Source: Bacteroidales bacterium (GTDB lineage Bacteria > Bacteroidota > Bacteroidia > Bacteroidales > Muribaculaceae). Taken from it: DNA of 45,986 bases. The stretch covers positions 1 to 45,986 of the forward strand of contig JAQXIE010000012.1 in assembly GCA_029007645.1 (NCBI GenBank), written 5' to 3'. The notes beneath the pieces are model-generated. The model had not been told where the DNA came from. It ran no database searches and worked only from the letters and a program-made list of their open reading frames with translations. How positions within the stretch are numbered: position 1 is the stretch's first letter; every line of letters starts with the position of its first letter. Position numbers and translations under genes: made by a program. This document shows, in pieces, positions 1 to 45,986 of the stretch.

Positions 1-244
1 CGTTGAGGAAGAAGTAGCCACGACTCCGGCTAAGAAGGCCCCTAAGAAGGAAGGCAAGAAAGAAGTAAAGAAAGAGGTCAAGGTCCCCGGCGCTGACCAG
101 GCAACCGTTGAGGCTGCTCAGAACGCCATCAAGACCGCTAAGGAGAAATCCGGCAAAGTAGCCGAGGAGGGTGCTGAAGCCGCCAAGCAGTCTCTGAAAA
201 ACAAGCTGAAGAAGAAGACTCAGAACACCGAGTCCGCCGAGTAA
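1..244 (+). CDS. C-terminal end of a K/A/E-rich protein (partial)
   Basis: The reading frame enters from outside the window and stops with TAA at 242-244, leaving about 80 codons. The visible part is very rich in Lys, Ala and Glu (APKKEGKKEVKKEVKVPG early, a helix-like stretch in the middle, KNKLKKKTQNTESAE at the end). Low-complexity basic/acidic tails of this kind occur on Bacteroidetes ribosomal proteins (for example bL17, bS16), on histone-H1-like proteins and on HU-like DNA-binding proteins. No folded domain is in view, so the product cannot be named. A strong terminator follows, so it is the last gene of its unit. Confidence 0.7.
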   Translation, partial: VEEEVATTPAKKAPKKEGKKEVKKEVKVPGADQATVEAAQNAIKTAKEKSGKVAEEGAEAAKQSLKNKLKKKTQNTESAE

Positions 245-293
245 TCCGTAAGCAATAACCGAATACACCTCTTGCTGGTGTAACCTATAATGC

Positions 294-335
294 CATCGGC
301 TACAACCGTCAGAAGTTGTAGCCGATGCTGTTTTT
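294..335 (+). terminator. Rho-independent terminator
   Basis: A perfect 13-bp stem (CATCGGCTACAAC at 294-306 with its complement at 315-327) closes an 8-nt loop and is followed by CTG and five T at 331-335. It ends the plus-strand unit of the partial gene and faces the 3' end of truA. Confidence 0.9.
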
Positions 336-379
336 ATGTTGTACGCCGTCCGATGCCTTTTGCGTGACAACGGCGGTTT

Positions 380-1135
380 CTAATCGATATAGGGGTAGTG
401 TATGTCCCAGAGGAACAGTGCCTGCGGGGGCATTGAGGTGCCGGCCGAGCAGCGGTCCTTGGTGTCGACGATGCGGCGCAGGCCTTCGGGAGTAAGTTTG
501 CCGCGACCCATCTCTACGAGAGTCCCGACCACGGCCCGGACCATGTTGCGCAGGAAACGGTCGGCCGAGATGGTGAACACCAGCCCGGGAGTGCCGAAAT
601 CGTTTGTCCATTCGTTCCAACGGGCCTCCGTCAGCCGGCAGATATTGGTCCTGGCATCGGAATGCAACTTGGCAAACGACGTAAAATCATCGTATTCCAT
701 CAGGATCGCCGCTCCGGCATTCATCGCCTCGACATCGAGTGGCGACGGCGAGTGCCATGACAGCGGAGCGAGAAAGGGCGACTTGACAAGCGACACGAAA
801 TACTTGTAGGTGCGTCGGGTGGCATCGAACCGGGCGTGGGCGTCATCGTGCACGGGAATCACGTCGTACACGGCTATGGCGGGACCGCACAGACGGTTCA
901 GCCCGTTGATCAGCCGGGCTGAATCGGCAATAGGTTCCACTGTGTCGAAATGCGCGTACATAACCCGTGCGTGGACACCGGTATCGGTGCGGCCGGCGCC
1001 GGTGACGGGAGTAGGGCGGCGCAGGATTGTCGCCAGCGCCTCCTCCAGCGTCTGCTGTACGCTTACCGCATTCGGCTGCGACTGCCAGCCATGGAACGGA
1101 GCCCCGTTGTAGGCCAGTTTCAGAAAATACCGCAT
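380..1135 (-). CDS. truA: tRNA pseudouridine synthase A (38-40)
   Basis: Isomerises uridines 38-40 in the tRNA anticodon arm. The 251-residue product has the TruA N-terminal strand (RYFLKLAYNGAPFHGWQ) and the catalytic motif GRTDTGVHA with the nucleophilic Asp at residue 51. The central RTYKYFV and the C-terminal FLRNMVR segment, both typical of the family, are present. Length is normal for TruA. Its ATG overlaps the speA stop by one base (TGATG), so it is the last gene of a long minus-strand operon and probably translationally coupled to speA. Confidence 0.96.
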   Translation of the reverse strand: MRYFLKLAYNGAPFHGWQSQPNAVSVQQTLEEALATILRRPTPVTGAGRTDTGVHARVMYAHFDTVEPIADSARLINGLNRLCGPAIAVYDVIPVHDDAHARFDATRRTYKYFVSLVKSPFLAPLSWHSPSPLDVEAMNAGAAILMEYDDFTSFAKLHSDARTNICRLTEARWNEWTNDFGTPGLVFTISADRFLRNMVRAVVGTLVEMGRGKLTPEGLRRIVDTKDRCSAGTSMPPQALFLWDIHYPYID

Positions 1136-3033
1136 CAGTCGCGCTCCAGATATGTGCTGCCGTAGAGACCGGCCCGGTAATTGTTCAGGAACTGCCGGCC
1201 CTCCTCGGGGGTGATGGCCCCGCGCTTCATCGACGCGGTGACCCAGGTCTCCAGATTGCGCACCAGCTTCTTCGGATTGTACTCCACGTAGTCGAGCACA
1301 TCGGCCACCGACTCGCCGTCGATGACCTGAGCAATCTCATATCCGTCCTTGGTCAGCGAAATATGCACGGCATTGGTGTCGCCGAACAGGTTGTGCAGGT
1401 CGCCCAGGATCTCCTGATAAGCGCCGACCAGGAAGACCCCGAGATAATAGGGTTCGTTCGGACGCAGCGCATGCACGTTGAGGGAATGCGAGCTTCCCTG
1501 CGGAGCCACGAAATGCGCTATCTTGCCGTCGGAATCACATGTGATGTCCTGGATGGTGCATTCATGAACCGGCTTTTCGTCAAGACGGCTGATGGGCATT
1601 ATGGGGAACATCTGGTCGATGGCCCACGAGTCGGGGAGCGATTGGAAGAGCGAGAAATTACAGAAATATTTCTCGGGCAGCATGCGGGCCACCTTGCGCA
1701 ATTCTTCGGGCGGGTGCTTCATGCTGCGGGTCATGTCGCGCACGTCGCGGGCCACGCTCCAGAAGAGTTTCTCGATGCTGGCGCGGTCGCGCAGCGACAG
1801 CAGGCCCAGGCTGAAGAGCTCCAGCGCTTCCTCGCGGATCTGCAGGGCGTCGTGCCAGTCCTCGAACATCCGCGCCGGATCTATCTTGTCCCATATATTG
1901 TATAGCTCGTGCGCCAGCTCGTGCGCGTCCTCGGGCAAAGTCTCGTCATCTCTCCAGATGGGCAGGTGAGTGGTCTCCAGAGCCTGAATTATCAGCACCG
2001 AGTGGTGGGCAGTCAGCGACCGGCCGCTCTCGGTGATGATGTTGGGATGGTTTATACCGTTCTTGACGCACACGTCAACCAGAGCCGACACCGAGTCGTT
2101 GACATATTCCTGAATGGAATAGTTCATGGAATTCTCGCCACTGGAACTGCGGGTGCCGTCATAGTCTACGCCCAGTCCGCCGCCGATGTCGACAAACTCC
2201 ACCGAGAAGCCCATCTTCTGAAGCTGCACATAGAACTGCATGGCCTCGCGCAGAGCGTTCTTGATGCGGCGTATCTTGGTGATCTGGCTGCCGATGTGGA
2301 AATGGATTAGCTTCAGACAGTCCGTCATCTTGTTGCGCTCCAGGAATTCCAGGGCCTCGAGCAGCTCCGAGGAGTTCAGACCGAATTTGCTGACATCGCC
2401 GCCCGACTCTTCCCATTTGCCGGAACCCGACGACGAGAGCTTGATGCGGATGCCTATAGACGGCTGTACATTAAGACGTTTGGCCACACTGGCTATGAGT
2501 TTCAGCTCGTTGATCTTCTCGACCACCAGGAAAATGCGCCGTCCCATTTTCTGGGCCAACAGAGCGAGCTCGATGTAGTCCTCGTCCTTGTAACCGTTGC
2601 AGACGATGATCGATTTCTCCTGATTGTTGACGGCCAGTACGGCATGCAGCTCAGGCTTGGAGCCGGCCTCCAGCCCGATGTTGTATTTGTTGCCGTGACT
2701 CACGATTTCGGAAACCACGGGCTGCATCTGGTTTACCTTGATGGGGTAGACAATGAAGTTCTGGCCATGGTATCCGTATTCGTCGGCCGCGTGCCTGAAG
2801 CAGTCGGAGATCTTGCTGATACGGTCGTCAAGAATATCGGGGAAACGCAGCAGCAGCGGAGCCTGTATGTCGCGCAGCTGCAGCGTGTCCATCACCTCCT
2901 TCAGGTCGATGGCCGGGCCTCCCTCCTTGGGCGTGACCTGCACATGTCCCTCGTTGTTGATTGAAAAATATTTCAGTCCCCAGCCGGGAATGTTATACAG
3001 TTCGGCTGAATCTTCAATGCGCCATTTTCTCAT
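1135..3033 (-). CDS. speA: Biosynthetic arginine decarboxylase
   Basis: PLP enzyme that converts arginine to agmatine, the first step of the arginine route to putrescine and spermidine. At 632 residues it matches SpeA length. The PLP lysine is in VYPIKVNQ (K99), the substrate/PLP region ESGRSLTAHHSVLI is present, and the C-terminal catalytic cysteine lies in ITCDSDG. It sits 10 nt after ssb and one base into truA. ArgR and a degenerate ArgC homologue are two to three genes upstream, so the operon groups several arginine-related genes, although whether ArgR controls it cannot be read from the sequence. Confidence 0.97.
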   Translation of the reverse strand: MRKWRIEDSAELYNIPGWGLKYFSINNEGHVQVTPKEGGPAIDLKEVMDTLQLRDIQAPLLLRFPDILDDRISKISDCFRHAADEYGYHGQNFIVYPIKVNQMQPVVSEIVSHGNKYNIGLEAGSKPELHAVLAVNNQEKSIIVCNGYKDEDYIELALLAQKMGRRIFLVVEKINELKLIASVAKRLNVQPSIGIRIKLSSSGSGKWEESGGDVSKFGLNSSELLEALEFLERNKMTDCLKLIHFHIGSQITKIRRIKNALREAMQFYVQLQKMGFSVEFVDIGGGLGVDYDGTRSSSGENSMNYSIQEYVNDSVSALVDVCVKNGINHPNIITESGRSLTAHHSVLIIQALETTHLPIWRDDETLPEDAHELAHELYNIWDKIDPARMFEDWHDALQIREEALELFSLGLLSLRDRASIEKLFWSVARDVRDMTRSMKHPPEELRKVARMLPEKYFCNFSLFQSLPDSWAIDQMFPIMPISRLDEKPVHECTIQDITCDSDGKIAHFVAPQGSSHSLNVHALRPNEPYYLGVFLVGAYQEILGDLHNLFGDTNAVHISLTKDGYEIAQVIDGESVADVLDYVEYNPKKLVRNLETWVTASMKRGAITPEEGRQFLNNYRAGLYGSTYLERD

Positions 3034-3043
3034 CTGTATCTTT

Positions 3044-3376
3044 TTATTGTGTCTTGTCGCTGCGGCCGAGCATTTCGAACGAATCGACCATAATCTCGGT
3101 GCGGCGTCGTTTGATTTTCAGTTTATCTTCGTATTCACGGGTGCGGAGATGGCCTTCGATGTAAAGGCGCGACCCTTTGCGGATATAGCGTTCGGCGATC
3201 TGGGCTTTTTCGCCGGTCATGACGATATTGTGCCATTCCGTCACCTCAGTGGGTGGATTCCCGTAGGTCTCGTTTGTGGCCAGCGAGAAGAAGGCCACGG
3301 CATATCCGGGCTGCGGAAACCTGATTTCAGGGTCGCGGCCCACATATCCCAACAGTATTACTTTATTGACAGACAT
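3044..3376 (-). CDS. ssb: Single-stranded DNA-binding protein, tail-less
   Basis: OB-fold SSB: MSVNKVILLGYVGRDPEIR, then the conserved FSLATNETY and TEWHNIV core and the KGSRLYIEGHLRTREYED strand. It is only 110 residues and ends EMLGRSDKTQ, so it lacks both the flexible linker and the acidic DDxPF-type tip that recruits SSB partners. Short SSBs are common as second copies in Bacteroidetes. Whether a full-length SSB exists elsewhere in this genome cannot be seen here. It lies 39 nt downstream of the argC-like gene and 10 nt upstream of speA. Confidence 0.93.
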   Translation of the reverse strand: MSVNKVILLGYVGRDPEIRFPQPGYAVAFFSLATNETYGNPPTEVTEWHNIVMTGEKAQIAERYIRKGSRLYIEGHLRTREYEDKLKIKRRRTEIMVDSFEMLGRSDKTQ

Positions 3377-3392
3377 CGTTGAGGAGAATTGT

Positions 3393-3410
3393 TTATAATT
3401 ACAATTATAA
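3393..3410. promoter_or_regulatory. 18-bp AT-rich palindrome upstream of ssb
   Basis: TTATAATT, a 2-nt spacer, then AATTATAA gives a perfect two-fold symmetric 18-mer in the gap between the argC-like gene and ssb. ARG boxes bound by ArgR are also about 18 bp and AT-rich, and argR lies in the same operon, but the bases do not match the E. coli consensus well. It could be an operator or simply AT-rich symmetry. Confidence 0.3.
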
Positions 3411-3415
3411 TCGCA

Positions 3416-4336
3416 TTACATCGGGTGGAAATCTATAGCCTTCAGCGCGAGGCCGGTGCGTTCGTGTAGCCCGCACATCAGGTTGAGGATATGGACGGCC
3501 TCGCCCGCGCCGCCGCGCATGCGGCAGTCGGCCACCGACTCCACATGGACTGTGTCGGGTGCGGGCTTGGAGAGCGCCACCACACATTTCTGCGTCCCCG
3601 CCACCTCCGATGGTCCCGTGGTGCCCAGGACGGCGAAAGCGAAGTGATGGTCGTCGTAGATGTCGTAGAGCTGCTTCAGATTGTCCAGATCCACAGTGCA
3701 TGGCAGATCGACCGACATTACCGCGCTGCGGCGCGTGTCCGAGGGTGTCAGGCTGATCGATACGCTACCGTTGAAACTGAGCTGCGACCGGCTCAGCACC
3801 TCGTTGATCTCCTGCTCCACATCATGCACATCCGTGCTGTCGATAATGGACTGCGGAGCCTCGAAATTGAGCCGGAGGTCGCCGTTGAGCAGCATGTGCA
3901 GGGCCAGAGGATAGAGGGCCACGAGCGCCATGGATGCCAGTGGCGACGGCATGTCGGCGTAGCGGGCACCGCGCACCAGCGCCTTGCGGTTGATCTCGGG
4001 AAGCGCATATATCCATAGGTCGGAATTGTCGGCCGTGCGGCAGCGTCGCATCCTGATCACCTTGGCATCGGGAAAGGCCGTGCCCAACGCCCCCGTCAGA
4101 TCCGGCTCTCCCTTCTCGCTGAAGTCAAATATCATGTCGCAGCGTTCGCAGTCCGGGCGCACGCATGTGCTCAGCGTCGTCTCGCCGATCAACCCATGGT
4201 GGATCGCCGTCAACGCCCGCTGTCCCGTTTGAGCCGACTGCGCGCATTCCAGCTCTATCTCCGGATGCATCGCCAGAATACGGATCAGCTCCCCTGCGTC
4301 AGGCGTCTCCGCGCCTAATATCACGGTGTGTATCAT
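3416..4336 (-). CDS. ArgC-like protein lacking the catalytic cysteine
   Basis: Homologous along its length to N-acetyl-gamma-glutamyl-phosphate reductase (ArgC). The N-terminal dinucleotide fold carries LGAETPDAGELIRILAMHPE, the family signature YALPEINR is at about residues 110-117, and the C-terminus reads GGAGEAVHILNLMCGLHERTG before LKAIDF, as in ArgC. The catalytic loop is different: where ArgC has NPGC(F/Y)xT, this protein has ADMPSPLAS (about 128-135), with no cysteine. At 306 residues it is slightly short. It follows argR by 17 nt, the place where Bacteroidetes often keep arg biosynthetic genes. The reductase reaction is therefore unlikely; a regulatory or binding role is possible but unproven. 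Confidence 0.8.
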   Translation of the reverse strand: MIHTVILGAETPDAGELIRILAMHPEIELECAQSAQTGQRALTAIHHGLIGETTLSTCVRPDCERCDMIFDFSEKGEPDLTGALGTAFPDAKVIRMRRCRTADNSDLWIYALPEINRKALVRGARYADMPSPLASMALVALYPLALHMLLNGDLRLNFEAPQSIIDSTDVHDVEQEINEVLSRSQLSFNGSVSISLTPSDTRRSAVMSVDLPCTVDLDNLKQLYDIYDDHHFAFAVLGTTGPSEVAGTQKCVVALSKPAPDTVHVESVADCRMRGGAGEAVHILNLMCGLHERTGLALKAIDFHPM

Positions 4337-4353
4337 ATTTATTGCTTGTCTAA

Positions 4354-4842
4354 TCAGGAATCCATCTCCAGGGGCAATACCTGGGCCAGAACTTTCTCCG
4401 CCTGTTCATGCGTCACGCCCTCGGCCAGCACTGCAAAAATTGTGTCCGAACCGGGGATTGTCCCTAAAATCTCCGGAAAGCGGTGCATGTCGATGTCGTA
4501 GGCTATGCCCGAGGCATAGCCGTTTCTCGTTTTGATAACAACCAGGTTGCCCGAAAAGGTCAGTGACAGGAACCCGCTCTGAAAATTCGGCGAGGCCTTG
4601 ATGCGTCCCCGTGCCAGCAGCTTGTCCTTCAGTGTGTCGGAATCGGGCAGGGTGTAGACATACGTTCCGCGGTCGGTCGGGACCTTGGTGGTTTTGAGCA
4701 TTTTCAGATCGCGCGACAGCGTGGCCTGCGTCACCTCGTAGCCGTGTTGGGCCAGCTCGGCGGCCAGCTCGTCCTGACTGCCTATGCACTTGCTGCGGAT
4801 CAGTTTCACCATCAGCTCTATTCGCTGTTTTCTGTTTTTCAT
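4354..4842 (-). CDS. argR: Arginine repressor ArgR
   Basis: Arginine-responsive winged-helix repressor/activator that works as a hexamer. Of the 162 residues, about the first 75 form the winged helix: IELMVKLIRSKCIGSQDELA, then ATLSRDLKMLKTTKVP, the recognition helix typical of ArgR. The C-terminal half holds the oligomerisation/arginine-binding domain ending in IPGSDTIFAVLAEG, where the GSDT motif contacts arginine. It is 12 nt after the bifunctional-nuclease gene and 17 nt before the ArgC-like gene. Confidence 0.95.
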   Translation of the reverse strand: MKNRKQRIELMVKLIRSKCIGSQDELAAELAQHGYEVTQATLSRDLKMLKTTKVPTDRGTYVYTLPDSDTLKDKLLARGRIKASPNFQSGFLSLTFSGNLVVIKTRNGYASGIAYDIDMHRFPEILGTIPGSDTIFAVLAEGVTHEQAEKVLAQVLPLEMDS

Positions 4843-4854
4843 TGCATCGAGTTG

Positions 4855-5496
4855 TTATGGGTTTTCTGAATCAGGGGATTCCGATATGTTTTTCCGACGA
4901 TCCAGTTCAGCCTTGATTCGGGCCGCGAGTTCATAATTTTCGTTCTCGGCCGCCGCCTGCATGTCGGCGGCGAGTTCGTCGTCGGTCCGAGAGTCGAAGT
5001 CCGACTGGCGGCTGGGGCGTCCACCCTTTGAGGCTTTGCCGGCGACACGCGATCGTCCCGCGGGTTTGGCGTCGGGTACGAAACCGACTTCCGACAGCAC
5101 CTCTTCGGTAGTGACTATCGGCGCGCCCACGCGGATGGCCAGGGCTATGGCGTCACTGCTGCGCGAGTCGACCACATGCTTCTCCACTCCGTTGGTCATG
5201 TTCAGATGCGCGCCGAACACGCCGTTGGGCAGCTTGTAGATTTCCACGAGTTCCAGACGGATGCCGAACCGGTCCATGATGTCGGCCATCAGATCGTGTG
5301 TCAGCGGTCGCGGAGGAACGATCTCCTGCAGCCTGCATTCTATGGCCTGGGCTTCCGGAAATCCGATAATGATCGGTATCCGGCGCTCGCCGTCCACTTC
5401 CTGTAGAATTACGGCGTATACGCCCGATTCTATCTGGTTATATGTAATGCCGATCAGCTTCAGCTGGCGGTCATTGCCGTAGTATGGAGGTAACAT
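4855..5496 (-). CDS. Bifunctional nuclease-family protein with UVR motif
   Basis: The N-terminal ~135 residues match the bifunctional nuclease (BFN/DUF151) family: GVYAVILQEVDGERRIPIII, GFPEAQAIE and SRSSDAIALAIRVGAPI. A basic linker (about 145-165) leads to a UvrB/UvrC-type UVR helix hairpin (ELAADMQAAAENENYELAAR). This domain pair is standard in Bacteroidetes. Plant and bacterial relatives have reported RNase/DNase activity, but the physiological role is unclear. It lies 14 nt after mnmA in the same operon. Confidence 0.9.
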   Translation of the reverse strand: MLPPYYGNDRQLKLIGITYNQIESGVYAVILQEVDGERRIPIIIGFPEAQAIECRLQEIVPPRPLTHDLMADIMDRFGIRLELVEIYKLPNGVFGAHLNMTNGVEKHVVDSRSSDAIALAIRVGAPIVTTEEVLSEVGFVPDAKPAGRSRVAGKASKGGRPSRQSDFDSRTDDELAADMQAAAENENYELAARIKAELDRRKNISESPDSENP

Positions 5497-5510
5497 ACGC
5501 TTGGAATGTT

Positions 5511-6560
5511 TTATTTGACAATCATGCCCGAGCCGTAACAGATCCGGTGGTCGGGCGAATAAATGATGGCGAACTGCCCCGGGGCTATGCCCTGGATGTC
5601 GGAATCGGACAACAGCTGCAGCGAGCCGTCCTCTTTTCGGGTCAGCGAGCCGTGATGGAACTCCGGGGTGTGGCGGGTTTTGAAAGCCACCTCTGTCAGG
5701 CCGGGGTCTCCGCTGATCCAGTGCATCTCGTCGATATTGATGCGGCGTCCGTACTGGCGGGGAGTGTCATAGCCTTTGGAAACGTATATCACGTTGTCGC
5801 GTACGTTCTTGCGTACTACGAACCAGGGACCGCCGCTGAGTCCGAGTCCCTTGCGCTGGCCTATGGTATAGAACCAGAAACCGCGGTGCATGCCGATCTT
5901 GCGGCCCGTTTCGATCTCGATCACCGGACCGGGGCGCGTGCCCAGATGGCGTTCGATAAAATCGGCGTAGTCTATCTTGCCCAGGAAGCAGATGCCCTGC
6001 GAGTCCTTGCGCGAGGCGTTCGGCAGTGCGGCCTCCGCCGCCAGCCGGCGAACCTCGCTCTTGGGCAGCTTGCCCAGCGGGAACATCAGGTGCGACAGCT
6101 GCTCGTAGCTTATCTGTGCCAGGAAGTCGGTCTGATCCTTGACCGGATCCGCCGCAGTGGCCAGGTAGTAACGCCCGTCTTCTTCGATAATGTCGGCATA
6201 GTGGCCTGTGGCAGTCTTGTCGAACTCATGACCCCAGCGCTGCTCGAAGTATCCGAATTTTATCAGCTTGTTGCACATCATGTCGGGATGCGGCGTGCGT
6301 CCTTCCGATACGGTACGCAGTGTGTAGGCCATCACCGAGTCCCAATATTCCTCATGAAGCGAAACCACACGCAGAGGCAGATTGTATTTCCGGGCTATCA
6401 GCGTGCACATCTCGATATCTTCGTCGGCCGAACAATCGCCCTCGCCATTGTCGTTGCCGATGCGGATATAGAACAACGTCAGGTCGTGTCCCTGCTTGTA
6501 AAGCAGGTCCGTCACCACCGCGCTGTCGACGCCTCCCGATACCAATACCGCTATCTTCAT
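5511..6560 (-). CDS. mnmA: tRNA-specific 2-thiouridylase
   Basis: Adenylates and thiolates U34 of tRNA Lys, Glu and Gln. The PP-loop SGGVDSA is at residues 8-14. The catalytic cysteines are in MMCNKLIKFG and in DSQGICFLGKIDYADF, so both persulfide-chemistry residues are present. The C-terminal beta-barrel (YTIGQRKGLGLSGGPWFVV) is intact, and the length of 349 is normal. It starts 15 nt after the DoxX gene. Confidence 0.95.
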   Translation of the reverse strand: MKIAVLVSGGVDSAVVTDLLYKQGHDLTLFYIRIGNDNGEGDCSADEDIEMCTLIARKYNLPLRVVSLHEEYWDSVMAYTLRTVSEGRTPHPDMMCNKLIKFGYFEQRWGHEFDKTATGHYADIIEEDGRYYLATAADPVKDQTDFLAQISYEQLSHLMFPLGKLPKSEVRRLAAEAALPNASRKDSQGICFLGKIDYADFIERHLGTRPGPVIEIETGRKIGMHRGFWFYTIGQRKGLGLSGGPWFVVRKNVRDNVIYVSKGYDTPRQYGRRINIDEMHWISGDPGLTEVAFKTRHTPEFHHGSLTRKEDGSLQLLSDSDIQGIAPGQFAIIYSPDHRICYGSGMIVK

Positions 6561-6575
6561 TTCAAATCCGGTTGA

Positions 6576-7070
6576 TCACACTTCCTCAAGTTCCGATTCG
6601 CTTTCGTCATTGCTGTGCAGCAGATAGAGCGACAGGAAATAATCGACGCTGATTTTTCCCGGCCCCACCAGCAGGATGAAGAAATAGATGCCCAGGAACA
6701 TCACGGGTACATATCCCGGCATGGCCCAGTTGATCTCGTAGGGAGGCACCGTCACCACATCGGTCAGCAGATACCATTCGGCGATGAGCATCGCAATCAT
6801 CGGCGGGATGGTCATGATGCGCGTGCAGAATCCTATCATTATGCACAACGAACAGAACAGTTCGATGACGATCAGAACGATCAGCCCCGCCTGCGGACTC
6901 ATGCCGAGAATCGATGGAAAGTCCAGGACGGTGTCCTGGAAATTGTAAAACTGCCGGATGCCGAATTGCATCAGCATTATACCGACAAAGAAGCGTATGA
7001 ACATGCGCCCCATGTTGGTATAGGAATATCCCGTGGTGCGGATATATATGGTTTTCAGGATATTGTTCAT
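6576..7070 (-). CDS. DoxX-family integral membrane protein
   Basis: A 164-residue protein with four predicted membrane helices: MFIRFFVGIMLMQFGIRQF; AGLIVLIVIELFCSLCIMIG; IPPMIAMLIAEWYLL; and VPVMFLGIYFFILLVGPG. The last motif, GPGKISVDYFL, is the classic DoxX/SURF4 C-terminal signature. DoxX proteins are linked to thiol and oxidative-stress systems, which fits the adjacent thioredoxin-like gene that it overlaps by 4 nt (ATGA). The exact role is not known. Confidence 0.85.
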   Translation of the reverse strand: MNNILKTIYIRTTGYSYTNMGRMFIRFFVGIMLMQFGIRQFYNFQDTVLDFPSILGMSPQAGLIVLIVIELFCSLCIMIGFCTRIMTIPPMIAMLIAEWYLLTDVVTVPPYEINWAMPGYVPVMFLGIYFFILLVGPGKISVDYFLSLYLLHSNDESESELEEV

Positions 7071-8011
7071 GGCTGAGGATTGTTTTGTCCGGCCTCCTGC
7101 ACCTGGTTGACGGCGATTGCGATAGCCTGCCGGTAATCGGTGTTTTTAGCCAGGAGCTTGCCGTCGCGGCCCACCACATAGAAGCTCGGGACCGTGCGCA
7201 GGTCATATAAATCGCTGACGGTATCGGAGGCGCCTACATGCCATTTGGGCGAATAGTCGGCCACCTGGGTCTGCCAGCCCTCGTCGGGGTCGGGTATGAT
7301 GAACATTACGTTGATCTGGCCTTTCTCCACCATATCGGAGAAGGTGATGTCAGTCTCCATTTTCAGCTTGGCGAAGCGGCAGTCATCGCAGCCGGGGTCG
7401 CCGAATTCGATGACGGTGAGCACGCCGTCGGGATGGAAGGTCGACGGATTGCCCGTGGGAGTCTCGTATTCGAACTTGGCGGGAGTCTGGCCGATCAGCG
7501 TGTTCTCGATCACGGTTTTATGATGCTTGTAGCGTTCCTTACGCGCCGCGGGCACCTTCTTGTTCGACAGCAGACCGTTGACGAATTTCAGATATGTCGG
7601 GTCGTGCCAGTATATGGCCCTGGGTCCGTACAGTGTCTCTTCGGCCGCGCGTGTGAACTGGATCGAGAGCAGCGGATTCTTCGACAGGTTGGACAGCAGG
7701 TTCTTGACGGCCTTGTCGGTGATTTCGGGCTGCGCCCAGCGCATCGGCGATACGAACACCTGGAATGCGTCGTTGAGCGCGTTCTGGTCAACGGGCTGTT
7801 TCGACTTGAAATCCATCGGTTCCCAGAAATGCTGCACCAGAAAGTCGGAGCGTTCATGGATCGAACGCATGGAGTCGGGTGCCTGCGGGTATTGGAACAG
7901 GGGGTCGATGAAAATCGTTTCTTCCGACGAGTCCTGGGCTGTCGACGTGAGGGTGAAAGCCGGCGTCAGCAGAGCCAGCAGCGCCACAGCGGCTATTTGT
8001 ATCCGTTTCAT
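7067..8011 (-). CDS. Exported thioredoxin-fold protein (DUF5106-like)
   Basis: I place the start at 8011 rather than the upstream ATG at 8044. The 8011 ATG overlaps the stop of the preceding gene as ATGA and begins directly with a signal peptide (MKRIQIAAVALLALLTPAF, cleavage near STAQD). A helical N-terminal region of about 170 residues (FLVQHFWEPMDF, WAQPEITDKAV) is typical of DUF5106. The C-terminal thioredoxin fold has the redox motif GDPGCDDCRFAK and the cis-Pro TVPSFYVV. Likely a periplasmic disulfide reductase. It is coupled to DoxX downstream. Confidence 0.82.
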   Translation of the reverse strand: MKRIQIAAVALLALLTPAFTLTSTAQDSSEETIFIDPLFQYPQAPDSMRSIHERSDFLVQHFWEPMDFKSKQPVDQNALNDAFQVFVSPMRWAQPEITDKAVKNLLSNLSKNPLLSIQFTRAAEETLYGPRAIYWHDPTYLKFVNGLLSNKKVPAARKERYKHHKTVIENTLIGQTPAKFEYETPTGNPSTFHPDGVLTVIEFGDPGCDDCRFAKLKMETDITFSDMVEKGQINVMFIIPDPDEGWQTQVADYSPKWHVGASDTVSDLYDLRTVPSFYVVGRDGKLLAKNTDYRQAIAIAVNQVQEAGQNNPQP

Positions 8012-8682
8012 TCTTTTACTTGCTTTTCGATGGCTTTGGCCCATGCGCGGTAGCCTGCTCCGTTCAGGTGCAGTCCGTCGTTGGTGTAAGCCGGGTTCAG
8101 TTTGCCTCCCGACACGCTCAGTGCCGGCCAGAGGTCGATATATTCGGCGCCTTGTGCGGCGGCCGTTGCCTTTATCTTTTTGTTAAAATCCACAATCACC
8201 TGTTCGCGGCCACGCAGATTCCTGTAACGCCGGAAATCATTGTTGATCGGCATCACCGACTGAACATACAGCTTGGTTTCGGGAGACTGCTCGCGGATTT
8301 TTCGCACCAGCCGTTCGTATCGGCGCCCCAGTTCGGCGGCCGTAAGCCCATGCGACACGTCATTGATGCCTATCAGCAGGAATATCTTGGCGGGGTGGCC
8401 CATGGTGACTTGCGTCAGGCGTTTCTCGACGCCGGTTATGACGTCCGACCTGATTCCGCGGTTTCTGATGTTGTCCATTCCGAACAGCTCGGCGAATTCT
8501 CCGCCGTCGGTTATGGAATTTCCGAGGAACACGATATCGGATTTGCTGACCGGCAGGATCTCGAACAGCGAAGTGCGCTGATCCCAGTATTCATCGGCTT
8601 GAGCTGTGGCGACGGGGCTGAAAAGCAGGAACGACAGCATCCCGGCCGCGCTGAGGGTTCGGTAAATGGCATTCATGGTCAA
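8008..8682 (-). CDS. Exported SGNH/GDSL hydrolase
   Basis: A 224-residue secreted esterase-like protein. After a signal peptide ending near ATAQADE come SGNH block I GNSITDGG (nucleophile Ser), block II around NIRNRGIRSD, block III GINDVSHG (Asn) and block V DGLHLN (Asp and His). This arrangement resembles sialate O-acetylesterase-type and PAF-acetylhydrolase-like enzymes. ATGA overlaps on both sides place it between an amino-sugar-kinase-like gene and the thioredoxin-like gene. Its substrate is unknown; a glycan O-acetyl ester is a reasonable guess. Confidence 0.88.
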   Translation of the reverse strand: MTMNAIYRTLSAAGMLSFLLFSPVATAQADEYWDQRTSLFEILPVSKSDIVFLGNSITDGGEFAELFGMDNIRNRGIRSDVITGVEKRLTQVTMGHPAKIFLLIGINDVSHGLTAAELGRRYERLVRKIREQSPETKLYVQSVMPINNDFRRYRNLRGREQVIVDFNKKIKATAAAQGAEYIDLWPALSVSGGKLNPAYTNDGLHLNGAGYRAWAKAIEKQVKE

Positions 8683-9533
8683 CGGTGGTATTCAATTAGA
8701 CCGGGCATCGGGCTCGGGGTGATTTTGCTTATTTTTAGACCGAGGGCCCGGGCCGCTTCGGTCAGGATGTCGCGGAAATGCCATGCCACCGAGCCTGTGA
8801 AATTCAGGGGTAGGGAGCTGGCCTCCGGATAACGCATCACATTGCGCTCCAGGAACGTGGTGAATTCCTGACGCACCAGGGCGTGGATGTCGGGATCGGC
8901 GATATTGTCGGCGATCAGCGGCACCAGCGAGGCGAGGAATCGGCCCGGAGCCGGGTGGCGATACACCCTGTCGAGTATATCTCCGAGCGCGAGGCCCGAA
9001 GTTTCCTGAAGCCGGCGTGTCAGCGATTCGGGCAGAGCCTTCTTGAACATGTCGGAAATCAGGCGTTTGCCCAGGGCCGCGCCGCTTCCCTCGTCGCCGA
9101 GTATGAACCCCAGAGGCGGGATGTTGCTCGTAATCGCCATGCCGTCGTACAGGCAGGAATTGGAGCCGGTGCCCAATATGCATGCAATGCCGCGTGAATC
9201 GCCAAGCAGCGCCCGGCAGGCACCGAGCAGGTCGGTGGTGACCATGGCTGCATCCGCACCGAATGCACTCCGCAGCTCGGTCTCGATCTTACTGCAAACT
9301 GCCGGTGTGGCACATCCGGCACCGTAATAGTATATCTCAGATACAGTTACATCCCCTGGCATTTGCTGCGCCGCCGTGGCAAAAAGCCCGCGGATCTCCT
9401 CCGGACTTGCCTGCAGGGCGTTAAGCCCTGTCGTCTTGAACTGCATCACACAGGGATCGCCCGGACGTATCAACGCCCAGTCGACTGTCGTGGATCCGGC
9501 ATCGGCTATCAGTTTACTTCCTGCGTTTTGCAT
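8679..9533 (-). CDS. BadF/BadG-type ATPase, N-acetylglucosamine kinase-like
   Basis: ASKHA-fold kinase with phosphate-1 DAGSTTVDWAL (residues 11-21), the central CILGTGSNSCLYDG and GFILGDEGSGAALG segments, and a C-terminal LNFTGSVAWHF adenosine region. Bacteroidetes proteins of this type are usually annotated as N-acetylglucosamine kinases; the sugar specificity is inferred only. It opens the 11-gene minus-strand operon. The promoter -7 box ends only 9 nt before the ATG, so the mRNA would have almost no leader. Confidence 0.82.
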   Translation of the reverse strand: MQNAGSKLIADAGSTTVDWALIRPGDPCVMQFKTTGLNALQASPEEIRGLFATAAQQMPGDVTVSEIYYYGAGCATPAVCSKIETELRSAFGADAAMVTTDLLGACRALLGDSRGIACILGTGSNSCLYDGMAITSNIPPLGFILGDEGSGAALGKRLISDMFKKALPESLTRRLQETSGLALGDILDRVYRHPAPGRFLASLVPLIADNIADPDIHALVRQEFTTFLERNVMRYPEASSLPLNFTGSVAWHFRDILTEAARALGLKISKITPSPMPGLIEYHR

Positions 9534-9541
9534 ATGATATG

Positions 9542-9573
9542 CAAAATTAAAAAATAATCATTAAATATACAAA
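9542..9573 (-). promoter_or_regulatory. Bacteroidetes-type promoter of the kinase operon
   Basis: Reading on the minus strand, TTTG (9573-9570), exactly 20 nt, then TAATTTTG (9549-9542) matches the -33/-7 consensus TTTG / TAnnTTTG. Transcription should start within a few nt of the ATG at 9533. Confidence 0.8.
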
Positions 9574-9590
9574 AGTTTGGACCCTAATAT

Positions 9591-9619
9591 AAAAAGAGGG
9601 CTCCCTTGCAGGAACCCTC
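9591..9619 (-). terminator. Terminator of the LRR gene
   Basis: On the minus strand GAGGGTTCC pairs with GGAGCCCTC (one G-U), with a 6-nt loop, and is followed by TTTTT (9595-9591). It lies 40 nt past the LRR stop codon. Confidence 0.85.
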
Positions 9620-9658
9620 GGTAAAATGTATGGTTTAGCGCCTGATTAGAACACAGGC

Positions 9659-10786
9659 TTATTCAGCGGGAACAACCGGTGCGTCGGGATCTTCAGCGTC
9701 AGGTTCTACAATATCCCAATTCGGGTCGTAGCCGTCCCATTCCGAATAGCCGATGATGCTTGTCAGCATCGGGCAGCTTTCATGGAGCAACGTTGACAGC
9801 ATCTCGTTGTACGACAGGTTGATCGTAGTCAGCATCGGGTCGAACGATACGTTGACATATGTCAGCTGGTTGTTGGAGGCGTTGACGCGCTGCAGATAAT
9901 TCAGGTTGCTGAGATCGAGCGATGTCAGGTCGTTCCATTCAACGTTTACGAATCCGAGCATCGGCACGTTCTCGATCGAGAAGCTGGTCAGATCGTTGTA
10001 GGGCACCCATATGTCGTTGAGGACCTTGCAGTTTGATGCGGCGAACTGTATCATATGGTTGCCGCTGGCTAGAATGGTCGACAACGAGGGCAGCTCCTGC
10101 AGATACAGGTTGGCAACACGGTTGTTGTTGATGTTGATGGTGGCAAGTTTGGGAAGTCCGACAAATGTCAGCTTCGTGATCTTGTTCCATGCAGCATAGA
10201 TGGTTTTAAGATTCTGGCATCCGGTCACGTCGAGAGCCTCGATATTGTTGGCCGCGCAGTTCAGGGTCTTCAGGTTCAGGGCATTCGATACATCCAGCTC
10301 GGTGAAATTGTTGCCGGCGATGTTCAGTTTCTTCAGGCACGGCACATCGGTGACGTTGATCTCGCTGAGTTTGTTGCGGTTCAGGGCAAGTACCTGCAGC
10401 TGCGGGCATTTGCTGACACTGAATTCGCTAATCTTGTTCCTGGATGCGTTTACGGCATATAGTACAGGATTGCCCGACAGGTTCAGGGCTGTGATCTTGT
10501 TGTTGGAAACATCCACTTTCTTCAGGGCTGTAAAGCCGGACAGATTGAGTGTGCCGGCAAGATTCTTGCCTTTAAGGTCAATTTCCGTGATGTGTCCGTT
10601 TTCTACTTTGATGCCGGGCATCGCACTGACATTGGATACACTGACGCCCAACTGTGCGGCATTGGTCTGGCCGGTGGCCGATGTCTGTGCCAGGAATGCT
10701 CCCAGACTCTTGACCTCATTCTTGCTCTGCGCGAATGTCAGCGACACCGTCAGCGCAGCAGCGAGTAATAAAACTGTTCTTCTCAT
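9659..10786 (-). CDS. Secreted leucine-rich-repeat protein
   Basis: 375 residues with a signal peptide (MRRTVLLLAAALTVSLTFAQS). From about residue 65 to 345 there are about a dozen LRRs of roughly 21 residues with the pattern LxxLxVSxNxIxxLxL (for example KKVDVSNNKITALNLSGNP, RVNASNNQLTYVNVS). The end is acidic (EPDAEDPDAPVVPAE). No sorting domain or lipobox is seen. Such proteins are common surface or periplasmic binding proteins in Bacteroidetes. It is monocistronic, with its own terminator, and divergent from the lipoprotein gene at 10969. Confidence 0.88.
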   Translation of the reverse strand: MRRTVLLLAAALTVSLTFAQSKNEVKSLGAFLAQTSATGQTNAAQLGVSVSNVSAMPGIKVENGHITEIDLKGKNLAGTLNLSGFTALKKVDVSNNKITALNLSGNPVLYAVNASRNKISEFSVSKCPQLQVLALNRNKLSEINVTDVPCLKKLNIAGNNFTELDVSNALNLKTLNCAANNIEALDVTGCQNLKTIYAAWNKITKLTFVGLPKLATININNNRVANLYLQELPSLSTILASGNHMIQFAASNCKVLNDIWVPYNDLTSFSIENVPMLGFVNVEWNDLTSLDLSNLNYLQRVNASNNQLTYVNVSFDPMLTTINLSYNEMLSTLLHESCPMLTSIIGYSEWDGYDPNWDIVEPDAEDPDAPVVPAE

Positions 10787-10968
10787 AACGCTTTTATTTT
10801 TTTCTGATATTCAATAGTTTATAGCGTGATTGTTACGCATTTTAAATCCTTTGTATTTATAACAAGCCAATTTTAATATAGTTTGGTCCCCTGTTGATCA
10901 ATTTTTTTATAATCCTTTTTTGCACCGAGGCGTTTAATATTGTATAAAAGATTTTAAAAGTTGATGAG

Positions 10969-11439
10969 ATGAAAAAGTATATTTATTTTCTGCTTATGCT
11001 GCTTCCGCTGGGAATCATGAGTTCTTGCAGCGATGATGACGATCTGCCCGATGTGGATATAACTGTTCAGCTTGACAAAGTGGTGGATCAGGGCAACAGA
11101 ATTTATGTAGTGCAGGGTCAGCCTCTGGTTGTGACCGGAGTTTCGGCCAAAGGTCTCGGAGGCAAGGAAGCCTTGGTCACCGGAGTTTCGTATCTGTGGG
11201 ACCGTATAGAGGTTTTCTATACGCGCGTCGATCCCTTTGCGTTCAGTATCAGCACATCCGCAATGCCTGCCGGCAACCATCTGCTGACGCTTAATATGAC
11301 GCTTGCCCAGGTCGGCAAACCGCTGGCATATTTAATCATGGATATTCCCGTCACGGTTGTCGCCGATGCCGCCGATCTCCCCGAAGGTTCCGAACCCGGC
11401 CATGTATCGCTCGAGTCGCGTCTTACCCCCCGGCCATAA
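10969..11439 (+). CDS. Small lipoprotein, function unknown
   Basis: 156 residues. The lipoprotein signal MKKYIYFLLMLLPLGIMSSC ends in a cysteine, followed by SDDDD, an acidic stretch typical of Bacteroidetes surface-exported lipoproteins. The rest is predicted beta-rich (VDQGNRIYVVQGQPLVVTG, HLLTLNMTLAQVG), consistent with an Ig-like fold, but I recognise no named family. A TAATATTG box at 10935-10942 may be the -7 element, though no TTTG lies at the right distance. The channel-like gene follows after about 37 nt. Confidence 0.75.
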   Translation: MKKYIYFLLMLLPLGIMSSCSDDDDLPDVDITVQLDKVVDQGNRIYVVQGQPLVVTGVSAKGLGGKEALVTGVSYLWDRIEVFYTRVDPFAFSISTSAMPAGNHLLTLNMTLAQVGKPLAYLIMDIPVTVVADAADLPEGSEPGHVSLESRLTPRP

Positions 11440-11476
11440 ATAGAGCGAATTATGCTTGACGCTAATTCCTAATCCA

Positions 11477-12244
11477 ATGCCTGCTCTCTCAGAATTACGC
11501 CTGGAACTCGCTTCCCGCACCATTCAATGGATCACGCACATTGTCGTGCTGATACTGTCGATAGTGCTCATCGTGATGATATCGATCGACACGGTGCACA
11601 ACATAACGTTCTACACCCTGGAATCTTTCCGCAAATGGGAGTTCTGGATATGCATCGCGTTCATGCTTGCATTTTTCATCGAATGGATCATTGCTCCGCG
11701 CAAGCTGCATTATCTGCTGACGCATTTCGTATTTCTGTTGGTGTCTATTCCGTATCAGGAGATTATGGTGCATCTCGGGTGGAATGTGCCTGAGAAGATA
11801 TGGTATCTGATCCGCTATATGCCCCTGATCCGCGGAGGATATGCCATGGCATATGTTGTGTCCTGGTTCGCTTCCAATCGAGTCACGGGTCTTTTCCTGG
11901 CGTATATTGTTACCATGCTGTCGACGGTTTATTTCAGCTCGCTGACATTCTACTTGTTCGAGATGCATGTCAATCCGCAGGTCAAGGAATACGTCGATGC
12001 CCTGTGGTGGGCCTGTATGGCCGTCACTACCGAAGGCTCCAACATTACGGCCATGACCGGTGTGGGGCGCGTATTGTCGGTGCTGCTTGCCGGTATGGGT
12101 ATTGTGATGTTCCCCGTATTTACGGTCTATGTCACCAATCTGATGCAATCCAAGCAGCGGCAGGGAAGCGCCAGGGCAGAATCTATGTCGGCCTATAATC
12201 AGATGGAAAACATCAAAGATGAGAAATCATCCAAACAGAAGTAA
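11477..12244 (+). CDS. Six-TM voltage-gated-channel-like protein with TEGSN filter
   Basis: I use the ATG at 11477; a TTG frame start at 11456 is also open. Residues 18-36, 57-72, 80-92, 107-130 (S4-like with Arg at 113 and 119), 136-162 and 197-221 form six hydrophobic segments, with a re-entrant pore helix before the filter. The pore reads WWACMAVTTEGSNITAMTGVG (177-197), aligning with the K+-channel WWxxxTMTTVGYGDxxPxTxxG, but the selectivity filter TVGYG is replaced by TEGSN. The fold is clearly that of a Kv-type channel; ion selectivity must differ. The tail is polar (about residues 224-255). Confidence 0.8.
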   Translation: MPALSELRLELASRTIQWITHIVVLILSIVLIVMISIDTVHNITFYTLESFRKWEFWICIAFMLAFFIEWIIAPRKLHYLLTHFVFLLVSIPYQEIMVHLGWNVPEKIWYLIRYMPLIRGGYAMAYVVSWFASNRVTGLFLAYIVTMLSTVYFSSLTFYLFEMHVNPQVKEYVDALWWACMAVTTEGSNITAMTGVGRVLSVLLAGMGIVMFPVFTVYVTNLMQSKQRQGSARAESMSAYNQMENIKDEKSSKQK

Positions 12245-12273
12245 TGTGATATTCGGAATTGAAAAATGTGATA

Positions 12274-12489
12274 TCAGGAATTGTCATGACGCCGTGCGGA
12301 GTCTGACACCAGGGACTTGAAGATATTGTTGTCCGAGATCACCTCTCCTTTGTTCTTGACATCGTGTCGCAACTGATTGGCACGTTCGTCGTCGGCGTTG
12401 AATTTGCCCGTGAAGAGCTGGTCGATGCCGAGAAGCAGCATCATCATGCCTGCAAGGATCAATATTACGATTGTTATCTGGATTGCCAT
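12274..12489 (-). CDS. Small single-TM membrane protein
   Basis: From the ATG at 12489 the product has 71 residues; a GTG at 12525 would add 12 but sits directly against the T-run of the mdh terminator. One strong TM helix (IQITIVILILAGMMMLLLGI) is followed by a polar cytoplasmic tail (NADDERANQLRHDVKNKGEV). No family recognised. It probably depends on read-through from mdh, since no promoter motif is visible in the 44 nt between the terminator and the ATG. Confidence 0.6.
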   Translation of the reverse strand: MAIQITIVILILAGMMMLLLGIDQLFTGKFNADDERANQLRHDVKNKGEVISDNNIFKSLVSDSARRHDNS

Positions 12490-12525
12490 ATATTCTATAA
12501 GGCTTGGAGAGACAGTATTGTTCAC

Positions 12526-12560
12526 AAAAAAAAGAGCGCGGTTCCTTGGAACCGCGCTCT
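12526..12560 (-). terminator. Terminator of mdh
   Basis: AGAGCGCGGTTCC (12533-12545) is complementary to 12548-12560, a 13-bp stem with a 2-nt gap (a tetraloop in practice), and eight T follow on the minus strand (12533-12526). Very strong. Confidence 0.92.
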
Positions 12561-12582
12561 GTGTATTGTCTTGTCAGAATGA

Positions 12583-13596
12583 TCAGACTGTCTTCTCGAG
12601 CAGGTAGGGATTGTACTCGCCCCACTTGTCGATGGGAGGCATGATGCCGAGGCTGATCACCTCGTCACGCAGCTTGCAGAGGTGCTTGTAGCTCTCCTCG
12701 AGCTCGGCCTGCTCCTCGGGAGTTCCGTCGACGGGCTTGAAGCTTACGCCGTTCTTGTCGATGGTGGTCTCCATAGCCATCATGATGTTGTGGAACTTGT
12801 CGTCGTTGACATACGTTCCGGCCGGCCAGCGGAAAGCGGGACCGCCCATGGCAGCAGCGATCATCTCGATCGAGAGGTAAGCGGGGCTCTGGAAGGAGCT
12901 GCGGCCGCGGAGCTCGATGATGTTCTTACCGCCCTGGATCACGCGGACCTTCATGGCCTCCCACTCATCCTTGGGAAGAGCCTCGGTGCCGATGATTGTA
13001 TCCAGAGGCTTGCCGTCAACCTTGACGGTGCTCTCGAATACGGCCATCTGCTCGCCATGGCCGCCGTATGTACGGGCGTTGGTGATCTTGTCGGGGTCGA
13101 TCTTGAACCACTTGGCCAGTTCGTTGCGCAGACGTGTGCTGTCCAGTGCGGCCAGTGTGGTGACGCAGCCGGGTTTAACGCCGCTGTAGAGAAGCGTTAC
13201 CAGACCCGTGATGTCGGCAGGGTTGAAAATAACAACGATGTGCTTTACATCCGGGCAATATTTCTTGACGTTCTTACCGAAGTCCTCGGCGATCTTGCAG
13301 TTGCCTGCCAGCAGGTCCTCGCGGGTCATTCCGGCCTTGCGGGGTGCGCCGCCCGACGATACGATGTACTTGGCACCGGTGAATGCCTTTTCGATGTCGT
13401 CGGTGTAGGTGATGTTCATGCCTTCGAAACCGCACTGCAGCAGCTCTTCAGCCACTCCTTCGAGTCCCTTGGCATAAGGATCGTACAGACAGATGTTCGG
13501 AGTCAGATGCATCATGATGGCGGTCTGGGCCATATTCGAGCCAATCATGCCGGCTGCGCCGACTATGAGAAGCTTTTCATTTGTGAGAAATTCCAT
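12583..13596 (-). CDS. mdh: Malate dehydrogenase
   Basis: NAD-dependent oxaloacetate/malate interconversion in the reductive branch that leads to succinate and then propionate, matching the mutA/mutB pair downstream. At 337 residues it has the dinucleotide motif IVGAAGMIGSN (10-20), the mobile loop GGAPRKAGMTREDLL with substrate Arg residues, LDSTRLRNEL and the catalytic histidine in YGGHGEQM. This is the long Bacteroidetes form of the LDH/MDH family. It is monocistronic with a strong terminator. Confidence 0.95.
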   Translation of the reverse strand: MEFLTNEKLLIVGAAGMIGSNMAQTAIMMHLTPNICLYDPYAKGLEGVAEELLQCGFEGMNITYTDDIEKAFTGAKYIVSSGGAPRKAGMTREDLLAGNCKIAEDFGKNVKKYCPDVKHIVVIFNPADITGLVTLLYSGVKPGCVTTLAALDSTRLRNELAKWFKIDPDKITNARTYGGHGEQMAVFESTVKVDGKPLDTIIGTEALPKDEWEAMKVRVIQGGKNIIELRGRSSFQSPAYLSIEMIAAAMGGPAFRWPAGTYVNDDKFHNIMMAMETTIDKNGVSFKPVDGTPEEQAELEESYKHLCKLRDEVISLGIMPPIDKWGEYNPYLLEKTV

Positions 13597-13769
13597 CTCG
13601 GTTATCTTTTATAGGGTTATACTTTGTTTCCTTTTTTCTATTACACGCCGGTGGGACGTTTGTTCGGATTTCATTCGCAAATTTAAGAAATTTTTCCGCA
13701 ATTCACAATGAACTCAAAAAACTTTTTAATAAAGCGGAATAAACATGAAGTGGAGTCGTAAAAAAATCG

Positions 13770-13777
13770 TAATTTTG
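13770..13777 (+). promoter_or_regulatory. -7 box (TAATTTTG) next to the radA start codon
   Basis: TAATTTTG fits TAnnTTTG exactly and ends 5 nt before the radA ATG at 13782. No TTTG is found about 20 nt upstream, so the -33 element is weak or absent. A start here would give a leaderless message. Confidence 0.6.
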
Positions 13778-13781
13778 CGGT

Positions 13782-15158
13782 ATGGCGACAGTTAAAACCA
13801 AAAGCGTATATTTCTGCAACAATTGCGGATATGAATCGGCCAAATTCGTTGGCCAGTGCCCCGCGTGCGGCCAGTGGAACACGATGGTCGAGGAGAAAGT
13901 TCATATTGGAACAGGCGGCAAGAAGAAAGGCCTTGTCAGGAGCACGCGTCCCGTGAGGCTGTCGGAGATCGAGGTTTCCGAGGAGACGCGCATTCCGATG
14001 CCGTCCGACGAGCTGAACCGCGTTCTCGGCGGCGGTCTGGTGGCCGGTAGCCTGACCTTGATCGGCGGCGAGCCCGGCATCGGCAAGTCCACGCTGCTGC
14101 TTCAGAACATTCTGTCAATGCGCGGACGACGTATCCTTTACGTGTCGGGCGAGGAGAGCGCCACCCAGCTCAAGCTCCGCGCCGACCGCCTGGGCAAAGT
14201 ATCCGACAACACCTACATACTGTGCGAGACACAGCTTGACGGCATATTCACGCAGATCGAGAATGTCAAGCCCGACCTTGTTGTGGTCGACTCGGTGCAG
14301 ACCATCATGTCGTCGGAAATCGAATCGGCGGCCGGAAGCGTCTCGCAGGTGCGCGAATGCGCCGCTTCGCTGCTGCGTTACGCCAAGGAGTCGGGCGTGC
14401 CCGTGATCCTGGTGGGTCATATCAACAAGGAGGGCGCCATCGCGGGGCCAAAGGTGCTGGAACATATCGTCGACACGGTGTTGCAGTTCGAAGGCGACCG
14501 CCAGTACCTCTACAGGCTGCTGCGCGCCATCAAGAACCGTTTCGGTTCTACAAGCGAAATCGGTATCTACGAGATGATCGACCGAGGCTTGCGCGAGGTC
14601 CGCAATCCGTCGGAAATGCTCCTGTCTGAAAACCGCGGGTCGGCCATGAGCGGAACGGCGATCGGTGTCACCATGGAGGGCGTGCGCCCCTTCATGGTCG
14701 AGGTCCAGGCCCTGGTTTCCCCAGCGGCTTACGGTACGCCGCAACGCTCGGTGACCGGTTTCGATCAGCGTAGGCTGAACATGCTGCTGGCCGTGCTCGA
14801 AAAACGTGCCCGATTCCGGCTCGGCCAGAAAGACGTGTTCCTCAATATCGCCGGGGGCCTCAAGGTTACCGATCCGGCTCTGGATCTCGCCGTGGTCGCC
14901 GCTGTCATGTCGTCCAATTTCGACCTTTCGCTACCTCCCGGCACAGCTTTCGCCGGCGAGGTCGGGCTTAGCGGCGAAGTCCGCACAGTAGTCCGTATGG
15001 AACAACGTATCGCAGAGGCTGCAAAACTCGGATTCAAAACAATTTACATACCGAAGGGTAATATAAAGGGCATTAATCTGCCCGGAAACATAAATGTCGT
15101 GGAAGTCGGCCTGGTGCAGGATATGTTCCAGCACCTGTTTGACCGCAACAACCACTGA
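13782..15158 (+). CDS. radA: DNA repair protein RadA
   Basis: RecA-like branch-migration helicase acting in homologous recombination. 458 residues: C4 zinc finger (C12, C15, C26, C29), Walker A GGEPGIGKST (95-104), Walker B LVVVDSVQT, the RadA-specific KNRFGSTSEIG motif, and a C-terminal LonC-like domain (GGLKVTDPALDLAVVAAV, GEVGLSGEVR). Full-length and intact. It diverges from mdh. Confidence 0.96.
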   Translation: MATVKTKSVYFCNNCGYESAKFVGQCPACGQWNTMVEEKVHIGTGGKKKGLVRSTRPVRLSEIEVSEETRIPMPSDELNRVLGGGLVAGSLTLIGGEPGIGKSTLLLQNILSMRGRRILYVSGEESATQLKLRADRLGKVSDNTYILCETQLDGIFTQIENVKPDLVVVDSVQTIMSSEIESAAGSVSQVRECAASLLRYAKESGVPVILVGHINKEGAIAGPKVLEHIVDTVLQFEGDRQYLYRLLRAIKNRFGSTSEIGIYEMIDRGLREVRNPSEMLLSENRGSAMSGTAIGVTMEGVRPFMVEVQALVSPAAYGTPQRSVTGFDQRRLNMLLAVLEKRARFRLGQKDVFLNIAGGLKVTDPALDLAVVAAVMSSNFDLSLPPGTAFAGEVGLSGEVRTVVRMEQRIAEAAKLGFKTIYIPKGNIKGINLPGNINVVEVGLVQDMFQHLFDRNNH

Positions 15159-15225
15159 TATTTCTTGATTTTTTATTTTTTAAAGAATTTTACCCCTTTG
15201 TTTGGCTGGTTCGAAATAATGCACT

Positions 15226-15546
15226 ATGAAGATGGCCGCCGGCAACACCTTCAACATCGACTATAACTTCTACGGCATGATGCCGATCTGGGCCAAGCCT
15301 CACTTGGCCGTGCCATTCGCAGCTGCGGTGCCCGACGGGATCAAGGCATATGCTCTTAATTCGGTATACAAAAACGGCGATAAGACCGTTATACAGATGA
15401 AACAGGTAAAAACTCTCGCGGCCGGCCATCCCTATGTGCCGCCGTCCGAACTGACCGCTCCGCAAGTGAGCTGCCCCGTGGCATTTATGTCATGGACGGC
15501 CGCAGATCATGCTGGGAAAATAATGAAGATGAATGTTGGAAGATAA
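15226..15546 (+). pseudogene. Fragment of a secreted Bacteroidetes surface protein
   Basis: A 106-codon ORF without signal peptide. The segment VPFAAAVPDGIKAYALNSV, followed closely by TLAAGHPYVPPSEL, resembles the C-terminal beta domain of secreted LRR/Ig-type Bacteroidetes proteins (pattern: LPxGVKAYxV...IPAxTPYIL). The upstream frame is closed (TAA at 15217-15219), so only the domain end remains. It may be a decayed gene or a domain left by recombination; expression is doubtful. Confidence 0.5.
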
Positions 15547-15583
15547 ATATTTTAGATGATTGACTGATTGAATATATGTTTGG

Positions 15584-15660
15584 AACGGGCTGGCCTGTGA
15601 AGGCCGGACCGTTCATTTTGAAACAGGCAGACCTGTGAAGGCCTGCCCGTTTTGTTTTTT
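15584..15660 (+). terminator. Two tandem 30-nt hairpins ending in a T-run
   Basis: 15584-15613 and 15622-15651 are diverged copies of one hairpin, each with loop TGTGAA and stem ends AAC/GTT. The second is followed by a T-rich run to 15660 and looks like a normal terminator; the first is a duplicate. Stem changes are partly compensatory (a T-G pair in the first is A-T in the second). Confidence 0.75.
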
Positions 15661-15663
15661 TAT

Positions 15664-15708
15664 ATAAGATTTATAAGATTTATAAGACTTATAAGACTTA
15701 TAAGATTT
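15664..15708. repeat. 9-bp tandem repeat, five copies
   Basis: Five head-to-tail units ATAAGA(T/C)TT at 15664, 15673, 15682, 15691 and 15700. Units 3 and 4 carry C instead of T at position 7. The array lies between converging genes. Its copy number is likely to vary between strains. Confidence 0.9.
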
Positions 15709-15713
15709 AAAAG

Positions 15714-15740
15714 AGCCGGACCGCGATTGGCAGTCCGGCT
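15714..15740 (-). terminator. Terminator of the GYF/TM2 gene
   Basis: AGCCGGAC and GTCCGGCT form an 8-bp stem with an 11-nt loop; on the minus strand it is followed by CTTTTAAA. It lies 26 nt after the stop of the gene at 15766. Confidence 0.7.
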
Positions 15741-15765
15741 GTGACAGGTATATGTTTTTACCCGA

Positions 15766-16191
15766 TCAGAAAATCGGGAAGGTCTTCGGAGTGTTGACGA
15801 ACTTGTTCTCGAAATCCTCGTCGGACATGCAGAGAATCATGATGCCCTGAATCAGGGTGATAATACCCCAGAATCCGCAGGTGCAGATCGAAAGGACAAT
15901 CGTGAGGATGCCGGCTGTCGTTTTGCCGATCACGAAGTACTGGATGCCGAGTGTGCCGATCAGCAATGCCAGGATGCCGCAGAGTATGCGCTGGGAGTCC
16001 TGGCGCTGAATGTTCTGCTGATGGCGGGCGCTGTTGTTGTATCCCTGCATCAGCTCGGGATAGGTGTAGAGCGGCATGTAGGGCGATCCGTCGCGGCTTA
16101 CCGGCGTGTCCGGTGTCACGGGATAGGCGAAGACCTGGTCGATGGTCATCGGGCCGAGGTCCATGCCGTTGAATTTAATGTAATATGCCAT
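15766..16191 (-). CDS. GYF_2 and TM2 domain membrane protein
   Basis: 141 residues. Residues 1-50 look like a prokaryotic GYF_2 domain (YYIKFNGMDLGPMTIDQV, then SPYMPLYTYPEL). A short Gln-rich linker (about 52-66) leads to a TM2 domain with two helices (ILCGILALLIGTLGIQYFVIG and GILTIVLSICTCGFWGIITL), including the family's G-x-H/Q-x-FY-x-G turn and the W-x-x-I/L motif. Domain architecture is common in Bacteroidetes; the role is unknown. It lies 41 nt downstream of the GH5 gene. Confidence 0.85.
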   Translation of the reverse strand: MAYYIKFNGMDLGPMTIDQVFAYPVTPDTPVSRDGSPYMPLYTYPELMQGYNNSARHQQNIQRQDSQRILCGILALLIGTLGIQYFVIGKTTAGILTIVLSICTCGFWGIITLIQGIMILCMSDEDFENKFVNTPKTFPIF

Positions 16192-16232
16192 TTCAACAAT
16201 TATTGGTTTTCGTATCGTAGTGGATTATCGCG

Positions 16233-17528
16233 TTATTTTTCGGGCACATAGAGTCCCATCGACTTGATGTAGTTGACCTGGGGCTTGCAGTTCTCGAATC
16301 GGATGTTGTCGAGATACTGGGTCATGGCCTTGCGCACCAGAGCCTGGTCGGGACGGTGTTCGCGGATCTCGGCGAATGTGGCGTGAGGTCCTTCGGAGAA
16401 TTTGACTATGCTGTCCCACTCGGCGGGCATGCTGACGCCCATCATGCAGGAATTGTCGCGCTTCTTGTAGGGCCAGAAGGTGTAGCCGATATTGTTGTCC
16501 TGCATGATCTGCACCATCGTCGACTGCCATTCGTCGGAATTGTGGCCGATTTCGCCCATATACATCGGGCGGTTCGTCTTGTTGCGGAAGTCAATGTAAT
16601 GCTGCAGTGACTCGGGAGTAGGGTCGCCGCCGTATCGGTGGCAGGTGTACATCAGCTGAGGGTCGAAGTCGGTGTCCTGGAATACGGAGAAATTGGTATT
16701 CCATTGCGGGGCTCCGGCCAGAATGATATGATTGGGGTCGACCTCGCGGATCGCCTTGGTGATGCGCTTGTAGAGCGGCTCGAGCTCTGCGTTGAGCCGT
16801 GCTGTGGTCTCCTTGTCGAAATGTGTGGCGATCGGCTCGTTCATCAGCTCGTAGCCCAGGATCACCGGCTCATCTTTGTAGCGGTCGGCTATGCGGTGCC
16901 AGATGTCGATGATCTGGGCCTGTGCCTTCGGACTTTCAAAGAGCCAGGGGTAGCCGTAGGAATCGTCGATGTTGTCGCCGGTCTGTCCGGCTGGCGCGTC
17001 GTGCATGTCCAGGATGACGAACAGATTGTTGTCGCGGCTCCACTTTATCACGGAATCCATGCGGGCAAAGCCGTCCTGGTCCTTGGTCAGTCCCATGTAG
17101 TCCTCGCCGGTGAAAAGCTTGTAGTGGAAAGGCAGCCGGATGGTGTTGGCTCCCGTCGATGCGATGTATTCGATATCCTTGCGTGTGATGTAATTGTCCT
17201 TGTACTGTTTCCAGAAGTCGGCGGTAAATTCGGGTCCTACCAGTTCACAGAACAGGTCGTTGATCTGGCGCGGCGCGTTCGTGCGGCCGAAACCGAACAT
17301 ATAGCCTTCCGGATTGAGCCAGTTGCCCAGATTCGTGCCGATGATGAACAGCTGCGAGCCGTCCGGCTTTATCAGATTGGGTCCGTGCACCTGCACGAAG
17401 CCCGTCTTGTTCTCGATGTGGAGCGGACGTTTGATCATGCGTCCTCTGGTTGGTGTCTTGGCTGATGTCATCCCGGCTCCGATCAGGGCGGCAACTATCA
17501 GCGGCAATGCTAAGCTTTTGAGTTTCAT
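16233..17528 (-). CDS. Exported glycoside hydrolase family 5 enzyme
   Basis: 431 residues with a signal peptide (about 1-23). The (beta/alpha)8 GH5 core includes GTNLGNWLNPEGY (an exoglucanase/endoglucanase-like N-terminal signature), NTIRLPFHY, FVILDMHDAPAGQ, the acid/base glutamate in YELMNEP (E231), MYTCHRYGG and the nucleophile in PMYMGEIGH (E326). All catalytic residues are present. Substrate is probably a beta-glucan, but the subfamily cannot be assigned by eye. It has its own promoter and is not in an obvious PUL (no SusC/D nearby). Confidence 0.88.
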   Translation of the reverse strand: MKLKSLALPLIVAALIGAGMTSAKTPTRGRMIKRPLHIENKTGFVQVHGPNLIKPDGSQLFIIGTNLGNWLNPEGYMFGFGRTNAPRQINDLFCELVGPEFTADFWKQYKDNYITRKDIEYIASTGANTIRLPFHYKLFTGEDYMGLTKDQDGFARMDSVIKWSRDNNLFVILDMHDAPAGQTGDNIDDSYGYPWLFESPKAQAQIIDIWHRIADRYKDEPVILGYELMNEPIATHFDKETTARLNAELEPLYKRITKAIREVDPNHIILAGAPQWNTNFSVFQDTDFDPQLMYTCHRYGGDPTPESLQHYIDFRNKTNRPMYMGEIGHNSDEWQSTMVQIMQDNNIGYTFWPYKKRDNSCMMGVSMPAEWDSIVKFSEGPHATFAEIREHRPDQALVRKAMTQYLDNIRFENCKPQVNYIKSMGLYVPEK

Positions 17529-17569
17529 GTCGTGTATTATGATTTAGTTAGTTCTACCGTATGTTTTCG

Positions 17570-17601
17570 CAAATTTAGCGAAAATATGTCAGCAATACAA
17601 A
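17570..17601 (-). promoter_or_regulatory. Consensus Bacteroidetes promoter of the GH5 gene
   Basis: On the minus strand TTTG (17601-17598), exactly 20 nt, then TAAATTTG (17577-17570), a full match to TTTG / TAnnTTTG. It leaves a leader of roughly 35 nt. Confidence 0.85.
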
Positions 17602-17639
17602 TTGCTTGCGACAGATTTTTTTATATCCGTGAATTGTTA

Positions 17640-17647
17640 TATTTTTG
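17640..17647 (+). promoter_or_regulatory. -7 box upstream of ftsE
   Basis: TATTTTTG matches TAnnTTTG. Twenty nt upstream is only a T-run (17616-17622), so the -33 element is imperfect. Leader of about 35 nt to the ATG at 17682. Confidence 0.6.
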
Positions 17648-17681
17648 CAGTGGGGCATGGGGGAGGAAAAAGTGAAAAGGA

Positions 17682-18338
17682 ATGATAGTAGATTACGATA
17701 AAGTGACCGTGGAACGCGCCGGGCGTGTGGTGCTGAAAAACATAAGCTTTCAGATTGCCGAAGGCGAGTTCTGTTATCTGACCGGCCGCGTGGGCTCCGG
17801 AAAGAGCTCGCTGCTCAAGACGATGTATGCCGATGTCGAGATCCCCTCGGGCGACAAGGCCGAGGTGCTCGGATATGACCTGCTGAATCTGAAGAAGAAG
17901 CAAGTGCCTTATCTGCGGCGTCAGATGGGCATCGTTTTCCAGGATTTCCAGCTGTTGCAGGACCGTTCGGCGTCGGCCAACCTGCGCTTTGTGCTCGAGG
18001 CCACCGGCTGGAAGTCGCGCAGCGACATCAACGACCGCATCGACCAGGTGCTCAAGTCCGTAGGAATGGAGAACAAGGCCTATAAGCATCCTCACGAACT
18101 CAGCGGCGGCGAGCAGCAGCGAATCGTCATAGCCCGCGCGCTCCTGAACAGCCCCAAACTCATCCTGGCCGACGAGCCTACCGGCAACCTCGACCCCCAT
18201 ACCGGATATCAGATCGTCGACCTCCTGCACCGGCTCGCTGCCGACGGAACCGCCGTGCTTATGGCAACCCACAACCTGCAGATGGTCGAGGATTTCCCCG
18301 CCCGCGTTTTGCACTGCGAGGATAAAGCTCTTGTATAG
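17682..18338 (+). CDS. ftsE: FtsE-type ABC ATPase
   Basis: ATPase partner of FtsX in cell division and peptidoglycan-hydrolase control. 218 residues: Walker [10 protein letters not shown] (about 34-42), Q-loop VFQDFQLL, signature LSGGEQQR, Walker [13 protein letters not shown] and the H-switch ATHN. The order and DFQLL motif are typical of FtsE. ftsX is not adjacent; the next gene is mutA, so the partner must be elsewhere. A LolD-like role is less likely but not excluded. Confidence 0.85.
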
Positions 18339-18382
18339 TTTAATATTTTCCTTAAAAATTTTTCAATGCGGAAATAATTCCA

Positions 18383-18390
18383 TAATTTTG
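18383..18390 (+). promoter_or_regulatory. -7 box upstream of mutA
   Basis: TAATTTTG matches TAnnTTTG; TTTT near 18359-18362 is at the right distance for a poor -33 element. The implied leader is about 110 nt and contains a short ORF. Confidence 0.6.
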
Positions 18391-18424
18391 CAAGGAAGTT
18401 GTTTAAACTAATTCAATTGAAACC

Positions 18425-18484
18425 ATGAAAAACTCATCAGGAATGCCAGCAAGGATTCTTTATGGGTTTATAATCATGACTTGA
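18425..18484 (+). CDS. Possible 19-residue leader peptide before mutA
   Basis: ATG to TGA encodes MKNSSGMPARILYGFIIMT, basic and polar at first and hydrophobic later. It lies between the mutA promoter box and the mutA ATG, 21 nt upstream of the latter. It could be a small membrane peptide, a translational leader or chance. No attenuator hairpin was identified. Confidence 0.3.
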   Translation: MKNSSGMPARILYGFIIMT

Positions 18485-18505
18485 CAGAATAAAACCATAT
18501 TAATA

Positions 18506-20365
18506 ATGGCAGAAAAGAAAGAAGAATTGTTCGGCATGTTCCCGCCCGTCTCCACCGAGGAGTGGATGGCTAAGATCACAACCGATCTCAAGGGCGCCGA
18601 CTTTAACCGCAAGCTTGTCTGGCGGACCAACGAGGGTTTTGACGTACAACCCTTCTACCGCCGGGAGGACCTGAAGAACCTCACGCATCTGGGAAGCCTT
18701 CCCGGTGAGTTCCCTTATGTACGCGGCACCCGCGACAACAATGACTGGCTCATAGCGCAGACCGTGCAGGGCGACACCCCCGAGGAGATGAACGAGCATG
18801 CGCTCCACATCCTGAACCGCGGTGTCGAGGCTCTCTGCATCAAGCTCGGCAAGAACGGTGCCGAGGCTCTTCCCGTTATATTGAAAGGCGTCGATCTGAA
18901 GAAGGTCGAGGTTAACGTAAAGAGCTGCCCGGGACGCGCCGCCGAAGTGGCTGCCGCTCTGGTCGACCTGATCCAGAAGGCCGGTGCCGCCGATGAATTC
19001 CGCGGCTCGGTGGAATACAATCCCTTCAAGCGCCTGCTCAAGCATGGCCTGCCTTTCCCCAAGGATGCCGTGGCCGAAGGCCTCAAGGTGTTCGAGGCCG
19101 TCAAGCCCGTCAAAGGCTTGCGTTGCTTCGCTGTTGTCAGCAAGACTTTCAACAATGCCGGCGCTTACATAACGCAGGAACTCGGCTACGCTCTGGCATG
19201 GGGTGCCGAATGGCTCAACATGATGACCGATGCCGGTCTTGACGTAAACGAAGTTGCCAAGCGTATCCGTTTCAGCATGGGTATCAGCTCCAACTATTTC
19301 ATGGAGATCGCCAAATTCCGTGCCGCACGCATGCTCTGGGCCGAGATCGTCAAGGCTTACGGTGCCACCGACGATGCCTGCAAGATGTGGGTGCACGCCG
19401 AGACCAGCAAATTCAACCAGACTCTTTACGACTCGCATGTCAATCTGCTCCGCAGCATGACCGAAACCATGTCGGCATGTCTGGCAGGTGTGGATTCGAT
19501 CGAGACTCTGCCTTTCGACCGCTGCTACGGGAAGCCCGACGAGTTCTCTGAGCGTATCGCCCGCAACCAGCAGGTGCTGCTGCGCGACGAGAGCCACCTC
19601 GACAAGGTGGTCGATCCCGCCGGCGGTTCATACTATATCGAGACCCTGACCGCTTCGATCGCCCGCGAGGCCTGGAAACTCTTCAACGAGGTCGAGGATA
19701 ACGGCGGATTCGATGCCATGCTGCGCAAGGGCGAAATCCAGGCCAAGGTCAACGCCAGCGGCGTCAAGCGTCATCTCGACGTTGCCCGCCGCAAGGAGAA
19801 CCTGCTCGGCACCAACCAGTTCCCGAACTTCAACGAGACGGCTCTGCAGAAAATCAAGGAGGATAGCTGCGGTTGCGGTTGCGGCTGCAACCACGACGAC
19901 GTGCCCGTGGACGGTGCCGTTGAATGGCTCAACAAGGATCGCGCCGCAAGCCAGTTCGAGGCTCTGCGTCTCGACACAGAGCGTGCCGCCAAGCGTCCCA
20001 AGGTGTTCATGCTCACCATCGGTAACCTCGCGATGCGTCTGGCCCGAGCTCAGTTCTCGTCCAACTTCTTCGGTTGCGCCGGTTATGAGATTATCGACAA
20101 CATCGGTTTCAATACCGTCAAGGAGGGTGTTGACGCCGCTGTCGAGAAGGGCGCCGATGTCGTGGTGCTCTGCTCCAGCGACGACGAATACGCCGAGTTC
20201 GCTCCCCAGGCCTTCAAGGAACTCAACGGCCGCGCGATGTTCGTGGTCGCCGGCGCTCCCGCCTGCATGGACGACCTCCGCAAAGAGGGTATAGAGAACT
20301 TTATCCATGTCAAGGTCAATGTGCTTGACACCCTTGTTGATTTTAATGCCAAACTCCTCAAATAA
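18506..20365 (+). CDS. mutA: Methylmalonyl-CoA mutase, small subunit
   Basis: Non-catalytic partner of the adenosylcobalamin-dependent mutase that interconverts succinyl-CoA and methylmalonyl-CoA on the way to propionate. 619 residues with the TIM-barrel signature ([26 protein letters not shown]) and [11 protein letters not shown]. The C-terminal B12-like domain lacks the DxHxxG cobalamin ligand, as expected for this subunit. Between the two domains (about residues 453-465) is an unusual [11 protein letters not shown] stretch. mutB follows after 5 nt. Confidence 0.95.
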
Positions 20366-20370
20366 ACACC

Positions 20371-22518
20371 ATGAGACCCAATTTTAAAGAAATAGATATT
20401 GAAAAAGTTGTGGCCCCTCAGGGTGACCACAAACCCGTGGAGGGCAAGGAATGGCTCACTGCCGAGCTGATTCCGGTGAAGCCCGTCTACACCGCCGCCG
20501 ATCTCGAAGGCATGGAGCATCTGGACTATGTGGCCGGCCTGCCCCCCTTCCTCAGAGGCCCCTACAGCGCCATGTATCCCATGCGCCCCTGGACCATCCG
20601 CCAGTACGCCGGATTCTCGACTGCCGCCGAGTCCAACGCCTTCTACCGCCGTAACCTCGCTTCCGGCCAGAAGGGACTTTCCGTGGCTTTCGACCTCCCC
20701 ACTCACCGCGGATACGACGCCGACCACGAGCGCGTTGTCGGTGATGTCGGCAAAGCCGGTGTGTCCATCTGCTCAATCGAGGACATGAAGGTCCTCTTCG
20801 ACGGCATACCCTTGAACAAGATGTCGGTGTCGATGACCATGAACGGTGCCGTGCTGCCCGTCCTGGCATTCTACATCAACGCCGGTCTTGAACAGGGCGC
20901 CAAGCTCGAGGAAATGGCCGGTACCATCCAGAACGATATCCTCAAGGAGTTCATGGTGCGCAACACCTACATCTACCCGCCGGCGTTCTCGATGAAGATC
21001 ATCGCCGATATCTTCGAGTACACCTCGAAAAACATGCCCAAGTTCAACTCCATCTCGATCTCCGGCTACCACATGCAGGAGGCCGGCGCTACCGCCGACA
21101 TCGAGCTGGCCTACACGCTGGCCGACGGTCTGGAGTATCTCCGCGCAGGTGTGAACGCCGGCATGGACATCGACTCCTTCGCTCCGCGTCTGTCGTTCTT
21201 CTGGGGCATCTCGATGAACTATTTCATGGAGATCGCCAAGATGCGCGCCGCCCGTATGCTCTGGGCCAAGATTGTGAAGCAGTTCAACCCCAAGAACCCG
21301 AAATCGCTGGCACTGCGTACGCACTGCCAGACTTCCGGATGGTCGCTCACGGAGCAGGATCCTTTCAACAATGTGGGACGTACCTGCGTCGAGGCCATGG
21401 GTGCCGTTTTAGGTCACACCCAGTCGCTTCACACCAACGCCCTCGACGAGGCCATCGCGTTGCCTACCGACTTCTCGGCACGTATCGCCCGAAACACACA
21501 GATCTATATCCAGGAAGAGACCTACGTCTGCAAGCAGGTCGATCCCTGGGGCGGTTCCTACTATGTGGAGAGCCTTACAAACGAGATCGCTCACCGCGCC
21601 TGGGAGCATATCCAGGAAATCGAGAAACTGGGCGGTATGGCCAAGGCTATCGAGACCGGTCTGCCGAAACTGAAAATCGAAGAGGCCGCAGCTCGTACGC
21701 AGGCCCATATAGACTCGGGCACGCAGACCATCGTCGGTATCAACAAATACCGTCTCGACCATGAGGATCCCATCGATATCCTCGAAGTCGACAACACCGA
21801 GGTGCGCAAGGAACAGTGTGCCCGTCTCGAGGATCTGCGCAAGAACCGCGACGAGGCCGCTGTCAAGAAAGCTCTGGCCGACATCACGGAGGCTGTGAAG
21901 GATCCTTCCAAGGGCAATCTGCTCGACCTGGCTGTCAAGGCTGCCGGTCTCCGCGCTTCGCTCGGCGAGATCTCCGATGCCTGTGAGGCTGTAGTGGGTC
22001 GTTACAAAGCTGTTATCAAAACTATTTCAGGCGTGTATTCCAATGAAGAGAAGGGCGATCCCGAGTTCGAGGAAGCCCGTCGCGCTGTCGCCGACTTCGC
22101 CAAGCGCGAAGGCCGCCAGCCCCGTATTATGATTGCTAAGATGGGCCAGGACGGTCACGACCGAGGTGCCAAGGTCGTTGCTACCGGTTACGCCGACTGC
22201 GGTTACGACGTCGACATGGGGCCCTTGTTCCAGACTCCCGCCGAGGCTGCCCGCCAGGCTGTCGAGAACGATGTCCACATCCTTGGCGTTTCTTCGCTCG
22301 CTGCCGGTCACAAGACTCTCGTCCCGCAGGTGATCGAGGAACTCAAGAAACTCGGCCGTCCCGATATCCTGGTTACCGCCGGCGGTGTGATCCCCGCTCA
22401 GGACTACGACTTCCTGTATAAGGCCGGAGTTGCCGCCATATTCGGCCCCGGTACGCGTATCCCCAGGAGCGCAATTGAGATGATCCGCCTCCTCAACGAG
22501 GAGCGCGCCGAAGAATAA
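20371..22518 (+). CDS. mutB: Methylmalonyl-CoA mutase, large (catalytic) subunit
   Basis: 715 residues. The barrel carries the substrate region [20 protein letters not shown] with the catalytic tyrosine, the [20 protein letters not shown] segment, and GQDGHDRG in the C-terminal domain, which supplies the cobalamin-ligating histidine. Length and domain order are standard. It is cotranscribed with mutA; epimerase and decarboxylase genes of the propionate route are not in the window. Confidence 0.97.
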
Positions 22519-22536
22519 GATTCCCATTCTTACGTT

Positions 22537-22572
22537 ATGACCGGGATTGTCCCTGCGGATGGTCCCGGTCAT
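22537..22572 (+). terminator. Hairpin after mutB
   Basis: ATGACCGGGA (22537-22546) is fully complementary to TCCCGGTCAT (22563-22572) with a 16-nt loop. No T-run follows directly, so it may protect the 3' end or terminate weakly. Confidence 0.55.
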
Positions 22573-22613
22573 TACTATACAATCAGACCCCCCTTTGTTT
22601 CGTTATTTATGAT

Positions 22614-23351
22614 ATGATTGACGAAAATAACGACATGATATACAACGTCGGCGACGATATGGATGATGCTGACACGCTTGATTATCAGACTGATACTGAC
22701 GCTGCTGATGCCCGCTCGCATTACGATTCAGCTGAGGATGATCTGCCTTATGCCTACGGACGCTGCGAGGATCCCGATGAAACCGATGCATCGGCCCGCG
22801 GGAAGTCTGTCTCGGTATGGCGCCTCCTGTTCGGCTGCATGTTCTGGCCTGTGACCGGATGGCGCGACCTGAAGCGTGCGCGCAAAAGTGTTGACAGCGT
22901 GGTGATCTCATGCTTCGGTCCATTGTGCCTGCTTGCCGCCCTGTCGCCCTTCGCCGGAATGTTCTATCGCGGCGATGAAAGTCCGGCGACGCTCGCTGTC
23001 AGGGCTATTATGCTGCTCCTCTCTTATATGTTCAGCTATTTCCTGATTCCCGTCGTCGGCCGTCCCTTTCTCGGCGCCAAGGTGTCGGAATCGCTCGCCA
23101 CGCAATTCGGCAAGAATGCCCTGCTGACGTTGCTTTCCACGTTGGTGATGTTCAAATTGGTGTCCAATCTGCTGCCCGGTCTCGAGCCCGTGCTCGTATT
23201 CCTGCCGCTCTGGACCATCTATATGATCTACCGTCTTACGCCGATGCTGAAGGCTCCCAAGGACCGGATGATGCTCGTCACGGTAATCCTGAGCATCCTG
23301 GTGCTCGGTATGCCGTTGGTATGTCAATGGGGCCTGGATCTGTTCCTCTGA
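22614..23351 (+). CDS. Yip1-like multi-pass membrane protein
   Basis: 245 residues. The first ~65 are highly acidic and presumably disordered (DDMDDADTLDYQTDTDAADA). Five hydrophobic segments follow (around LLFGCMFWPV, CLLAALSPFAG, LLLSYMFSYFLIP, LLTLLSTLVMFKLV and LVFLPLWTIYMIY) plus one at the end. WRLLFGCMFWPVTGWRDLKR resembles the start of the Yip1 family of Bacteroidetes. Function unknown. Confidence 0.7.
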   Translation: MIDENNDMIYNVGDDMDDADTLDYQTDTDAADARSHYDSAEDDLPYAYGRCEDPDETDASARGKSVSVWRLLFGCMFWPVTGWRDLKRARKSVDSVVISCFGPLCLLAALSPFAGMFYRGDESPATLAVRAIMLLLSYMFSYFLIPVVGRPFLGAKVSESLATQFGKNALLTLLSTLVMFKLVSNLLPGLEPVLVFLPLWTIYMIYRLTPMLKAPKDRMMLVTVILSILVLGMPLVCQWGLDLFL

Positions 23352-23383
23352 TTTGCATTTTAGCCGCTTCCGATGTAATTTTG
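23352..23383 (+). promoter_or_regulatory. Consensus promoter of smpB
   Basis: TTTG (23352-23355), exactly 20 nt, TAATTTTG (23376-23383). The -33 box begins directly after the stop codon of the Yip1-like gene. Leader of about 25 nt. Confidence 0.85.
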
Positions 23384-23410
23384 CATTTCGTGCGTTAAAA
23401 CCTATTCGTT

Positions 23411-23863
23411 GTGAATGCCAAGGATATCAATATAAAAAACAAGAAGGCCCGGTTCGATTATGAGATAGGGGACACCTATACGGCCGGCATCGTGCTGACG
23501 GGGACCGAAATCAAGTCCCTGCGCGACGGCCGTGCCTCGCTGGTCGACACCTACTGTCTGATCGAGAACGGCGAGGTGTGGGTCAAGGGTATGAATATCT
23601 CCGAATATTCGTTCGGGTCCTACAATAACCATGTGGCGCGCCGCGACCGCAAGCTGCTGCTCAACCGCAAGGAGATCGCCAAGCTGCAGAAGGCCGCCGA
23701 GGACCCCGGTTACACCATCGTGCCGCTCAAGGTCTTTATCAACGACCGCGGGCTGGCCAAGATGCTGATCGGCGTAGGCCGGGGCAAAAAACAGTATGAC
23801 AAGCGCCAGTCCATCCGCGAGCGCGAGGACAAGCGCAATATCGACCGCATGTTCAAGAAATGA
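23411..23863 (+). CDS. smpB: SsrA-binding protein SmpB
   Basis: Binds tmRNA for ribosome rescue. 150 residues with the OB-like core ([55 protein letters not shown]) and the basic C-terminal tail ([18 protein letters not shown]) that enters the decoding centre. Start is GTG at 23411, supported by the promoter position and the family's N-terminus ([16 protein letters not shown]). The stop overlaps the next ATG as ATGA. Confidence 0.95.
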
Positions 23864-25728
23864 AAAATCCAGCCCCGCGCCCGGTGGAACTGCTGGCTCC
23901 GGCCACCGACAAGGAGGTGGCCAAGGCCGCTATCCTGCACGGTGCCGATGCTGTCTATATCGGTGCCTCCAGTCATGGGGCGCGAGCCAAAGCAGCCAAT
24001 TCCGTCGAGGATATCCGCGAGCTTGTCCGGTTTGCCCATGCCTTCCGCGCACGGGTCTATGTCACGGTAAACACCCTTGTCTACGACCACGAGGTGCGTC
24101 AGGTCGAAGCCCTGGTCCGCGATCTCTACTTGGCGGGCGTGGATGCGCTGATTGTGCAGGATATGGCTCTGCTACGCATGAATATACCGCCCATTGCGCT
24201 GCATGCCAGCACGCAGTGCGATACGCGCACCGTCGCCAAAGCCCGATTCCTGCAACAGGTCGGATTCTCCCAGCTGGTACTGGCCCGCGAATTGTCGGTG
24301 CCCGAAATCCGCGACATCTGCAACGCTGTCGATGTCCCGGTGGAATGTTTCATCCACGGGGCTCTCTGCGTCAGCTATTCGGGCCGCTGCGGCGCCAGCC
24401 AGGCATGTGTGGGCCGCAGCGCAAACCGTGGCGAATGCGCCCAGATGTGCCGCATGCCCTACACCCTGCGCAATGCCCGCGGCGAAGTCCTCGAAAAAGA
24501 CCGTTATCTGTTGTCCCTGCGCGATTTCAACGCCTCCGGCCATCTCGAGGAGCTTCTGGACGCTGGTGTCTCTTCGTTTAAAATCGAAGGCCGGCTCAAG
24601 GATGCCGCTTATGTCAAAAATGTAACGGCCTACTATCGGCAGCAACTTGACCGGATCATCGCCGAAAATCCCACACGCTACCGGCGCGCTTCCTGCGGAA
24701 CATCCGAAATAAGATTCAACCCGCAGCTCGATAAGAGCTTCAACCGCGGCTTTACCGACTATTTTCTTGCCGGACGACGTCCCGGCAGCATGGCTTCGCT
24801 GCGCACGCCCAAGTCCATGGGCGAGGTCATCACCGACGTGCGCCAGCTTCACAACGGCGACGGTATCAGTTTCTTCAACAGCCGGGGCGAGTACGAAGGC
24901 GTCAATGTCAACGGCATATCCGATGGCCGGATCCGCGGTTCCCGTCCCTTCAACCTGCCCAGGAGCGCTACCATACATCGCACAGGCGATGTGGAATGGT
25001 CACGGCTTATGGCCGGAGAGACCGCCGTCCGGACTTTGTGGCTCGATATGGAAATCGACGAGGCCGGCCTTACGCTTCATGACGAGCGCGGCCTGACGGT
25101 CCGTGTGGCCCTCGATGTCACCAAGGATGTCGCGAGACGCCCTATGGACCCGGCTGCCGTTCTCGGCAAACTGGGCGGCACGATCTACAGGCTTCGCAAC
25201 CTTGAAAACCGCCTGCATCCACGAACCTTCATCCCGGCGTCCGAGCTGGCCCGCATCCGCCGCGAGGCGATTGCCCTGCTCGACCAGACCAATATTGCCA
25301 CCTATCCTTATGAATTGAGGCGTGCCGAGGATCGGTCTGCACCGTATCCCGACCGGCACCTGGATCCCCGCTCCAACGTCGCCAACACCCTTGCAGCCGG
25401 TTTCTACCGCGACCACGCCGTCCAGACCATCTCTCCGGCGCTTGAAGTGCAAGGCGCATGCCCACCGGCACTTGAAGTGCAGGGCGGCAAGCACTCCCGG
25501 CCAGCGGCGCTTGAAGTGCAAGGCGCCAACCAGGGCGGATCTGCTGGCATCGAGGTGATGACCACCCGCTATTGCCTGTTGCGTGAATTGGGAGCTTGCC
25601 GCCGTGACTGCCGCGACCCCCGGCTCCGCTCCCGCTTTGCCGAGCCCCTCACCATCACCACCGGCCCCCACACCTTCCGCCTCTCCTTCGATTGCGCCCG
25701 CTGCGAGATGACTCTGACGAAAGTATGA
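23860..25728 (+). CDS. Peptidase family U32 protein (YegQ/RlhA type)
   Basis: 622 residues. The N-terminal barrel begins [27 protein letters not shown]; the U32 signature [19 protein letters not shown] is at about 160-180, followed by CxxxC-type cysteines (GECAQMC). Some U32 members are tRNA/rRNA hydroxylation enzymes (TrhP/RlhA) rather than proteases, so the activity is open. Between the conserved body and the last ~60 residues ([17 protein letters not shown]) there is an insertion of about 40 residues containing three ALEVQG repeats, encoded by palindromic DNA repeats. Translation is coupled to smpB. Confidence 0.88.
25437..25527 (+). repeat. Three intragenic palindromic repeats
   Basis: Copies at 25437-25457, 25467-25487 and 25506-25527 share the core CTTGAAGTGCA; copies 1 and 3 read GCGCTTGAAGTGCAAGGCGC and can form a GC-rich hairpin. 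Offsets of 30 and 39 nt are multiples of three, so the U32 frame continues as ALEVQG units. Confidence 0.85.
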
Positions 25729-25736
25729 AATCCCGG

Positions 25737-25786
25737 GCCGCCCATCCATTCCGCCGCCAGCGCCGCCCATCCATCCAGCCGCCAGC
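25737..25786 (+). repeat. 25-bp tandem duplication before the cloverleaf element
   Basis: Two head-to-tail units (25737-25761, 25762-25786), each beginning GCCGCCCATCCAT and ending GCCGCCAGC, with small differences in the middle. They abut the 67-bp cloverleaf repeat at 25787, whose first bases (GCCGCC) continue the pattern. Confidence 0.8.
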
Positions 25787-25853
25787 GCCGCCTCTTTACA
25801 GAGGCTCCACTCGACAGCCCTGCCGTTGCGTGGAGCCCGCTTCAGCGGGCGGC
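25787..25853 (+). repeat. 67-bp cloverleaf REP-like element, copy 1
   Basis: The sequence folds as a four-way junction: outer stem GCCG/CGGC, arm 1 CCTCT-TTAC-AGAGG, arm 2 CTCCAC...GTGGAG with a structured tip, arm 3 CCCGC-TTCA-GCGGG. It lies 146 nt upstream of the transposase gene. Two more copies lie at 27406 and 27478. Confidence 0.85.
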
Positions 25854-25960
25854 TCGAGGTCGGCGTGCTTGCGGCTCGAGGCTGGCGTGCTTGCGGCTCG
25901 AGGCCGGCGTGCTTGCGGCTCAGGATCGGCGTGCGGGCGGCTCAGGATCGGCGTGCGGGC
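25851..25960 (+). repeat. 22-bp tandem repeat, five copies
   Basis: Units start at 25851, 25873, 25895, 25917 and 25939. The first three read GGCTCGAGG.. followed by GGCGTGCTTGC; the last two read GGCTCAGGATCGGCGTGCGG and end GC. The array starts inside the last bases of cloverleaf copy 1 and ends 39 nt before the transposase start. Confidence 0.85.
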
Positions 25961-25999
25961 GGCAATCAGTTAGTTTGAATTCACCTTAAAGTTATTTCC

Positions 26000-27007
26000 A
26001 TGAGCTCACAGTCCCTGTCCTCTCCTTACTCTCAGCGCAAGCATCCCGACATGCTGGCCCGGGCGCTTTGGCATGATTATCGGTCGCGGTGCATTTACAT
26101 GGTGACACTCTCGCTGGCGCCGGAGGTGCCGCGACTTTCACGCATAGAGGGCGCGCTGACTCCAGCCGGTGTCCGCGCCGAGACCATCCTGTCCGAAACC
26201 GGCATCATTGTCGACCGGGAGCTCGACTGCATCGAAACCCACTATCCCGCCGTGTGGATCATGGCAAAGGCCATAATGCCTGACCATGTCCATTTCGTCA
26301 TTTTCGTCAAGGAGCGCATGGAGAAGCACCTCGGCAGTGTCGTGGCCTCAATCAAGGCCAACTGCCTGAAGCGCTTCAGGAGCGAATTTCCTGACAGCGC
26401 GCTTGCCCTATCGGGACATGGCTTGTTCGCCCGGGGCTTCAATGACAAAATCGTCTTCAGGAAGGGGCAGAAGGACAACTTCATCAATTATGTCAACCGG
26501 AATCCGGTCAGATATTACATCATGACGCACCATCAGGGATTTTTCCGGCATTGTCAGGATTTGGAAATCGAGGGCATTAGTTATGAGGCATATGGAAACT
26601 ACACCCTATTGCGGCATCCGGTAATGGAGCCTGTTGTGGTAAGCAGCCGATATAAGCCCGAAGAGCTCGAGGCATGGTACAATCGGTGGGATGAAGCCAT
26701 CCGGCAGCGGGGAGTGCTGATAGGCGCATTTATCAGCGACAGTGAGAAGGAAGTGCGCGACCGGGCTATCGAATGCGGAGCGAAAGTGATACAGATTCAA
26801 TGGTATGGATTTGAAGACCGGCAGAAGCCGTCGGGCCGCTTTTTTGATCTTTGCGGCGACGGGCGCCTGCTGATCATCGCCGTTCATCCGTACACCACAC
26901 GGCAGGCGCAAATCCGACGCGACCAGTGCCTGGCCATGAACAAGCTCGCCTCTATGATCTGCGCAGCGGATTTCCGCGCCAAGCTCCTGCACGCCCTGAA
27001 TTGCTGA
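26000..27007 (+). CDS. REP-associated tyrosine transposase-like protein with extra C-terminal domain
   Basis: 335 residues. The N-terminal half is a Y1/HUH (IS200-like, RAYT) transposase: MPDHVHFVIFV supplies the HxH metal ligands (H96, H98) and INYVNRNPVR the likely catalytic tyrosine (Y164). From about residue 211 an additional domain follows: PVVVSSRYKPEE, GVLIGAFISDSEKEVRDRAI, VIQIQWYGFEDR, KPSGRFFDLCGDGRLLIIA and RRDQCLAMNKLA. Its alternating strand/helix pattern resembles a Rossmann-like DprA/SLOG fold. Repeats on both sides suggest it acts on the local cloverleaf elements. Its 3' end overlaps the convergent acyltransferase gene by 56 nt. Confidence 0.82.
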   Translation: MSSQSLSSPYSQRKHPDMLARALWHDYRSRCIYMVTLSLAPEVPRLSRIEGALTPAGVRAETILSETGIIVDRELDCIETHYPAVWIMAKAIMPDHVHFVIFVKERMEKHLGSVVASIKANCLKRFRSEFPDSALALSGHGLFARGFNDKIVFRKGQKDNFINYVNRNPVRYYIMTHHQGFFRHCQDLEIEGISYEAYGNYTLLRHPVMEPVVVSSRYKPEELEAWYNRWDEAIRQRGVLIGAFISDSEKEVRDRAIECGAKVIQIQWYGFEDRQKPSGRFFDLCGDGRLLIIAVHPYTTRQAQIRRDQCLAMNKLASMICAADFRAKLLHALNC

Positions 27008-28079
27008 TGGCCTGGAGGCGGCTGAGGAGTGGTTGCACCAGCAGCTTGAAGAGGATGCTGGTCAGAATAATCAGACCGATGTAAGCGGGGATAAGCTTTA
27101 GTTGATCATGGGTGCGCATCTTGCTGAGAATCAGAAGGCAGAGGCCGTGCATCATGTAAAAGTCCATGGACCTGCGGCCCATGTAGGTCAGCCCGGCGGC
27201 GAGGCGCGCCGGCAGGCCGGCCATTGCCAGGCGGGGCAGCAGCAGCCACAAGGGGATACTGCTCATCACCATCAGGAGGAAATTCAGGAAATAGGGCAGA
27301 TCGGGAATTTTCCTGTCGCCGATATAAAGATAGATAATGAACGTGCCGGCAAAGAGCAAGAATGCACCAGCCGGAAGCACAGCCCGCCTCAGCGGGCGGC
27401 AATTCGCCGCCTCTTTACAGAGGCTGCACTCAACAGGCTCGCCGTTGCGAGGAGCCCGTTTCAGCTGGCTGCAATCCGCCGCCTCTTTACAGAGGCTCCA
27501 CTCAACAGGCTTGCCGTTGCGTGGAGCCCGCCTCAGCGGGCGGCTTGTGCCGGCGGCCAGAATGCCCAGCGGGAAGCCGATCCAGGACACCGAGGCCGGA
27601 TTGCCGCTGGCCAGGCTGTAGAGACTCCCGGCAATGACCGTGGCCGGAAGCACCATCTTAAGCCCCCGGTTGATTGAGGCGAAATAGGCCACATAGAGCA
27701 CGATGAGCGCCTGCAGAAACCAGCAGTGCTTGTTGATCAGTGTCAATCCCAGCAAGTCGGTGAGCGCATGCCAGGGCGTCGGGTTGTATTTGCGGAAATT
27801 CGCCCAGTAGATCATGTAAATGGCATTCGCAATTATAAACGGCAGGATTACTTTGACCAGCCTCATTGCTGAGGATCGAACGCCATGCTTCTTATTGCCC
27901 GCCGTCAGTCCATAGCCGGAGCAGAAGAAGAAGGCACAGCAGATCGCCGGGCCTATCCCCTTGAAAACCTCCAGACCTTGCCAGGCATAACCCATGCCGG
28001 AGTAGTGGTGCACCATCAGCAGCAGGATGGCCACACCGCGAATCAGCTGCGATTCCTGAATGCTTAGCTTTATGGGCAT
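26952..28079 (-). CDS. Acyltransferase family 3 membrane protein with repeat insertion
   Basis: 375 residues, multi-pass, of the OafA/acyltransferase-3 type: RGVAILLLMVHHYSG (catalytic-type HH near residues 24-25), FFFCSGYGL, WFLQALIVLYV and C-terminal helices. Such proteins O-acylate surface glycans. Residues ~179-233 (TSRPLRRAPRNG to NCRPLRRAV) are foreign: they are translated from two and a bit cloverleaf repeats and consist of two 24-residue units. Removing them joins GILAAG to VLPAGAF, a plausible native sequence. The C-terminal tail (ISNSGRAGAWRGNPLRRS) is antisense to the transposase gene. Enzyme may or may not be functional. Confidence 0.8.
   Translation of the reverse strand: MPIKLSIQESQLIRGVAILLLMVHHYSGMGYAWQGLEVFKGIGPAICCAFFFCSGYGLTAGNKKHGVRSSAMRLVKVILPFIIANAIYMIYWANFRKYNPTPWHALTDLLGLTLINKHCWFLQALIVLYVAYFASINRGLKMVLPATVIAGSLYSLASGNPASVSWIGFPLGILAAGTSRPLRRAPRNGKPVEWSLCKEAADCSQLKRAPRNGEPVECSLCKEAANCRPLRRAVLPAGAFLLFAGTFIIYLYIGDRKIPDLPYFLNFLLMVMSSIPLWLLLPRLAMAGLPARLAAGLTYMGRRSMDFYMMHGLCLLILSKMRTHDQLKLIPAYIGLIILTSILFKLLVQPLLSRLQAISNSGRAGAWRGNPLRRS
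27382..27400 (+). repeat. Cloverleaf element 3' fragment
   Basis: Only arm 3 and the outer 3' strand remain (GCCCGCCTCAGCGGGCGGC). It lies 5 nt before full copy 2, inside the acyltransferase gene. Confidence 0.8.
27406..27472 (+). repeat. 67-bp cloverleaf REP-like element, copy 2
   Basis: Same length and plan as copy 1. Arm 2 has G for C (GGCTGCAC) matched by a change on the other side (GCGAGGAG), and arm 3 reads CCCGT-TTCA-GCTGG, so this copy is partly degenerate. It lies inside the acyltransferase CDS and stays open in that frame. Confidence 0.8.
27478..27544 (+). repeat. 67-bp cloverleaf REP-like element, copy 3
   Basis: Near-perfect copy with all four stems intact: arm 2 continues as CAAC.GGC-TT-GCC.GTTG above CTCCAC/GTGGAG. 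Offset from copy 2 is 72 nt (24 codons), so the tandem pair encodes a repeated 24-residue peptide in the acyltransferase. Confidence 0.85.
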
Positions 28080-28083
28080 CGGC

Positions 28084-29259
28084 TTAGCGGTTGTTGATAT
28101 ACTGGCTGAAGCGGGTCAGTCCTTCAAGCAGGCGGGCGCGCGGGCAGGCAATGTTCCAGCGGATATATCCGTTGCCGGCGGCGCCGTAGATTGAGCCGGA
28201 GTTCAGTCGCAGCCTGGCGATGTCGCGGAGCTCCTGTTCCAGGTCGTCCGAGGGTATCCCGGTCGACCGGCAGTCCATCCAGACCAGGTAGGTGCCCTCA
28301 AGCTTGGTCAGCGGGAACTGAGACAGGTTCTCGCGGCAATATTCCACCATGAATCTGTAATTGGCGTAGAGGTACTCGTTCAGCGCGTCGAGCCATTCGC
28401 CTCCTTCGTTGTAGGCCGCCTGCAGGGCGATGACACCGAAGGGGTTCACATCGCACACCTCGTTGTCGTTGATGGCCCTGTCTATGCGCCGGCGCATGTC
28501 GGGATCGGCGCAAACGATGTTGGCTATCTGCAGCCCGGCGATGTTGAAGGCCTTGCTTGGCGATATGCAGGTCACCGACGCTGCCTCGAATTCGGGGCAT
28601 ACCGAGGCATAGGGCGTATATTTGTAGCCGGGCATCACCAGCTCGCAGTGAATTTCATCGGAGATTACGGTCACGCCGTTGGCGGCGCAGATGTCGCCGA
28701 GACGCTTCAGCTCTTCGCGTGTCCAGACACGTCCGCAGGGATTGTGGGGATTGCACAGGATCATCAGTTGCACATCGGGATCGGCGGCTTTCCTCTCCAG
28801 ATCGGCATAGTCCATTACCCAGCTGTCGCCGTCGGATAGCAACGGACTCGCCACAACCTCGCATTTGTTGTTGATTATCGACGAGAAGAAATGGTTGTAG
28901 ACCGGGGTCTGTACCAATACCTTGGGCATATTGCCTGAAGCCGTGGGATGGGTCAGCGCCTTGATGGATGCCGACAGCGCGGGAATCACTCCGGAAGTAT
29001 AGATCACCCATTCGCGGTTGATCGGCCAGCCATGGCGGTCGGTAAACCATCGGTTCAGGCTCTCGTAGTAGCTGTCGGGCACCAGCGTATATCCGAAAAT
29101 GCCCTGTTCAACGCGCTTGCGCAGCGCCTCGGTGATGCATGGAGCCGTGCGGAAATCCATGTCGGCCACCCACATCGGCAGCTCGTCGGCCGCGCAGTCG
29201 TCCCATTTCACACAGTTGGTGTTCCTGCGGTCGATTATTTCGTCAAAATTGAATTTCAT
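28084..29259 (-). CDS. MalY/PatB-type PLP aminotransferase (C-S lyase family)
   Basis: 391 residues, fold type I. The N-terminus MKFNFDEIIDRRNTNCVKWD and LPMWVADMDFRTAPCI is diagnostic for MalY/PatB cystathionine beta-lyases. NPHNPCGRVW, SDEIHCELV and the PLP lysine in SPSKAFNIAGLQ are present. Probably cleaves cystathionine/cysteine to pyruvate, ammonia and a thiol; a regulatory moonlighting role as in MalY cannot be judged. It lies 9 nt after menD and 4 nt before the acyltransferase. Confidence 0.9.
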   Translation of the reverse strand: MKFNFDEIIDRRNTNCVKWDDCAADELPMWVADMDFRTAPCITEALRKRVEQGIFGYTLVPDSYYESLNRWFTDRHGWPINREWVIYTSGVIPALSASIKALTHPTASGNMPKVLVQTPVYNHFFSSIINNKCEVVASPLLSDGDSWVMDYADLERKAADPDVQLMILCNPHNPCGRVWTREELKRLGDICAANGVTVISDEIHCELVMPGYKYTPYASVCPEFEAASVTCISPSKAFNIAGLQIANIVCADPDMRRRIDRAINDNEVCDVNPFGVIALQAAYNEGGEWLDALNEYLYANYRFMVEYCRENLSQFPLTKLEGTYLVWMDCRSTGIPSDDLEQELRDIARLRLNSGSIYGAAGNGYIRWNIACPRARLLEGLTRFSQYINNR

Positions 29260-29268
29260 AACAGTCTG

Positions 29269-31014
29269 TTATTTTTCCAGATAATTGATCAGCACCTGGG
29301 CGCTCTGTTCTGGGTCCACGCGCAGTTCCAGGATGGTCCGGCGCGGCGATGAAAAGAAGCACTCCAGCCGGGACTGCAGCGAATCGCAGCTGTCGGCCGT
29401 CATATACTCCCACCCGTAAGCGTGTGCCAGCGCCTCGACGGGCTGCGGCCGGTCGGCGCAGAAGAATTCCTCGCGCTGTTCCAGCGCGCGCGTGGTGCGG
29501 ATAAACCTGAATATGCCCCCTCCGGCGTTGTTGACTATGATTGTCTTGAAATTGTCGGGGAGAAGGTCCAGGCCCATGATCTGAGGATTATAGCCGAACG
29601 ACATGTCGCCCGTGATCAGCAGCGTGGGCCCGGGATATTTCATAGCGATACCGGCGGCGGTCGCCGACGTGCCCTCGATGCCCGATACGCCCCGGTTGCC
29701 GTAGCAGGCATGCGGCATGCGTTCCATGCAGAGTGCGGCGTAACGCACAGGCGTCCCGTTGGAGAGGAACACATTGTAATCGGCCGGGAGCCTGTCGAAG
29801 ATCATGCTGTAGGCCGCCAGTTCCGACCAGATGTTCCCGGCAAACGAGCGTGCCGGAATCGTGTGCCGGCGCCGGGCGTCCCGCCACATTGCGGCATATT
29901 CCGGCACCGGTCCGCTGATCCGGCCTTTCCGTCCGAGCCAGTGGGTCATGGCCGTGACGCTACGGAAGAACTGCGCCGGCTTCACGTCGAAGTGGGTTGT
30001 GAGCGACTGGAAACAATCGGTGCCCCAGTCGGTGTCGGCCAGCGTGTAAAGCTCGTCGGGCTGGTATTCGCGCAGGAAATCCTTGAGCATCCTCGACACG
30101 AGCGCGCCACCGATCGAGATGACTATATCGGGGCGCAGCGTGCGCCTGATTTCCGCAGCAAGTTGCGGATTCCCGGCGCGAGGATGGAGCAACGCGTCGA
30201 TGATCCATGCGTCGGCCGGAATGTGCAGATTCGATATCGGCTCGGCGCATACGGCCACATTGGGGAGCATCATGAATTCGTTGAGAGCGCGCGACAGGGC
30301 ATTGTCGGGACGCATGAACCCGGCTGTGACCAGCACCTTCTTCCCGGCCATATGCTTGGCCCATTCCATAACAGTGTCGGGGCGCAGCCCGCTGTTGCCT
30401 TCCACCACGCTGATGATGCGCGGGGTTTCGCGCCGATCGTCGTCGATTGTTTCCGACAGGGGGTTGTCGAGCTGGATATTGATGTGTACGGGGCCGGGAG
30501 TGCCTTGCGTCGCAGCAAGCCATGCCTCGTTCACCGTACGGTTCACGAACCATTCCCGCTCCGACCCGAACCGGGGACCTTTGGTGGCCACGCCTTCACC
30601 CTCGGCGGTAGTGATGTTGAAACTCCGCTTCACGATTTTCTCCAGGGCGTCGGGCTGGCGCAGGGTCTGGGAGTCGTCCTGGTCGATCCAGCGGGCCGGA
30701 CGGTCGGCGGTGACCACGATGAGGGGTATTTTCTGATACATGGCCTCTGCCACAGCCGGGGCGTAATTGTAAAGAGCCGTACCGGAAGTGCATGCCAGCA
30801 TCACGGGTCGTTGCGAGGCCACGGCCATGCCGAGCGCCAGGAATCCCGCGGTACGTTCATCGGTCACCACATGGCTGTGCAGCTCGGGCCGCGCAGACGC
30901 GGCGATCAGCAGCGGCGCGTTGCGGCTGCCCGGACTCAGCACCGCGTCGCGCAGTCCCTGCGCGATCAGCACATCGCAGAGTATGCGGCAGTCCTTGTTG
31001 GCAGTGTCATTCAT
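29269..31014 (-). CDS. menD: SEPHCHC synthase MenD
   Basis: Thiamine-diphosphate enzyme that joins isochorismate and 2-oxoglutarate in menaquinone synthesis. 581 residues: ALSPGSRNAPL at the N-terminus, ACTSGTALYNYAPAVAEA, VTADRP, and the ThDP/Mg motif GDMSFGYNPQIMGL followed by NNAGGGIFRF. Full-length. Other men genes are not adjacent; the gene overlaps fmt by 8 nt and is followed by malY. Confidence 0.95.
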   Translation of the reverse strand: MNDTANKDCRILCDVLIAQGLRDAVLSPGSRNAPLLIAASARPELHSHVVTDERTAGFLALGMAVASQRPVMLACTSGTALYNYAPAVAEAMYQKIPLIVVTADRPARWIDQDDSQTLRQPDALEKIVKRSFNITTAEGEGVATKGPRFGSEREWFVNRTVNEAWLAATQGTPGPVHINIQLDNPLSETIDDDRRETPRIISVVEGNSGLRPDTVMEWAKHMAGKKVLVTAGFMRPDNALSRALNEFMMLPNVAVCAEPISNLHIPADAWIIDALLHPRAGNPQLAAEIRRTLRPDIVISIGGALVSRMLKDFLREYQPDELYTLADTDWGTDCFQSLTTHFDVKPAQFFRSVTAMTHWLGRKGRISGPVPEYAAMWRDARRRHTIPARSFAGNIWSELAAYSMIFDRLPADYNVFLSNGTPVRYAALCMERMPHACYGNRGVSGIEGTSATAAGIAMKYPGPTLLITGDMSFGYNPQIMGLDLLPDNFKTIIVNNAGGGIFRFIRTTRALEQREEFFCADRPQPVEALAHAYGWEYMTADSCDSLQSRLECFFSSPRRTILELRVDPEQSAQVLINYLEK

Positions 31015-31942
31015 GAAAGGTCAGAGGATGGTAGCCCAGCAGGAAGGCGCGGATATCCATCCGCTTCTTGCCCGCGGGTTGCAGTTCAAGTATCTCGATC
31101 CAGGAGTCGCCGCAGGCCACGCTCAGCGAGTCGCGTCCCACGCGCACCGATCCGGGGGCGGTGTCCTCCACCGGAATGCCGGTGAGTGCCGTCCTGAATA
31201 TCTTTACGTCCATGTGGCGGTCCTGGATATCGGTCAGCGACGAGAAAGCGGCGGGGTAGGGGCTCAGTCCGCGCACCTGGTTGTGGATCTTTTCGGCGGG
31301 GTCGCTCCAGTGGATCTGGCAGTCCTCCTTGAAGATTTTCGGAGCCGGGATGAATTCTCCTTCGGGTTGCGGACGCGGGGTCACCGTACCGGCTTCGAGA
31401 CTGCTGACGGTCTCCGAGACCATGTCGGCCCCGAGCGCCATCAATTTGTCGTATACCGTGCCGACATTGTCCTCGGGCAGGATCGGAATGGAGCGCTGGT
31501 CGATGATCGAGCCCATGTCGATCTCATGATTCAGGAAGAAAGTCGTGACGCCGGTTTCGGTTTCTCCGGCCATGATTGCGCGGTTGATCGGTGCGGCTCC
31601 GCGGAATTTGGGCAGCAGGGCGGCGTGCAGATTGAACGTGCCGCGCGGGGGCATGGCCCACACCACCTCGGGCAGCATCCGGAAAGCGATCACCACGAAG
31701 AGCTCTGCTCCCAGGGCACGCAGCCGGTCCAGAAATTCCGGATCGCGCAGTTTCTCGGGCTGAAGCACCGGAATGTCATGTTCTAAAGCGTATTTTTTTA
31801 CATCGCTCTGGATCAGTTTGTGTCCGCGGCCCGCAATCTTGTCGGGCATCGTCACAACGGCGGCCACTTCATGGCCGTCGGCGATAAGACGGTCAAGACT
31901 CGGTATCGCAAATTCAGGGGTTCCGAAAAATACTATCTTCAT
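31007..31942 (-). CDS. fmt: Methionyl-tRNA formyltransferase
   Basis: Formylates initiator Met-tRNA. 311 residues: MKIVFFGTPEFAIPSLDRL at the start, the folate-binding/catalytic stretch TFNLHAALLPKFRGAAPINRAIMAGE (Asn, His), and the catalytic Asp in FFLNHEIDMGSI. The C-terminal tRNA-binding domain is present. It is 15 nt after thiD and overlaps menD. Confidence 0.95.
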   Translation of the reverse strand: MKIVFFGTPEFAIPSLDRLIADGHEVAAVVTMPDKIAGRGHKLIQSDVKKYALEHDIPVLQPEKLRDPEFLDRLRALGAELFVVIAFRMLPEVVWAMPPRGTFNLHAALLPKFRGAAPINRAIMAGETETGVTTFFLNHEIDMGSIIDQRSIPILPEDNVGTVYDKLMALGADMVSETVSSLEAGTVTPRPQPEGEFIPAPKIFKEDCQIHWSDPAEKIHNQVRGLSPYPAAFSSLTDIQDRHMDVKIFRTALTGIPVEDTAPGSVRVGRDSLSVACGDSWIEILELQPAGKKRMDIRAFLLGYHPLTFHE

Positions 31943-31957
31943 ACGGTTGTAAAAATT

Positions 31958-32752
31958 TCAATTGATAAGTGTAAGCGCCGGGCCGTAATCGGGAGTGATG
32001 TGGCAGCGGGATGAAGTGCGCAGAGCCGAAGTCAGGAAATTCTTGGCCCGGCGCACGGCAGCGGGGATATCGAAGCCAAGGGCCAGGTTCGCCGCAATGG
32101 CCGACGAAAGCACGCAGCCGGTTCCGTGAAGGTTATTGCCGGGCACGCGGGCAGTGCTGTATGTGTATGACGTTCCGTCGGGCATGCGCAGAGAGTCGGA
32201 GCACTGATCGCCGGGCACGTCGCCCCCCTTGCGGAGCAGGGCTGCAAGCGACATCTCCAGCGGTGACATCTGGACTTTTGAAGTCAGCCCGGCGAGATAA
32301 TCGTATTCCTTGGCGTTGGGAGTGATGATGTCGGTAAGCGGGAGCAGATGCGACAGCATTGCATACGCTGCGTTCTGCCGTGTCAGGGGACCTCCGGCGG
32401 TTGCCGTCAGCACCGGGTCGAGCACCACGTTATGCTGGCCGTGCTTCTTCAGGACGCGAGCCAGGGTGCGGACCTGCGCGGCATTGGGAATCATGCCGAT
32501 CTTGACTGCCGCGGGCATTGCCGATTCGTATATCGCCTCGAGCTGCTCGGCGAGCAGCTGCGACGATACGGGCCGCACGGCCGATACCCCGCGGTAGTTC
32601 TGCACCGTCAGGGCCGTCACGCACGACATCGGGTAGACACCGAAGGCAGTACACGTCCGGATGTCGGCCGACATCCCGGCTCCCCCCGTCGGGTCCATGC
32701 CCGAAACGAGCAGAACCACCGGCACATCAGAACGGTCGCTATTCCGGTTCAT
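31958..32752 (-). CDS. thiD: HMP / HMP-phosphate kinase
   Basis: Two-step phosphorylation of hydroxymethylpyrimidine for thiamine synthesis. 264 residues of the ribokinase fold: LVSGMDPTGGAGMSADIRT (substrate and glycine motif), FGVYPMSCVTALTVQN, ITPNAKEYDYLAG, and the anion hole/catalytic base in LHGTGCVLSSAIAA. It overlaps plsC by 14 nt. MenD in the same operon needs the thiamine cofactor; the link may be incidental. Confidence 0.95.
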   Translation of the reverse strand: MNRNSDRSDVPVVLLVSGMDPTGGAGMSADIRTCTAFGVYPMSCVTALTVQNYRGVSAVRPVSSQLLAEQLEAIYESAMPAAVKIGMIPNAAQVRTLARVLKKHGQHNVVLDPVLTATAGGPLTRQNAAYAMLSHLLPLTDIITPNAKEYDYLAGLTSKVQMSPLEMSLAALLRKGGDVPGDQCSDSLRMPDGTSYTYSTARVPGNNLHGTGCVLSSAIAANLALGFDIPAAVRRAKNFLTSALRTSSRCHITPDYGPALTLIN

Positions 32753-33527
32753 CGGCTGGCAGTGCTGATTCTATGGCCTCGCGGCATTCCTGCATCAGGC
32801 GACGGGTGTTGAACCCGTTCTCGCCCGGCCATATCGGACGGTGGATGGTGAGCCGGATTGTCGTCGGAGTCATCAGGTAAGTGTAACGGGGCATGGCCTT
32901 GAAGGCTCCGTCGATGGTCAGGGGCACCACAGGCAGCTTGAACTCGGCGGCGAGCATGAAAGCGCCCCGCTTGAAGTCGGTCATACTGCCGTCCCATGTG
33001 CGGCTCCCTTCCGGAAAGATCACCAGCGACATGCCGTTCTTGAGATTCTTCTCCGACTCCTCGATGGTCTGACGGATGCCGTGGATCGAGCTGTCGTCCA
33101 CCATGATATGTCCTGCCCGACGGCACGCCATGCCCACCATGAATACCTTCTCAAGCTCCTTTTTCATCAGCCATTTGAAGTTATGGTTCAGATAGCCGTA
33201 TATGGTCCAGATGTCGTAAGCGCCCTGATGGTTGGCCACAAACACGTACGACTGCTTGGGGTCGATGTTCTCGCGGCCGGTCACGATGACCCGCATCAGA
33301 AACAGCCGGCAAGTGATTCGCGACCATATCTGCGGAGGGCGGTAGCCCCAGAAATCTCGGTTGCCGAAGATGGAGCCCACGGCCGTGATTATGGCCGTGA
33401 TAAAGGTCAGGACCACGAATATCGGCGCGGCGATAAGACATTGGTACATAAGGTATAGCACGCGCAATATCCATTGCCCGGCAGTGCGGTGCGGCTGCGG
33501 GGGCCGTGCATGTGTTTTTTCATCCAT
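32739..33527 (-). CDS. plsC: 1-acyl-sn-glycerol-3-phosphate acyltransferase
   Basis: Makes phosphatidic acid from lysophosphatidate at the inner membrane. I take the ATG at 33527 (MDEKTHARPPQP); the frame is open to 33674 but that stretch contains the promoter box and the inverted repeat. One or two N-terminal TM helices (LYLMYQCLIAAPIFVVLTF) precede motif I NHQGAYDIW (HX4D), motif II near MACRRAGHIMVD and motif III FPEGSRTWDG. About 262 residues, normal. It is the first gene of a six-gene operon. Confidence 0.92.
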   Translation of the reverse strand: MDEKTHARPPQPHRTAGQWILRVLYLMYQCLIAAPIFVVLTFITAIITAVGSIFGNRDFWGYRPPQIWSRITCRLFLMRVIVTGRENIDPKQSYVFVANHQGAYDIWTIYGYLNHNFKWLMKKELEKVFMVGMACRRAGHIMVDDSSIHGIRQTIEESEKNLKNGMSLVIFPEGSRTWDGSMTDFKRGAFMLAAEFKLPVVPLTIDGAFKAMPRYTYLMTPTTIRLTIHRPIWPGENGFNTRRLMQECREAIESALPADEPE

Positions 33528-33563
33528 GGAGTCAGAATTTAGATTCAGTCGTCGACTTAGATG

Positions 33564-33571
33564 CAAAAATA
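33564..33571 (-). promoter_or_regulatory. -7 box of the plsC operon
   Basis: TATTTTTG on the minus strand fits TAnnTTTG, about 37 nt before the plsC ATG. No TTTG lies 20 nt upstream, where the inverted repeat 33577-33600 is found instead. Confidence 0.6.
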
Positions 33572-33576
33572 ACGAA

Positions 33577-33600
33577 AATTGCCGATATAACTCGGCAATT
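33577..33600 (-). terminator. Inverted repeat between rprY and plsC
   Basis: AATTGCCGA and TCGGCAATT form a 9-bp stem with a 6-nt loop. On the minus strand it is followed by TTCG, so it may be a weak terminator of rprY. It occupies the position of the plsC -33 region, so regulation of plsC is also possible. A further GACAATTGCCGATGG half-site lies at about 33635-33649. Confidence 0.55.
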
Positions 33601-33648
33601 CCCGTTAATTTTATGCATTTAGGAACAAATCCTGACAATTGCCGATGG

Positions 33649-34353
33649 TCAGGCTTCTTCGGGTTCCGGTACAATCAGCTTGTAGCCTTTGCCATGGATG
33701 TTGATGATCTCCACCGATGGATCATCCTTGAGCAGCTTGCGGAGTTTGGTGATATACACGTCCATGCTTCGGGCGTTGAAATAATTATCGTCGATCCAGA
33801 TGGACTTGAGGGCGAAATTCCGTTCCAGAATTTCGTTCATATGCTGGCACAACAGCGACAGCAGCTCGCACTCCTTGGTGGTGAGTTTCTGGCTCTTGTC
33901 ATCGGCAATGAGGGTCTGTTTCTGGGTGTCGAAGGTATATTTGCCGATCTGGTATACGGTCACGTCCTTCTCCTTCTTACCTCGCACGCGACGCAGGATG
34001 GCTCCGATACGCGACACGAGCTCCTCCATCGAGAACGGTTTGGGGATATAGTCGTCGGCGCCGATCTTGAATCCCTGCAGCACGTCCTCCTTCAGGTTCT
34101 TGGCGGTCAGGAAAATAATGGGCACGTCATGGTTGACGGCGCGGATCTCCTGAGCCAGCGTGAAGCCGTCCTTCTTGGGCATCATGACGTCAAGTACACA
34201 TAAGTCGTATTTGCCTTTGATAAACGCCTTGTATCCCTTGTCGCCGTCATTGCATAGATCGGCGTAGAACCCCTTGGCTTGCAGAAACTCGCGCAACAGC
34301 ATGCCAAGATTCTCGTCGTCTTCGCAGAGCAGTATTTTAAGTTTGTCGTTCAT
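33649..34353 (-). CDS. rprY: RprY-like OmpR-family response regulator
   Basis: 234 residues: receiver with acidic pocket EDDE (11-14), phospho-acceptor D55 in LCVLDVMMPKKDG, T83 and K105 (PKPF), then a winged-helix DNA-binding domain (KLTTKECELLSLLCQHMNEI, YFNARSMDVYITKLRKLLKDD, IINIHGKGYKLIVPE). Sequence style and pairing match RprY of Bacteroides fragilis. It is downstream of its kinase, with an 87-nt gap that can form a hairpin. Confidence 0.9.
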   Translation of the reverse strand: MNDKLKILLCEDDENLGMLLREFLQAKGFYADLCNDGDKGYKAFIKGKYDLCVLDVMMPKKDGFTLAQEIRAVNHDVPIIFLTAKNLKEDVLQGFKIGADDYIPKPFSMEELVSRIGAILRRVRGKKEKDVTVYQIGKYTFDTQKQTLIADDKSQKLTTKECELLSLLCQHMNEILERNFALKSIWIDDNYFNARSMDVYITKLRKLLKDDPSVEIINIHGKGYKLIVPEPEEA

Positions 34354-34440
34354 CTTCGTATCTTTTTTATAATTATAACAATCAATTATTAAATTTTCTT
34401 TATCCGTGATGAAAAAACTTTGATTTTCAACACTTACGGA

Positions 34441-35961
34441 TCAACTGTTGGAGTTGGCCAGCGGCAGTCGAATGGTGAATGTCGAGCCGACGCCCGGTTC
34501 GGAATCCACGCTGATCGAGCCTTTGAAGGCCGTTATCATTTTCTTGACGTATGCCAGCCCGAGTCCGAAACCCTTCACATCGTGGCGGTTGCCGGTCGGC
34601 ACGCGGTAGAACTTGTCGAATATGTGTCTCTGGGCGTCCTTTGGGATGCCGATGCCGTTGTCGCTGACCTCGATTATCAGGTGCTTGTCGGAATTGCGGG
34701 TCACAACCATCAGTTCCGGATCCACATCCTCGCGGCTGTATTTCAAGGCGTTCTCCAGCAGATTGTGCACCACGTTGGTAAATTGCAGCTGGTCCACGTA
34801 GACGTCGGAATCAATGGCCTCGAGGTCGGCGATGATCACGCCACCCTGACGCTCGACTTTCAGCTTGAACGTATTCACGGCGTTCTCGATTATCTCGTTG
34901 GCGTTTACTTCCGAGAATTTCAGTGTGCTCTCGGCGTTGTCGAGCACCGACAGGTGCAGAACTTTCTCAACCTGGAAGCGCAGACGTTTGCTCTCCTCGC
35001 TGATCACTTCGGCCAGATGGTTGAGCGATTCGGGCGACTTGCGCACCGACGCGTCGCTCAGCATCTGCGACGCCAGCGAGATGGTGGCTATAGGCGTTTT
35101 CAGCTCGTGCGTCATGTTGTTGATGAAGTCGGTCTTCATCTCCGTCAGCTTCTTCTGCCTGAACGCCAGAATCACCGTGTAGAGGAACACCATCAGCAGA
35201 ATCAGCGAGAAAGCCAGCGACGGAATGATGAACCGCACCGATGAGAAGATGTAATTGTCCTTGTTGGGAAATTCCACATTCAGACGGTAGGGCGCGTCGG
35301 TATTGGCGAAAAGCTGAATGGTATATATGCTCTTGTCATCGGCCTTATAACCCTGGGTGGCATAGATTTCGCGGCCGCTTGTCGACAGGACGCTGAAGGC
35401 GAAGGGGATCGTTACGCCGTTGTTGGCCAATTCGGTGGTGAGGCAGTTCCTTATCGCAATCGAATCGGCGCGTTCCATGGGAGGCCGCGTACCCGAATCG
35501 CGCAATATGCTGAGAATCACGTCGGTCAGCAGACCTTTCTGATACAGGTACTGACTGCGGATCACCTCCTGCATGCTGCCGTAGCGCGAACTGATGCTGG
35601 TCACAGGCGAAGGGAACGCCAGCGTGTTGCCTCCCAGCTTCACTTCCGAACTCAACGTGTAGTTGGTCACGCTTCCGTCGGGATTGGACACTGAATATTT
35701 CAGATTGCCGTCGCTCGTGCCGTCGTTGATGTCGTCGTAGAGAGTCGACTCGATTATATTGACGTCCTCCTGCAGAAAATGAAGCGTCTCCTGACGGTCC
35801 ATAAAGTCGGACGTTGCGTTCAGAGAGCGCATCACGCCCTCCGAGAACTGCTCCTCGCGCATCTTCACCATATTTTCCAGATACATGATCTGAAAATAGA
35901 GCAACGCTCCGAAAGTGATGCCCATTAGGATGGTCAGCAACCAGATTAACGATCTCTTCAT
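34441..35961 (-). CDS. rprX: RprX-like sensor histidine kinase
   Basis: I start at the ATG at 35961 (MKRSLIWLLTILMG); the upstream GTG at 35988 lies just downstream of the promoter -7 box. About 506 residues: TM1 near residues 4-25, a periplasmic domain of about 220 residues, TM2 (FIIPSLAFSLILLMVFLYTVILAF), H-box NNMTHELKTPIAT, N-box, G1 DNGIGIP and G2 GFGLGLAYVKK. Complete and probably active. It pairs with the response regulator downstream. Confidence 0.9.
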   Translation of the reverse strand: MKRSLIWLLTILMGITFGALLYFQIMYLENMVKMREEQFSEGVMRSLNATSDFMDRQETLHFLQEDVNIIESTLYDDINDGTSDGNLKYSVSNPDGSVTNYTLSSEVKLGGNTLAFPSPVTSISSRYGSMQEVIRSQYLYQKGLLTDVILSILRDSGTRPPMERADSIAIRNCLTTELANNGVTIPFAFSVLSTSGREIYATQGYKADDKSIYTIQLFANTDAPYRLNVEFPNKDNYIFSSVRFIIPSLAFSLILLMVFLYTVILAFRQKKLTEMKTDFINNMTHELKTPIATISLASQMLSDASVRKSPESLNHLAEVISEESKRLRFQVEKVLHLSVLDNAESTLKFSEVNANEIIENAVNTFKLKVERQGGVIIADLEAIDSDVYVDQLQFTNVVHNLLENALKYSREDVDPELMVVTRNSDKHLIIEVSDNGIGIPKDAQRHIFDKFYRVPTGNRHDVKGFGLGLAYVKKMITAFKGSISVDSEPGVGSTFTIRLPLANSNS

Positions 35962-35976
35962 TTTAACATTTTGGCG

Positions 35977-36008
35977 CAAATTTAACACTCAAGTGTGAAA
36001 TTTGCAAA
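35977..36008 (-). promoter_or_regulatory. Consensus promoter of rprX-rprY
   Basis: On the minus strand TTTG (36008-36005), exactly 20 nt, TAAATTTG (35984-35977). Transcription would begin about 10-13 nt before the ATG at 35961, a short leader. Confidence 0.85.
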
Positions 36009-36101
36009 AAATTGCGGAGCTTGTTAAAATTAGAACGTTCGGAAGAGCCTTACGGTTCATCTGAACGGCAGTGAAATCGGGGATGGAACAGGGTTGCGGA
36101 G

Positions 36102-37067
36102 TCAGTTTGCGGAGTTGAATATCCAGGCCTGTTGGAATTTTTGCTGGAATTCCGCGGAGTTCAGTTCGGGAAGCAGGGTGGCTTTGTCGGCGGCGTCGCA
36201 TGCCGACACTCGGTACAGATTGCGAGAGGCCACGGTCGACAGGCTGTATCCTTTGTCGCTGTTTGCGGCTATGAAGTTGTCGGCCTCCTGCTGCGAATGG
36301 AATGTTCCCACGATCAGGTGCCAGGTGTTTTCCGGCTCTGACGCCTTCTCTTCCTGTGCTGTCGGTATTTCTGTCACCGGCGCAGGTGCGGCCTCCCTGA
36401 CGGCCTTGACAATAGTCTTGACCGGCACTATCGAAGCCTGGTCCTCATGGGTATCGGTGGTGAAGGGGAGGATGGCGGACAGTGCTACGGCAAATACCGC
36501 TATCAGCGAAGCCGCGTAGCGGACCATCCGGCGGTTGACGGGGATATAATAATTCCGGGCCGTATCGAAGCGGCGAGCTGTTTGCGCCGGCTTCGTTTCA
36601 GGAGCTGTATGCTGTGTGGCCTGAGCGGGTGCGATGCCGGCGCCTGCAGGCGAGCGGTTTATAGCCGTGGGATAGAAACCGAGTCGAGCTGCCAGTGTGT
36701 CGGGAGCCCATGCGGGTGTGAAGCGATGGTTATCCTCCTCGTCGACAGTGATGAGGCCCAGGCGCCCGATTGTGGCTTCGCGGTCGGTGCGCAGGGTGTC
36801 GCTGAGCAGAGTGACTGCCTGACGCACAGTGTCGCGGGCCTCTCCGTAGCTCAGATGCTCGCGGCGAGCATACGACGATGCAAGCATCCCGTCGTCATGA
36901 CGCAAGGCGCCGTTGAACCGCACTTCCTGTGTCATGGGCTTGATTATGCCTGATTCCGAGCTGGTTGACGCCGCATGGCGCACTTTGATAAAGGCTCCGA
37001 AATCGGGTACTACGACACAGTCGTGCCGCAGCAGCAGGTATTCGATATGTAGAGCCAGTCTGTCCAT
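36102..37067 (-). CDS. HU-like (CCDC81-type) and SPOR domain membrane protein
   Basis: From the ATG at 37067 about 321 residues. The N-terminal ~120 residues resemble the prokaryotic HU/CCDC81 domain (HIEYLLLRHDCVVVPDFGAFI, RFNGALRHDDGML, ATIGRLGLI). After a Pro/Ala/Thr linker there is one TM helix (YAASLIAVFAVALSAILPF), and the C-terminus is a SPOR domain (WHLIVGTFHSQQEADNFI, NLYRVSACDA) that binds denuded peptidoglycan at division sites. A link between nucleoid and septum is a common suggestion for this family, not shown here. Confidence 0.85.
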   Translation of the reverse strand: MDRLALHIEYLLLRHDCVVVPDFGAFIKVRHAASTSSESGIIKPMTQEVRFNGALRHDDGMLASSYARREHLSYGEARDTVRQAVTLLSDTLRTDREATIGRLGLITVDEEDNHRFTPAWAPDTLAARLGFYPTAINRSPAGAGIAPAQATQHTAPETKPAQTARRFDTARNYYIPVNRRMVRYAASLIAVFAVALSAILPFTTDTHEDQASIVPVKTIVKAVREAAPAPVTEIPTAQEEKASEPENTWHLIVGTFHSQQEADNFIAANSDKGYSLSTVASRNLYRVSACDAADKATLLPELNSAEFQQKFQQAWIFNSAN

Positions 37068-37075
37068 TGCGAGTG

Positions 37076-37083
37076 CAAAGATA
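37076..37083 (-). promoter_or_regulatory. -7 box next to the HU/SPOR start
   Basis: TATCTTTG on the minus strand matches TAnnTTTG and ends 9 nt before the ATG at 37067; no clear -33 TTTG. Another case of a nearly leaderless start. Confidence 0.55.
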
Positions 37084-37128
37084 AGCAAAAAAAATATTAA
37101 ATCCGCGACCCTTGAGAAAATTGTTTAG

Positions 37129-37980
37129 TCAATATGTTGCACTTTTTTTCGAGGACCTTTTATTCAGGATTCTGTCAACGAGATGTATGTCAGCACCGTA
37201 TGCTACGGCAAGATTTTTTTCGCGTAATTCGGCATCGAAATCATAATTTCGTTGATGCTGCAGGGCGCGCAGCAGATGCAGGTTCGGGTCCTTGGGCCAG
37301 CGGGCCAGAGCCTCGGAAGTGCGGCTCTGCGCGGTCTTGAAATCACCTTTCTCGGTCATGATCAGCAGCGTGCGGAAAGTCACGTCGGGGTCGGGCCTGA
37401 GCTTCAGCGAGCGTTCGTAGTATGTCTGGGCCTTTTCGATCTGTCCGTCGGCGGCTTCGAGGTCGGCGATAGCGGCCAGCACGGCCGGGTCGTCGGGAGC
37501 CAGCGAATCGGCCAGGGCCAGGTCACGGCGTGCTTTCACGGGGCTTTTGGCCATCGACAGGAGTCCCCGCATTTTCAGCGGCCACGGCTGCAGCGAATCG
37601 AGCGCCAATGTCGCGTTCAGGTCGGCCATGGCATCCTCCGGATGGTTGAACGCCAGCGACGTCCATGCCCGGTTCGACAGCAGCACCGTGCTGCGCGGCG
37701 CCCCGGCCAGCCCTATCTCATAGGCCTGCATCGCTCCCTCGTAGTTCTCGCGGTGCGTGCGAACCACGCCAAGGTTCGACCATAGAAGCCAGTTGCTCGG
37801 ATTGGCCGGTTCATGCTTCAGTGCGCCGATAATGACGCGCTCGGCGTCGCCCCAGCGTTCCAGCCGCATATATCGGTCGGCCGAATCGGCCAGCTCCACG
37901 TATCTGTGAGTCAGGGTCTGCGCACCCATCGATGCGCAGACCCCGATCAGAAACAGGATTATAATGTTGACTCGTTTCAA
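37129..37980 (-). CDS. Exported TPR protein
   Basis: 283 residues with a signal peptide (MKRVNIIILFLIGVCASMGAQ). Several tetratricopeptide repeats run through the protein (NWLLWSNLGVVRTHRENYEG, VLLSNRAWTSLAFNHPEDAM, AVLAAIADLEAADGQIEKA). Likely a periplasmic scaffold. The start overlaps the dsbD stop by 4 nt (ATGA), so the two are cotranslated and may act together. Confidence 0.85.
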   Translation of the reverse strand: MKRVNIIILFLIGVCASMGAQTLTHRYVELADSADRYMRLERWGDAERVIIGALKHEPANPSNWLLWSNLGVVRTHRENYEGAMQAYEIGLAGAPRSTVLLSNRAWTSLAFNHPEDAMADLNATLALDSLQPWPLKMRGLLSMAKSPVKARRDLALADSLAPDDPAVLAAIADLEAADGQIEKAQTYYERSLKLRPDPDVTFRTLLIMTEKGDFKTAQSRTSEALARWPKDPNLHLLRALQHQRNYDFDAELREKNLAVAYGADIHLVDRILNKRSSKKSATY

Positions 37981-40025
37981 TTATTCGTCTTAACTGATTT
38001 TGCGTAATTCTCGAGTCCCTTCTTCAGGAACTCGCGGTACTTCGGTATATTCTCCTCATATTCGAACGAATGGTTCATCGGCTTCCCCTCGTCGTTGACA
38101 ATGACATAGTAGGGCTGTGCGTTGGCGCCGAACTTGGTGCGCTGCAGATAGCTCCACTTGTCGCCGTAGGTGCGCAGGGTCCGTTCCTGGCCATCCTTCT
38201 CCTTGACCACTACCGGCTGGGGGAGTTCCTTCTTATCGTCGACCATCAGGGTGACGAACACGAAGTCGTTGTCGATCGTATTCTTGATTTCGGCGTCGGT
38301 CAGCACTGCGGCCTCCATCTTGCGGCAGTTCACGCAGCCGTAACCCGAGAAGTCGATCAGCACAGGCTTGTGCAGCTTGTTGCCGAGTTCCATGCCCTCA
38401 TCGAAATTGTCGACCTGGGCATGAGTCTCGCCGGTATATAGATTGAAGTCCTGGGTGTACATCGGAGGCGAGAAGGCACTGATGCTCTTGAGCGGAGCGC
38501 CCCACAGGCCCGGAATCATGTATATGGCGAAGGCAATGGAGATCAGGGCCAGCGAGAAGCGCGTTATGCCGATATGGTCCTGCTTGTCGTCATGCGGCAG
38601 CTGAATCCATCCCAACAGATAGATTCCGAGCAGACCGAAGATCGCGATCCAGAGCGAGAGGAACACCTCGCGGTCCATGATGCGCCAGCCGTAGGCCAGG
38701 TCGGCAACAGATAGGAACTTCAGCGCCAGCGCCAGTTCCAGGAAGCCGAGCACCACTTTGATCGTGTTCATCCATCCGCCGCTCTTGGGGATGGATTTGA
38801 GCATCGTCGGGAAGCAGGCGAACAGCGAGAAGGGTAGGGCCAGCGCCAGCGCGAAACCGAACATGCCCACTGCAGGCGACACGAAATTGGAAGTCGCGGC
38901 AGCCTCGACCAGCAATGTGCCGATGATCGGGCCCGTGCAGCTGAACGATACCAGGCAGAGCGTGAACGCCATGAAGAATATCGACAGATAGCCCGTGGTG
39001 GAGTCGACCTTCGAGTCCATCTTGTTGGTCCAGGAGGCCGGGAGTGTCAGCTCGAAGCCGCCCATGAACGAGAAGGCGAAGATCACCAGCAGGATAAAGA
39101 AGGCTATGTTGAAACCGGCGCTCGTGGCCAGTTCGTTCAGCGCCGAGGCTCCGAAGGCTATCGTCACAATCAATCCGAGCAGCACGTATATCACTATGAT
39201 CGATGCTCCGTATACGAATGCCGAAGTTATCGACTTGCGGCGCGACTTATTCTGTTTCAGGAAGAAACTTACCGTCATCGGGATCATGGGCCATACGCAT
39301 GGCGTAACCAGTGCCACGAGACCGCCGATGAATCCGGCTATGAATATGTACCACAGCGAACGCGATTGCTGTACGGGATCCTCCTTGAAGACGTTGATCT
39401 CGGCTTCTACGTTGGCCCACCATTTGTCGGCGTTGACGCCCGACATGTTTGCCGCCGGCATCATTAAACCTTCGGCACTCTGCAGCGAGTCGGTCATCGC
39501 CGTCACGGCATTGACCGTGCTGTCCTTGCGGGCCTTCTCCTCATCGGCCAGTTTCTCGGCCTCCTTGCTCACGGCGTCGGTCATCGGCGCCTTCCCCTTG
39601 AAAGTGTGGCTGCCGTTCACCCGGTAACATCCCGTGTCGTCGCAGACCTGTCCCTTCACCTCGGCGCGCACCTGCCATTCCTTGGCTGCCGCCTTCAGCT
39701 TCTGGGTGAATTTCACCGAGTTGCTGTAGAAGTACTGGTCCACCTCGAACACGTCGTCGTACTCCTTGGTGTAGGCCTTGTTGGCCACAGGCTTGCCGTC
39801 GAGCGTGCATCCTTTGGTATCGAAATAGAATACCAGCGGCTCGGGTCCTCCCGGTGGCGTGTTGGGCGCATATAGATGGAACCCCGGTGCTATTGTCGCT
39901 GTGATTTCTATTGAGGGAGTCGCCGTATTGTCACCGATAAGTCGGTATGACCAAGTCACTTGCTGAGCCACGACGGGCAATAGCGCGGTGATCAGCAATA
40001 GAAAAAATCCGATTGTTCGTTTCAT
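37977..40025 (-). CDS. dsbD: Thiol:disulfide interchange protein DsbD
   Basis: Carries electrons from cytoplasmic thioredoxin to periplasmic thiol proteins. 682 residues: signal peptide; N-terminal DsbD-alpha-like domain with Cys pair CDDTGC; eight-helix CcdA-like core with TPCVWPMIPMTVSFFLK and SFSCTGPIIGTLL, the two membrane cysteines; and a C-terminal thioredoxin domain with GYGCVNCRKMEA. Complete. The intervening acidic linker (EAEKLADEEKARKDS) is typical of Bacteroidetes. It is the first gene of the dsbD-TPR unit. Confidence 0.94.
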   Translation of the reverse strand: MKRTIGFFLLLITALLPVVAQQVTWSYRLIGDNTATPSIEITATIAPGFHLYAPNTPPGGPEPLVFYFDTKGCTLDGKPVANKAYTKEYDDVFEVDQYFYSNSVKFTQKLKAAAKEWQVRAEVKGQVCDDTGCYRVNGSHTFKGKAPMTDAVSKEAEKLADEEKARKDSTVNAVTAMTDSLQSAEGLMMPAANMSGVNADKWWANVEAEINVFKEDPVQQSRSLWYIFIAGFIGGLVALVTPCVWPMIPMTVSFFLKQNKSRRKSITSAFVYGASIIVIYVLLGLIVTIAFGASALNELATSAGFNIAFFILLVIFAFSFMGGFELTLPASWTNKMDSKVDSTTGYLSIFFMAFTLCLVSFSCTGPIIGTLLVEAAATSNFVSPAVGMFGFALALALPFSLFACFPTMLKSIPKSGGWMNTIKVVLGFLELALALKFLSVADLAYGWRIMDREVFLSLWIAIFGLLGIYLLGWIQLPHDDKQDHIGITRFSLALISIAFAIYMIPGLWGAPLKSISAFSPPMYTQDFNLYTGETHAQVDNFDEGMELGNKLHKPVLIDFSGYGCVNCRKMEAAVLTDAEIKNTIDNDFVFVTLMVDDKKELPQPVVVKEKDGQERTLRTYGDKWSYLQRTKFGANAQPYYVIVNDEGKPMNHSFEYEENIPKYREFLKKGLENYAKSVKTNN

Positions 40026-40038
40026 GAAATGCTTATTT

Positions 40039-40070
40039 TTTGCGAATTTAAGAATTATTCATTTAATTTG
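40039..40070 (+). promoter_or_regulatory. Promoter of iorA-iorB
   Basis: TTTG (40039-40042), exactly 20 nt, TTAATTTG (40063-40070), one mismatch to TAnnTTTG. Start of transcription near 40074. The leader to the ATG at 40130 contains an 8-codon ORF (MKQFQRRK, 40079-40105). Confidence 0.7.
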
Positions 40071-40129
40071 CAATTACCATGAAACAATTCCAACGGCGGA
40101 AGTGACCGTTGAACCTTAGATCGAACCGT

Positions 40130-41773
40130 ATGAAAACTAAACGTCTGTTGCTGGGTGACGAAGCATTGGCTTTGGGCGCTATCAACGGAGGCTTGTCCGG
40201 GGCGTATGCCTATCCGGGCACTCCGTCCACCGAAATTCTTGAATTCGTGCAGAAGGACCCCGTGTCCCGGGCCCGGGGATTGCACTCTCATTGGTCGAGC
40301 AATGAGAAAACGGCCATGGAGGCGGCTTTAGGCATGTCCTACTGCGGCAAGCGGGCCATCACGTCGATGAAGCATGTGGGCCTGAACGTGGCTGCTGATC
40401 CGTTTGTGAACTCGGCCATGACCGGAGCCAACGGCGGGCTGCTGGTGATTTCGGCCGACGATCCCTCCATGCACTCGTCGCAGAACGAGCAGGATTCCCG
40501 CTTCTATGCCGATTTTGCCATGATTCCGCTGCTCGAGCCCTGCAACCAGCAGGAAGCCTACGACATGGCCCGGCATGGTTTCAGCCTCTCGGAACGCTGC
40601 CATATTCCGGTGCTGGTGCGCATGGTGACACGCCTGGCGCATAGCCGCGCCGTCGTGGAATGTGACGCCGCGCCGCTCCCCGAAAATGATCTGCATTATC
40701 CCGCCAATCCCCGCCAGTGGGTGCTGATGCCCGCTGTCTCTAAGGAGCGCAACCGTCAGCTCATCAAGGATCAGGAGCAATTCCGCAAGGAGTCGGAGGA
40801 GTCTCCCTTCAACCGTTACGAGGATGGTCCCGACAAACGTCTCGGTATCATCGCTTCCGGCATCGCCTACAATTACCTTCAGGAAATATTCGGAGGCCGG
40901 GTGCCTTTCCCTGTTCTCAAGATCGGGCAGTATCCGCTGCCTCTCGAGGCCATGCGCCGTCTCTACGACGCGTGCGATGCGATGCTGGTGCTCGAGGAGG
41001 GTCAGCCTTTTATCGAGAAACAGGTGCGCGGACTTCTTTACCACGGCAAGGAGATTTACGGCAAACTGTCGGGCCATGTGGTGCGCGACGGCGAGCTGAA
41101 TCCCGACGAAGTGGCCGCCGCGATGTCGGCGCTCTGCGCAGATGCCGCCGGGCTGAAGCTCCACGGCAAACGCGAGGTCTCCGAGCTGGTCGTGCCCCGT
41201 CCGCCGGCGCTATGCCAAGGATGCGGACACCGCGATGTGTACGCCGCCATGAACGCCGCGCTGGAAAAATACTCCGATGCCAAGGTGTTCGGTGATATCG
41301 GTTGCTATACCCTCGGTTTCCTGAAGCCCTTCAACGCCATCGACTCCTGCGTCGACATGGGCGCCTCAATCACCATGGCCAAGGGCGCGGCCGACGCCGG
41401 CCAGTTCCCCTCGCTTGCCATAATCGGCGATTCCACATTCACCCACAGCGGCATGACCGGTCTGCTCGACGCCATCAACGAAGACACCAATATGGTGGTG
41501 GTCATCTCCGACAACCTCACCACCGGCATGACCGGCGGCCAGGACTCGCAGGGCACCGGTAAACTGGAACAGATCTGCATCGGCCTCGGCGCAGACCCCG
41601 CACATGTGCGGACCATCGATTCGCTCCCCAGGAATGTCCCCGACATCACAGCCCTCTTCGAGGAGGAGATCAATCATAAGGGGCTCTCGGTGATAATATC
41701 GCGACGCGAGTGCATCCAGACCGCACGGCGCCATGCCTCGGCCAAGAATAAGGCTCAGTCTCCTAAAGCATAA
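40130..41773 (+). CDS. iorA: Indolepyruvate:ferredoxin oxidoreductase, alpha subunit (no ferredoxin domain)
   Basis: ThDP enzyme that oxidatively decarboxylates aryl-pyruvates (indolepyruvate, phenylpyruvate) to aryl-acetyl-CoA. I start at the ATG at 40130 (MKTKRLLLGDEALALG) rather than the TTG at 40109. 547 residues: N-terminal AYAYPGTPSTEI, central domain, then CQGCGHRDVYAAM, GDIGCYTLGF and the ThDP motif GDSTFTHSGMTGLLDAIN. It ends after RRECIQTARRHASAKNK with no CxxCxxC clusters, so the C-terminal ferredoxin module found in archaeal IorA is absent. iorB follows after 15 nt. Confidence 0.92.
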   Translation: MKTKRLLLGDEALALGAINGGLSGAYAYPGTPSTEILEFVQKDPVSRARGLHSHWSSNEKTAMEAALGMSYCGKRAITSMKHVGLNVAADPFVNSAMTGANGGLLVISADDPSMHSSQNEQDSRFYADFAMIPLLEPCNQQEAYDMARHGFSLSERCHIPVLVRMVTRLAHSRAVVECDAAPLPENDLHYPANPRQWVLMPAVSKERNRQLIKDQEQFRKESEESPFNRYEDGPDKRLGIIASGIAYNYLQEIFGGRVPFPVLKIGQYPLPLEAMRRLYDACDAMLVLEEGQPFIEKQVRGLLYHGKEIYGKLSGHVVRDGELNPDEVAAAMSALCADAAGLKLHGKREVSELVVPRPPALCQGCGHRDVYAAMNAALEKYSDAKVFGDIGCYTLGFLKPFNAIDSCVDMGASITMAKGAADAGQFPSLAIIGDSTFTHSGMTGLLDAINEDTNMVVVISDNLTTGMTGGQDSQGTGKLEQICIGLGADPAHVRTIDSLPRNVPDITALFEEEINHKGLSVIISRRECIQTARRHASAKNKAQSPKA

Positions 41774-41788
41774 CATAAAACGACAGAC

Positions 41789-42376
41789 ATGAAAACCGAT
41801 ATAGTACTGGCCGGTGTCGGAGGCCAGGGCATTCTGACGATTGCCACAATTCTGGGCGCGGCGGCGCTCGCCGACAACCTCTACATCAAGCAGGCCGAAG
41901 TGCACGGCATGAGCCAGCGCGGCGGCGACGTGCAGTCAAACCTCCGTATCGGCTCCGAGCCGATACATTCCGATCTGATCCCCCTCGGTGGCGCCGATCT
42001 GATCGTATCGCTCGAACCCATGGAAGCCCTGCGTTATCTTCCTTTCCTCAGCAAGAATGGATGGGTGGTCAGCTCCACGCTGCCCTTCGTCAATATCGAC
42101 AACTATCCCGAGCAGGAGAAACTCGAGGGTGAACTTCTCGCCCTGGGCAATGTGGTGGCCTTCGACATGGAGGCCGCGGCCAAGGAGGTGGCTTCGGCCC
42201 GCAGCTCCAATCTGGTGCTGTTGGGCGCCGCGAGTCCCTTTATCGACATCCCCGCCGAGGCCATCGAAAAAGCCATCGCCTCTGTGTTCGGCTCCAAAGG
42301 TGAAGCGATAGTCAACGCCAACATCGCCGCCTTCCGCCTGGGCCGCACCCGCGCTGTCGAAATGGCCAAAATCTAA
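41789..42376 (+). CDS. iorB: Indolepyruvate:ferredoxin oxidoreductase, beta subunit
   Basis: 195 residues of the pyruvate/2-oxoacid oxidoreductase gamma-type fold: DIVLAGVGGQGILTIATILG, QAEVHGMSQRGGDVQSNLRIG and DLIVSLEPMEALRYL. The GVGGQG and HGMSQRGG motifs bind CoA/ThDP at the subunit interface. Complete. A large palindromic element begins about 22 nt after its stop. Confidence 0.94.
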   Translation: MKTDIVLAGVGGQGILTIATILGAAALADNLYIKQAEVHGMSQRGGDVQSNLRIGSEPIHSDLIPLGGADLIVSLEPMEALRYLPFLSKNGWVVSSTLPFVNIDNYPEQEKLEGELLALGNVVAFDMEAAAKEVASARSSNLVLLGAASPFIDIPAEAIEKAIASVFGSKGEAIVNANIAAFRLGRTRAVEMAKI

Positions 42377-42398
42377 TATTTAGTAATTCAAGATTCGC

Positions 42399-42773
42399 AA
42401 GTTGGTATTATTAGATTTTTATGGCACATGCAGTACAGAAACATGGTCTCCGACCAAGCTGTATCGCTCCGGTCTGTCCCCACGAAGGCCGATGCCAGCT
42501 GACGCTGGCCCGTCCATCGTGGGGTTATCGAGAAACAGCCTCTCCGAGGCAATGAAGCCATCGAGTGGAGTATACGATGCAGGCAATGAAGCCTTATTTT
42601 GGTGTATATGGCGCCGGTAATGAATCAGATACCTCGGAGAGGTTGTTTCTCATTAACCCCACGATGGCTGTAGGATGCGAAGCGTCCTGACAGCCTTTGT
42701 GGGGTGTGTATCCGGCATAGCACACCTTGGTCGGAGACCATGTTGCTCGCCTGATGTATCCTAATACCAACAT
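42399..42773 (+). repeat. Large multi-arm palindromic element, complete copy
   Basis: Fills the 465-nt gap 42377-42841. Ends: GTTGGTATTA (42401-42410) and TAATACCAAC (42762-42771), a perfect 10-bp terminal inverted repeat. Inside: an 18-bp perfect stem (42441-42458 with 42726-42743, CTTGGTCGGAGACCATGT), then three arms: left 42478-42524 (CCCCACGA/TCGTGGGG with an inner GCCAGC/GCTGGC hairpin), centre 42530-42651 (18 bp, long loop) and right 42657-42704. No protein is encoded. It could be a MITE-like mobile element or a structured RNA. Confidence 0.85.
42548..42631 (+). repeat. 34-bp modular repeats in the central loop
   Basis: Units begin at 42548, 42582 and 42616 with GGCAATGAAG, GGCAATGAAG and GGTAATGAAT. 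The first two share an A/T-rich GTATA block about 23 nt in and otherwise differ. The third is truncated where the right stem begins. Confidence 0.75.
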
Positions 42774-42841
42774 GTGAAATTTCAGTTAGTACTAACACTT
42801 AGTAACTCGTACTTATTACCTATCACTTATCACATAGTACC

Positions 42842-44191
42842 ATGTTTCCCATTTCCGACCAACAATTCCAGGAGGCTGTCGACCGACTGTCGATACTCGA
42901 CGTTGCCGACGCCACTATCCGTCAGATTTGCGCCCTTGCCGCCGAACTGGAATCGATCAGCGGCGAGCCGATGGTGCATCTTGAAATAGGCAATCCAGGT
43001 CTCGCTGCCGAGCACATCGGAGTCGAGGCTGAAATTAAAGCGCTACGCAACGGCATAGCCAACCAATACCCTCCCATCCAAGGCATTCCGCCTCTCAAGA
43101 AAGCGGGACACGACTTCCTTAAACGCTTCCTCGACATCGATGTGCCGGAATACGGCATCGTTCCCACCGTCGGCTCCATGCAGGGCTCCTTAACGCTCCA
43201 GATCATCATGGGCCAGCGCCTCAAGGACCAGGGCAAGGACGCCATGCTGTTCCTCATGCCGGGCTTCGCGCCGAACCGCCAGCAGTCGAAGGTGCTGGGA
43301 CTGAAGCACGAGAAATTCGACATCTACAAGTACCGTGGCAAAGCGCTTGAGGCCAAGCTGGAAAGCTATCTCGCCAAGGGAAACATAAGCGCCATAATGT
43401 ATAGCAACCCCAACAACCCCGCATGGACCAACCTCACCGAGGAGGAGCTGGAGATAATAGGACGTCTCGCCACGAAATACGACGCCATCGTGATGGAGGA
43501 CATAGCCTACTTCGGCATGGACTTCCGCGAGAACGTCCAGGCGCCGGGCGCCATCGGGCACACCGTGGCTCGATATACGGACAATTATGTGTTGCTTCTT
43601 TCCGGCTCGAAGATTTTCAGCTACGCCGGACAGCGCATCGCCCTCGTGTGCATGAGCGAGGCTGTCTATCAGCGCCGCTACAGGTATCTGGAGGAATTCT
43701 ACGAGATGCCCCGTTTCGGCGACGCCTACATCTACGGCATCCTCTACGTGGCATCGTCCGGCACGGCTCATTCCGCACAGCACGCCATGGCCGACATGCT
43801 TGAGGCTGCCGTGAACGGAAAGCTCCCTTTCGTGGAGAACTGCAGCGAGTACGGTCGCCGCGCCGGCATAGTCAAACAGCTCTTTGCAGACAATGGTTTC
43901 CATATCGTCTACGACATGGACGGCGACCAGCCCATAGCCGACGGTTTCTTCTTCACCATCGGATATGACGGCATGACCGGCGCCGAACTGCAGCGCGAGC
44001 TGCTGAAACACGGTGTATCGGCCATCACCCTCGCCAGCACCGGAAGCGACCAGCAGGGCGTGCGCGTCACCGTGTCGATGGTAAAGTCCGACGAGGATTT
44101 CAAACGCCTGGAGCGTTTCCTCCGACAGTTCAATAACACACATGGCAAACATTCCAAAACCGTCCGCAATGAACCGTGTGAAGTTTGTTAG
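42842..44191 (+). CDS. Class I/II PLP aminotransferase
   Basis: 449 residues of fold type I. Key regions: VHLEIGNPGLAAEHI, GIVPTVGSMQGSL, MYSNPNNPAWTNLTEEEL (substrate carboxylate site), VMEDIAYFGMDF (PLP-binding Asp), and the PLP lysine in LLSGSKIFSYAGQRIALV. The substrate is not evident; the neighbours make an aromatic or branched amino acid likely. The last ~20 residues (THGKHSKTVRNEPCEVC) overlap the next gene and look like an added tail. No promoter consensus seen between the palindromic element and the ATG. Confidence 0.88.
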   Translation: MFPISDQQFQEAVDRLSILDVADATIRQICALAAELESISGEPMVHLEIGNPGLAAEHIGVEAEIKALRNGIANQYPPIQGIPPLKKAGHDFLKRFLDIDVPEYGIVPTVGSMQGSLTLQIIMGQRLKDQGKDAMLFLMPGFAPNRQQSKVLGLKHEKFDIYKYRGKALEAKLESYLAKGNISAIMYSNPNNPAWTNLTEEELEIIGRLATKYDAIVMEDIAYFGMDFRENVQAPGAIGHTVARYTDNYVLLLSGSKIFSYAGQRIALVCMSEAVYQRRYRYLEEFYEMPRFGDAYIYGILYVASSGTAHSAQHAMADMLEAAVNGKLPFVENCSEYGRRAGIVKQLFADNGFHIVYDMDGDQPIADGFFFTIGYDGMTGAELQRELLKHGVSAITLASTGSDQQGVRVTVSMVKSDEDFKRLERFLRQFNNTHGKHSKTVRNEPCEVC

Positions 44192-45485
44192 CCCCGACGA
44201 GGCCGTGAGGCTCATCGAGAGTGGCGACCATGTCTACTTGCAGGGTTCCACGTCGATACCCGAGGTTTTGGTCGAGGCTCTCGCGGCCCGCGGCCATGAG
44301 CTGCGTGACGTGACGGTCTATTCCGGTTTTGCCGTCGCCCGACGTCCGTCACCCTTGTGCCGCCCGGAGTTCAGGGACTCGTTTCTGATAGATTCCTTCT
44401 TCGTGTCCAACGCGTTCCGCAAATGGATCGCCGACGGCTACGGCACGATGACGCCGCGGTTTCTCGGCGAGGTGCCCGAGCTGTTCCGCGACGGCACCTG
44501 CCGCGTGGATGTGGCGCTGATCAACTGCTCGCTGCCCGATGCAGAGGGCTATGTCAGCTTCGGCGTATCGGCCGACCTGGCCACCGCCGCCGTGGAATGC
44601 GCCGACAGGGTGATCGCCCAGATTAATCCGCATGTGCCCTTCACGCCCGGTGATGCCGTGATTCATCTCAGCCGGCTCGCCGCCGCCGTGTCGGTCGACG
44701 AACCGCTGGTCGAGGTGCCCACTGCGGCGCCTACCGATGCCGAAATCAAAATAGGCAATTTTATCGCCGAGCAGATCCCCGACGGCGCAACGCTGCAGAT
44801 CGGCGTCGGCGGAATCCCCAATGCCGTGATCCGCGCCCTGCAGGGTCACCGTCATCTCGGCCTCCATACCGAGGCCATGACCGACGGAGTGCTCCCTCTG
44901 CTCGAAAGCGGTGTCATCGACAACAGCCTCAAGACCGTAATGCCGGGCAAATCCGTGGCGTCGCTCGCCCTCGGATCCCGTGCCCTATACGACTTCCTCG
45001 ACCATAACGACGATGTGATCTTCAAGGATGTGGCCTGGACAAACAACCCCTATACCATCGCGCAGAATCCCAAGGTGATGTCGATCAACTCATGTCTGGA
45101 AATCGACCTCACGGGCCAGGTGTGCGCCGACTCCATCGGCAGGACAATTTACTCCGGGGTGGGAGGGCAGCATGACTTCGTCTACGGTTCGTCGCGCAGC
45201 GAAGGGGGCAAATCCTTCCTGGCGATGCTCTCCACCACTTCCAGGGGCGTCAATAAGATCAAGCCTGTCCTGACCGAAGGTGCCGGAGTGGTCACAACCC
45301 GTTTCCAGACCAACTATGTGGTGACCGAGAACGGTATCGTCAACCTCCGGGGCAAGAACCTGGCGGAACGCGCCCGGCTGATGATCTCGCTGGCCGCGCC
45401 GCAATTCCGCGAGGAACTCGAACGGGAGGCATTCCAGCGTTTCGGCCACGCCTACGGCCGGCTGATGCACGGCTCTTTCATTTAA
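44142..45485 (+). CDS. Acetyl-CoA hydrolase / CoA-transferase family protein
   Basis: 447 residues from 44142; an internal ATG at 44169 (MNRVKFVSPDEAVRLIESGDHV) may be the real start and would reduce the overlap with the aminotransferase from 50 to 23 nt. Family marks: GIGGIPNAV-type loop (IGVGGIPNAVIRAL), the catalytic glutamate in LGLHTEAMTDG, GVGGQHDFVYGSSRSEGGKS and VVTENGIVNLRGK. This group includes acetate, butyrate and 4-hydroxybutyrate CoA-transferases. Likely moves CoA between an acyl-CoA product and acetate. Confidence 0.88.
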   Translation: MANIPKPSAMNRVKFVSPDEAVRLIESGDHVYLQGSTSIPEVLVEALAARGHELRDVTVYSGFAVARRPSPLCRPEFRDSFLIDSFFVSNAFRKWIADGYGTMTPRFLGEVPELFRDGTCRVDVALINCSLPDAEGYVSFGVSADLATAAVECADRVIAQINPHVPFTPGDAVIHLSRLAAAVSVDEPLVEVPTAAPTDAEIKIGNFIAEQIPDGATLQIGVGGIPNAVIRALQGHRHLGLHTEAMTDGVLPLLESGVIDNSLKTVMPGKSVASLALGSRALYDFLDHNDDVIFKDVAWTNNPYTIAQNPKVMSINSCLEIDLTGQVCADSIGRTIYSGVGGQHDFVYGSSRSEGGKSFLAMLSTTSRGVNKIKPVLTEGAGVVTTRFQTNYVVTENGIVNLRGKNLAERARLMISLAAPQFREELEREAFQRFGHAYGRLMHGSFI

Positions 45486-45498
45486 CACTAAATAAGAC

Positions 45499-45592
45499 AT
45501 CAAGGCACGGAACTTGACGGCAAAAGCTGAATATTTTGGAAACATAAAGATATCAAGGCACGGAACTGGCGGCAAAAGCGGAGCTTTTAGCC
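45499..45592 (+). repeat. Direct repeat pair and hairpin after the CoA-transferase
   Basis: ATCAAGGCACGGAACTtGaCGGCAAAAGC-like units occur at 45499-45527 and 45552-45579, 53 nt apart, with a 1-nt deletion and a substitution. The second runs into GGC.AAAAGC-GGA-GCTTTT.GCC (45571-45592), a hairpin that may terminate the CoA-transferase transcript. From 45593 to 45733 I see no gene or motif. Confidence 0.7.
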
Positions 45593-45733
45593 TGCACTGA
45601 ACTTACAGATTTACACAGAATTAGCTATTTAGTAAGCTTGTGCGATATTTTGCCGTTGCCACAGACCTGCTGACGCAGGAAACGGAATGAACCCAGAAGA
45701 CCTGCGTGATGATTCTTGTTACTCAAGTTTAGC

Positions 45734-45986
45734 AAGTTGGTATCATTAATTTTAGTGGCACATGCTGGCAATCACGTCTTCGATGCGAGTTTATATCGCT
45801 GGCAATAGAGTCTTCGCTGTGAGTTTATATCGCTGGCAATGAAGTGGATACCTCGGAGAGGTTGTTTCTCATTAACCCCACGATGGCTGAAGGAAGCGAA
45901 GCGTACTGACAGCCTTCGTGGGGTGTATCTCCGGCATAGCACAGATTGGTCGGAGACCATGTTGCTCGCCTTAATGATCCCAATGT
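45734..45986 (+). repeat. Large palindromic element, second copy, left half missing, cut by window end
   Basis: Fills the end of the window. It begins CAAGTTGGTAT and TGGCACATGC like the copy at 42399, then goes straight into 34-bp units (45767, 45801, 45835). After that it follows the right half of the first copy closely: CCTCGGAGAGG (45851-45861), right arm 45876-45923, and outer arm TTGGTCGGAGACCATGT (45946-45962). The left arm and the left strands of the central and outer stems are absent. Confidence 0.85.

Follow-up and report, generated by a model that had tools for sequence, protein, structure and literature searches.

Y1 transposases and their palindromic partners

Insertion sequences of the IS200/IS605 family, among them IS608 and ISDra2, encode a Y1 transposase of the HUH fold and have hairpin ends, with neither terminal inverted repeats (TIRs) nor target duplications. 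The guide sequence in this family is the tetranucleotide located 5' of the palindrome, and GTAG has been proposed to serve as the same in REPs (PMC8266576). REPIN and REP-RAYT systems consist of dispersed palindromic units, often arranged as inverted doublets and mostly intergenic, a cognate Y1 gene flanked by the same units, and a tag, GTAG or CGTC, at the foot of the hairpin (PMC3116915); the transposase, TnpA_REP, belongs to class 2 and has the Y---NP motif.

The survey of Quentin et al. (2018; PMC6006769) recognizes, in addition, subclass 1.2, which comprises Y1 transposases of Bacteroidetes and Cyanobacteria that are about 148 aa long and carry the signature Y---Q--HH. In the survey's account these enzymes lack the IS properties of subclass 1.1, and its Table 1 has "no" under REP for them; the REP search was automatic, with RNAMotif, where canonical REPs were given a GT[AG]G foot, and was supplemented by manual inspection. 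With neither REP partners nor the properties of subclass-1.1 ISs, the role of subclass 1.2 was left open by that description. The same survey places 20 of the 26 TIRtrons/TIRYT in subclass 2.1. In the open-licence literature, as far as its accessible text goes, we found no paper tying subclass 1.2 to dispersed palindromes.

Structure of the element

The sequence studied here (the window, i.e., the whole stretch of 45,986 nucleotides that was analysed) is a contig of a Muribaculaceae genome from the order Bacteroidales. Its main features are the following:

41789-42376, neighbouring gene iorB (Pfam POR)
42380..42387, + strand, left putative target duplication TTAGTAAT, matching the right one in 7 of 8 positions with a 1-nt end shift
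~42388..42785, no strand assigned, whole TIR-bounded element between iorB and the aminotransferase gene, delimited by comparison of TIRs in four copies
42387..42410, + strand, left TIR, consensus CTCAAGTTTCGCAAGTTGGTATTA
42441..42550, - strand, L arm, the closest match to the arm upstream of tnpA in a genome of the same genus (G083)
42444-42456, 42478-42524 and 42538-42550, the three hairpins of the L arm
42523..42528, - strand, ATAACC tag at the distal foot of the central hairpin of the L arm
42547..42614, + strand, pair of direct repeats of 34 bp each, 74% identical, located between the arms
42631..42743, + strand, R arm, the closest match to the arm downstream of tnpA in G083
42631-42643, 42657-42704 and 42728-42740, the three hairpins of the R arm
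42653..42658, + strand, TTAACC tag at the distal foot of the central hairpin of the R arm
42762..42785, - strand, right TIR
42786..42793, + strand, right putative target duplication TTAGTACT
42842-44191, neighbouring aminotransferase gene
45722..45986, + strand, second copy in the window, truncated by the contig end
45722-45745, ~45767-45845 and 45846-45968, TIR, 34-mers and R arm of the second copy

The two arms, of about 115 nt each, are inverted copies of one another, and each of their four small hairpins has a GGA loop on the tag-bearing strand. The initial annotation had described a non-coding block at 42399-42773; the block is real, and no ORF of at least 150 aa overlaps it, but its boundaries had to be moved to about 42388-42785. 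The 10-bp inverted ends proposed there do exist, at 42401-42410 and 42762-42771, but the true TIR, judged from four copies, is 24 bp long. The perfect 18-bp stem (42441-42458 with 42726-42743) is confirmed, and folding recovered the compound hairpins in both arms. The giant fold predicted at the same time is far beyond chance: its energy is -195.6 kcal/mol, compared to a mean of -117.1 in 100 shuffled sequences (z -13.5).

The gap between iorB and the aminotransferase gene is 465 nt in the window versus -2 to 125 nt at 29 loci of the same genus (ends extrapolated from tblastn in these relatives), so that the element was likely inserted in the lineage of the window.

Copies in the genome of origin and in other genomes

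In its own genome (2.01 Mb in 112 contigs, 90% complete), BLASTN with the element gave 59 matches, cross-matches between arms on opposite strands included, at about 20 places. What had looked like an oddity of two copies is thus a multicopy family, and the first of the findings named initially as refuting the idea, that only these two exist anywhere, is not borne out. Four copies, i.e., the one in the window, C35, C23 and the internally deleted C97, have the layout TIR-L-centre-R-TIR. Seven others (C83, C100, C72, C29, C9, C55 and C47) have the layout R-spacer-L, some of them with an outside TIR, and many copies are single arms; partial copies are common. No ORF of at least 150 aa is overlapped at 17 of the 18 places examined. 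The second copy in the window had been taken for a copy of the same plan. It is truncated where the contig stops, and the succession of TIR, 34-mers and R arm in it agrees with the R-then-L layout, so the plan is apparently not shared.

The window contains other repeats as well. Two near-identical 21-bp repeats (AAGACATCAAGGCACGGAACT) with a CCTGCTGACGCAGG hairpin lie at 45494-45567 and 45660-45690; relatives of this hairpin adjoin other copies of the element (C29, C72 and C9) and probably represent another interspersed repeat family. At 15579-15714, two copies of a hairpin repeat are separated by 38 bp, and a 9-bp tandem array (TATAAGATT) comes after them. At 25786-27545 there is a separate RAYT-like gene (~26000-27007; Y1_Tnp at 25.8 bits with the cut-off of 23, and Y---NP by eye), with flanking hairpin repeats of its own, GCCTCT-TTAC-AGAGGC and GCCCGC-TTCA-GCGGGC, likely a second REPtron in the window. 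Three more open Y1_Tnp genes were seen in the same genome (L031, L033 and L034, in contigs C53, C55 and C94); the hairpin repeat family at their flanks differs from gene to gene, and some copies of the element adjoin such repeats.

DNA matches to the element were found in three of 111 genomes of the genus, its own included (G000, G083 and G125). As at most six candidates were scored per genome in the search of the 110 same-genus genomes, the copy numbers in G083 and G125 are lower bounds. The first 60 relatives searched gave no match, the plasmid and phage collections searched did not contain the element, and viral contigs had no exact match to its pattern. G125 has arms at six places at least and no match to a subclass-1.2 tnpA at E<=1e-12; here, the arms may have outlasted the gene.

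Terminal inverted repeats and target duplications

The last 23 bases of the left TIR, with up to three mismatches allowed, have eight matches in the genome of origin, compared to none for the reversed control. All eight belong to known copies, so that no autonomous element with these TIRs was detected in this 90%-complete genome at this level of similarity. Apparent 8-bp target duplications occur at exactly the predicted positions in C97 (8 of 8 positions, null value 0.0004) and C23 (7 of 8, null value 0.0013), and, with a shift of 1 nt, in the window copy (C12; 7 of 8); C35, the remaining copy of the four with TIRs, has none. TIR-like ends also lie beside two doublets and the parent gene of G083 and beside one copy in G125, compared to none in one mononucleotide shuffle. 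The 24-bp TIRs and the apparent 8-bp duplications suggest that a transposase of the DDE type has, on one occasion or more, also mobilized the L-centre-R form.

A parent gene and its remnants

A 155-aa IS200-like transposase gene, intact and located between two arms, is present in G083 (G083:C57; positions 1501-1968 of locus L128). The L-type arm upstream of it is 85% identical to the L arm of the window over 95% of the arm, and the R-type arm downstream is 77% identical to the R arm. In the genome of the window, the corresponding gene survives in C47 as a fragment between two inverted arms, which codes for a sequence 86% identical to the G083:C57 protein; the arm downstream of this fragment is closer to the inverted L arm (86%) than to the R arm (80%). 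This fragment is the only subclass-1.2 tnpA that we found in this 90%-complete assembly, and the family is, therefore, probably dormant there.

Among 13 R-spacer-L units without an intact gene, found in three genomes, the spacer retains a tnpA remnant in three, namely C47 (258 nt), G083:C40 (66 nt) and G083:C17 (18 nt); no match to tnpA was detected in the other 10. C95 has 51 nt of tnpA (71% identical) between the TIR and the L arm, and the window copy, whose L-centre-R order is unlike the R-L order at the gene, has no remnant at all. We read this graded series (258, 66, 51, 18 and 0 nt) as probable traces of internal deletion of a tnpA element.

The transposase matches Pfam Y1_Tnp (8.4e-18). 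The Y, Q, H and H of the Y---Q--HH motif are invariant in nine and in 24 aligned proteins, in place of the class-2 Y---NP, and the length is close to the published 148 aa; by this signature, the enzyme is assigned to TnpA_Y1 subclass 1.2. A single-sequence search of PDB with the transposase gave no match, and a profile search retrieved eight sequences, chains of ISHp608 and ISDra2 among them. The AlphaFold2 model (pLDDT 90.7) is best matched by transposase-hairpin complexes of ISDra2 and IS608 (TM ~0.54-0.61 by query length), and the RAYT-REP hairpin complex ranks 30.

Inverted arms at other subclass-1.2 loci

Matches to A1 at E<=1e-12 were found at 43 places in 29 of the 111 genomes of the genus, and 29 of these places (L116-L144) were used to compare the flanks of the gene. 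Inverted repeats between the two flanks score above the 95th percentile of 300 mismatched flank pairs at 23 of the 29, and at 22 of the 25 loci where the motif is intact. Wider sets included 80 named GTDB loci and 30 fetched order-level loci (152 of 295 genomes at the order level had matches); motif-bearing genes exceed the control at 24 of 31 testable loci in the former and 22 of 29 in the latter, and Y---Q genes without HH do so in two of 45 cases. Removal of four proteins identical to kept ones leaves 83 loci, of which two have a flank shorter than 60 nt; at 64 of the remaining 81, inverted arms score more than 15. In the same scan, the Y---Q genes without HH, a mostly cyanobacterial control, exceed 15 in one of 45 cases and 13 in two. 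The aminotransferase genes of the genus, a separate control, exceed 15 in none of 28 and 13 in one. The maximum for mismatched pairs is 34 in the genus set and 118 in the named GTDB and order-level set, which holds several loci from one genome, a possible cause of the latter value. The p-values are optimistic, since the loci share ancestry. At 17 of the 81 loci, all three of Chryseobacterium/Weeksellaceae among them (L200, L204 and L209), the flank test did not detect arms.

The trait "no REP-like structures" ascribed to subclass 1.2 thus does not describe most of these loci. Since the majority of the relatives tested have inverted, hairpin-rich flanks, we regard flanks of this type as the likely single-stranded DNA substrate of these transposases. 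Additional arm copies were likewise found for other subclass-1.2 genes, with 10 matches in G018, 12 in G062 and eight in the one-contig genome G305, where some of them are distant from its five tnpA matches. In G018, near a contig end (G018:C65:16-302; L166, L168 and L169), three arm copies stand in direct tandem at ~88-nt spacing, and head-to-tail amplification of arms may also occur.

Triloops, foot tags and compensatory changes

In the folded arms of 15 relatives, a larger central hairpin is mostly accompanied by small ones, and the stems are unrelated in sequence; for several of the 15, the piece that was folded covers only part of the arm plan. Hairpins with a 3-nt loop number 1.75 per 200 nt in subclass-1.2 arms and 0.27 in shuffled arms, compared to 0.29 and 0.23, respectively, for the Y---Q control and 0.21 for the aminotransferase control, where the loops include no GNA and two TNC. 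Read toward the gene, 178 of the 275 loops in the subclass-1.2 arms are GNA and 31 are TNC; GNA outnumbers TNC at 59 loci, TNC outnumbers GNA at two, and 22 are tied. The GNA class was named only after all loops had been counted, and the motif ideas were drawn from the genus loci; the strict held-out set consists of L195-L304 minus L275, which had been seen before, and L214, which is close to L128. In this set, 124 of 202 loops are GNA and 19 are TNC, with GNA prevailing at 42 loci, TNC at none, and 14 tied. GNA triloops reportedly form extraordinarily stable DNA mini-hairpins, and the arms, therefore, look suited to folding as single-stranded DNA.

A usable central hairpin is present in 69 of 157 arms, and fewer than half of these 69 have TAACC. 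The tag is at the distal foot in 32 of the 69 and at the proximal foot in three; the respective numbers are 22 and one of 47 in L195-L304, and 20 and one of 45 in the strict held-out arms. Arms shorter than 90 nt or containing N were dropped here, as were, from the arm copies, those with less than 90% coverage, cut at an end or identical in sequence.

An alignment of 45 arms contains true two-sided changes. At the pair 110-122, 27 arms have G-C and 18 have A-T, and pairing is broken in none; at the pair 60-83, 27 have C-G, 16 have T-A and two have something else. The pair 58-85 has two such changes, and most other pairs are nearly invariant. The G-U/G-C difference that had been cited earlier as a hint of a maintained fold is a single substitution in the window copy; this pair is G-C in 44 of the 45 rows, and the R arm of the window is the sole exception.

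Origin of the element and alternative explanations

The arms of the element match the inverted, hairpin-rich ends that flank an IS200-like gene in G083, and we consider it probable that the element is a representative of this transposon family that lacks the gene. Its spread likely took place in the form of single-stranded DNA that the transposase recognised in trans. With somewhat more reserve, we favour a broader proposal: that TAACC-tagged triple-hairpin arms with GNA triloops form a third superfamily of transposase-linked palindromes in bacteria, independent of the GTAG and CGTC REPs and widespread in Bacteroidota, and are the cognate single-stranded substrate of subclass 1.2. As far as the compared sequences go, we take this for a system of the REPIN/RAYT kind that has a different tag. 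In such a system, TnpA would bind the hairpins on the strand read toward the gene, and TAAC would be the guide at the hairpin foot, as proposed for GTAG in REPs; cutting and joining would copy or move the R-spacer-L doublet, and TnpA would act in trans on gene-less copies. The window copy is a rearranged L-centre-R form. The family with its copies, parent gene and tnpA remnants, the arms at the gene flanks and the strand-specific loops and tag are observations; that TnpA recognizes and moves these units, that TAACC guides it and that a DDE enzyme acted on the TIR-bounded form is what we infer. Of the possibilities raised initially, the non-autonomous transposon and the substrate of a single-strand transposase both gain from the G083 parent, the series of tnpA deletions, the TIRs and the apparent 8-bp duplications, with use by the transposase predicted rather than observed.

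A Y1 transposase would not be expected to leave TIRs or 8-bp duplications, which counts against our reading. They would fit a plain MITE, i.e., a TIR element moved by a DDE transposase alone with hairpin arms as passive cargo, and the element is indeed short, gene-less and multicopy, with 24-bp TIRs, apparent duplications in C97, C23 and the window copy though not in C35, and TIR-like ends beside some copies in G083 and one in G125. Yet there are 13 R-spacer-L units without an intact gene against four of the L-centre-R type, most R-L units are without a clear TIR pair, and the genome of origin yielded no autonomous partner with these TIRs at up to three mismatches; passive cargo also leaves unexplained the strand bias of GNA and TAACC, and the arms go with subclass-1.2 genes across unrelated sequences. 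We regard the plain MITE as unlikely. It is less likely still that the arms are just the left and right subterminal hairpins of an ordinary IS200/IS605 element, with nothing REP-like about them: Pfam Y1_Tnp, the IS608/ISDra2 fold and the closeness of arms to the gene would agree with this, but the two arms are inverted relative to each other and their strand signals converge on the middle, gene-less doublets and dispersed copies occur in other genomes, and arms are wanting in Y---Q genes without HH (the 1/45 and 2/45 above, mostly cyanobacterial).

A large structured RNA was also suggested at the start, and we considered it together with a transcribed regulator between iorB and the aminotransferase gene. 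The fold is very stable, and there are a few two-sided changes; however, positions 42200-45986 have no Rfam match at E<=1, a comparable insert between these genes is absent in 29 of 29 relatives, parts of the element are dispersed over ~20 places with many partial copies, and loops and tags lie on opposite strands in the two arms. We rejected this candidate as very improbable.

Comparison with known systems

BrickBuilt, a MITE of Porphyromonas gingivalis with 19 copies (PMC4596501), resembles the element in belonging to Bacteroidales and in having TIRs, internal tandem repeats and intergenic location. Its TIR is GAGACCTTTGCA, IS5-like, its internal repeats are 23 bp long, and its description, where available to us, mentions no cognate Y1 transposase; the sequence differs, and, with the TIR and 34-bp repeats of the window unlike the BrickBuilt TIR and repeats, membership in that family was rejected.

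TIRtrons/TIRYT (Di Nocera et al. 2013, PMC3733652) are alike in that a Y1 transposase is flanked by long inverted repeats, some of them self-complementary, and in that the repeat families form dimers or clusters in some species. Their repeats, however, share the motif GGGGWSAS, and the plan with TAACC and GNA loops is not part of their description as far as we could consult it.

The IS200/IS605 family shares the Y1 HUH transposase fold and hairpin ends, and the G083 parent has such a transposase, while the window copy is without the gene. The present family differs in its inverted ends, its gene-less doublets and, in one of its forms, enclosing TIRs accompanied by apparent 8-bp duplications. 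The enzyme agrees with the published subclass 1.2 in size, signature and occurrence in Bacteroidetes; contrary to the statement there that REPs are absent and typical terminal IS200 structures generally so (PMC6006769), inverted hairpin-rich arms are found at most genes tested.

REPIN / REP-RAYT systems come closest. Here, too, hairpins are dispersed, mostly intergenic and often paired as inverted doublets, the Y1 gene is flanked by the same hairpins (intact in G083, a remnant in the genome of origin), there is a tag at the foot, and copies remain where no intact transposase gene was found. But the unit is a triple hairpin of ~115 nt with GNA triloops instead of one palindrome of 20-40 bp, the tag is TAACC instead of GTAG or CGTC, and the transposase is of class 1 (Y---Q--HH) instead of class 2. 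If our interpretation is correct, subclass 1.2 gains a testable substrate, with predictions for both the guide sequence (TAACC) and the strand; part of the hairpin repeats found between genes in Bacteroidales could have a common origin; and the REP-RAYT idea would extend from class 2 to class 1 enzymes.
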